Source: an uncultured Verrucomicrobia subdivision 3 bacterium
GTDB taxonomy: Bacteria > Verrucomicrobiota > Verrucomicrobiia > Limisphaerales > UBA11358
DNA: 41,040 nucleotides
NCBI GenBank assembly: GCA_903918885.1
Contig: CAIXFY010000061.1
Location: 1 to 41,040, forward strand
Direction of reading: 5' to 3'
The notes under the pieces were generated by a model. The model made no database searches. It was given only the letters and a program-made list of their open reading frames with translations, and was not told where the DNA came from. Of this stretch, positions 1 through 41,040 are shown piece after piece (within the stretch, counting starts at the first letter, position 1; the number at the start of each line of letters is the position of its first letter). A program made the position numbers and the translations under genes.

Positions 1-74
1 ACGTTTTTTTCACCACGGTCCGCCTCCCGCAGGATGCGAATCTTGTCTTCCGTCGTATACCGTTTGCCTTTCAT
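1..74 (-). CDS. IS3-family transposase OrfA, N-terminal fragment at window edge
   Basis: Reading leftward from an ATG at 74 gives 24 codons that run off the window edge. They begin MKGKRYTTEDKIRILREADR. This is the typical start of the helix-turn-helix OrfA of IS3-family insertion sequences, which binds the element's ends. A purine-rich ribosome binding site (AAAGGA) lies about 8 bases upstream of the ATG. Only the first helix region is visible, so whether the copy is complete or active cannot be judged. The assignment rests on a short but characteristic N-terminus. Confidence 0.7.
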   Translation of the reverse strand, partial: MKGKRYTTEDKIRILREADRGEKN

Positions 75-136
75 CGTCTGGTCCTTTCTTGTGGCCCAGA
101 CTAACACATCAACTGGCCTGAAAAAGCCGAGTCACA
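1..136 (-). mobile_element. Left-reading end of an IS3-family insertion sequence (partial)
   Basis: The OrfA start is preceded by about 60 bases of leader. Read leftward, a plausible element terminus begins TGTGACTCGGCTTTTTCAGG at position 136. IS3-family ends begin with TG, and the distance from end to OrfA start is typical. The other end and any target duplication lie outside the window, so the boundary is an inference. The CBS gene stop codon is only 28 bases away, which would make this an insertion just downstream of that gene. Confidence 0.45.
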
Positions 137-163
137 TCAGATTTCGAAGTAGTTTTTCGGGCT

Positions 164-616
164 TCAGCCCGCCACGCCTCCGGCGATGTATTGTTCCATC
201 TGTTCGATGGCGGCGTTCTGCGTGGAGATGATCCAATTGACCAAATCACCAATGGAGACGATGCCGGTGAGTTTTGTGCCCGCCACCACGGGCAGATGAC
301 GCACGCGATTTTCGGTCATCAGGCGCATGCAATCTTCCACGGTGTCTTCCGGCGTCACGGTCATGAGGTTGGCGGTGAGAATTTCGCCGACGCGCGTTTC
401 CTTTGAGGATTTTCCCTGCAACGCCACCTTGCGCGTGTAATCGCGTTCGGTGAAAATGCCGACGAGGCGTCCGTCGGCGGATTGCACCGGCAGCGCGCCG
501 ATGTTGTGGGTGGCCATCAGGCCGATGGCGTTGAACACGGTGGTGTCCGGTGCGACGCACCAGAGGGCATCGGTTTTTTGCGACAGCACGGAGCTGATGG
601 GGTAGGGAATTTTCAT
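164..616 (-). CDS. CBS-domain pair protein
   Basis: This is a 150-residue cytoplasmic protein made almost entirely of two CBS domains (about residues 10-68 and 78-135). The conserved patterns are visible: a hydrophobic run ending GALPV, VGIFTERD in the first domain, and HLPVV followed by LTGIVSIGDLV in the second. CBS pairs bind adenosine nucleotides and often act as energy sensors, but a standalone pair gives no hint of a partner. I chose the ATG at 616 because conserved sequence begins right after it. A longer in-frame start at 724 would add an unconserved, basic leader overlapping the start of the divergent methyltransferase gene. No clear ribosome binding site is seen. Confidence 0.85.
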   Translation of the reverse strand: MKIPYPISSVLSQKTDALWCVAPDTTVFNAIGLMATHNIGALPVQSADGRLVGIFTERDYTRKVALQGKSSKETRVGEILTANLMTVTPEDTVEDCMRLMTENRVRHLPVVAGTKLTGIVSIGDLVNWIISTQNAAIEQMEQYIAGGVAG

Positions 617-744
617 AGGCTTAATGCTCTTATCCGTCCGTTCGCGTTGGAATTCAAGCCTTATTTGCCGCATCACCAAAATGAATTTGCTCGCCCACCC
701 ATCGTTTCCCTGCGAAGATGGCATACTGTTTACAAACTAAAATT

Positions 745-1947
745 ATGGAAAATGTCTCTACTGTCTTTCTCAAACCGGGCGAAGCCGATCGCATTATCGC
801 GGGTCATCCGTGGGTTTACGGCAACGAAATTCTCCGCCTCACCGTTCCCGCCGCCGATGGTGACCTCGTGCAGGTCAAGGACCACCGCCAGCGTTTGCTC
901 GGCACGGGCTTTTACAATTCCAAATCCAAGATCGGCGTCCGCTTGCTCGCGCCCGACCGCATCACGCCGAACGAGGCGTTCTTTGAGGAACGCATCCGCG
1001 TCGCGCTCGCCGTGCGCCAGCGCCATCTGCCCGGCGCGACCAGCTTCCGTGTCGTCAACGCCGAGAGCGATTTTTTGAGCGGCCTCATCGTGGACAAATA
1101 CGAGGACGTGCTCGTCGTGCAAATTTCCGCGCTCGGCATGGACTTGCGGAAGAAACATATCGTCGCCGCGCTGGAAAAAATCTTTTCGCCGCGCGCCATC
1201 ATGGAACGCAGCGATGTGGCCTCGCGCAAATTTGAAGGGCTCCAAGAATCCAACGGCCTCCTGTCTGGCGAATCCGACGGGAAAATTTCCGTGAACCTGA
1301 ACGGCCTGAAGTTTGAGACCGATTTGATTGGCGGACACAAGACCGGCATGTATCTCGACCAGCAGGCGAATTATCAGGCCGTCTCGCAGTTCGCCAGGGG
1401 CGGGCAAGTGCTGGACTGTTTCAGCTTCCTCGGCGGCTTCGGTTTGCACGCCGCGCGTGCGGGCGCGGCGCATGTCCACTTGCTCGACCAGAGCGCGGAT
1501 GCGATTGCCGCCTCCCAGCGCAACGCCGCGACCAATGGCCTCGCGGACAAATGTTCCTTTGACACCGTCAATGTCTTTGACTGGCTCAAGCTGAACACCG
1601 CCGTCAAGCCGCACGAACGCGTCATCCCGCGCTTCGACCTCATCATCCTCGACCCGCCGTCGTTCACGCGCAACCGCGCGTCCGTCAACGACGCCTTGCG
1701 CGGCTATAAGGAAATCCACCTGCGCGCTCTCAAGCTGCTCAAGGCCGGCGGCATGCTGGCGACCTTCTGCTGCTCGCACCACGTCGGCACGGAATTGTTT
1801 CAGGACTCGCTGCTGTCAGCGGCATTCGATACGCGTAGCGTCCTGCGCCGCGTGGCCACTTACGCGCAATCGCCGGATCATCCGATCATCCCGATGATTC
1901 CCGAGACGGAATACCTCAAGGGGTTTGCGTTCGAGAAGGTGCGGTAA
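745..1947 (+). CDS. rlmI: 23S rRNA (cytosine) methyltransferase, RlmI-like
   Basis: This 400-residue protein matches the RlmI/YccW architecture: an N-terminal PUA RNA-binding domain (residues 1-75), a linker domain, and a class I SAM-dependent methyltransferase fold. SAM motif I is VLDCFSFLGGFGLHAA (222-237). Motif IV is DPPSF (303-307), and a cysteine pair in FCCSHH (341-346) fits the catalytic region of m5C methyltransferases. RlmI makes m5C at position 1962 (E. coli numbering) of 23S rRNA; exact site specificity here is inferred. The ATG at 745 is preferred over 718 because the conserved PUA strand (STVFLKPGE) starts next to it. The gene is divergent from the CBS gene and convergent with the RNase D-like gene, with a palindromic element between. 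Confidence 0.85.
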   Translation: MENVSTVFLKPGEADRIIAGHPWVYGNEILRLTVPAADGDLVQVKDHRQRLLGTGFYNSKSKIGVRLLAPDRITPNEAFFEERIRVALAVRQRHLPGATSFRVVNAESDFLSGLIVDKYEDVLVVQISALGMDLRKKHIVAALEKIFSPRAIMERSDVASRKFEGLQESNGLLSGESDGKISVNLNGLKFETDLIGGHKTGMYLDQQANYQAVSQFARGGQVLDCFSFLGGFGLHAARAGAAHVHLLDQSADAIAASQRNAATNGLADKCSFDTVNVFDWLKLNTAVKPHERVIPRFDLIILDPPSFTRNRASVNDALRGYKEIHLRALKLLKAGGMLATFCCSHHVGTELFQDSLLSAAFDTRSVLRRVATYAQSPDHPIIPMIPETEYLKGFAFEKVR

Positions 1948-1957
1948 GAAAAATTAA

Positions 1958-2026
1958 ACCGCGAACCACACGAAACACGCGAACGGAATCAAAAGATTCT
2001 TTTGCGTATTTAGCGCGTTTCGCGGT
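1958..2026. repeat. Palindromic intergenic repeat, copy 1
   Basis: An imperfect inverted repeat fills the gap between two convergent genes. The left arm starts ACCGCGAACCACACGAAACA and the right arm, read in reverse complement, starts ACCGCGAAACGCGCTAAATA. The arms are built from ACGCGAA-like words. A related element lies at 11099-11190. It may serve as a bidirectional transcription stop here; that is inferred from position only. Confidence 0.65.
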
Positions 2027-2033
2027 CAAAAAA

Positions 2034-3089
2034 TCACTTCAACAATTCCCGCTGCCAGTTCATCAGTCTTGGCGCGTGCGCGTCCCAGTCGCGGGCGAGG
2101 TCGCCGAGCACGGATTTTGGCGCGATGAGCGTCGGGTCAATCTGCAATCCGTGCGCGTGGTGGTCGCGGGTCTTTTCCAAATCGCGGAAGCGCTTGAACT
2201 CCGCCTCGGTCGGCCGCTGCGAGTGGTGACGGATTTTCTCCGGAAAATTTTCCGGCGGCACGGCCCGCGCGGCGCGCACGGCGGCGAGCAATGTTTCCCG
2301 GCGGCGCGGGTGCATGCGCGGCGGAATCATCGGTTCGAACGGCTGGTGTTCGCTGACGGCGGCGGCGATGGCCACCATGGATTCGTGCGAGAGGACGAAG
2401 AACGGCGGGCGGCTCGCGGCGACGGCTTCGGCCTCGCGCCAGTGCCAGAGTTCGCGCAGGACGGCGAGCGCGGGACTTTCCAGAAAGGTGCTGCCCTTGA
2501 TGCGCCAGCAATCGTCAGGATCAATGACCGGCGGCACGGAACTCTCGGCGATGAGCCGCGCGCAGCTTTCCGCGTGCCACGCGAGGCGGCCTTTCGCCGT
2601 CAGTTCGGCGCGCATTTTTTCCTCGAGCGGCTTGAGAAACTTCGTGTCGTTGCGCGCGTAAATTTCCATGCGCGGTGTGAGCGGCCGTTGCGCCCAGTCG
2701 GCTTTCTGCGGGCCTTTGTCGAGCTTCACGCTGAGGAATTTTTCCACGAGCGCGCCGAGGCCGAATTGCTTTTCACCCAGCAGCCGCGCGGCGAGCATGG
2801 TGTCGAAAATTTCCGTGGGCGTGAAGTCGTGGTGCTTTTTCAACAGCCGCAAATCGTAGTCGGCGGCGTGAAAAATCAGTTCGCGGCCGACGAGCGCGTC
2901 GAGAAACGGGGCGATGTCCATGTCCGCGAGCGGGTCAATGAGCCGGTCGCCGGCGGCGGTGCTGATCTGGATGAGGCAGACCTTTTCGGGATAGGCGTGC
3001 AAACTGTCGGCCTCGGTGTCAATCGCGAGCCAGTCGGCGGTGTTCACGACGGGCAGAAATGCGGAAAGCTTTTCTTGGGTGTCAATCAC
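2034..3089 (-). CDS. rnd: RNase D-like 3'-5' exoribonuclease
   Basis: This 351-residue protein has the DEDDy exonuclease fold of RNase D, which trims tRNA 3' ends and other small RNAs. Exo I is IDTEAD (D24, E26), exo II is HAADYDLRLL (D79), and exo III is YARND (Y144, D148), so all catalytic residues are present. The C-terminal 150 residues resemble the HRDC-type region of RNase D but are less certain. The length is close to the family norm of 370-380. The start is a GTG at 3089; residues directly after it lead into the first conserved strand, and no better start is seen. It converges with rlmI. Confidence 0.85.
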   Translation of the reverse strand: MIDTQEKLSAFLPVVNTADWLAIDTEADSLHAYPEKVCLIQISTAAGDRLIDPLADMDIAPFLDALVGRELIFHAADYDLRLLKKHHDFTPTEIFDTMLAARLLGEKQFGLGALVEKFLSVKLDKGPQKADWAQRPLTPRMEIYARNDTKFLKPLEEKMRAELTAKGRLAWHAESCARLIAESSVPPVIDPDDCWRIKGSTFLESPALAVLRELWHWREAEAVAASRPPFFVLSHESMVAIAAAVSEHQPFEPMIPPRMHPRRRETLLAAVRAARAVPPENFPEKIRHHSQRPTEAEFKRFRDLEKTRDHHAHGLQIDPTLIAPKSVLGDLARDWDAHAPRLMNWQRELLK

Positions 3090-3344
3090 GTTGGCTAGAG
3101 TGTGCTGGAAAGTCCGGCGATTGAAAAGTTTTCCCGTGTGACCCTGGTATTTGTTTTCTCGTTCGTTTGAAAAGCATGGCGCTGGCGGAGTCGCTTTCTT
3201 TCAGTTTGCTGAAGCTTTTCTGTAAAAATTCATTTTTTATTTGGATTTGGTTTATGCCTGGAGATAATTGGGAAGTTGAGTCTTGAGAACTGGATAATTA
3301 GTTCAAGACTAGTTAAGCTAAATGCTGCGCTGGTAAAAATCGGA

Positions 3345-4934
3345 ATGATAAAATTAAGAGCTTATATTGTCCGCAATCAAGTCTGGCTGATGGCGTTGGT
3401 TTTGTTTTCAGTTGTTTTCACACTCTTTTCACAAGCCATTGGCTATGATTTTATCAATTACGACGACAGCCGTTATGTTTTTGCCAATCCCCACGTTTTA
3501 AGAGGCTTAAGTTGGGAAGGCATGCTGTATGCCTTTAGCACATTGGACGGTGTGTGTTGGACGCCGACAACGTGGATTTCTTATATGCTGGACACGTCGC
3601 TATATGGTTCCCAGCCGGCTGGATATCATCTGACCAATATTCTTTTGCACTCGGCCAGCACGGCGGTTTTATTCCTTACGATTCAACGAATGACCGGTCG
3701 ATTGTGGGCAGCAGCAGCGGTGGCGGCATTATTTGCGCTTCATCCACAACGTCTGGAATCCGTTGCGTGGATTGCCGAACGCAAAGATGTCTTGAGCGTG
3801 TTTTTTGGAATGACAGGGCTGCTTGCTTATTTGCGTTATGCCGAACATCCCAGCCTTCGGCGCATGATGTGGGTGTATGCTTCCTTCATGTGTGCGCTTA
3901 TGGCCAAACCGATGTTGGTGTCGTTTCCGTTCATCTTGATATTATTGGATTTTTGGCCCTTACGTAGGGCTGGCAGATCAAATGTGGAGTTATGCAGCAA
4001 AATGTTACCGCTCCTAAAAGAAAAATCCCTCCTTTTTGTTATGTGTGCAGTGGCTGGAGGTGTGACGATTTGGTCGCAATGGATTGATGGGGCAATTGTG
4101 CCAGTTCATTTCCCTTGGTATCTAAAGATACTACAGTTGATTGAAAACGTGGGATTCTACTGCAAGTCTTTTCTGATGCCGAAAGGATGTTCAATCGTGT
4201 ATCCGGTGGAGCATTTAGATTACATGTATCTCTTTTTTATGGGGTCGGCGCTTATGGTGATTAGCCTACTGGCTTTAAGGCAGCTATGGCGTTGGCCGTG
4301 GCTTGCCGTCGGCTGGCTTTGGTTTTTATTGGCACTGGCTCCCGTCGCCGGTATTTTTCGGCTTGGACATATAGCGGTTGCCGATCGTTATAGTTACTTG
4401 CCCTCCGCAGGATTGGCGTTTGTGGTGGTCTTTGCAATTATTGAAGCCATAAGCTATTGGCCGCACAGCCGCAGCTTGTTTGTTAGCGGCTTGGCGAGTT
4501 GGATTTTTTTCTGTGTCCTGATGACCTGGGCCGATTTACCGCGTTGGAAAAACACCTATTCCGTTTTTGAAAGTGCCTATCGTAATGGTCATCATTTTAT
4601 AGCATGTGACCAGCTTGGTTCTCTGCTCTATGCCAATCAGGAATATCAACAGTCGGTTGTAGTCTGCACCCGCGGGTTGGACGTGAACCCACAATTCGCA
4701 TCCCTCTATAACACCCGGGGAGGAGATTATTACATGCTGGGCGACTTAAATCGTGCGCTAGCTGATTTCAATCAAGCCATCCTTGTCAACCCGGCATTTT
4801 CCCCAGCCTATTACAGCCGCGCCTTGGTTTACATTCAGCGCAAAAAATTCGACGAGGCTAAAGCAGATATCAAGACGTATACAAGCTACGGCGGTCAATT
4901 AGATTCATCTTGGGTGAATATTCAGACAAAATAG
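3345..4934 (+). CDS. TMTC-like multi-pass membrane transferase with C-terminal TPRs
   Basis: This is an inner-membrane protein of about 529 residues with roughly ten hydrophobic segments, followed by TPR units (about residues 425-515; the last two are clearest, around RALADFNQAILVNP and ALVYIQRKKFDEAKADI). An acidic FINYDD motif follows the first membrane segment (residues 36-41), and the conserved HPQRLESVAWIAERKDVLS lies between later segments. This layout matches the TMTC family, GT-C fold enzymes that use lipid-linked sugars. The sugar and acceptor are unknown. I chose the ATG at 3345, which gives a short basic N-terminus before the first membrane segment. A TTG at 3276 would add 23 residues. 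Base composition is visibly AT-richer than the neighbours. Confidence 0.7.
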   Translation: MIKLRAYIVRNQVWLMALVLFSVVFTLFSQAIGYDFINYDDSRYVFANPHVLRGLSWEGMLYAFSTLDGVCWTPTTWISYMLDTSLYGSQPAGYHLTNILLHSASTAVLFLTIQRMTGRLWAAAAVAALFALHPQRLESVAWIAERKDVLSVFFGMTGLLAYLRYAEHPSLRRMMWVYASFMCALMAKPMLVSFPFILILLDFWPLRRAGRSNVELCSKMLPLLKEKSLLFVMCAVAGGVTIWSQWIDGAIVPVHFPWYLKILQLIENVGFYCKSFLMPKGCSIVYPVEHLDYMYLFFMGSALMVISLLALRQLWRWPWLAVGWLWFLLALAPVAGIFRLGHIAVADRYSYLPSAGLAFVVVFAIIEAISYWPHSRSLFVSGLASWIFFCVLMTWADLPRWKNTYSVFESAYRNGHHFIACDQLGSLLYANQEYQQSVVVCTRGLDVNPQFASLYNTRGGDYYMLGDLNRALADFNQAILVNPAFSPAYYSRALVYIQRKKFDEAKADIKTYTSYGGQLDSSWVNIQTK

Positions 4935-5081
4935 TGGACTATGCAGGTGTCGTATTAGCTGGTTCTGCTAATTAATCCGTGGGCGGGAAATTGCGATGCA
5001 TGCTCAATATTAAATGATTGCGCGATTGAATTGAACGCCCGTCCGCTTGTCAAATCCATGGCTGTGGTCTATTGTCGCCCC

Positions 5082-6041
5082 ATGTTGTTGCAGAAACATC
5101 TCGCGTTCGCCGCGCTGCTTGGTTGCAGTGCGCAATCCCTTTTAGCCGACACCATCCAGCTCAAGGATGCGGCGGCGGTCACGGGCAAAATTCTGGCGGA
5201 AAAAACTGATTCGCTCGTGGTGGACGTTGGCTACACCGTGCTGCAAATTCCGCGCAACGCCGTCACTGGCGTCACGAAATCATCGGCGGCAGCGGCATCG
5301 GCGGCAACTACGGTCACACCTGTGGCGGTGGGACAATTTTACGCCGCGACGACCAAAAATTCCGCCGCGCGCGATGTCAGCTCGCTCGTGAAGCAAATTG
5401 GCGAGGCCGTCGTGCAGGTGAAAACGCCGGGTGGACTCGGCTCCGGATTTTTTCTGAACGAGGACGGTTATCTCATCACGAATTTCCACGTCATCGAGGG
5501 CGAGACTGAGATTTCCGTGGAAGTTTACCACCAGAAGGACGGTCAGCTCGACCGCGAGACTTACAAGGAAGTCAAAATCATTGCTATCAATAAATTTCAA
5601 GACCTCGCCCTGCTACACATCGAGGATAAGAACGCGCCTAAGTTCAAAGCCATAACGCTCGGCGCTTCCGACGCACTGAATGTCGGCGACGGCGTGTTCG
5701 CCATCGGCAGTCCGCTTGGCCTCGAACGCACGGTGACGCAAGGAATTTTGAGCACCAAGACGCGGCAGATGGAGGGTCAGCTTTATCTCCAGACCAGCGC
5801 CCAGATCAATCCCGGTAATAGCGGCGGCCCGCTCTTCAACCTCGCCGGCGAAGTCGTGGGCGTGACCAACATGAAAATCACTTTCGGCGAAGGTCTCGGT
5901 TTCGCGATTCCGGTGGAACTGGTCAAAGCCTTTCTCGACCATCGCGATGCGTTCGCCTACTCGACGGACAATCCGAACAATCCGTTTCGCTACCTCGAAC
6001 CACCGAGCAAGACGAAACTCGTCGCGCCGGAGGCAAAATAA
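5082..6041 (+). CDS. Secreted trypsin-like (HtrA/Deg-type) serine protease without PDZ domain
   Basis: This 319-residue protein has a signal peptide (residues 1-22, cleavage likely after SLLA). It also has a small beta-rich N-terminal segment with an IQLKDAAAVTGKI-type pattern, then an Ala/Thr-rich linker and a Deg-type protease domain (about 100-290). The triad is complete: His136 in TNFHVIE, Asp174 in FQDLALL and Ser247 in NPGNSGGPL. Deg proteases degrade or check misfolded envelope proteins, usually with PDZ domains. None is present here, as the chain ends about 30 residues after the catalytic domain. The ATG at 5082 places the signal peptide at the N-terminus; TTG 5031 and ATG 5058 are alternatives. 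It precedes another secreted protein by 45 bases. Confidence 0.85.
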   Translation: MLLQKHLAFAALLGCSAQSLLADTIQLKDAAAVTGKILAEKTDSLVVDVGYTVLQIPRNAVTGVTKSSAAAASAATTVTPVAVGQFYAATTKNSAARDVSSLVKQIGEAVVQVKTPGGLGSGFFLNEDGYLITNFHVIEGETEISVEVYHQKDGQLDRETYKEVKIIAINKFQDLALLHIEDKNAPKFKAITLGASDALNVGDGVFAIGSPLGLERTVTQGILSTKTRQMEGQLYLQTSAQINPGNSGGPLFNLAGEVVGVTNMKITFGEGLGFAIPVELVKAFLDHRDAFAYSTDNPNNPFRYLEPPSKTKLVAPEAK

Positions 6042-6086
6042 TTTTTCGTCCGCGCAACTTTTCCCGCCATCGCTTTTTAATCAAAC

Positions 6087-7967
6087 ATGAACACAAAACT
6101 TTTCCGCCTTACTGCCGCCACAATTTTTCTGGCCGCTTCCACTTTTGTCCGCGCCGCCATCGCGCCCGCTGAAAACCTGCTGCCTGCCGACACGCTGGCG
6201 TTTTTTACTGCTCCAGATTGCGCCGTGCTGCGCGCGTCCAGCAAGGCCGCGCCGCAGATGATGTTCTGGAACGACCCGGCGATGAAGCCGTTTCACGACA
6301 AGTTCATGGCCAAGTTCAATGAAAAATTTGTCGGTCCGCTGGAAAAAGATCTCGGCCTCAAGGTGGACGATTTTCTCGCGCTGCCGCAAGGACAGTTCAC
6401 GCTGGCCGTCACCGCCAGCGGTTTCACTCCGAATGGCGACACGCCGCCGGGATTGCTGCTGTTGTTGGACGCCAAGGATAAGAGCGGTCTGTTGAAAACC
6501 AACCTCGCCGCGCTCGCAAAAAAATGGACCGAAGCCGGGCGCGCTCTCCGCACGGAAAAAATCCACGGTCTCACTTTCACCGTCGTGCCACTTAACAGCA
6601 ATGATTTCGCCGGCATTCTGCCAAAGAAACCGACCGTGTCGGAAATCGGCAAGGAACCCAAGGCCGAGCAACCGGGCGAAATTTATTTCACGCAATACGA
6701 ATCGCTGCTCGTCGCCGGTAATTCCGCCGCCGCCGTCGAGGCTGTGGCTGGGCACCTCACTGGCGGCAGCGCCCCGGCGCTTGCGGGCGATGCGACTTTT
6801 GCGGCAGACAAGCTGGCCCAGTTCCGCGACGCTCCGGCTTACTATGGCTGGTTCAACGGCAGCAAGTCTTTCAATCTATTTACGGCCAGTGCCGCTGATG
6901 CCGACGCGGATGGCTCGGCTTCGCCAATGCCGAAGTTCAATGCGGCGAAAATTCTCGGCGTTACCGGTCTTGGTGGTTTGAAATCCGCCAGTTTTGCCGT
7001 GCGGCAACAGGCTGCGGGAACCGCTGTGACACTGCATCTCAACGCGCCGGAAGCCACGCGCAACGGTCTCTTGAAAATCCTCGCGCTCGCGCCGAAGGAC
7101 GCGGGCATTCCGGCGTTCGTGCCGGCGGACGCCACCAAGTTTTCACGCTTTCGCCTCGACGGCAAGCAGGCGTGGGCGGAGTTGCAGAAGATGGTCGCCG
7201 GCATTTCGCCCGGAGGTTTGGCGAGCCTCAACGCCGTGATTGATGTGGCCAACACGATGGCGCAGATGAAAGACCCCGGCTTCGATTTGCGCGCCGCGTT
7301 GTTCGGCAATCTCGGTGACGACATCATCATCTACGCCAAACCGTTTGCCACCGATTCGCTGGCGGATCTGGCGAATCAGCCGACGCTTTATCTCGTCGGC
7401 GTGGCAAATCCCGAGCAGGTCATCAACGCCGTCAAAAATCTTGCGGCCATGAGTTCACCGCAGGATGCCGCGCCCGCCGTGCGCGAATTGCTCGGTCACA
7501 AGATTTACACCGTCGCCTTGCGCGGACAACGCGCGCCCGGAGCGGCGGCGGCCACGCCCGGCTATCTTTATTTGAGCAGTGCCAGCGGCTATCTCGCCGT
7601 GAGCAAGAACGCCAGCGTGCTGGAGGAATTTCTCCGCAGCGCGGACGGCACGGCAAAATCCCTGCGCGACTCGCCGGGCATCGCCGAAGCGGCGACGCAG
7701 GTGGGCGGCATGGGCGGCGGCGTTTTCGGCTACGAAAATCAGCGCGAAAGCATGCGCGCGGTGTTTAAGCTGATGAAAAATTCAGCGGAAGCCGATGGTG
7801 CGATGAAGATGTTTCCGCCGGCGTTTCGGGAATGGGCCGACTTCACGCTGCTGCCGGATTACGCCGCCGTGCAGAAATATTTTTACCTTTCCGTCTACGG
7901 CGGCCGGGCGGACGCCGACGGCCTGACAATGAAGATTTTTGGCCCGCGCCCGCCGGGGCTGAACTGA
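6087..7967 (+). CDS. Secreted protein of unknown function
   Basis: This is a 626-residue protein with a clear signal peptide (MNTKLFRLTAATIFLAASTFVRA). The mature part starts with PAENLLPADTLAFFTAPD, a pattern seen in large secreted proteins of planctomycetes and verrucomicrobia that resemble the DUF3352 family. That resemblance is from memory and not firm. No catalytic motif, metal site or lipobox is seen. The chain is a mixed alpha/beta sequence with many Ala, Leu and Lys residues and no membrane segment after the signal. The start is well supported by the signal peptide. It follows the protease gene closely on the same strand, so the two may be co-transcribed. A periplasmic or envelope location is all I can infer. 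Confidence 0.75.
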   Translation: MNTKLFRLTAATIFLAASTFVRAAIAPAENLLPADTLAFFTAPDCAVLRASSKAAPQMMFWNDPAMKPFHDKFMAKFNEKFVGPLEKDLGLKVDDFLALPQGQFTLAVTASGFTPNGDTPPGLLLLLDAKDKSGLLKTNLAALAKKWTEAGRALRTEKIHGLTFTVVPLNSNDFAGILPKKPTVSEIGKEPKAEQPGEIYFTQYESLLVAGNSAAAVEAVAGHLTGGSAPALAGDATFAADKLAQFRDAPAYYGWFNGSKSFNLFTASAADADADGSASPMPKFNAAKILGVTGLGGLKSASFAVRQQAAGTAVTLHLNAPEATRNGLLKILALAPKDAGIPAFVPADATKFSRFRLDGKQAWAELQKMVAGISPGGLASLNAVIDVANTMAQMKDPGFDLRAALFGNLGDDIIIYAKPFATDSLADLANQPTLYLVGVANPEQVINAVKNLAAMSSPQDAAPAVRELLGHKIYTVALRGQRAPGAAAATPGYLYLSSASGYLAVSKNASVLEEFLRSADGTAKSLRDSPGIAEAATQVGGMGGGVFGYENQRESMRAVFKLMKNSAEADGAMKMFPPAFREWADFTLLPDYAAVQKYFYLSVYGGRADADGLTMKIFGPRPPGLN

Positions 7968-8016
7968 ACAAGTTATTTCAAATGTCTCAGTTTTAATTTC
8001 TTCATCAGCTTAAATT

Positions 8017-8304
8017 GTGAAGAAAAAAATAATCGACGCATTCATAAACCGACAGTCGCTGGCGGTTTATATTTCCATGGGAATGGTGGTGGCGGGTTTT
8101 CTTGGGCTATATCTTTGCGATCGTTTGAATCATTTATTTCCAAGCGACTCCAAAAGCTTGTTTGGCTATTTTGACACCTTTGGCATCCTTTTTTTCTTGC
8201 TCATTTTAATCGGACTTGGGTGTCTTACTATCTGTCTAGTTGGTGCTTTGTTAGCAGGTGTAATTTCTATTTTAGACTACTTTCGTAGAAAACGGACGAA
8301 ATAG
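8017..8304 (+). CDS. Small two-helix membrane protein, unknown
   Basis: This is a predicted 95-residue protein with two hydrophobic segments (about residues 17-34 and 52-84). It has Lys/Arg-rich ends (KKK near the start, RRKRTK at the end), which suggests both termini lie in the cytoplasm. It starts with GTG and shows no good ribosome binding site. The stretch is AT-richer than its surroundings, like the TMTC-like gene at 3345. No family is recognised. The hydrophobic pattern makes a real gene likelier than chance, but this is one of the least certain genes here. Confidence 0.55.
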   Translation: MKKKIIDAFINRQSLAVYISMGMVVAGFLGLYLCDRLNHLFPSDSKSLFGYFDTFGILFFLLILIGLGCLTICLVGALLAGVISILDYFRRKRTK

Positions 8305-8315
8305 CATTTTATGTC

Positions 8316-10628
8316 TCACTCCTGCGGATATACCAGGATCCGGTCGTGGACGAGAACGATGAGGTCGTTCTTTTTGTCGCCGGTCACATCGGCCACCACG
8401 CATTCGCGCGGTTCGGGTAATGCGTTTTGCTGGCCACGAAAGGTGTGCTGTTCAAAAACTTTCCAGCGGTCGCCGGGCACGAGTTTTTTCTTCGCGTCGA
8501 AGTTCACCAGATCGAGATAATTTTTAGCGCTCTCCATGAAGACAAGTTGCTTGCGGCCGTGGCCGGTGAGGTCGCCGGCGGTCACGTCGTTCAGGTAGCC
8601 GTCCTTGATGGGCGTGTCGTAATCATCGAGGCGGTTGAGTTGCCAGACATCGCCCGCGAGCGGCAACCAAGCCACGGAATTCTGACCGGTGAACGCCACC
8701 GCCGGCCCGCCGAGCGCGATGCTGCCGAGCGAGGCGAAACTTGTCACGGGCAAATCCAGATTCTTCACCACCTGCCAGACGCCGGCGGCATCGCGTTCGC
8801 ACAGCGTCAATTGCTTGTGCTCCGCGTCGAAGAGAAAGAGCGACGGCACGGCGTTCGTGCCGTTGGCGATGGCCGTCGCGCCGACGATGCGCGAGTCGCT
8901 GGCGGAGCCGTTGATCTGGTCTTTCACACGGAACTTCCAAGCGGGCGCGTTGGTGGAACCGGCAACTTTCGCCGCTGGTTCCAGCACCACGGCGCGGACG
9001 AAATTTTTCTGCGGCAGGAGCAATTCCGTTTTGCCGTCGCCGTCCACGTCGGCGGCGCAGAGCCACGGTTGTTCCATCGCGCCGCCGGGCGGATCCACAT
9101 CAGTCTCGTCAAACTTGCCGTCCTTCTTTTGCAGCAGGATTTTTATTTTTTCGTAGGGAATCAGCACCACGAGGTCTGCGAGGCCGTCCTGATTGGCGTC
9201 CTGAATGGCGAAGGTCGCGGGATTGGATTTGAAACTGTCGCCCAATTTCTGCGTGGCGGTTTTGCCGTCGGCGGTGCGCGTGACGAGCGACCGCGCGCCG
9301 TCCTTGTCCACGATGACGGCGAGCGTGGGCTTCGTGCCGGGCTTGAGCGCGCCGACGGCCAGCGCGAGCGGCTTGCCGTCGAGCGGCAGCGGCGTGGGGA
9401 AGGGCAGGCGGCCGCTCTGGTCGAATTGCGTCATGGCGACGGAATTTTCATCGCGGCTCAAGAGAAAAATTTCCGGATGGCCATCCTTGTTCCAATCCGC
9501 CACGGCGATTTGCGAAACGCCCGCGAGGCAGGGAAATTTTTTCGCCGCCGCGAGCGTGCCGTCGGCTTGCTGAAGCGCAACCGAAAGCTGGCCGCTCTCC
9601 GGTTCCGCCACGAGCAAATCCGCGCGGCCGTCGCCGTCCACGTCCGCCCAAAGCATGCCGCGCGCGCCGGCGTCGGTCTTGTTGAGCGGCAGAATTTGCA
9701 TTTGACCTTGCTTGAACGCGCCGGACAACGCCTCGGCGGCTTTGCGTTTGAACTCGGAAACTTCCGCGCGACCGGTGGCGTTCACTATGTCCGTGAGATA
9801 ATTCATTTTGTCGCCCGCGAGATTATCCAGCCAGAAGGAGCGAATGGGCTGCGTCTTGAAATAAATTTCCGGGCCGAGCTGGCCGCCCGCAATTTGAAAA
9901 CGCACTCGGAACGGCGACTGACTGTCGAAGTCCACGAAGAGCAAATCGCCTTTGCCGTCGCCGTCAATGTCCGCCACGGTCACGGCCTTGGGCGTGCCGG
10001 AATAGGATATTTTCACCGGCTCGGCCAGCGTGTGATCTGGTTGCTGCGCGAGAAAATAGAGCGCGCCGCTGTCGCCCAGCAAAACGATGTCGTCGCGGCC
10101 ATCGCCGTTCAAATCGCCGACGGCGAGTGCGTTCGGACTCATCATGCCGTCATCGAAATGCCAGTGCTTCGGCTCGCTCCAGCCGTTCGTGCCGAGATTG
10201 GAGCGGACAATCAAATCCTTCGCGTCGCCGAAATAAATCAGGTCGGGCCGACCGTCGCCATTGATGTCTGTGACGGCCATTGCCGCGATGCGTTCTTCCG
10301 TGGGCACGGAATCAATGCGGAAGCGCGCATCCGGCGGCAGGTCGTTCAACTCCAGTTTTTTGGCCGGCGCGATTTCGGTGCGATTGGTCTTGCCGGTGAG
10401 ATTGTAGAGCAGGTTGATTTTCGAGCGGAGATTGTTGGCCACGATGAGGTCGTTCAACCCGTCGCCGTCGAGGTCGGCGGCGTGGAGATTGCTGATTTGC
10501 TGGTCAATGGGGAAAATTTCCTTGCCGCTGAAGCCGAAGAGATTGGTCACGCTGGCGGCAGACGCGGAAAGCGACAAACTGGCGGCTACCGCGAGGCCGG
10601 CGAAGCAAATTTTTGCGAGGCGATTCAT
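8316..10628 (-). CDS. Secreted FG-GAP/VCBS-repeat beta-propeller protein
   Basis: This 770-residue protein has a signal peptide (MNRLAKICFAGLAVAASLSLSASA) and a chain of calcium-binding loops of the form DxDGDGxxDL. At least eight are visible, among them DLDGDGLNDL, DINGDGRPDL, DLNGDGRDDI, DIDGDGKGDL, DVDGDGRADL and DVDGDGKTEL. These mark FG-GAP/VCBS propeller blades as found in integrin-like and surface proteins; the role is usually binding or adhesion, with no enzyme activity implied. The ATG at 10628 places the signal peptide at the N-terminus and follows an AGGTTG sequence. An in-frame start at 10745 would overlap yjbQ and is unlikely. It lies 38 bases after yjbQ on the same strand. Confidence 0.85.
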   Translation of the reverse strand: MNRLAKICFAGLAVAASLSLSASAASVTNLFGFSGKEIFPIDQQISNLHAADLDGDGLNDLIVANNLRSKINLLYNLTGKTNRTEIAPAKKLELNDLPPDARFRIDSVPTEERIAAMAVTDINGDGRPDLIYFGDAKDLIVRSNLGTNGWSEPKHWHFDDGMMSPNALAVGDLNGDGRDDIVLLGDSGALYFLAQQPDHTLAEPVKISYSGTPKAVTVADIDGDGKGDLLFVDFDSQSPFRVRFQIAGGQLGPEIYFKTQPIRSFWLDNLAGDKMNYLTDIVNATGRAEVSEFKRKAAEALSGAFKQGQMQILPLNKTDAGARGMLWADVDGDGRADLLVAEPESGQLSVALQQADGTLAAAKKFPCLAGVSQIAVADWNKDGHPEIFLLSRDENSVAMTQFDQSGRLPFPTPLPLDGKPLALAVGALKPGTKPTLAVIVDKDGARSLVTRTADGKTATQKLGDSFKSNPATFAIQDANQDGLADLVVLIPYEKIKILLQKKDGKFDETDVDPPGGAMEQPWLCAADVDGDGKTELLLPQKNFVRAVVLEPAAKVAGSTNAPAWKFRVKDQINGSASDSRIVGATAIANGTNAVPSLFLFDAEHKQLTLCERDAAGVWQVVKNLDLPVTSFASLGSIALGGPAVAFTGQNSVAWLPLAGDVWQLNRLDDYDTPIKDGYLNDVTAGDLTGHGRKQLVFMESAKNYLDLVNFDAKKKLVPGDRWKVFEQHTFRGQQNALPEPRECVVADVTGDKKNDLIVLVHDRILVYPQE

Positions 10629-10666
10629 GCGCGGCAACCTGCCAGCAACACCGAAAATTGGCGAGA

Positions 10667-11086
10667 TTATTCTCCGATGAAGTGCAGCGCCACGCGGCGG
10701 GAATGCGGCTGTGTGCGGTGTTCCCACAAATAAATTCCCTGCCACGTTCCGAGCGTCAGTCGCCCGGCGTGAGCAGGAATCGAAAGATTCACCGTGGTCA
10801 GCGCGGTGCGGAGGTGCGCGGCCATGTCGTCCTCGCCCTCGGCGGTGTGAATGAAAATCCGGTCGCCGTCCGGCACGAGCCGCGCGAAAAACGCGTCGAG
10901 GTCGCGGCGCACGTCGGGGTCGGCATTTTCCTGAATCAGCAGCGAGGCAGAAGTGTGGCGTAGATGCAGCGTCAACAGCCCATCGCGGAATTTATTTTCG
11001 GCAATCCACTTTTCCACCGGGCTGGTGAATTCCACCAGCCCGCGCCCGCGCGTGGCGATGACGAGTTCGTGGAAAGACTGGCGCAT
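10667..11086 (-). CDS. yjbQ: YjbQ family protein (UPF0047)
   Basis: This 139-residue cytoplasmic protein matches the YjbQ/UPF0047 family over its full length. Diagnostic stretches are LRHTSASLLIQENADPDVRRDL, TAEGEDDMAAHLRTALT, LTLGTWQGIYLWEHR and the closing H-x-R-x-V-A pattern. The conserved histidines and the GEDD acidic cluster fit the metal-binding pocket of the trimeric family. Some members have weak thiamin phosphate synthase activity, but the true cellular role is not settled. No thiamin genes lie nearby. The ATG at 11086 is supported by conservation from the first residues. A palindromic element lies directly upstream. Confidence 0.9.
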   Translation of the reverse strand: MRQSFHELVIATRGRGLVEFTSPVEKWIAENKFRDGLLTLHLRHTSASLLIQENADPDVRRDLDAFFARLVPDGDRIFIHTAEGEDDMAAHLRTALTTVNLSIPAHAGRLTLGTWQGIYLWEHRTQPHSRRVALHFIGE

Positions 11087-11098
11087 GAAATTTTTTTA

Positions 11099-11190
11099 AC
11101 CGCGAAATACTCGAACTACGCGAAAGGCAATTTTTCTCACGCTAAATTCAAAAATGGGTTTTCGTTCGCGTGTTTCGCGTGTTTCGCGGT
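11099..11190. repeat. Palindromic intergenic repeat, copy 2
   Basis: This imperfect inverted repeat has a left arm starting ACCGCGAAATACTCGAACTA and a right arm whose reverse complement starts ACCGCGAAACACGCGAAACA. The terminal ACCGCGAA word and ACGCGAA-like units match the element at 1958-2026. It lies between the TPR gene stop and the yjbQ start, both reading leftward. There it could form a long hairpin in the transcript. Confidence 0.65.
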
Positions 11191-11197
11191 TTCAAAA

Positions 11198-13123
11198 TTA
11201 TTGCGCCACGGGCGCGCCCTTGTCGGTGAGCATTTTTTCCAGGTCGGCGTTGTGGGGCTGGCCGCCGTCGAGTGCCTTCTGATAATGCCAGCGGGCAAGT
11301 TCAGCCATCGGCGGTGTCTGGCTTAAATAAATTACCGCGAGGTTGTTGTGGGCGGGCGCGTAATTAGGGTTTAGCTGGATGGCGCGGCGCAGCGCGGTCT
11401 CGGCGGCCTTGCGTTGACCTTTGTGGCTCAAGGTGACGCCGAGGTAGTTTTGAATTTCCGGATTGCTGGGATCAACTTGCGCGGCGTGGCTCAAGACGTT
11501 GAGTGCGTCATCGTATTTTTCTTCGCGGAATTTCAGGTAGCCGAGCGTGGAGAGGTTGTAGGCGTCCTCCGGGCTCTGGGCGAGGGCGGCTGTGATGTGT
11601 TTTTCGGCTTCCGCCATTTTGTTTTCCTGCAATTCGATCGTGGCAAGATTGGCGAGAGCAATGCCGTTATTCTGGTCGCGGTCGAGAATTTTCAAGTAGT
11701 CGGCCTCGGCGTCGGCGAATTCCTGATGGACAAAATGTTGTTGCGCGGAAGCGACGAGTTCGGCGGTTCCGGCCGGAAGTTCCTTGATGGATTTCTTTCC
11801 AGCGTCCGGGTTGGCGGCTGGCAATGGGGCGGTTTTGAACAGCGCCAACTCCTCAGTGGAGTAGGGGACGGGTTGGGCTTCGGTCACGGCCAGACGGGAA
11901 CGCAGAATGGCGACCTCATCGGTCAGGCTAGAAATCTGCGCGGCGGCATCGGGCGTCTTGCCGCTGGAATTCTGCCGGTTGGCGAGGTCGAGCTTTTCCA
12001 TGAGGCGGTTGCGCTCCGTGGTCAGTTCCTGAATGCGCGCTTCATAGTCAGTAATCGTGGTGGAATTTGTGCCCATCAAAACTTGTTGGAGCTTTTGCTG
12101 CAACGCCAGTTTTTCGAGTCGGGCGTTTTCTAGTTCTAACTGCAATGCGGTCACGTCGGCGCTCGCTCGCTTTTCGCTGGGCGCGTTGGTGGTCGTCACG
12201 GTTTGCAGGGCGATGAGCTGACTTTTTAGCCGGGCATTTTCTTCAAGCAGAGTGGCGATGGTGGCATCGCTATTGCCAGCGGCCGGGCTGGAAGATTTTT
12301 TCAGACGCTCAATCTCATTAGCCAGTTGCTCGGCACGGTCATGTTCGTCGTTGAAATTCTTGACGGCATTATCGAGGTGATGTTGGAGCAGTTCCAATGC
12401 GTTGGTGTCAATGACCACGGTGCGGACAAAGTTGGTGACGACCGTCGGGCCGGGATTCTTCGCAAAGACGTCAACGAAATTGGTGACTACGCCAGGACTA
12501 TTGGTGATGTAAACGGTGGTAAAATTGGTGACGATCAGAGTTTTTACCTCGCCGGGAGTGACGCTGGCGTGACTGGCCTTGAGCAGGTCATTTTCCTTCA
12601 TCAACTCGCGGATTTTTTCACGCGCGTCGGTCAGCGCACGCGGATCGGTGGCGGCCGGTTGAACGGACAGAGCCTCTTTGAGCTTGGCTTGAAGCAGGTC
12701 GTTGGCGGCTTGGGCGATTTGCAACTGGGTGCGGGCGTTATCTAGTTCAGACGGCAGCAACAGATTGGTTTCATTGGTCGCAGCCGAAGTATTCGAAGAT
12801 TCCGTTTTGACAACGAGTTTCTCCGGCGCGGGTGTAGTGGAGCCTTTGGCTTTGAGTTCGGCAATTTTTCCCGCGATGTGATTCAGGCGGAAGCTGACGA
12901 TGTTGGGATTCCAAGTCGGGAATTGTCTTTGGAACAATTGCAAATGGCTTTGCGCATCGCCGTAGGCGGCGAGTGCCTCACCCTGACTGCCAGCTTCCAG
13001 CAAACTGTCCGCCTGCTGGATTAGCCCGTAGATGCCGATGTATTTGTCGTCCGCTTCCTGCTGGGCGTGCAGATTAAAAGCCAGCCCAACCAACAACAGG
13101 CCAGCGGCAAAAAATGATTTCAT
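11198..13123 (-). CDS. Secreted coiled-coil and TPR protein
   Basis: This 641-residue protein starts with a signal peptide (MKSFFAAGLLLVGLAFNLHA). It has a short helical N-terminal part and a long heptad-rich region (about residues 130-420, rich in Glu, Leu, Lys and Asn), interrupted by a valine/threonine/asparagine-rich stretch (TLIVTNFTTVYITNSPGVVTN). At least four TPR units follow in the last 180 residues (FADAEADYLKIL, MAEAEKHITAALAQSP, YDDALNVLSHAAQVDP, RKAAETALRRAIQLNP). A scaffolding role in the periplasm is likely, but partners are unknown. The ATG at 13123 is chosen for the signal peptide; the in-frame start at 13309 would overlap the divergent HNH gene. Confidence 0.8.
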   Translation of the reverse strand: MKSFFAAGLLLVGLAFNLHAQQEADDKYIGIYGLIQQADSLLEAGSQGEALAAYGDAQSHLQLFQRQFPTWNPNIVSFRLNHIAGKIAELKAKGSTTPAPEKLVVKTESSNTSAATNETNLLLPSELDNARTQLQIAQAANDLLQAKLKEALSVQPAATDPRALTDAREKIRELMKENDLLKASHASVTPGEVKTLIVTNFTTVYITNSPGVVTNFVDVFAKNPGPTVVTNFVRTVVIDTNALELLQHHLDNAVKNFNDEHDRAEQLANEIERLKKSSSPAAGNSDATIATLLEENARLKSQLIALQTVTTTNAPSEKRASADVTALQLELENARLEKLALQQKLQQVLMGTNSTTITDYEARIQELTTERNRLMEKLDLANRQNSSGKTPDAAAQISSLTDEVAILRSRLAVTEAQPVPYSTEELALFKTAPLPAANPDAGKKSIKELPAGTAELVASAQQHFVHQEFADAEADYLKILDRDQNNGIALANLATIELQENKMAEAEKHITAALAQSPEDAYNLSTLGYLKFREEKYDDALNVLSHAAQVDPSNPEIQNYLGVTLSHKGQRKAAETALRRAIQLNPNYAPAHNNLAVIYLSQTPPMAELARWHYQKALDGGQPHNADLEKMLTDKGAPVAQ

Positions 13124-13241
13124 GCGGTCAAATTGCCAGATGAAAAATGTTTTGGCAATCGCGCCGCGTGTCACGCGACTGTCACCTGCGGAAAGATTGA
13201 CCGGCAGAAAAAACCTTGTTAACGTTCCGTTTAGTTGCGAC

Positions 13242-13865
13242 ATGAAATCCGCACTGAACCAGCATGTTTTGGTTTTGAACCGGCTATGGCAGGCCGTGAA
13301 TGTTTGCACGGCGCGTCGGGCGCTGACGCTCCTCTTCCAAGGTCAGGCGCAAGTGGTGATGAATAATCCCGACGGTTCTTTCCGCACGTTTAATTTTCAG
13401 GAATGGGCCGATGTCTCCGCCGATGCGCCGCACGATGATTCGATTCACGCCATCTCTTTCCGCATCCGCGTGCCGAAAATCATTCTGCTCTTCATGTATG
13501 ACCGGATGCCGAAGAAGGAAGTAAAGTTCACGCGGCATAACATTTTTGAACGCGACAAAGACACCTGCCAATACTGCGGCAAAATTTTCGAGCGCAAAGA
13601 TTTGAACCTCGACCACGTCATTCCGCGCGATCGCGGCGGCCCGACGACGTGGGAAAATATTGTCTGCTCGTGCATCCCGTGCAACACGCGCAAGTCCAAC
13701 CGCACGCCTTATGAAGCGGGCATGAATCTTGTCCGCAAACCAAAACGCCCGAAATGGCGGCCGTTCGTGCAGGTCAACTTCACGTTGCACAAACACGATA
13801 GCTGGCGACATTTCGTGGATCTCGCCTACTGGAACGTGGAACTCGGTGAAGATGTGGAGACGTAG
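13242..13865 (+). CDS. Standalone HNH endonuclease-fold protein
   Basis: This 207-residue protein has an N-terminal domain of about 95 residues, with the conserved-looking start VLVLNRLWQAVNVCTARRAL, and a central HNH domain. The HNH zinc pair is CQYC (C109, C112) and CIPC (C144, C147). The catalytic set is LDHVIP (H125), WENI (N139) and CNTRKS (N148). Proteins of this size and layout occur in many bacteria as single chromosomal genes, and their substrate is not established to my knowledge. No methyltransferase, toxin, phage or intron features flank it, so I do not call it a restriction or homing enzyme. The ATG at 13242 is divergent from the TPR gene; a weak TTGACC-16-TTAACG promoter-like pair lies at 13197-13224. 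Confidence 0.85.
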   Translation: MKSALNQHVLVLNRLWQAVNVCTARRALTLLFQGQAQVVMNNPDGSFRTFNFQEWADVSADAPHDDSIHAISFRIRVPKIILLFMYDRMPKKEVKFTRHNIFERDKDTCQYCGKIFERKDLNLDHVIPRDRGGPTTWENIVCSCIPCNTRKSNRTPYEAGMNLVRKPKRPKWRPFVQVNFTLHKHDSWRHFVDLAYWNVELGEDVET

Positions 13866-13872
13866 CGGCGCA

Positions 13873-13900
13873 TTGACTTCGCCACTTCGACGGCTAAAAT
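13873..13900 (+). promoter_or_regulatory. Sigma70-type promoter for tRNA-Glu
   Basis: TTGACT (13873-13878) and TAAAAT (13895-13900) are separated by 16 bases. Expected transcription would start near 13907, a few bases before the mature tRNA 5' end at 13911. The GAPDH gene has an almost identical arrangement. Confidence 0.65.
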
Positions 13901-13910
13901 TCCTTTTCTT

Positions 13911-13985
13911 GGCGTGCTCGTCTATCGGCTAGGACAACGGATTCTCAATTCGTGAAGACGGGTTCGATTCCCGTGCGCGCTACCA
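13911..13985 (+). tRNA. tRNA-Glu (anticodon CUC)
   Basis: The full cloverleaf can be folded by eye. The acceptor stem pairs GGCGTGC (13911-13917) with GCGCGCT (13975-13981), with two G-U pairs. The D stem is GTCT/GGAC and the anticodon stem ACGGA/TTCGT. The seven-base loop TTCTCAA puts CTC at 13944-13946. The T stem ACGGG/CCCGT encloses the loop TTCGATT. The discriminator is A, and CCA is encoded (13983-13985). The D-arm sequence CGTCTATCGGCTAGGAC is characteristic of tRNA-Glu. This isoacceptor reads GAG. Confidence 0.93.
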
Positions 13986-14039
13986 TTCCACCACTTCGAC
14001 AGGTTTCAACGGACAACGCGACGTCCGGCTGGCGATTAG

Positions 14040-16139
14040 TCACTTGGAAGAAAGTTTTTGGAAGCTAGTCAGTTGTTCATTCAATCCCGCAACGTCTGTC
14101 TCACCGGTTTTTGCCGAGGCCAGCACACCCATGACGCTGCGATCTGCCCGCCGGGCGCAATGCAATTCCGTCCGTTCGCCGCTCCAGATGATTTGCGAGG
14201 TCATGATGCGATTGGTTCTTAACCAATGAAAAGTATCTGCCGCGAGATGGTAGGCCGCTTCGATGGCCGCCACGGGCAAATTGCGTGAATCCACATCGCA
14301 CAAGATTGTTTGGTCAGGAAAACGGATGCCGCGCATGAGCATGCCGCGCGCCGATGGCAGATGACGCAACCATTCCGCAATCATTTCTTTGGTCGATTCC
14401 GTAATATTCTCATCGCGTTGATCTGGGTTGTCTGTGGCGGCGGTGTTTTTAGAACGAAGCATGACGCTGCCGTCTGTCGTAGTCAGCAAAATGATGCGGT
14501 CTTCGGCTAATTGAACCACGATGCGCTTGGTTTCGCCCAGCGTCATGAGTTGGGTGAGCTGCTCGGCTTGAGGTAAGACAAATTCCAGAATCTTCAGCCA
14601 ACCCGCCAAATCGCGGCACTTCCATTTGTGTAAAACCTCGCCCAGCGGCGAACAGATGAGTAGGTCTTCAGCATTTGTGGCAACCACTTCGGGCTTTGGT
14701 GTCGGCGGTGTTTTTGACAAGAAAGTGATGTTCGATGCGTTGGCTGAAGGTTCGCCCGTCGCAAGATTTATCAACGCATTTTGCGCCGCTTGCTTGATGC
14801 CGTCATCCAAATCACCGGACAACTTTTTAAGGTCCTCTTCACATTCCTTCAATTTCATGCGCCCGATGGTTTCGGCGGCGACCAACCGAATTTCAGTATC
14901 GGTATCATCCAAGAGTTTTCGCAAAATGCCGACGAGGTTCGACGGACGAAGTGAAGTTGTCGGAACGCTCGGTTTGTTGGTATCCGGACCGGCGACGCGC
15001 TGGAAGAGACTGGTGGCGGCCGATTGGACATTGATATCGCGATGTTTCATCGCGGCTTGAATTTCTGGCAAAAGTCGTTTTACCCGGTCAGACCTTTCCC
15101 AATGCGGGTAAATTCTAGCCAGCGCCCGCGCCGCGGCTTGGCGCACACCGCTGTGGGCATCCACCATGGTGAACACCAATTTTTCCACAATGCTTTCATT
15201 GCCAACCGTGCCGAGGGCGTCCGCTGCCACTTCGCGAACTTCTTTGTCCATGTCATCAAGATGTCTGGCCACGGACGGAAACGCCCGCGTGTCACCCAAT
15301 TTACCGAGCGATTCCAATGCCGCGCGCCGAATTTCCCAATCCTTGTCATCCAGCAATTTGATCAGCGGTTCGACCGCTTGGGCATCACCTACGCTCCCCA
15401 AAGCCAGCGCTGCCGCCAGCCGCACATTGCGCGCGGTGTCCTTGAGAACGGGAATCAATGTCGCTATCGCTTCTTGGAAATTGGCGCGCTCAAAGGCATA
15501 AACAGCGGCGCTGCGCACGAGCGGATCCGGGTCGCGCAACAATCCTTGCATAGGTTTGACGGCGGTTGGGTCACCGATTTCCCCGAGAACATTCAAAGCC
15601 GCGATTTTCTTGTCATTTACCCCTCGGCGTAAAATTTCAACAAGCGGCTTTACGGCATCCGAACCGAAACTGGCAAGCTGTTTAATTTTTCCAGTCGCAA
15701 CGAGGTAGTGGATTTGCTCCGCATCCGTGCTTGGCTTCCAGCCGAGCGATTTGAGCGCAATCCCAGCATGCCATCTGATGGCATCCGTGCCGTTAATTAA
15801 CTTTGGCACGAGCGAATTAATGGCGGTGCGGTCGTCCAGCTTTTTGAGGCCTTTAATGGCAGTTTCTTGGACAGCTTCGTTGGGGTCGCTCAACGCACGA
15901 ATCAATGGTGGCAGCGCTCGCAGGTCGCGCAAGTCACTCAAAATTCCAGCCGCTTCATGGCGGATTTCCGATTCCGGATCCGTCAAAGTATGATCCAGCA
16001 ACGCGATGGTAGTTTTATCATCCAAGGCGACCACGGCATCATTGAGCGCCGTGCGCAGTCTTTGCAATGCCCGCAAACGGCGCGCTGGCTTCTTGGATTT
16101 GAGCTGGTGCTGAGCCAGCCATAGGGCGATGCGGGTCAT
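14040..16139 (-). CDS. HEAT-repeat protein with extra C-terminal domain
   Basis: This 699-residue protein has no signal peptide or membrane segment. Residues about 50-460 form a chain of HEAT/PBS-lyase-type repeats of about 31 residues, with the pattern DxxWEIRRAALESLGKLGDTRAFPSV (for example DPDPLVRSAAVYAFER, DTARNVRLAAALALGSVGD and DMDKEVREVAADALGTVGN). After a Pro-rich linker near residue 480, a unique domain of about 200 residues (LLICSPLGEVLHKWKCRDLAGWL onward) is not recognised. It has mixed alpha/beta character. HEAT arrays serve as protein-binding scaffolds, so an adaptor role is likely; its partner is unknown. It converges on the tRNA gene and lies downstream of the cardiolipin synthase-like gene. 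Confidence 0.8.
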   Translation of the reverse strand: MTRIALWLAQHQLKSKKPARRLRALQRLRTALNDAVVALDDKTTIALLDHTLTDPESEIRHEAAGILSDLRDLRALPPLIRALSDPNEAVQETAIKGLKKLDDRTAINSLVPKLINGTDAIRWHAGIALKSLGWKPSTDAEQIHYLVATGKIKQLASFGSDAVKPLVEILRRGVNDKKIAALNVLGEIGDPTAVKPMQGLLRDPDPLVRSAAVYAFERANFQEAIATLIPVLKDTARNVRLAAALALGSVGDAQAVEPLIKLLDDKDWEIRRAALESLGKLGDTRAFPSVARHLDDMDKEVREVAADALGTVGNESIVEKLVFTMVDAHSGVRQAAARALARIYPHWERSDRVKRLLPEIQAAMKHRDINVQSAATSLFQRVAGPDTNKPSVPTTSLRPSNLVGILRKLLDDTDTEIRLVAAETIGRMKLKECEEDLKKLSGDLDDGIKQAAQNALINLATGEPSANASNITFLSKTPPTPKPEVVATNAEDLLICSPLGEVLHKWKCRDLAGWLKILEFVLPQAEQLTQLMTLGETKRIVVQLAEDRIILLTTTDGSVMLRSKNTAATDNPDQRDENITESTKEMIAEWLRHLPSARGMLMRGIRFPDQTILCDVDSRNLPVAAIEAAYHLAADTFHWLRTNRIMTSQIIWSGERTELHCARRADRSVMGVLASAKTGETDVAGLNEQLTSFQKLSSK

Positions 16140-16211
16140 GACTTTAACTGGACTAAATATTTAGCAGTTAATGTGCCGGTATCGCAAGAATTGTCGCCGT
16201 TAATTCATTCT

Positions 16212-17339
16212 TCACCGGCGGCCAATGTGCCTCAATGCGACGAACGGATCGATTTGCGCGACGAGGAAGTGTGCCCAGCGGATTTTCCAGCGTTCCCAGA
16301 AATTGTGCGAACGGCAGAATGCCTTCAGCTCGATGCGTCGGGAGTTTTTCAGGGCGTTAGAGAAAATTTCTTTAGCCCCATCCACCGTCAACTGATTTGT
16401 GAAGCGCACCATCAGTTCGTAGTTCAAATTGAAACTGCGGCAATCAAAGTTGGACGAGCCGGCAAAAACTGTTTCGTCCACTCGGTAGAGTTTGGCGTGG
16501 AGAATTTGTGGCTGGTATTCGTAAATCTCCACGCCGGCACGCAATAGGCGTGGGTAATAAATCAATCCCGCAGCCCGGGCGAGCGGCACATCGCACAGCG
16601 CAGGCAAAATCAGCCGGACCCGCCCGCCGCGTTTGATGATTTGCCGTAGTCTTCTGCGGATTCGGCGACTGGGTAAAAAATAAGGCGTGATCAAATCCAC
16701 CGAACTAGCCTGTTTCAAATCATTATTTAATGCGTGTTGAAAACTGCTCGCGCCACGTCCCGGACGGATGGCCAGAACTTTGGTTTCGTCCGTCCGTCGC
16801 CGGAGTTTGCGGAACAGCCGTAGTTTTTGCAGGCGGCCTTGACTGAAATCGGCACTCGAAAATATCTGGTCAAATTCTTCAGCAAGCTGGGCGGCTAAAT
16901 CATCCGCTTGAACTTTCAACATCAAATCCAGCCAGCCGTGCATGACGCCGTCACCATCATAGTCTTCGGAAATATTTGCGCCGCCGATGAAAAATGTCTC
17001 GCGGTCGCAGATGAGCAGCTTGCGATGATCCCGCACGCCAAAACGATTAAAACGAAGTGGATTGAAGAATCGCACTTCGCCACCCGCCGCAATCAGTGGT
17101 TCAAAAAATTCCTTGGCCAAGGTCAGCGAGCCATAAGAATCAACGAGCAACCGGACGCGCACGCTGGATTGCGCGGAACGGACGAGGGCGTGGAGAAACT
17201 GTTGGCCGATCGCATCGTTCGCGAAAATATAAATCTCGAGTTCAACGCTGGCGCGAGCCTGCGTGATGGCATCAATCATGGCGGGGAAAAATTTCCCGCC
17301 ACCGCACAGCCATTGGATTGGATTTGTGTTTACCGCCAC
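16212..17339 (-). CDS. cls: Cardiolipin synthase-like phospholipase D
   Basis: This 375-residue protein has two HKD motifs of the phospholipase D superfamily: H105-x-K107-x4-D112, followed by GGANI, and H281-x-K283-x4-D288, followed by GSSNFD. Spacing and the N-terminal pattern (GGGKFFPAMIDAITQARASVELEIYIF) match the catalytic half of bacterial cardiolipin synthases, closest to the short ClsB type without N-terminal membrane helices. Such enzymes join phospholipids to make cardiolipin at the inner membrane; substrate preference here is inferred. The start is a GTG at 17339. An ATG at 17279 would cut off the conserved GGGKFF region. Confidence 0.85.
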   Translation of the reverse strand: MAVNTNPIQWLCGGGKFFPAMIDAITQARASVELEIYIFANDAIGQQFLHALVRSAQSSVRVRLLVDSYGSLTLAKEFFEPLIAAGGEVRFFNPLRFNRFGVRDHRKLLICDRETFFIGGANISEDYDGDGVMHGWLDLMLKVQADDLAAQLAEEFDQIFSSADFSQGRLQKLRLFRKLRRRTDETKVLAIRPGRGASSFQHALNNDLKQASSVDLITPYFLPSRRIRRRLRQIIKRGGRVRLILPALCDVPLARAAGLIYYPRLLRAGVEIYEYQPQILHAKLYRVDETVFAGSSNFDCRSFNLNYELMVRFTNQLTVDGAKEIFSNALKNSRRIELKAFCRSHNFWERWKIRWAHFLVAQIDPFVALRHIGRR

Positions 17340-17421
17340 GGAAACAGCGTAACCTTGTCATCCAGAACAAGCAATCAGCCGCCGACCCCGTGAGCGATTG
17401 GCGGCTTGAAGCGGAGTTGGA

Positions 17422-19260
17422 TTACAGCCGCGCAATCAGCAGTTCGCGTTGGAAGACAAGTTCCTTGGGTAACTGGCTGTAGAGCTTGATGAACAGTTCG
17501 TCCTGCATCACGAGTTCACGATGCCATTCGGACATGTCAATCTTCTGCGCCTCAGAAAATTTCTCGACGGTCATCTCGTGATCCAGGCCGCGCATGTCGA
17601 GGTCCTGATATTCCGGCACCCAGCCGATGGACGTCTCGATGGCGTGCGCACCCATCTGGCAGCGTTGCACGATCCATTTCAAGACGCGCATGTTGTCGCC
17701 GAAACCGGGCCAGAGGAATTTGCCGTCGGCGCTTTTACGGAACCAGTTCACGTGGAAAACGCGCGGGAGATGTTTCACGAGCCGGCGCATTTCGAGCCAG
17801 TGCGCGAAATAATCGCCCATGTTGTAACCGCAGAACGGCAACATCGCCATGGGATCGCGGCGCACCTGACCAAGCGTGCCGGCGGCGGCGGCGGTCATTT
17901 CGGAACCGACGGTCGCGCCGAGATAAACGCCGTGAACCCAGTTAAACGCCTGGAAAATCAAGGGCATCGTCGTGGCGCGACGTCCACCAAAAATCATCGC
18001 GGAGATTTTTACGCCGGCGGGATTTTCCCAGTCGGGATCAATGATCGGACAATTTTTCGCGGGCGCGGTGAACCGGCTGTTCGGATGGCTCGTCACCACG
18101 GTTTTGCCTTCCGCATCTTTTTTATCCGGCGTCCAGTCCTTGCCTTTCCAGTCAATCAAATGCGCGGGCGGAACTTTGCTCATGCCTTCCCACCACACAT
18201 CGCCTTCGTCGGTGAGCGCGACGTTGGTGAAAATCACATCGCGCTTGATGGAATCCATCGCCATCGGATTGCTGCTGTAAGACGTGCCGGGCGCGACGCC
18301 GAAGAAGCCAGCTTCCGGGTTGATGGCGTGCAAATGTCCGTCCGCGCCGGGCTTGATCCACGCGATATCGTCGCCGATGCAGGTGACTTCCCAGCCTTCT
18401 TCCTTGAGATGTTTCGGCGGGATGATCATCGCGAAATTCGTTTTGCCGCACGCGCTCGGGAATGCGGCGGAGACATAGGTTTTTTTGCCGGACGGCTCTT
18501 TCACGCCGAGAATCAACATGTGTTCCGCCATCCAACCTTCGTCGCGCGCCATCGCCGAGGCGATGCGTAGAGCGAAGCATTTTTTGCCGAGCAGCGCGTT
18601 GCCGCCGTAACCGGAGCCGTAGCTCATGATGAGCCGGTCTTCGGGAAAATGCGTGATGTAAGTCTGTTCAGGATTGCACGGCCACGCCACGTCCTTCGCG
18701 CCGGACGCGAGCGGGCTGCCGACGGAGTGCAGGCATTTCACGAACGTGCCGGTCTTCTCGATTTGTTCGTAAACGCCAACGCCCATACGCGTCATGATGC
18801 GCATGTTCGCGACGACGTAGGGACTGTCAGAAATCTCAATGCCGTATTGCGCGATGGGCGAACCGATCGGCCCCATGCTGAAGGGAATGACGTAAAGCGT
18901 GCGGCCCTTCATGCAGCCGTTGAACAGGCCGTTCAGTTTGGCCTTCATCGTCGCGGGCGCTTCCCAATTATTTGTCGGGCCGGCATCCTTCGGTGATTTG
19001 GAACAAATAAAAGTGCGTTGCTCCACGCGCGCCACGTCGCGCGGGTCGCTGCGGACGAGCAGGGAATTAGGACGAATTTTTTCGTTGAGCCACAGGCCTG
19101 CGCCCGATTGCACGATCAGGTCGCGCATCAATTTGTCTTCGGCTTCGGAGCCGTCGCACCAGAAAACCTTGTCCGGCTGGCAAATTTTGACTTGTTCCTC
19201 GACCCAGCGGAGGACCGCCGGGTTTTTCGTGTTGCAATGTCCAAGGGTGTGATTGCTCAT
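17422..19260 (-). CDS. pckG: Phosphoenolpyruvate carboxykinase (GTP)
   Basis: This 612-residue protein matches GTP-dependent PEP carboxykinase (EC 4.1.1.32), which converts oxaloacetate and GTP to PEP, CO2 and GDP in gluconeogenesis. The kinase-1 P-loop [11 protein letters not shown] (265-275) holds the reactive cysteine C271, and GDDIAW (296-301) is the kinase-2 metal site. [13 protein letters not shown] and [15 protein letters not shown] are also family hallmarks, and the length is typical. It is divergent from the metal ATPase gene, with 179 bases between. The ATG at 19260 lacks a visible ribosome binding site. No other gluconeogenic gene adjoins it; gapA is 19 kb away. Confidence 0.97.
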
Positions 19261-19383
19261 GGTTTAATTAGTAAATAATGGTGGATTACTGAACGCGACC
19301 AGCGTAGCCCGACCAAGGCATTTCAGCTTTACATAAATTGTCCAAGTATCAACAAATTTACCCGCTGCTCGTTGCGCCGGACC

Positions 19384-19439
19384 GGCAATTGCCAATATAA
19401 GTTTCGCCCCGGAAAGGCGCCTGTGCTAAATAACAGGCG
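19384..19439 (+). promoter_or_regulatory. Palindrome and start-adjacent hairpin upstream of metal ATPase
   Basis: GGCAATTGCC (19384-19393) is a perfect 10-base palindrome. CGCCTGT (19418-19424) and ACAGGCG (19433-19439) form a 7-base-pair stem with an 8-base loop that ends exactly at the ATG of the ATPase gene. Either could be an operator, or the hairpin could hide the translation start. No known metal-regulator consensus is matched, so the role is open. Confidence 0.4.
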
Positions 19440-21746
19440 ATGAGTTTAGGCCACCATCGTCGCCATCCGGAAATCACGCCAAATTGTCTGGCGCGCTGCG
19501 TCGCCGACACGCTGGCCGAGGAGCCGACGCTGGAGGCGGTGACATTTGATGCCGCGCAGGGAAAAATTTCCGTCGCGACCCTCGGCCGCGCCGACGTGGA
19601 GCAACTCACGCAAAAGATTTCCGCAAAAATCCAAACCGTTCAAAATGTTTCCGCGAGCCAAAGCTGCGGATTGTTCACCGGCAAGAGCAGCTGCGCCGAC
19701 TGTGAGACGCCCTTGACCGTTGACGAGCAGCGCCGCATTACCATTCGTCGGGATGCCACCGCCACCACCATCGCCCGCGTCACCTGTCCGACCGCGCCGA
19801 AATTTTGGCGATGGCGTGACATTCCATTTCCAAAAATCGCGCCGCGCGAAATGGAGTTCCACAATGACGATGCGCATATTAACGAGTGGAAATGGCAGCT
19901 CGTTTTTGCCGTCGTGTGTGGCGTAGCGGCGCTACTCGCGGCGTTTGTTTTTCCCGCATGGCGGCTGCCGTTGTATGCCATGAGTTATCTGGCGGGCGCG
20001 TTTTTTGCCGCCGAGGAAGTTTGGGAACGGCTGCGAAATCGCATTCTCGACGTGCATTTCCTGATGCTCGCGGTCGCCTTCGGCGCGGCCACCATCGGTG
20101 CGTGGGGCGAAGGCGCGACGCTGCTCTTTCTCTTTTCCTTTTCCGGCGCGCTCGAACATTACGCCTTTGGCCGCACGCAAAAAGAAATCCGTTCGCTCTT
20201 CCGCGACGCACCTAAAACGGCGACGCGCGTTGCCGTTGATGGCAGCGAAAGCGAAATTGCCGTCGAACAAATCCGCCCCGGCATGCGGTTGCTCATCAAG
20301 CCTGGCGCGCAATTTCCTGTGGACGCGGAAATTGCCAAGGGCAGCACCGCCGCCGACGAATCGAATCTGACCGGCGAAGCTGTGCCGGTGGAGAAAAAAA
20401 ACGGCGACAGCACGCTGGCCGGAACCATCAATCTCTGGGGCGCAGTCGAAGTCATCGTTACCCGACCCGCCGCCGAAAGCTCGCTGCAAAAAATCATCAC
20501 GCTCATTCGCGAGGCGCAGCATCAAAAAGCACCCGCGCAGCAGTTCGCCGATAAGTTCAGCACCTACTACACCTACGGCGCGCTGGCGCTTTCGCTCGTC
20601 ATGTTTTTTGTGTGGTGGCTGGGTTTCAAGTTCGCGCCGTTCACTTCCACGGTGGAATCCAACAGCGCATTTTACCGCACCATGACGCTGCTCGTAGTCT
20701 CGTCGCCGTGCGCGCTCGTGCTGTCCATTCCGAGCGCGGTGCTGGCGGCGATCGCGTGGGCGGCGCGGCACGGCATTTTGTTTCGCGGCGGCGCGGCGGT
20801 GGAAAAACTCGCCGCCGTCAACGCCGTCTGCCTCGACAAGACCGGCACGCTCACCACCGGCGAATTGCGCGTGGAAAACATCGAAAGTTTTCCGCCTGGT
20901 CGCGAAAACGAAATCGCGCAACTTGCCTTCTCGCTGGAAAAATTATCCACGCATCCGCTCGCTCGCGCCATCACGCTCCACGGCAAACGGGAAAATTTGA
21001 CGGCGCTTGAATTTCCGAAGTTTGAATCCGTCACCGGTCAGGGCTTGAAAGCCATCCGCGCCGGCCGGGAAATCCTGCTCGGCAAACGCGAGTGGATCGA
21101 AGGCTTGCGGGGCCAAGGCGGATTCGCCGCGCCGCAATCCGGTCTCGGCACTTCCGAGGTTTGGCTGGCGACCGGCGATTTGATTGGTCGCGTGGTATTG
21201 CGCGATGACATCCGGCCGGAAGCGGCCAAGGTCATTGATGAATTGCGGCGCGAAGGTTTGACTTCGGTGGTCTTGACCGGCGACCGTCGGGCTTCTGCCG
21301 AACATCTGCGGACAGAATTGAAGCTGGATGATGTGCGCGCCGAGTTGAAGCCCGAACAAAAAGTCGCCGCCGTTCAGGAACTCACGGCGCAGGGTAAAAA
21401 GGTGGCGATGATTGGCGATGGCGTGAACGACGCGCCGAGCCTCGCGGTCGCGCATATCGGCGTGGCCATGGGCGCGCGCGGAGCGGACGCCGCGTTGGAG
21501 CAGGCCGATGTAGTGCTGATGAACGACAAACTGGAAAATTTTCTCGCGGCCTTCCGCCTGAGCAAACGCGCGCGCCGCATCATCCGGCAGAATCTGTTCA
21601 TCTCGCTCGGCACGGTGGTGGTGCTGGTGACGTTCGCGCTGTTCGGCAAAATCCCGCTGACCCTCGGCGTGGTCGGACACGAAGGCAGCACGGTAATCGT
21701 GGTGATGAACAGCCTGCGGCTGCTGTTCGGTGGCGCTAAAAAATAA
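19440..21746 (+). CDS. P1B-4-type heavy-metal exporting ATPase
   Basis: This is a 768-residue inner-membrane pump. ATPase landmarks are TGEAVP (311-316), the phosphorylation site DKTGTLTTGE (D466), a STHPLARAI histidine-proline motif, and GDGVNDAP in the hinge. The metal-site motifs are SPC (422-424) in place of the usual CPC, and HEGST (747-751) in the last membrane helix. This SPC plus HEG(G/S)T pair marks the P1B-4 subgroup, whose known members export Co2+, Fe2+ or Zn2+ (CoaT, CtpD, PfeT). The N-terminus is a degenerate metal-binding region with several cysteines (C16, C20, C76, C85, C88) but no GMxCxxC motif. A palindrome and a hairpin lie just before the start. No metal regulator adjoins it; the LacI gene is convergent. 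Confidence 0.88.
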   Translation: MSLGHHRRHPEITPNCLARCVADTLAEEPTLEAVTFDAAQGKISVATLGRADVEQLTQKISAKIQTVQNVSASQSCGLFTGKSSCADCETPLTVDEQRRITIRRDATATTIARVTCPTAPKFWRWRDIPFPKIAPREMEFHNDDAHINEWKWQLVFAVVCGVAALLAAFVFPAWRLPLYAMSYLAGAFFAAEEVWERLRNRILDVHFLMLAVAFGAATIGAWGEGATLLFLFSFSGALEHYAFGRTQKEIRSLFRDAPKTATRVAVDGSESEIAVEQIRPGMRLLIKPGAQFPVDAEIAKGSTAADESNLTGEAVPVEKKNGDSTLAGTINLWGAVEVIVTRPAAESSLQKIITLIREAQHQKAPAQQFADKFSTYYTYGALALSLVMFFVWWLGFKFAPFTSTVESNSAFYRTMTLLVVSSPCALVLSIPSAVLAAIAWAARHGILFRGGAAVEKLAAVNAVCLDKTGTLTTGELRVENIESFPPGRENEIAQLAFSLEKLSTHPLARAITLHGKRENLTALEFPKFESVTGQGLKAIRAGREILLGKREWIEGLRGQGGFAAPQSGLGTSEVWLATGDLIGRVVLRDDIRPEAAKVIDELRREGLTSVVLTGDRRASAEHLRTELKLDDVRAELKPEQKVAAVQELTAQGKKVAMIGDGVNDAPSLAVAHIGVAMGARGADAALEQADVVLMNDKLENFLAAFRLSKRARRIIRQNLFISLGTVVVLVTFALFGKIPLTLGVVGHEGSTVIVVMNSLRLLFGGAKK

Positions 21747-21754
21747 CCGACAAA

Positions 21755-22765
21755 CTATTTCTTCGGCGGGGCGGTGCTTTTACGTTCCACGAATTCGGCG
21801 GCGAGGCGTTTCAGTTCAATTTTTTCGCCGCGAATCAGCTTCATCATCGTTTCGATGGCGGCGGTGCCGAGCCGATGTTTGGGCTGGCTGACAGTGTCCA
21901 GCGGCACGCGGTAAAATTCCGCCGCCAGAATATTCCCGAACCCGACGATGGAAACATCCTCGGGAATTTTTATGCCCTGTTGCAGCAATGTTTCCGCGCA
22001 GCCCATGGCCACGAGATCGTTCACGGCCATGATGGCGGTCGGTTGGACGCCTTCGTTGAGCATTTGCAACGCGGCTTTGGTTCCGTCCTCGATGGTGGCA
22101 CCGGCTTGAAACACCAGTTTGTCGTCCACTTCCAAACCGGCTTCGCGCAACGCGCGGCGGTAGCCTTCGAAGCGTTCATGCGCCCACGGCGCGGCGGGCG
22201 GGCCGGTGAGGTAGGCGATTTTTTTGTGGCCGAGACCGGTGAGATGTTTCGTGGCGTTGTAACTGGCGACGAGTTCCTCGATTTCAATGGCGGGGAAATT
22301 TTTGCAGAACGGCGCGGGCGAACCGAGCAGCACGGTCGGAATGTTCCGTGCGACAATCTCCTGATAAATTCGCGCCTCGGCCTCGAAGCGATAAACCGGC
22401 GTGATGAATAGCCCGTCCACGCGGCGCGAAAGCAGACGGCGCAGCACGGCGTCCTCGCGTTCTGGCTTGTTGTAGGTGTGGGCGATGAGCAGGTCGTAGC
22501 CGAGTTCGTGGGCGCGTTCCTCGATGGCGAAAACGATGCGGGCGTAGATGGGGTTGGAAGTAGTCGGAATGACGAGGCCGAAAAGTTTGGTTGTCTTTGT
22601 CCGCAAACCCTGCGCGCTAGAGTCCGGCACGTAACCCATGTCGAACGCGAGTTTTTTAATCTTGGCCTTGGTGGCGTCGGAAACGTCCGGCTCGTCCCGC
22701 AGGGCTTTCGAGACCGTCATCACGGAGACGCCGATGATTTTGGCAATGTCTTTGAGTCGAACCAT
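21755..22765 (-). CDS. LacI-family transcriptional regulator
   Basis: This 336-residue protein has a LacI-type helix-turn-helix at the N-terminus (RLKDIAKIIGVSVMTVSKALR, residues 3-23), the hinge helix region ending SSAQGLRTKTTKLFGLVIP, and a periplasmic-binding-protein-like effector domain (about 60-330). Such proteins usually repress sugar-use operons and release DNA on binding a sugar or nucleotide. No sugar transporter or hydrolase lies nearby, so the target is unknown. It lies 105 bases downstream of nadK on the same strand, with heptamer repeats in the gap. The ATG at 22765 is fixed by the conserved DNA-binding start. Confidence 0.93.
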   Translation of the reverse strand: MVRLKDIAKIIGVSVMTVSKALRDEPDVSDATKAKIKKLAFDMGYVPDSSAQGLRTKTTKLFGLVIPTTSNPIYARIVFAIEERAHELGYDLLIAHTYNKPEREDAVLRRLLSRRVDGLFITPVYRFEAEARIYQEIVARNIPTVLLGSPAPFCKNFPAIEIEELVASYNATKHLTGLGHKKIAYLTGPPAAPWAHERFEGYRRALREAGLEVDDKLVFQAGATIEDGTKAALQMLNEGVQPTAIMAVNDLVAMGCAETLLQQGIKIPEDVSIVGFGNILAAEFYRVPLDTVSQPKHRLGTAAIETMMKLIRGEKIELKRLAAEFVERKSTAPPKK

Positions 22766-22773
22766 TTTTAGAA

Positions 22774-22801
22774 TGCAGAAGGTAGAAGGCAGAAGGCAGA
22801 A
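22774..22801 (-). repeat. Heptanucleotide tandem repeat, intergenic (nadK-lacI)
   Basis: Four consecutive 7-base units read TGCAGAA, GGTAGAA, GGCAGAA and GGCAGAA. A second short 7-base tract (TTCATTC twice, then TGACTTC) follows at 22840-22860. Both lie in the gap upstream of the LacI gene. The type resembles the short tandemly repeated heptamers known from cyanobacteria. Confidence 0.7.
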
Positions 22802-22870
22802 TAAGCAAACGGCGAAACCGGTGCGCGCAATTTTTTTTCTTCATTCTTCATTCTGACTTCTTCCTTTGGG

Positions 22871-23755
22871 TTAAAGATACGTTCCGCGCCAGTGAAGTTT
22901 CCGGCGCAAGGCTTCGAGAAACGAGCCGCTGCCCAGATGCACGAGCCGCACGGCGCTTTGGCTGCGGCGGATGGTAATCTCGTCGCCGTTCGCGAGTTCG
23001 CCGAGAATCTGGCCGTCGGCATTGAGATAAGTCGCCGGCTCGGTCTTGACGGCCTTCACGCGGATAGTCGCCGACAACGGCAAAATGATGGAACGGTTCG
23101 TGAGTGAGTGCGGAGAAATCGGTGTTAGCACAAACACTTCCGCCGTCGGCAAAACAATCGCGCCGCCAGCTGCGAGTGAATACGCCGTGGAACCGGTCGG
23201 TGAACTGACAATCAATCCGTCGCAGCGGTAGCGCGTGATGGGCTCGCCGTTGACACTGACATCCAGCGCGATGAGCCGCGAGGCGGCGCCACGGCTGATG
23301 ACGATGTCGTTGAGCGCGGTGGCTTTGATTTTTTTGCCGTGCCCAATGCCGGTGGCAGAAATCAAGGCGCGGGATTCGAGGCGAAATTTTCCCTGCCAAA
23401 GCAGTTTCAGCGCGGCGGCCAATTCGTCGCAGGGAACGGCGGTGAGAAAGCCGAGGCCACCGAGATTGACGCCGAGGATGGGCGTGCTGGAACCGGCGAT
23501 TTGCCGCGCGGTGTGCAGCATCGTGCCGTCGCCGCCGAAGACGATGAGCAAATCCACCGCGCCCGCGAGTGACGCGGCGTCGGGCAGGATTTCACATTTG
23601 ATTTTGGCGAACTGCGTGGTGATGGCGTCGCCAAAAACTTTTCGCCCGCTGCGGCGAATCAGTTGCGCAGCGGCGCGGACGCTCGCGGCGGCGGCGGGTT
23701 TTTCCGCGTTGCCGAGGAGACCAATGCGATGGAAATGTTCAACGGACTTTTTCAA
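22871..23755 (-). CDS. nadK: NAD kinase
   Basis: This 294-residue cytoplasmic enzyme phosphorylates NAD to NADP (EC 2.7.1.23). The signature GGDGTMLH (74-81) is present, followed by LGVNLGGLGFLT (94-105), the ALND substrate motif (147-150) and SPTGSTAYSLAAGG (185-198). The length is normal. The best start is a TTG at 23755, which overlaps the 3' end of tlyA by 17 bases. No ATG lies between it and the conserved region, and translation by coupling to tlyA is likely. The tlyA-nadK order is a common bacterial pairing. Confidence 0.93.
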   Translation of the reverse strand: MKKSVEHFHRIGLLGNAEKPAAAASVRAAAQLIRRSGRKVFGDAITTQFAKIKCEILPDAASLAGAVDLLIVFGGDGTMLHTARQIAGSSTPILGVNLGGLGFLTAVPCDELAAALKLLWQGKFRLESRALISATGIGHGKKIKATALNDIVISRGAASRLIALDVSVNGEPITRYRCDGLIVSSPTGSTAYSLAAGGAIVLPTAEVFVLTPISPHSLTNRSIILPLSATIRVKAVKTEPATYLNADGQILGELANGDEITIRRSQSAVRLVHLGSGSFLEALRRKLHWRGTYL

Positions 23756-24473
23756 TCAGCGCCAAAAATTCTTTGTTGCCGGCGGGGCCGAGCAGGGGAG
23801 ATTCAACCACACCGCGCCAGCAAAGGCCAGTCTGTGACGCGACAAAATCGCGCAGCTCGGCCAGCACGCGTTCGTGGATGGCGGCATCGGTAATGACACC
23901 GCGACCTTTATCAACCTCCGCTTTGCCGGCCTCGAACTGCGGCTTGATGAGTGCGACGATTTTTCCGTCCGGCTTGAGCAATGGCACGGCGGGCGGAAGA
24001 ATTTTCGTCAGCGAAATGAACGAGCAATCGGCGACAACCAAATCAGCAGGCGTGGGGAAATGTTCCGGACTGAGAAAGCGCGCGTTGGTTTTTTCCATGA
24101 CGACGACGCGCGGGTCGCTGCGCAGTTTCCACGCCAGCTGGCCTTGGCCGACGTCGACGGCAAAAACTTTTTTCGTACCGCGCTGTAATAAGCAATCCGT
24201 GAAACCGCCGGTGGATGCGCCGATGTCTATGGCGGTGAGGCCGGCGACTTTCAGTCGAAAAAATTCCAGCGCGTGTTCCAACTTGTGGCCGCCGCGCGAA
24301 ACAAATTTTTCCGGCGCGTCCACGACGATTTCATCGGTGGGCTTGATGGAGTCGCTGGCTTTTTTGGCGGGATGACCGTTGATGCGGACGGCGCCAGCGA
24401 GGATGAGGCGTTTGGCTTTTTCACGGCTGTCGCACAAGCCTTGTTCGACGAGCGCCTGATCGAGTCGCGTCAC
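23739..24473 (-). CDS. tlyA: TlyA-family rRNA methyltransferase
   Basis: This 244-residue protein has an S4 RNA-binding domain (residues 1-55, MTRLDQALVEQGLCDSREKAKRLI) and an FtsJ-like methyltransferase domain. The linker has the family motif SRGGHKLEHAL (59-69), and SAM motif I is AIDIGASTGGFTDCLLQRG (81-99). TlyA proteins methylate 2'-O of cytidines in 16S and/or 23S rRNA; some are called hemolysins for historical reasons. The start is a GTG at 24473, two bases after the stop of the pseudo-receiver gene, so it belongs to the pilT operon as read. Its stop overlaps nadK. Confidence 0.92.
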   Translation of the reverse strand: MTRLDQALVEQGLCDSREKAKRLILAGAVRINGHPAKKASDSIKPTDEIVVDAPEKFVSRGGHKLEHALEFFRLKVAGLTAIDIGASTGGFTDCLLQRGTKKVFAVDVGQGQLAWKLRSDPRVVVMEKTNARFLSPEHFPTPADLVVADCSFISLTKILPPAVPLLKPDGKIVALIKPQFEAGKAEVDKGRGVITDAAIHERVLAELRDFVASQTGLCWRGVVESPLLGPAGNKEFLALIEKVR

Positions 24474-24475
24474 GT

Positions 24476-24949
24476 TCAGAAGCGGTTGCCGCTGGTGAAG
24501 ACGCGATTTTGAACTTCGCGGAAGCTGTGGAGGAAAAGGTTGTTGTCAGAAACCGCTTTTTCTACGAGCTGTTTTAGGAGGAAAAGTTCAGAGCTGTTGA
24601 TGACGGCGTGAACGCTGTTCTTGAACGCCTCCATCGGCGTAAAAGTCTGGAACGAATTGCCGATGAGTAAAATGGTGGCGTGCCGGCGCTGGGTCATCGG
24701 CATGTTCTGAATGGACTTGAGCGTGACGTTTTCCTCGGGCGTGTTGGCGCCAAAAAGTTCCTCGACGATGACGACCTGATAATGCACCTGGCTGAAGCGT
24801 ATGAGAAAATCGCTGTGCGTCGCGGCGGTATGAACCTTGTAGCCGAGCTCCTGCAGCGCCGACTTGGTGGTCTCCAGCCATTCCGGCGTGGAAAAAGCAA
24901 TCAACGCGGGTTTGTCCTCGCTGCCGATGAAGTCAAAAGAGGCGTTCAT
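24476..24949 (-). CDS. Pseudo-receiver-like protein in pilT operon
   Basis: This 157-residue cytoplasmic protein has the length and alternating strand/helix pattern of a response-regulator receiver domain (about residues 13-130): PALIAFST, YKVHTAAT, YQVVIVEEL, ATILLIGNS and VHAVINSSE. The place of the phospho-accepting aspartate at the end of strand 3 is held by Glu63-Glu64, and the conserved lysine is not seen, so it probably is not phosphorylated. No output domain follows. It overlaps the upstream pilU-like gene by 4 bases (ATGA), which points to coupled translation. A role in controlling the retraction ATPases is plausible but inferred. The receiver assignment is by pattern only. Confidence 0.6.
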   Translation of the reverse strand: MNASFDFIGSEDKPALIAFSTPEWLETTKSALQELGYKVHTAATHSDFLIRFSQVHYQVVIVEELFGANTPEENVTLKSIQNMPMTQRRHATILLIGNSFQTFTPMEAFKNSVHAVINSSELFLLKQLVEKAVSDNNLFLHSFREVQNRVFTSGNRF

Positions 24950-26139
24950 TTGAGTTTGATGACCGGCGGGGCGGCTTCGCGCGACGCGGCGGTGGCCTTC
25001 ATGCGCAAGGTGTTGGCGGTGTCGCTCAACTCGCCGCGCGATTTTTTGAGGTTGTCAATGCCGCGCGAGACGACGCTGCGTTTGGTGCAATAGAGCAGGG
25101 CGGTTTCCTCGGTGATGTGGCCGTTTTCGCAGGCTTCGAGGCACGCGTTGTCAAAGTGCCGCCAGCCAAACGGATAGCTGGCTTCGATGATTTCGTAAAA
25201 AGTTTTGCCTTCGCTTTCGCCGAGGCGGATGGCTTCCTGCGTGCGCAGGTTGGAGCCCATCAGTTCAATCAACGCGAAGCGCCCGCCGCTGATGCGCGGG
25301 ACGAGCCGCTGGCTGATAACCCAGCGCAGGGAATCGGAAAGCCGGATGCGAATCTGCTCCTGTTCCTCCGGGTCAAACATGCCTAGGATGCGGTTGACGG
25401 TTTCGCCTGCGTTGATGGTGTGTAGTGTGCTCAACACGAGGTGGCCGGTTTCGGCGGCGCTCAAGGCGATTTTCACCGTATCCTGATCGCGCATTTCGCC
25501 GACAAGAATCACCTTGGGCGCCTGGCGCAAGGCGGCGCGCAGACCGTTTACATAGGAATCAAAATCAATGCCGAGTTCGCGTTGGTTGAACGTAGCACAC
25601 TGATGCGTGTGCAGGTATTCCACCGGATCTTCCAACGTGACGATGTGCACCGGTTTGGAGCGGTTAATCTCGTTGAGAATCGCGGCGAGCGTGGTGGATT
25701 TGCCAGACCCGGTCGCGCCGGTGACCAGGACGAGGCCGGTTTTTTCGCGCGGGATTTCTTTAAACACCGGTGGAAATTTCAACTGCTCCAGCGTCGGAAT
25801 CGCAGCGTTCAGTTGGCGGCAGACGATGGAAAAATTTCCGCGCTGCGAAAACACGTTCACGCGAAACCGCGCCTTGTCCGAGAGGGCGTAGGACGCATCG
25901 CATGAGCCGTGCCGGAGCAAATCTTCAATCTGCCAGAGGTTGTCGCCGATGACGTTCAGCGCGATGGTTTCGATTTGAAACGGCGTCAGTTTTTCAATCG
26001 GCGGGTCGAGGATGACCGGCTTAAGTTCGCCGTAGGCTTCCACCTGTGGTGGCCGATCCACGGTGAAATTGACATCGGAAACTTCGGGCTGCGAAGCCAG
26101 CATCGTTGCCAAAATCTGGTCTAGCTCCGGACGGCGCAT
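24946..26139 (-). CDS. PilT/PilU-like retraction ATPase (second copy)
   Basis: This 397-residue secretion-type ATPase has an N-terminal PAS-like region, Walker A GATGSGKST (141-149), the Asp box TLEDPVEY (168-175), a Walker B-type ILVGEMRD (211-218) and the His box LSTLHT (236-241). It resembles PilT and PilU, hexameric motors that pull in type IV pili at the inner membrane. The canonical N-terminal ASDLH motif is replaced by VSDVNF (20-25), and there is an extra Lys/Arg-rich tail of about 50 residues, so it is the divergent member of the pair. It starts 6 bases after the pilT stop and overlaps the pseudo-receiver gene. Confidence 0.88.
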   Translation of the reverse strand: MRRPELDQILATMLASQPEVSDVNFTVDRPPQVEAYGELKPVILDPPIEKLTPFQIETIALNVIGDNLWQIEDLLRHGSCDASYALSDKARFRVNVFSQRGNFSIVCRQLNAAIPTLEQLKFPPVFKEIPREKTGLVLVTGATGSGKSTTLAAILNEINRSKPVHIVTLEDPVEYLHTHQCATFNQRELGIDFDSYVNGLRAALRQAPKVILVGEMRDQDTVKIALSAAETGHLVLSTLHTINAGETVNRILGMFDPEEQEQIRIRLSDSLRWVISQRLVPRISGGRFALIELMGSNLRTQEAIRLGESEGKTFYEIIEASYPFGWRHFDNACLEACENGHITEETALLYCTKRSVVSRGIDNLKKSRGELSDTANTLRMKATAASREAAPPVIKLK

Positions 26140-26145
26140 AATAAA

Positions 26146-27243
26146 TCAGATGGTGTCGTCGTCTTCCGGTGGATGCGCGAGCAGTGGGCGGAATTTTTTC
26201 TTGTCGAGCGCCTTGTCGTAGGCGTCCTCCGGCGTCACGCGCTTCATGCGGACATGTTCCATGATGTGATCGTCCAGCTGTTGGTTGCCGAATTTTTTGC
26301 CGACTTGAATCATGCCTTGAATCTGGTGCGTCTTGCCCTCGCGCACGAGGTTGGCGACAGCGGTGTTGAACACCAAAACTTCAAACGCCGCCACGCGGCC
26401 CTTCTTGTCGCAACGCTTGAACAGTGATTGTGCCACGACGCCTTTCAGCGCTTCGGAAAGCGTCTGGCGAATCTTGTTCTGCTGATCCGCCGGAAAAACG
26501 TCTATAATGCGATCCACCGTCTTTGCTGCGCTTTGCGTGTGCAGCGTGCCAAACACCAAGTGACCTGTCGCCGCCGCCGTGATGGCGAGTTCGATCGTTT
26601 CCAAGTCGCGCATTTCACCGACGAGAATGACATCCGGATCTTCACGCAGCGCGCCGCGTAGCGCTGAAGCAAATGATTTTGTGTGGACGCCCACTTCGCG
26701 ATGGTTCACGAGGCAGTTTTTACTTTCGTGAACAAACTCAATCGGGTCTTCAATCGTGATGATGTGGTCTTTACGGTTGCGATTGCAGTAATCTACGATG
26801 GCCGCGAGCGTGGTGGATTTGCCGGAACCAGTCGGGCCAGTGACGACTACGAGGCCGCGGTTCAGCATCGCAAATTTCTTGAACACTCCCGGCAGTGGTG
26901 CCTCGAGTTTTTCAAAATCCTCGAATGACAACACGCGGCTGGGAATCTGCCGGAACACCGCGCTGACGCCATTCTTCTGGTTGAAAAAATTCACGCGAAA
27001 GCGCGAGATGTTTGGAATTTCGTAACCGAAGTCCACATCGCCGGTTTCTTCAAACTGTTTGATTTTGTAATCCGGCGCGATTTCGTAGAGCATCGCCTTG
27101 AGCGTATCGTTTTCGAGCGGCGGATAATCCACGCGTTGGAGCTCGCCGTGAATGCGCATCATCGGCGGGTTGCCGGAAGCCATGTGAAGGTCAGAAGCCT
27201 TCTGCTCAAACATCAGATTGAAAAATGCGTCAATTTTAGCCAT
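26146..27243 (-). CDS. pilT: Type IV pilus retraction ATPase PilT
   Basis: This 365-residue protein matches PilT closely. It has the N-terminal motif KASDLHMASGNPPMMRIHG (15-33), Walker A GPTGSGKST (136-144), ITIEDPIEF (162-170), a Walker B-type ILVGEMRD (206-213) and GHLVFGTLHTQSAAKTVDRIID. PilT hydrolyses ATP to depolymerise type IV pili, driving twitching motility and DNA uptake. The ATG at 27243 has a good ribosome binding site (GAGAGGA). An in-frame start at 27366 would overlap the divergent MidA-like gene and add a spurious hydrophobic stretch. It is the first gene of the operon pilT - pilU-like - pseudo-receiver - tlyA - nadK. No pilin or assembly genes are in the window. Confidence 0.95.
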   Translation of the reverse strand: MAKIDAFFNLMFEQKASDLHMASGNPPMMRIHGELQRVDYPPLENDTLKAMLYEIAPDYKIKQFEETGDVDFGYEIPNISRFRVNFFNQKNGVSAVFRQIPSRVLSFEDFEKLEAPLPGVFKKFAMLNRGLVVVTGPTGSGKSTTLAAIVDYCNRNRKDHIITIEDPIEFVHESKNCLVNHREVGVHTKSFASALRGALREDPDVILVGEMRDLETIELAITAAATGHLVFGTLHTQSAAKTVDRIIDVFPADQQNKIRQTLSEALKGVVAQSLFKRCDKKGRVAAFEVLVFNTAVANLVREGKTHQIQGMIQVGKKFGNQQLDDHIMEHVRMKRVTPEDAYDKALDKKKFRPLLAHPPEDDDTI

Positions 27244-27295
27244 AAGTCCTCTCTCGTAAAACGACACTAGCCAAAGCCATGCTGCACTGCAAGCA

Positions 27296-28393
27296 ATGAA
27301 AATGCCGACTGACGCCATCCACGAAGAAATTCTTAATAGCGGCGCAATTCCTTTTGCGCGCTTCATGGAACTCTCGCTTTACTGTCCCGAAACCGGCTAC
27401 TACGAGACAAATAAAGACAACGTCGGTCGCGGCGGCGACTTCATTACCAGCGTCAGCACCGGTAGTCTCTTTGGCGAACTGCTGGCGTTTCAATTCGCGG
27501 AATGGCTCGAAGCTGAAGTCAGAAGCCAGAGGTCGGAAGTCAGAATTGTCGAAGCGGGAGCGCATGACGGCAAACTCGCGCGCGACATTTTGAACTGGCT
27601 GAAAAATTTCCGTGCGGACCTATTTACTGGAATCGAATATTGGATTATTGAGCCGTCGCCGACGCGCCAGCAATGGCAGCAGGAAACGTTAAAGCCATTT
27701 CAAAATGTCCGCTGGTTCACCGGTTTGGAAGAACTAAAACTCAAAACTCAAAACTCAAAACTTGCCGGAATTTTTTTCAGCAACGAACTACTCGATGCCT
27801 TCCCCGTCCGCCGCTTTGGCTGGGATAAAAAAAATAAAGCGTGGTTCGAGTGGGGTGTTGCGCAGGATGGTAAAACATTCAGTTGGGCAAAAATTTCGCC
27901 GACGGATTTGCCATCTGCCATCTGCCATCTGCCATCTGCACTTTTGGAAGTGTTACCCGACGGTTATGTCGTCGAAGATTCGCCCGCAGCCGAAAACTGG
28001 TGGCGCGCGGCCGCTGGCATTTTGTCGCACGGCAAATTGCTCGCCATTGACTACGGCTACACGGCGGAAGAACAATTTTCACCCACGCGAATCAAAGGAA
28101 CCCTCCGCGCCTACCATCGCCACCGTGTCAGCGATAATTTGCTCGCGAACGCCGGCGAACAGGATTTGACCGCGCACGTCAATTTCTCCGCCATCCAAAA
28201 AACTGGGGAAGCAGTTGGATTAAAAACGGAAAACTTTTGCCCGCAGCCGCAATTTCTCACCCGCATTTTGAGTTCGGCCGTGAAAGAGAAATCTTTTGCC
28301 AGTATGGACGCCAAACAAATCAGGCAATTTCAAACGCTCACGCATCCCGAACACCTTGGCCGCGCCTTCCGTGTGCTCGTTCAGTCACGCTGA
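27296..28393 (+). CDS. MidA-family SAM-dependent methyltransferase with heptamer inserts
   Basis: This 365-residue protein matches the MidA/NDUFAF7 (DUF185) family, class I methyltransferases; the mitochondrial member methylates an arginine of complex I. Hallmarks are IPFARFMELSLYCPETGYY (18-36), GRGGDFITS (45-52), VEAGAHDGKLARDIL (motif I, 85-99) and IFFSNELLDAFPVRRF (159-174). Three short low-complexity segments stand out: EVRSQRSEVR (74-83), LKLKTQNSKL (147-156) and LPSAICHLPS (205-214). Each is encoded by about four copies of a different 7-base repeat. The reading frame stays open, so the gene may still work. It is divergent from pilT (52 bases apart) and its end overlaps the end of rsmE by 13 bases. 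Confidence 0.85.
   Translation: MKMPTDAIHEEILNSGAIPFARFMELSLYCPETGYYETNKDNVGRGGDFITSVSTGSLFGELLAFQFAEWLEAEVRSQRSEVRIVEAGAHDGKLARDILNWLKNFRADLFTGIEYWIIEPSPTRQQWQQETLKPFQNVRWFTGLEELKLKTQNSKLAGIFFSNELLDAFPVRRFGWDKKNKAWFEWGVAQDGKTFSWAKISPTDLPSAICHLPSALLEVLPDGYVVEDSPAAENWWRAAAGILSHGKLLAIDYGYTAEEQFSPTRIKGTLRAYHRHRVSDNLLANAGEQDLTAHVNFSAIQKTGEAVGLKTENFCPQPQFLTRILSSAVKEKSFASMDAKQIRQFQTLTHPEHLGRAFRVLVQSR
27514..27541 (+). repeat. Heptanucleotide tract 1 within MidA-like gene
   Basis: Four degenerate 7-base units read GAAGTCA, GAAGCCA, GAGGTCG and GAAGTCA. They encode the EVRSQRSEVR segment. In a tract of heptamers the protein repeats every seven residues. Confidence 0.7.
27736..27763 (+). repeat. Heptanucleotide tract 2 within MidA-like gene
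   Basis: Three perfect AAAACTC units are followed by one AAAACTT. They encode the LKLKTQNSKL segment just before the FFSNELLDAFP motif. Confidence 0.8.
27909..27936 (+). repeat. Heptanucleotide tract 3 within MidA-like gene
   Basis: Four perfect TGCCATC units and a trailing TGC encode the LPSAICHLPS segment. All copies are identical, which suggests a recent or actively slipping tract. Confidence 0.85.
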
Positions 28394-29130
28394 AGCTCGT
28401 AATTCAAAAACGACAGACAATAAATTGCCGCTGTCTCCACGCGCAGCGTCAATTCGCCGAGCGTGATTGGCTGCGCGCCCGTCGCTTCGATGGCTTGTAA
28501 TTCCGCCAGCGTGAAATCACCTTCCGGCCCAATCCACACGCCTGCACTCTTTGGCTCGTATCCGCGTTGCGTGCGAAATTCCGCCAAGACTTCGCGCGGC
28601 AGACGGCGCTGCGTTTGCAGTGAACCAACCAACGAAAACCCCGGCTTTTCTGCGCGCGCCAGAAAATCTTTCAGCGCCACCGGATTCTCGACGCGCGGCA
28701 GCCACGCCGCGCCGCATTGCTTGATGGCTTCGATGGCGACCTGCTGCCACTTCTCGCGCTTGGCTTCGGCGCCGACAGCGTCGAGTTGCGTGACGACACG
28801 CTCCGTCAGCAGCGGCACGATGCGGTGCGCACCGAGTTCGACCGCTTTCTCAATAATGTCCTCGATGATTTTTCCTTTGGGAATCGCGACGAATAAACTG
28901 ACCGGGCAGGGCGGAGCAGAATGAAATTTCTTTTCTTTCACCGCGAGCGTCAAAAAATCTTTGGCGGCGGTTTCCACCTCGCAGAGAAATTCATTGCCTA
29001 CGCCGTCGAGCACGGTCATGCGTTCACCGCGTTTCAACCGCAGGACATGCAATGCGTGGTGCGCTTCGCGGCCTTCAAGGCGTAGCGAATTCGTGCAGCA
29101 ATTTTCCGGCGGCAAATAAAAGCGATGCAT
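28381..29130 (-). CDS. rsmE: 16S rRNA m3U1498 methyltransferase RsmE
   Basis: This 249-residue enzyme matches RsmE, which makes N3-methyluridine at position 1498 of 16S rRNA. The N-terminal PUA-like domain starts MHRFYLPPENC. The C-terminal SPOUT (trefoil-knot) domain carries KGKIIEDIIEKAVELGAHRIVPLLTERVV, IGPEGDFTLAELQAIE and the closing knot motif LGELTLRVETAAI. It lies 6 bases after dnaJ on the same strand, the usual grpE-dnaJ-rsmE order. Its last codons overlap the end of the convergent MidA-like gene by 13 bases. Confidence 0.95.
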   Translation of the reverse strand: MHRFYLPPENCCTNSLRLEGREAHHALHVLRLKRGERMTVLDGVGNEFLCEVETAAKDFLTLAVKEKKFHSAPPCPVSLFVAIPKGKIIEDIIEKAVELGAHRIVPLLTERVVTQLDAVGAEAKREKWQQVAIEAIKQCGAAWLPRVENPVALKDFLARAEKPGFSLVGSLQTQRRLPREVLAEFRTQRGYEPKSAGVWIGPEGDFTLAELQAIEATGAQPITLGELTLRVETAAIYCLSFLNYELQRD

Positions 29131-29136
29131 GGCGGC

Positions 29137-30276
29137 TCACTTGAAAAACTTTTTTGCCTTTTCAAAAAATCCCTGCGCCAGTGGGGCTTCTCGGCCGTCG
29201 CACATCGCGGCGAATTCTTGGAGCTTGTGCTTCTGCTCCGAGTTCAGGTGCGTCGGCACTTCGACCTGCACGCGGATATGCAAATCCCCTTTGCCGTAGC
29301 CCTGAAGATTTTTTACTCCAAAATTTTTGAGCCGGAGCAGCGTGCCCGGCTGCGTGCCAGCGGGGATTTTGATGGTGGCCTTGCCTTCCAACGTCGGCAC
29401 TTCCATTTCCGCGCCGAGCGTGGCTTGCACAAAACTCACGGGAACTTCGCAAAGTAAATCGTCGCCCTCGCGCGAAAAAATCTCGTGTGGCTTGACCTGC
29501 AGGAAAACATAAAGGTCGCCCGCCGGACCACCGCGCGAACCGGCCTCGCCGTTGCCGGATGAGCGTAGGCGCGAACCGGCTTCGACGCCGGGTGGGATGC
29601 GCAATTTGATTTTGCTCGTGCGTTCGTGTTTGCCGCTGCCGGAACATTTCCGACAAGGTTTTTCGAGGATTCGCCCCGCGCCTTTGCAATGCGGACAGGT
29701 TTGCGCGATGCTGAAAATGCCGCGTGAGGTCAGCACCTGGCCGCGACCACCGCAGGTTCCGCACTGACGCATCTTCGAACCAGCTTCGGCGCCGGAACCA
29801 TCGCAGACATCGCAAGCGTCGGGCTTGGTGACGGAAATTTCCTTTTCGCAGCCGAGCGCGGCTTCTTCAAGCGTGAGTTGCATGTCGTAACGCAAATCAT
29901 CGCCGCGTTGCGGGCCGGTGGGATCCGCGCCGCCGCCGAACATGTTTTCAAAAATACTGCCGCCGCCACCACCACCGAAGACTTCGCGGAAAATATCAAA
30001 CGGGTCGTGGAAACCGCTGCCGCCACCGCCGCCACGGGCGCGGGCGCGGGGATCAAAGGCGTCGTGGCCGTATTGGTCGTAGGCGGCACGCTTCTGCGGG
30101 TCGCTCAAGATTTCATAGGCGTGGCCGAGTTCCTTGAAGTTTTCCTCCGCCTGTTTGTCGCCCGGGTTCTTGTCCGGATGAAATTTCACCGCCTGTTTGC
30201 GGTAGGCTTTTTTGATTTCGTCGTCACCCGCGCCGCGCGGGACGCCGAGGACTTCGTAGTAGTCGCGTTTGGCCAT
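29137..30276 (-). CDS. dnaJ: Chaperone protein DnaJ
   Basis: This 379-residue type I Hsp40 co-chaperone hands substrates to DnaK and stimulates its ATPase. The J domain (1-70) has HPD at 33-35. The Gly/Phe region (80-118) includes glycine runs. The zinc-finger domain has four CxxCxGxG-type repeats (C155/C158, C172/C175, C194/C197, C208/C211), and the C-terminal substrate domains follow. Every part is complete. It lies 26 bases downstream of grpE; dnaK is not in the window. No CIRCE operator or sigma32-like promoter was seen upstream of the pair. Confidence 0.97.
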
Positions 30277-30302
30277 GGAAAGTGAAGATTACTAAACTTG
30301 GG

Positions 30303-30857
30303 TTAGGATTTTTCCGCCGGTTTTTTGGCGACGATGACGGTGGCGGGGCGGAGTAAGCGCTCCTTGAGTTTGTAGCCTTTGCGAAGCTGCTGCAACACGT
30401 TGCCTTCCGCGACCTCGGCGGATTCTTGTTCTGAAATCGCCTCGTGAAAATTTGGGTCAAATGGCTGGCCAGCGGAGTTGATTTCTTCCAAGCCGGTCTC
30501 GGCGAGCGCGGACTTGAGTTGCTGCTGGATCATCGCGACGCCGGATTGCAGTGAATCATTTTTTTGCTCCTTCGTATTTTGCGCGGCGGCGAGCGCCATT
30601 TCAAAGTTGTCAAGGACTGGCAGCAATTTTTGGATGAGCGAATAGTTGGCGTATTGCGCGGCCTCGATTTTTTCGCGGGCGGCGCGCTTCTTGAAATTGT
30701 CAAAATCGGCGGTCGTGCGGAGAAGTCGTTCCCAGTTTTCATCGGCCTTGGCCGCGCGCGCTTGGAGTTCGGCGATTTGTTCCGGCGAAAGCGTGGCGTT
30801 GGCCCCCGCGGCTTCGGCGGTTTCAGAGGCGGGTAATTCGTTTTCGGTTTTGCTCAT
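30303..30857 (-). CDS. grpE: Nucleotide exchange factor GrpE
   Basis: This 184-residue protein is the exchange factor that releases ADP from DnaK. The N-terminal part is a charged, Ala/Glu-rich helix (about 30-85). The diagnostic core is NWERLLRTTADFDNFKKRAAREK, the middle ends in LLPVLDNFEMAL, and the C-terminal beta domain has FDPNFHEAI, EGNVLQQLRKGYKLKERLLRPATVIVAK. The ATG at 30857 is preferred to one 21 bases further up because GrpE conservation does not extend beyond it. A weak TTGCCG-16-TTAGTT promoter-like pair lies upstream. Confidence 0.95.
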   Translation of the reverse strand: MSKTENELPASETAEAAGANATLSPEQIAELQARAAKADENWERLLRTTADFDNFKKRAAREKIEAAQYANYSLIQKLLPVLDNFEMALAAAQNTKEQKNDSLQSGVAMIQQQLKSALAETGLEEINSAGQPFDPNFHEAISEQESAEVAEGNVLQQLRKGYKLKERLLRPATVIVAKKPAEKS

Positions 30858-30954
30858 AGGCTTTTTGCGGACATGCATTCAGGCGGACAAACTAACAGAT
30901 GCGCGCCGCCTCGGCAATTGGCGAGACGGATAACCGGCACGGGATAAAATACGA

Positions 30955-33900
30955 TTATTGCGGCGGGACGAGCTGTAGAAATTCCGGTAAAGACCGGAGC
31001 GAATTCAGATGCGGATCTTTGCGGGCTTCGGCCAAGATGTCGCGCGCTGCGGGGTTGGTCTTGAGCCGTTTGGCGCTCAAATCGAGGGCGATTTTGAGGT
31101 TGGCAAGCGCGGGGTCAGTGTGGTTGAGGTAGCCTTGCAGCGCGGCGAGGTCGTAGCGCGGTTCGGGGTCATTGGGCGCGAGCGCGGCAAGTTTTTCAAG
31201 GGCCACTTCTAGTTTTGGCAGGTTGTTGATTTGCGAAAAATAGCCAGCTATTGCTCCGGCATCGGCATACTTGAGGTTTGGGTTGGCGAGCGCCAGATCG
31301 AAGAGTTCCACGGCGCGGTTAGTTTGCTGCATCTGGACGTAGGTGACGCCCAGCGTGATCAGGTTGTGGATATCGCTGGGATTGGTGCGCGCGGTGTTTT
31401 CCATCTGGTCTATCTGGCTGACCGCTTTCATCCGTTGGTCGTTTTGCGTTTTGTAATCCTGCAAGTTTTTGATGAGGCCGTTGATTTGGTCGTTGTAGGG
31501 ATCAAGCTTCTGGCAAGTTTCCGCGAGAAGGATGGCGTCTTCAAATCGGCCGAGTGGCAACAGGAAATTGATGTAACGATAGACGGCTTCCGGACTGTAA
31601 GGGCAGAACGCAAATGCCTGTTTGAAGGCGAAGTCGGTCTCTTTAATCAGCGCGGATTGGCTGGCGGCGGTTTTTTGGCGGAATTCCGGTGGGCAGGACG
31701 GTCCGAGCCGCCACGCATACATGCCAGCCTGCGAACTGCGGAGCTTGGAGAAGGCCTTTTGCCCGTCGTCATCGCGGACGAAGGCGCGGTCGCCGGTGTA
31801 GCCTTTGTAATTGTTATGGATGTAGGTGCGTTCAGCAAAGTCGCAGATTTCCTTCACCGAGGTGTCATAGGTGATGAAGTTGCCGCACAGGCGAGTGGAA
31901 AAATCTGTCCAGAATTTATGGTCGAGATCAAACACATCCTGCGTCAATTCCGGCAGCGGATTGCGGTTGACCTTCATGATGACGCTGAACGGCGTTTCGT
32001 AAGGATACATCCAATCGAGCGGGAAGCTTTCCTCGACGTAAAATTCATTCGTCGGGCAGGCGTCGAAGATGACCTTACAAAGCAGACCATTGATTTTCAT
32101 CACCGCCACCTGACCGGACACCTGCACGCGGCCATTTTCTATGTGGACGTCTTCGCCGGGCTGCAACTGGTTGAGCTGCGCGCGGCGGCCGACATCGGCT
32201 GTGTAGTCCTCGAAACATTTTTGCGATTCTTCCGGCGACGGAATGTGGATTTCGGTCGGCGGATAAACGCCTTCGGCGCGGCGGCGTTTTTCAACATGCG
32301 CGCCCCAAGCAGTGAAGGGCCGGTCGAGGACGTTAAAAAGGGTTTGGTTGACGATGGAGAAAATTCCACTGTCCGCATTGGCTGACCCGACGCCAAGCGT
32401 GAAAATGTATTTCGAAAACTCGCTGAAGAACGGCGGGTCTTGCTGCTGGGACCGGTTGTATTGAGAACGGAGATAATTCAGATACGTCCCGTCTGCCAAG
32501 GCGTTTTGCGTGATGATGTAAACATCGCGGCGGTCAAATTTCTGATCTTGCACCGGTTGGCAGCGGTGCGGAATGAAGCTTTCGCAGAAAATAATATAGG
32601 TCGGGCAGAAGCGGCCGGGGTCGGTTCCACCAAAGAGCACGGTGTTACGCGCCATCTCGGGATAAATGAGCTTGGCGTTTTTGGAATCCTTCAAGAGTTC
32701 GGCGCGCCGGATGTTGTCGTAACTTAATTTACCGGTCTGCGGATCTTTGAACGGCGGCGTGAACATGTCGTGGCCGAACCAGTAGCCGAACCAGTGGTTG
32801 CGTTGCTCACTCTTATACCAGTGCGTAATGCCGGAATAAACCGGCATCAACAGAAATAATCCGAGCAGGATCACCACCGGCCCGCGACTGCGGTAAACAA
32901 ACAGCGCCCCGATGAAGACGATGGCCGTCGCGAGTAGAATCAAATTCGCAAACACCGGGTTTGCATATTGGCCCTTGTCAAAAGCCATTGCGATGTGATG
33001 TGGAAGTTGGGACAAGCTGATGGAGCCCGCCGGTCCGTAGTAAAGTTTACCGGTTGCATCGAGTAGGCAGTAGACCGCCAGCACCAGTGCCACTACGCCG
33101 CCCATCAATCCCCAGCGGCGGAAGTTCGCGTAATGGGTCGCAACATAAGCGGCCAGCAGCGTCAGACCGTAGCCAATCATCAAGGCGAACAACCCGTGCG
33201 AGGCGGTGTAGAAAACCTTGCAAAGATCCGAGGATTGGCGATCCGGAGAGACGTTCAGCAGGATGCCCAACAGCACCGAGACGCAAAAATAAACCGTAGT
33301 GATGCCGATGACCCACGCGCGTTCCCGCTTGTGCATTTTCATAATGAACAGGAACGGGAGAATGCCGACGAACATGTAAACCCAGCTGAATGAATCCGCC
33401 AAACCTTGAATGATATACCAAAGCTGGAAAACGAAGCGTTTTGGGTCAGAAAAAATATCTAGGCCGTGCGCGGTTTCATACTGGCCACGACTCAACGCGT
33501 GGAAAAAGCCTTCCACGGTGCGCGGATAACCCCATTGCATCGGCGGCACGGTCATGCCGGATATGGGCATGTAAAAATAGAATAAAACACCGACCACCCA
33601 AGCTGCGCCCATGATGAGGCAGGACTTCCACTCCGTGAACAGCTTTTCGGTTTTAATGGCCAGCCAACCGCACGCGAGGATGGAGCCGATGCCAACCACA
33701 TGCAGCAATACCGCTTCAACATTCGTCATGTTGGCCAGTGCTGGAATGGTGCTCTTCAAAAGCACGCAGGCGATGTAGATGATGGAATTGCCCAAAAACA
33801 TATCTCGACCCAGACGCGGTAGCGCCAGAGCGACGATGATTTCAATTCCCATCGCGCTCAATAGAAGTGTCTGGTGAATCGTCGCGCAGATGCCGTAAAG

Positions 33901-34536
33901 CAACATTGCGATGTAGAGATACCGGCGCTGTTGCGGCGCGTAGCTCCAGCGGAACAGGAACAGCATGACCGCAATCAGCCACGGCACGCCGAACAGCGAA
34001 ATGCGGTTGATCGCCACCGATTCTTTCCACATGAAACCGTCAAAGCCCAGCAGGGTTCCTGCGACAAAGCCGGCAATGATGCAAATCAGATTTTCCCATT
34101 GGCTGGTGATGTTTTTGATTTCCTCAATCCCCTCGATTAACATGCTGCTCCCGCGCGAAACCATGATGCCCACCATGCCGCAGCCGAGTGCCGCCGCAAA
34201 TGATTCGCCCACCTCCACCCGCCAGGCCACATTTCCAAACGGCAAGATGAACGTCCAGAACCAGCTGTAAAGCGACCAGAACGGGTAACCCGGCGGATGC
34301 GGAATGCCCGCATAAAATGAGCCGGTGCAAAGTTCGCCAGAATCTTCCAACGTCAATTCTGGAGCGAGCGTCCACAGATAAACCGCCCAGACCGTCCCGA
34401 AGGTGAGCACCAAGGTCAGCCAGTCAATCCGGCGAAACATCGGCGGCACTTTCACCGGCGCGGTGGGTTCGGCGGTTTTGCTGTCCTTTATTTTTGCTGC
34501 CGGGTCTTTGGCGTTGGTAGGTTTGTTTTTTTCCAT
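30955..34536 (-). CDS. GT117 (DUF2723) membrane glycosyltransferase with C-terminal TPRs
   Basis: This is a very large inner-membrane protein of 1193 residues. After a charged 35-residue N-terminus, the DUF2723/GT117 domain carries LEDSGEL (63-69) and GIPHPPGYPFW (77-87). About 14 membrane segments follow up to residue 600, then a soluble domain, then TPR-like helices in the last 200 residues. GT117 enzymes are GT-C fold transferases related to protein O-mannosyltransferases and use lipid-linked sugars. Donor and acceptor here are inferred. It starts 9 bases after a small membrane protein gene that overlaps a sigma factor gene, so the three form an operon. A DPM1-like GT2 is divergent from it. 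Confidence 0.85.
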   Translation of the reverse strand: MEKNKPTNAKDPAAKIKDSKTAEPTAPVKVPPMFRRIDWLTLVLTFGTVWAVYLWTLAPELTLEDSGELCTGSFYAGIPHPPGYPFWSLYSWFWTFILPFGNVAWRVEVGESFAAALGCGMVGIMVSRGSSMLIEGIEEIKNITSQWENLICIIAGFVAGTLLGFDGFMWKESVAINRISLFGVPWLIAVMLFLFRWSYAPQQRRYLYIAMLLYGICATIHQTLLLSAMGIEIIVALALPRLGRDMFLGNSIIYIACVLLKSTIPALANMTNVEAVLLHVVGIGSILACGWLAIKTEKLFTEWKSCLIMGAAWVVGVLFYFYMPISGMTVPPMQWGYPRTVEGFFHALSRGQYETAHGLDIFSDPKRFVFQLWYIIQGLADSFSWVYMFVGILPFLFIMKMHKRERAWVIGITTVYFCVSVLLGILLNVSPDRQSSDLCKVFYTASHGLFALMIGYGLTLLAAYVATHYANFRRWGLMGGVVALVLAVYCLLDATGKLYYGPAGSISLSQLPHHIAMAFDKGQYANPVFANLILLATAIVFIGALFVYRSRGPVVILLGLFLLMPVYSGITHWYKSEQRNHWFGYWFGHDMFTPPFKDPQTGKLSYDNIRRAELLKDSKNAKLIYPEMARNTVLFGGTDPGRFCPTYIIFCESFIPHRCQPVQDQKFDRRDVYIITQNALADGTYLNYLRSQYNRSQQQDPPFFSEFSKYIFTLGVGSANADSGIFSIVNQTLFNVLDRPFTAWGAHVEKRRRAEGVYPPTEIHIPSPEESQKCFEDYTADVGRRAQLNQLQPGEDVHIENGRVQVSGQVAVMKINGLLCKVIFDACPTNEFYVEESFPLDWMYPYETPFSVIMKVNRNPLPELTQDVFDLDHKFWTDFSTRLCGNFITYDTSVKEICDFAERTYIHNNYKGYTGDRAFVRDDDGQKAFSKLRSSQAGMYAWRLGPSCPPEFRQKTAASQSALIKETDFAFKQAFAFCPYSPEAVYRYINFLLPLGRFEDAILLAETCQKLDPYNDQINGLIKNLQDYKTQNDQRMKAVSQIDQMENTARTNPSDIHNLITLGVTYVQMQQTNRAVELFDLALANPNLKYADAGAIAGYFSQINNLPKLEVALEKLAALAPNDPEPRYDLAALQGYLNHTDPALANLKIALDLSAKRLKTNPAARDILAEARKDPHLNSLRSLPEFLQLVPPQ

Positions 34537-34545
34537 TGAAATTTA

Positions 34546-34923
34546 TTAGTTGCTGAAATTTGTTGTCGGCGTAAAGGCGATAATAGACCTGAAACCGTTG
34601 CGGTTTGTCGAATCAAAAGTGACGGTGGCTAGATGGTTTTGCGCGGTCTGCGTGTTCTCCGAATCATACGCGGTGTAGCTTTGGTTGCTCAAAGCCAAAG
34701 CCATCATTGGCTTTCCCTCAAGACCGGCATTGCCGTGATTAAACCCCATTAGCGTGAGCAAAGCACAGGCCGCCGCTGGCGCGAGCGCACCCCAGAACCA
34801 CGCCGCCGCCCGTGCTGTGGTTGGATTCGTCGGTGCGGTGAAGATTTTTTCCTTAAGCCCGGATACCGGACGGCGCGGACGCCAAGAAAGTAATTGTGTT
34901 TCCGTCATGTTCAGTTCTTTCAT
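34546..34923 (-). CDS. Small single-pass membrane protein, possible anti-sigma partner
   Basis: This 125-residue protein has a basic cytoplasmic N-terminus of about 40 residues (WRPRRPVSGLKEKIF), one membrane helix (about 42-60, FWGALAPAAACALLTLMGF) and a polar outer domain of about 65 residues. It follows an ECF sigma factor and overlaps it by 71 bases. Its ATG has a strong ribosome binding site (GGAAGGAG) that lies inside the sigma gene. Topology and position fit an anti-sigma factor, but no zinc-binding HxxxCxxC motif is seen and I do not recognise the family. Confidence 0.65.
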   Translation of the reverse strand: MKELNMTETQLLSWRPRRPVSGLKEKIFTAPTNPTTARAAAWFWGALAPAAACALLTLMGFNHGNAGLEGKPMMALALSNQSYTAYDSENTQTAQNHLATVTFDSTNRNGFRSIIAFTPTTNFSN

Positions 34924-35404
34924 GGATGACTCCTTCCAGTTGATCTTTAATTTTCTGCAAACCGTAGCGGTAACGGCCCGCCGCCGTGTGCGGCGAAATT
35001 TCCAGCAGTCCACCAATCTCTTCAAACGTGTAGCCGTGCCAGATTTTTAGGACAATGGCCTCGCGCTGATCCACCGGCAGCTTGGCCAGACAACTCATCG
35101 CCGCCCGTTCCGCTTGTGTCTCGTCTGGTGTTTTTTCAAACCAGCGCAAAGACTCCCATTCCCGTGCCAGTCGCCGCCAGAGTGTGCGACGATGATTCAA
35201 CGCGCGGTTCCGAAAGCTGCGCACGCAATAATGTTCCGGTTTCGCCGGTGGAATACTCATCTGCGCCAGCGCTATGAACGTTTCTTGCAGGACGTCTTCC
35301 GCCTCGCCATGGCCGAGACCGAGCGCGCGGCCATACAAAATCAGCTCCGCCGCCTTTGCATCGTAGAGCACTTCGCACCAGTGCATTTCAGCATTTTCCT
35401 TCAT
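34853..35404 (-). CDS. ECF-type RNA polymerase sigma factor
   Basis: This 183-residue sigma-70 family protein has region 2 (about residues 11-73, with EDVLQETFIALAQ and YCVRSFRNRALNHRR) and region 4 (about 104-153, CLAKLPVDQREAIVLKIWHGYTFEEIGGLLEISPHTAAGRYRYGLQKIK). There is no region 3, as expected for ECF factors. They usually answer envelope or surface signals relayed by a membrane anti-sigma. The ATG at 35404 avoids overlap with the divergent GT2 gene. Its 3' end overlaps the small membrane protein gene. The downstream GT117 gene is a likely target of the same operon. Confidence 0.9.
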   Translation of the reverse strand: MKENAEMHWCEVLYDAKAAELILYGRALGLGHGEAEDVLQETFIALAQMSIPPAKPEHYCVRSFRNRALNHRRTLWRRLAREWESLRWFEKTPDETQAERAAMSCLAKLPVDQREAIVLKIWHGYTFEEIGGLLEISPHTAAGRYRYGLQKIKDQLEGVIHERTEHDGNTITFLASAPSGIRA

Positions 35405-35495
35405 TGTTTCAAACCAATAGACACCACGTCGGTCAAATTTGTATAAAAAATTTTTAACTTCACCCGCGTTCGCACTTCCGGCAGCATAACGAGAA

Positions 35496-36242
35496 ATGTA
35501 TCTCGGTAAGAAAATCGTCGTCGTCATGCCCGCCTACAACGCGGCCAAAACCGTCACCCAGACCGTGGACGAAGTTCACCAGCAGGGTATCGTGGATGAA
35601 ATCATCCTAGTCGACGACCGCAGCCGCGACAACACCGTGGAAGTCGCGTCGCAACTGCTCGGCGTCCGCGTCCATGTGCACGAAAAAAACAAAGGCTACG
35701 GTGGCAACCAGAAAACCTGCTACCGCCTCGCGCTCGAAGCCGGTGCGGACATCGTCATCATGGTGCATCCGGATTATCAATACACCCCCAAGCTCATTCC
35801 GGCACTAGCCTCGATGATTGCCAACGGCCTGCATCCCTGTGTTCTCGCCAGCCGCATTCTCGGCGGCTATTCGTTGCAAGGCGGCATGCCTGGCTGGAAA
35901 TACGTCGCCAACCGTTTTCTCACCGCCGCAGAAAATATTTTAATCGGCGCGAAACTTTCCGAATACCACACGGGCTACCGCGCGTTCTCCAAGGAACTGC
36001 TCCAAAAGCTCGACCTCTCAAATAATTCCGACGATTTCGTCTTCGATAACCAGATGCTCGCGCAAATCATCTGGCACGGTTACACGATTGGCGAAGTGAG
36101 TTGCCCGACGAAATATTTTACCGACGCCTCCTCCATCAATTTCCGCCGCAGCGTCAAATACGGTTTCGGTTGCCTCGGCACCGGCTCCAAATTCCGGCTT
36201 GCCAGAATGGGTTTGATCAAATCAAAGTTGTTTCCAAAGTAA
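35496..36242 (+). CDS. GT2 glycosyltransferase, DPM1-like
   Basis: This 248-residue protein matches family GT2 enzymes of the polyprenol-phosphate sugar transferase type. Motifs are VVVMPAYNAAKTV (8-20), EIILVDDRSRDNT (35-47), NKGYGGNQKTCYRLAL (65-80) and the catalytic MVHPDYQYTP (89-98), where the usual DADxQ is HPDYQ. There are no strong membrane segments, as in DPM1 type enzymes. These make polyprenol-phosphate-linked sugar for GT-C fold transferases such as the GT117 protein encoded on the other side. The ATG at 35496 has GAGAA upstream. The sugar is unknown. Confidence 0.85.
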   Translation: MYLGKKIVVVMPAYNAAKTVTQTVDEVHQQGIVDEIILVDDRSRDNTVEVASQLLGVRVHVHEKNKGYGGNQKTCYRLALEAGADIVIMVHPDYQYTPKLIPALASMIANGLHPCVLASRILGGYSLQGGMPGWKYVANRFLTAAENILIGAKLSEYHTGYRAFSKELLQKLDLSNNSDDFVFDNQMLAQIIWHGYTIGEVSCPTKYFTDASSINFRRSVKYGFGCLGTGSKFRLARMGLIKSKLFPK

Positions 36243-36258
36243 CGGGGCGAAGATTTCA

Positions 36259-36288
36259 TTGGCGTTTTTGGCCGCCATTTGCTACATA
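36259..36288 (+). promoter_or_regulatory. Candidate promoter of the 33-codon gene
   Basis: TTGGCG (36259-36264) and TACATA (36283-36288) are 18 bases apart. The expected start of transcription is about 10 bases before the ATG at 36306. The match to consensus is moderate. Confidence 0.35.
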
Positions 36289-36305
36289 AAAGCCACATCC
36301 AAATT

Positions 36306-36407
36306 ATGGGATCACTGAAAAAACGCCGTAAGGCAAAAATAAACAAACACAAACGGCGCAAGAAGCTGCGCTTGAATCGTCACAAGAAGCGCACTTGGCA
36401 GAAGTAA
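36306..36407 (+). CDS. 33-residue bS22/AURKAIP1-COX24-type ribosomal peptide
   Basis: An ATG at 36306 opens 33 codons ending in TAA at 36405. The peptide begins [20 protein letters not shown] and is about 60% Lys and Arg. Length, the MGS start, the KKRRK cluster and the later RxxRHKK pattern match bS22 of the mycobacterial 30S subunit and the AURKAIP1/COX24 (mS38) domain. Those proteins sit in the small ribosomal subunit, so this is probably a ribosomal component. It stands alone with its own promoter candidate and a strong terminator, which suggests high expression. It is shorter than common ORF cut-offs. Confidence 0.8.
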
Positions 36408-36433
36408 TTCTGTCACGCCATGTGATTTCACAG

Positions 36434-36479
36434 CCGTTCGCGGCGGTTGCCTAGCAGCCATTGCGAACGGTCTTTTTTT
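36434..36479 (+). terminator. Rho-independent terminator after the 33-codon gene
   Basis: CCGTTCGC (36434-36441) pairs with GCGAACGG (36463-36470), and an inner stem GGTTGC/GCAGCC extends the hairpin after a short mismatch. A run TCTTTTTTT follows at 36471-36479. The next gene starts at 36483, right behind it. Confidence 0.85.
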
Positions 36480-36482
36480 GCC

Positions 36483-36869
36483 ATGAAATATCGTTTTAAG
36501 AAACATTACACGCGCGAGGAGGCGCAGACACTCGTGCCGCAACTGCGCCAGTGGCTCGCGGAACTCAATCGTCTGCGCGAGGAAGCGGAGCGCTACGACA
36601 AACGGCTTGGTGGTTTGAATACGGAAGGGCAGGACACCGGCGGTGAAACGGTAAACAACTGGATCCGTTCTCTGGCGGCCATGCAATCCTTGCTCGCGGA
36701 ATTTCAGAGCCGCGAAATTTTCATCAAGGACTTGTCGCGCGGGCTGCTGGATTTTCCGGCGCTTATCGGCGGGCGGGAAGTTTTCCTCTGCTGGGAATCC
36801 GACGAAGACACTGTCGAGTTCTGGCACGACCTTGACACTGGCTACGGCGGTCGGGAGAAACTGGGTTGA
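36483..36869 (+). CDS. DUF2203 family protein
   Basis: This 128-residue cytoplasmic protein matches DUF2203 over its length. It has HYTREEAQTLVPQLRQWLAEL near the start, a helical middle, and the C-terminal signature RGLLDFPALIGGREVFLCWESDEDTVEFWHDLDTGYGGRE. The function of the family is not established. The ATG at 36483 is used, since the family start (Y-x-F-K-K-HYTREEA) follows directly. The start lies 4 bases after the terminator T-run of the previous gene, so its promoter is probably in or before that hairpin or it depends on read-through. It converges with the PQQ protein gene. Confidence 0.85.
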   Translation: MKYRFKKHYTREEAQTLVPQLRQWLAELNRLREEAERYDKRLGGLNTEGQDTGGETVNNWIRSLAAMQSLLAEFQSREIFIKDLSRGLLDFPALIGGREVFLCWESDEDTVEFWHDLDTGYGGREKLG

Positions 36870-36870
36870 A

Positions 36871-37980
36871 TTATTTTCCCACGCGGCCGGTGTGCTGCGC
36901 ATTTCCACGCCATAGCGGCCAAGCACATTTCGCGGGCGGCGCGGCATTGGTCAGCGGGCGCAAGGCGTAAAGATATTGTTCGTCGGCCATATAAAACACT
37001 CCGGCTGGACTGATATTGGGCGAGCCGTGAAAGCTCATGCCCACGCTGAAATTCCACAGAAAATTTCCTTCCACGCTCATCAATCCCGACAGGGTCCCAA
37101 AGCCAATGGTGAAAATTCTGCCATTGGCCATGATGGCCGATGAACCATCCACCAGATTGTTGCCCGAAAAATGCCAGCGAATTTTGCCGTTGGGTGTGAG
37201 AGCGTAACGTTCGCCGTTGACCGCAAAATAAATGTTTCCATTTTCGTCCAAAACGGGCGACGAGGCGGTGCAGCCGCCCGTGCGCAACCGCCAGCGTTCC
37301 GTGCCGTCAGGATTTAGCGCGTAAAAATTCCCATCCGTGGAACTGAAATAAATCACGCCGCCCGCATCCAGTGTTGGTGAAGCAGTGATTTCCGCACCGG
37401 TGGCAATTTTCCATTTCAATTTCCCATCCGGAGTTAGCGCATAAAAAATCTTGTCATGTGATCCAAAATAAATCGTGCCGTCGGCCGTAATGGCAGGCGA
37501 ACTGGACACGATGTTGGTGGTGGCAAATTTCCATTTAAGCGAACCATCCGGGTTCAGTGCGTAGAAATTTTTGTCGTGTGAACCGAAATAAATCGTGCCG
37601 TCGGCCGCGATGGCGGGCGAAGAGTCCACCCACGCGCCGGTGGGGAAAGTCCACTTCAGTTTTCCCTGCGCCGTGACCGCGTAAAATTTCCGATCGCGCG
37701 AACCGAAGTAAATGGTTCCATCCGCTGCGACCGCCGGTGACGAGTTGATTTCCCGGCCAGCTTTGAATTTCCATTTCAGTCTGCCCTCCGGCGTCACCGC
37801 CACCAGCCAGCCGTGAAAAGTCGCCTGCAAAATGGTTCCGTCCGACGCTAGGGCGGGGGAGGATTTGGTTCCTTCATCTGGCAGACGGTATTGCCACAGA
37901 TTGGTCATCTCCGTTTGCGCCTGCACCCGGTCGGCAAAAGCGAGTAACACGATAAACCATGGAAGAATCCAAAATTTCAT
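36871..37980 (-). CDS. Secreted PQQ-like beta-propeller protein
   Basis: This 369-residue protein has a signal peptide (MKFWILPWFIVLLAFADRVQA) and seven or more blades of about 38 residues. Each has the pattern SSPAIAADGTIYFGSHDKNFYALNPDGSLKWKF. This is the PQQ/quinoprotein-like propeller fold. There are no dehydrogenase motifs, so it likely binds a ligand or protein in the periplasm. Blades 2-6 are so alike that the DNA carries a visible 114-120-base tandem repeat (about 37400-37800), which points to recent internal duplication. The ATG at 37980 places the signal peptide first. It is divergent from GAPDH. Confidence 0.85.
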   Translation of the reverse strand: MKFWILPWFIVLLAFADRVQAQTEMTNLWQYRLPDEGTKSSPALASDGTILQATFHGWLVAVTPEGRLKWKFKAGREINSSPAVAADGTIYFGSRDRKFYAVTAQGKLKWTFPTGAWVDSSPAIAADGTIYFGSHDKNFYALNPDGSLKWKFATTNIVSSSPAITADGTIYFGSHDKIFYALTPDGKLKWKIATGAEITASPTLDAGGVIYFSSTDGNFYALNPDGTERWRLRTGGCTASSPVLDENGNIYFAVNGERYALTPNGKIRWHFSGNNLVDGSSAIMANGRIFTIGFGTLSGLMSVEGNFLWNFSVGMSFHGSPNISPAGVFYMADEQYLYALRPLTNAAPPAKCAWPLWRGNAQHTGRVGK

Positions 37981-37992
37981 GTGCGTCAGTAA

Positions 37993-39258
<1,266 letters not shown>

Positions 39259-39275
39259 TTCTCTCTTTTAAATTC

Positions 39276-39310
39276 AAACGGCGAACTGGAAACAGTTCGC
39301 CGTTTTTTTT
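39276..39310 (+). terminator. Rho-independent terminator of GAPDH
   Basis: AAACGGCGAACTG (39276-39288) pairs perfectly with CAGTTCGCCGTTT (39293-39305) around a GAAA tetraloop, with T-rich sequence to 39310. The stem is 13 base pairs. Confidence 0.93.
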
Positions 39311-39325
39311 GTTTTAGTTTTAAGC

Positions 39326-39952
39326 TTACTTTGGTGTCTGCACAGTCGGCTCGATGACTTTCTTGTGCTCTAATTTTTCCAGTTTGGGCGTGATGACGAC
39401 CTGACAGTATGGCTGACTAGAATTGGCGTCGTAATACCCCTGATGGTAATCTTCAGCGGGATAAAATTTCGTGAATGGAGCAATCTCCGTGACGATGGTC
39501 TTGCTAGCCTCCGCCTGCGCTGCCAGCTTGGATTTTTCCGCCACAAGTTTCTGCTTCTCGTCGTGATATAAAATGATGGAGCGATATTGCGTGCCTTCAT
39601 CCGCGCCCTGACGATTCAGTGTGGTTGGGTCGTGCGCCTGCCAAAAGACTTCCAACAGCTTGGCGTAAGAAATTTTTGCGGGATCAAACGTAATTTGCGT
39701 CACCTCGGCGTGGCCAGTTTCGCCGCCGCAAACTTCGTGGTAAGTCGGATTCATCGTGTGGCCACCGGCAAAACCGCTCGTCACGGAAATGACGCCGGGT
39801 AGTCGTTCGTAAACGGCCTCCATGCACCAGAAACATCCGCCGCCAAGCGTGGCGGTCTCAATTTTATTTGTATTCATAGAATTCGTAGTTTGTGCCACAG
39901 CGGCCAGGCTGAAAGCGCTCGCTGCCAGTAAAGTGGAGAAAAAAGTTTTCAT
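39326..39952 (-). CDS. msrA: Peptide methionine sulfoxide reductase MsrA, secreted
   Basis: This 208-residue enzyme reduces methionine S-sulfoxide in oxidised proteins (EC 1.8.4.11). The active-site motif GGGCFWCMEA has the catalytic cysteine C40. SGFAGGHTMNPTYHEVCGGETGHAEV, the YRSIILYHDEKQ region and AEDYHQGYY are all typical. A hydrophobic N-terminus (MKTFFSTLLAASAFSLAAVA) looks like a signal peptide, so it acts in the envelope, unlike the usual cytosolic form. No MsrB domain is fused or adjacent. It faces gapA, with the terminator between. Confidence 0.95.
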   Translation of the reverse strand: MKTFFSTLLAASAFSLAAVAQTTNSMNTNKIETATLGGGCFWCMEAVYERLPGVISVTSGFAGGHTMNPTYHEVCGGETGHAEVTQITFDPAKISYAKLLEVFWQAHDPTTLNRQGADEGTQYRSIILYHDEKQKLVAEKSKLAAQAEASKTIVTEIAPFTKFYPAEDYHQGYYDANSSQPYCQVVITPKLEKLEHKKVIEPTVQTPK

Positions 39953-40011
39953 TGTCGCAAGGTTTGACCTTCATGTTGCAGCATCATTCAATCTTAAATC
40001 CGGCGGAACAT

Positions 40012-41040
40012 TCACTCGCGGATGATGGCTGTCAAATCCCAGTTCTTTAATTTCACCATGTCGAGGCCACGCACAGAACTCAAAAGGCCATTTGTGTCCG
40101 GCAAATCAGCTAAGTTTTTTGTCGGCAGCACGAGAATAAACGGCGGCGTGTTGGTAAGAAAATTTTTCGCCGACTTGATGTCGCCCAGCGTGATGCGGTT
40201 GGTTGTGCCTTTGCGAAATTCCCAAACGAGACTCGATTCCGTGTAGCCAAAGCACCCGATTTTGGTTTGCGGTTGAACGTGAGCTTCTGTTGCAATCCAA
40301 AGTTGTTTGGTCAAAAAATGATTTCGCGCGACAGTGAATCCGACGAGCGTCAGCAGCAAAACAAAGATGGTCATCGCGATGATACGTTTGCTGAACCACG
40401 CAAAAATATTGCCGTCATGGGCGATTTGTCGCGCGAACCACAGCGCGAGGCAAGGGAATGCGGGCATCGTGTAATGCGGCAGCTTCGTCCGCACGAGGGA
40501 AAATACACCAAAGACGAGGATGACTTGCACAAGCAGATACCAGCCGAGGTCATCGCGTTTGCGTTCCGGCCACCAGTGGCGCAATGCGGACGGCACGCGC
40601 ATAGACCACGGAAAGAAACTCACGAAAAACGTCGCGAAATACAACGGAACGAGCGCGATGAAACCCAATGTGCCTTTCATGCCGTGACTGTCAATCACGC
40701 CAACGGAGCGGTTCAAGACGTGTTCGCCAAGGCCAACGTTGAAGAACGCGTTGTTCGTCTGCTTCAAGGCCGGCAGTCCCCACAACGCGACGAGCGCGAT
40801 GGTGATGGTCAGGCCGACGATGGTTTCATTCAGTCGCAGGCGGAAAGAATTTTTCCGCAGCGCTCGGCCGATTAATATTCCGCCAAGCGGCAGCCAGGCA
40901 ATCGGTCCTTTCGCCAAAAATCCTAGCGCGAGCGCGACGTAAAAAATCCACCACCAAATTCTTCGGTTTAATTGTTCTTGGCGCGTCAATTCCCAACCGC
41001 TCCACGCGGCGAGCGTGCAGAAGAAAACCAGTGCCATGTC
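40012..41040 (-). CDS. ArnT/GT39-like membrane glycosyltransferase (C-terminal part)
   Basis: Only the last 342 or so codons are in the window; the gene continues past 41040. The chain has about eight membrane segments, including ALGFLAKGPIAWLPLGGILIGRAL, and ends with a soluble domain of about 110 residues. LAKGP and the FSLVRTKLPHYTMPAFPCLALWFA stretch are typical of the ArnT/GT39/GT83 family of GT-C transferases. These use polyprenol-linked sugars to decorate lipid A or proteins. The substrate cannot be told from this fragment. The catalytic N-terminal acidic loop is outside the window. Confidence 0.8.
   Translation of the reverse strand, partial: DMALVFFCTLAAWSGWELTRQEQLNRRIWWWIFYVALALGFLAKGPIAWLPLGGILIGRALRKNSFRLRLNETIVGLTITIALVALWGLPALKQTNNAFFNVGLGEHVLNRSVGVIDSHGMKGTLGFIALVPLYFATFFVSFFPWSMRVPSALRHWWPERKRDDLGWYLLVQVILVFGVFSLVRTKLPHYTMPAFPCLALWFARQIAHDGNIFAWFSKRIIAMTIFVLLLTLVGFTVARNHFLTKQLWIATEAHVQPQTKIGCFGYTESSLVWEFRKGTTNRITLGDIKSAKNFLTNTPPFILVLPTKNLADLPDTNGLLSSVRGLDMVKLKNWDLTAIIRE

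Follow-up and report, generated by a model that had tools for sequence, protein, structure and literature searches.

The cyanobacterial STRR are tandem repeats of seven-base units, with a few words per genome, and are best known as fingerprinting targets between genes. Rickettsia palindromic elements, palindromes of about 100 to 150 bp, are inserted in reading frames. As later papers summarize the survey of Mrazek et al. (2007, via PMC4679880 and PMC4692102), in many bacteria heptanucleotides outnumber all other long simple repeats, and the contact length of the polymerase has been suggested as the cause. They have been on record as such since 2007, without an accepted mechanism. The STRR are cited as the heptanucleotides of Calothrix (PMC4692102).

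Here, we describe short heptamer arrays in a MidA-type methyltransferase gene of a verrucomicrobium and in its relatives. The tandem seven-base unit is that of the cyanobacterial STRR; the phylum differs, and probably the words. As with the Rickettsia elements, repeated DNA is tolerated in frame in conserved proteins, here in the form of heptamer arrays. In some genomes, the Mfd and DinG loops that carry arrays elsewhere hold palindromes, which is nearer to the Rickettsia case. As far as the summaries of the Mrazek-type repeats go, both cases share a seven-base unit favored over other lengths, genome-wide and in many words, whereas the present arrays cluster at set loops within conserved coding genes and the words are interchangeable across a genus. 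GGGNATC of Xanthomonas and Nostoc is likewise dispersed; its arrays often have about four units and vary in sequence and length among relatives (PMC4692102). However, it is one G-rich word, underrepresented in coding regions, with a four-unit preference ascribed to quadruplexes (PMC4692102), whereas the arrays here occupy coding loops in many words. The words found here lack G-tracts, and therefore the quadruplex explanation does not apply. TAACTGA of Beggiatoaceae is also a tandem heptamer, repeated two to six times; one genome has it in abundance, and it recurs in distant lineages (PMC4679880). Unlike here, it is a single word, mostly intergenic upstream of genes, and related heptamers are rarely repeated (PMC4679880).

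A search of the openly licensed literature returned no account of such arrays in genes of Verrucomicrobiota. What sets the present case apart is the combination of short arrays and interchangeable words at set positions, the same loops of conserved genes throughout a genus. One conserved gene in some 47 species provides a natural series, with the same loop, the same unit length, and different words, so that strain pairs could directly tell copied words from locally arisen ones. Frame-breaking repeats in housekeeping genes are also a case of how such repeats persist, and genes put out of frame by one lost unit are relevant to the annotation of metagenome-assembled genomes.

Three heptamer tracts in one methyltransferase gene

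The window, the whole stretch of 41,040 nucleotides that was analyzed, makes up all of contig 61; the genome comprises 2.46 Mb in 85 contigs. The host is a verrucomicrobium of the Limisphaerales rather than a cyanobacterium. Its relatives are metagenome-assembled genomes of Limisphaerales (Verrucomicrobia subdivision 3); a search for a second assembly of the host's species found none. The product of the gene has both the PF02636 domain (Table 1) and the MidA fold. A structure model built on 32 homologues (mean pLDDT, 91) was matched best by the solved structures of MidA (5ztz and 5zu0) and COG1565 (4g67 and 4f3n), at TM scores of 0.79 to 0.82. The human protein NDUFAF7 methylates arginine in an NDUFS2-type subunit (PMC3829151).

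An earlier note on this DNA had reported three different heptamer tracts in this gene, and all three are present, with small corrections. The TGCCATC tract is perfect and runs to 27939. The AAAACTC tract has a perfect 7-base period over 27736-27762 (27 nt); the last base of the fourth unit given earlier is mismatched. The GAAGTCA tract had been started one base early, at 27514, and its units are imperfect (GAAGTCA, GAAGCCA, GAGGTCG, and GAAGTCA; 75% matches). The encoded peptides EVRSQRSEVR, LKLKTQNSKL, and LPSAICHLPS had been read correctly. Within 425 nt, this one gene holds two perfect runs of 18 nt or more and, in addition, a degenerate tract. In the structure model, all three lie in connecting segments (surface loops) between secondary-structure elements. 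No inverted partner of these tracts was found within 120 nt (best, 10/14); they are tandem heptamers, not palindromes.

Table 1. Features of the window (positions count from its first letter)
Feature	Position	Strand	Description
MidA/NDUFAF7-type methyltransferase gene	27296-28393	+	365 codons, one ORF; PF02636 E 2e-55
Loop 1 tract, GAAGTCA word	27515-27545	+	4.4 units, degenerate; between helix 58-76 and strand 82-87 (model)
Loop 2 tract, AAAACTC word	27732-27762	+	one indel allowed; between strands 138-141 and 156-163 (model)
Loop 3 tract, TGCCATC word	27909-27939	+	4.43 perfect units; between strand 194-200 and helix 214-219 (model)
LacI-type regulator ORF	21755-22765	-	
Heptamer array with inverted partner	22770-22854		reverse-complementary partner array within 120 nt
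NAD-kinase-like ORF	22871-23755	-	
120-bp tandem repeat	37393-37643		two copies, 72-80% matches

The tracts belong to a genome rich in such repeats. In 358 kb sampled from the window's genome, 13 period-7 runs of at least 18 nt were counted, compared with 0.4 in dinucleotide shuffles; this rules out a chance origin of the tracts and shows that 7-base tracts are overrepresented genome-wide, one of the checks that the earlier note had named. Each of the other nontriplet periods from 4 to 13 gave 0 to 1 runs in the same 358 kb. The background was drawn from genome samples (324 to 387 kb per genome) and pattern searches. Two relatives had 14 runs in 324 kb (G021) and 3 runs in 333 kb (G040). Perfect arrays reached 0.57 per kb in MidA, compared with 13 over the 358 kb sampled from the genome, a ratio biased upward because MidA was chosen for having arrays. 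G096, a genome of another family, had 8 period-7 runs in 387 kb, five of them with the word TCCGCAC (L153:14665-16105, L157, and L144), and as many period-8 runs. Three of its TCCGCAC arrays lie inside one 1068-aa ORF, and two of these are flanked by one and the same peptide, GGRPQGPLRTPHSAL, which hints at the copying of a longer unit.

Periodic loops in congeneric homologues

A MidA homologue was found in 46 of the 49 congeneric genomes, and in many of them the three loops have a 7-base periodicity, as perfect or decayed arrays. Among 45 congeneric homologues, identity at lag 7 was 0.575, 0.413, and 0.483 in loops 1, 2, and 3, respectively, compared with 0.245 elsewhere in the gene and 0.25 to 0.28 in 22 outgroup genes of other families. 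In the loops, lag-7 identity was as high as lag-21 identity, and thus the period exists at the DNA level. Of the perfect MidA arrays, 26 could be located on the alignment, and every one of them fell in the three loops. A perfect array was present in 17 of 47 MidA genes, and most congeners carry decayed arrays. One outgroup homologue (L075) has arrays in loops 1 and 2. The words of the homologues include ATTGCGG, ATTGCCG, AGTCCAC, and AAAACTC in loop 1; CAACCTT, CAACTCT, and GCATCAG in loop 2; and AGAATTC, CAGAGTT, CAATCCG, AACCTTC, and TTCAGCC in loop 3. Longer repeats of the type CCCTCGCCCC...GGGGAGAGGG also occur in frame in MidA loop 3 (L054, L057, and L029) and in Mfd (L267).

The earlier note had taken the tracts for insertions, which is partly right. 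Repeat-free homologues do not have the same residues at these positions; the note had named shared residues there as a refutation of its reading. The DinG-like helicase of the window's genome contains a clear insertion: a 32-nt AGAAGTC array sits in a loop 39 nt longer than in the relative G030, where the same loop is short and free of arrays. In MidA, simple insertion was not supported as the general rule, since outgroup loops of similar length already exist (median lengths in genus and outgroup, 10 versus 8, 17 versus 12.5, and 16 versus 19 aa for loops 1, 2, and 3). Judged from the aligned homologues, the MidA loops were probably mostly overwritten.

The same pattern was seen in other genes. 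In congeners, the DinG loop holds the words TTCAACC, GCAACCA, or CTCGACC, or a palindrome, and in Mfd, arrays, some of them decayed, lie near residues 90, 140, 260, 340, 490, and 1000. Pooling MidA, DinG, and Mfd gave 71 perfect arrays of at least 18 nt in 121 genes, with a maximum length of 37 nt.

Word turnover and the origin of the arrays

Sister genomes can carry unrelated words at one loop. The MidA tree was built without the loop columns, and many of its within-genus branches are weakly supported; the first three clades named below had SH-aLRT values of 92 to 98. In loop 3, L037 has AATTCAG and L040 has AACCTTC; in loop 1, L024 has AATTGCG and L026 has AAGTCAG. L057 carries AACCCTC, compared with AGTCCAC and AGTCCAT in L051 and L054, and the sister genomes L045, L056, and L050 also differ in word at one loop. 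Words also recur in different loops: L040 has TTCAACC in both loop 2 and loop 3, L039 combines ATTGCGG in loop 1 with the reverse complement of that word in loop 3, and AAAACTC, the loop-2 word of the window gene, is found in loop 1 of L055.

Some of these words are abundant in the genomes that carry them. The TTCAACC carrier G015 has 17 arrays of that word outside MidA, the highest number among the 49 genomes. ATTGCGG arrays numbered 15, 12, 5, and 1 in the carriers G048, G021, G018, and G011, respectively, compared with a mean of 0.76 in noncarriers (Mann-Whitney p 9e-4, a value not corrected for kinship). For AAGTCAG, the abundance test gave a p value of 0.05. These three words were tested formally; AATTCAG, AAAACTC, and TGCCATC were judged by eye. 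Reversed words gave a fair control for TTCAACC and AAGTCAG alone: AAAACTC read backward is merely rotated, and reversed ATTGCGG and AATTCAG have stops on both strands. In a sample of 236 genomes of the class, ATTGCGG arrays turned up in 17. Two distant class members have long perfect ATTGCGG arrays of at least 15 units (G156:C24:9777-9881 and G205:C24:14672-14769), in contrast to the short arrays of the genus.

The unrelated words in sisters, the occurrence of one word at many sites of some genomes, and the like arrays in DinG and Mfd indicate a spreading process, as the earlier note had suspected. From these comparisons we lean, with some confidence, toward the reading that heptamer words disperse and slip genome-wide and that stop-free, in-frame copies survive in permissive loops. 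The tracts would then be members of a larger stock of short tandem heptamer arrays throughout the genome. A small vocabulary of seven-base words would be copied to other sites in one orientation or the other, and each array would lengthen, shorten, or give way, through slippage or the arrival of another word. In conserved genes, purifying selection would leave copies only in permissive loops (three in MidA, one in DinG, and several in Mfd), where the sense strand is free of stops and the net length keeps the frame; they would later decay by point mutation or be replaced. We infer a copying step, such as a switch of template from one array to another in the course of repair, with the loops serving as neutral ground. 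The arrays would need no function in the enzyme.

Several results count against dispersal. Carriers of AATTCAG and AAAACTC among the congeneric genomes showed no clear enrichment of their own word, and TGCCATC was found at no other site of the window's genome than MidA. The MidA loops are not clearly longer than those of outgroups, and no direct copying event was seen in the comparisons, all of which were between species.

Local replication slippage alone, in which the polymerase slips preferentially by seven bases and amplifies native loop sequence with no copying between sites, fits the general prevalence of heptanucleotides and the proposed seven-base polymerase contact, as summarized in PMC4679880 and PMC4692102, and two frame-broken alleles described below differ from their relatives by exactly one unit. 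However, word usage is far from random: the 71 pooled arrays comprise 36 distinct words, compared with 68 expected from random stop-free words. In addition, one word recurs across loops, genes, and orientations of a single genome and in the class at large. We therefore consider slippage alone unlikely.

Concerted evolution, in which ancestral arrays of the genus undergo point mutation followed by homogenization within the array, would account for a period that is present or decayed at the same loops in most of the genus. It also fits the kinship of the words, which the dispersal reading can claim as well: 31 of the 36 words have a one-letter neighbor (18.7 expected), and the loop 3 words TTCAGAG, TTCAGAA, TTCAGCC, and TTCAACC have a common core. 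The wholly different words of the sister pairs L024/L026 and L037/L040 argue against it, as does the DinG array of the window's genome opposite the array-free loop of G030, and we regard it as quite improbable. Both slippage and concerted evolution may act together with dispersal. A further reading to which we give equally little credence is that an undescribed activity writes or transplants 7-base units, with a vocabulary shared across the class, and rewrites fixed hotspots in conserved genes; it could be a templated polymerase, a reverse transcriptase, or a repair pathway with a seven-base register.

Reading frame and palindromic neighbors

Seven is not a multiple of three, and thus two of every three unconstrained arrays would disrupt the frame. 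Among the 71 perfect arrays, the frame was broken at 2, compared with the two-thirds expected without selection; the binomial value of 1e-30 is a guide only, as arrays of related genomes are not independent. A stop occurred on the sense strand in 1 of the 71 arrays and on the antisense strand in 29. Compared with the in-frame form found in a relative of another species, each of the two frame-broken alleles lacks exactly one 7-base unit. MidA loop 3 of G018 has three TNCCATC units, compared with four in G030, and Mfd of G041 has 68 nt near residue 490, compared with 75 nt in G035. These alleles come from consensus assemblies and could contain errors; arrays of 24 to 28 nt are well inside read length. 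A frame break in Mfd of G006 was set aside, as it sits at an assembly gap (NN).

The earlier note had also proposed that the gene could be switched on and off by gain or loss of a unit. Where one unit is missing, the frame is indeed broken, as in G018 MidA and G041 Mfd. However, the MidA frame is unbroken in 45 of the 46 genomes with a homologue (one consensus genome per species), and most congeners have decayed arrays, not the uninterrupted ones that a contingency locus needs; decay by substitution destroys the switch. The genes concerned are housekeeping genes, not surface structures. An on/off switch is thus possible and unsupported by species-level data, and programmed phase variation as the reason why the tracts are kept seems very unlikely. 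Under the dispersal reading, the hypermutable frame would be a side effect, since a gene that gains or loses a single unit is broken. Selection for useful heptad peptides is hardly credible: it can point to a pattern at the loop end (for example, LPSAL, NSEL, or PSAL ahead of the conserved LxxVLPD), but it predicts DNA identity at lag 21, not the equally strong identity at lag 7, and there is wide variation among the peptides, with no such period in outgroups.

Palindromic elements were seen in Mfd and DinG loops that hold heptamer arrays in other genomes (L229, L265, and L274). The Mfd palindrome of the window's genome (L229, G000:C27:49699-53088) is GGTAGGGCGGGCAGTCC...GACGCGCCCTACC, and the DinG palindrome of G003 is GTAGGACAGGCGTCGCGCC...GGCGCGACGCCTGTCCTAC. 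By sequence, these look like REP-type elements inserted in frame. In L205, L207, and L224, the DinG loop contains two inverted heptamer stretches (e.g., GTTGAAG units with CTTCAAC units downstream), arranged as an in-frame hairpin.

Other heptamer arrays are hairpin-forming, with a reverse-complementary partner array. In the window, one lies between the NAD-kinase-like and LacI-type regulator ORFs (Table 1), and similar pairs were seen at L101:4814-4909, L108:18992-19066, L115:13751-13827, and L004:9492-9560. A partner array (12/14 bases or better, within 120 nt) accompanied 9 of 32 sampled arrays, compared with 6 of 371 with other words. Such pairs could act as terminators. The window also contains a 120-bp tandem repeat (Table 1), whose length is divisible by three and which may thus encode a repeated protein segment.
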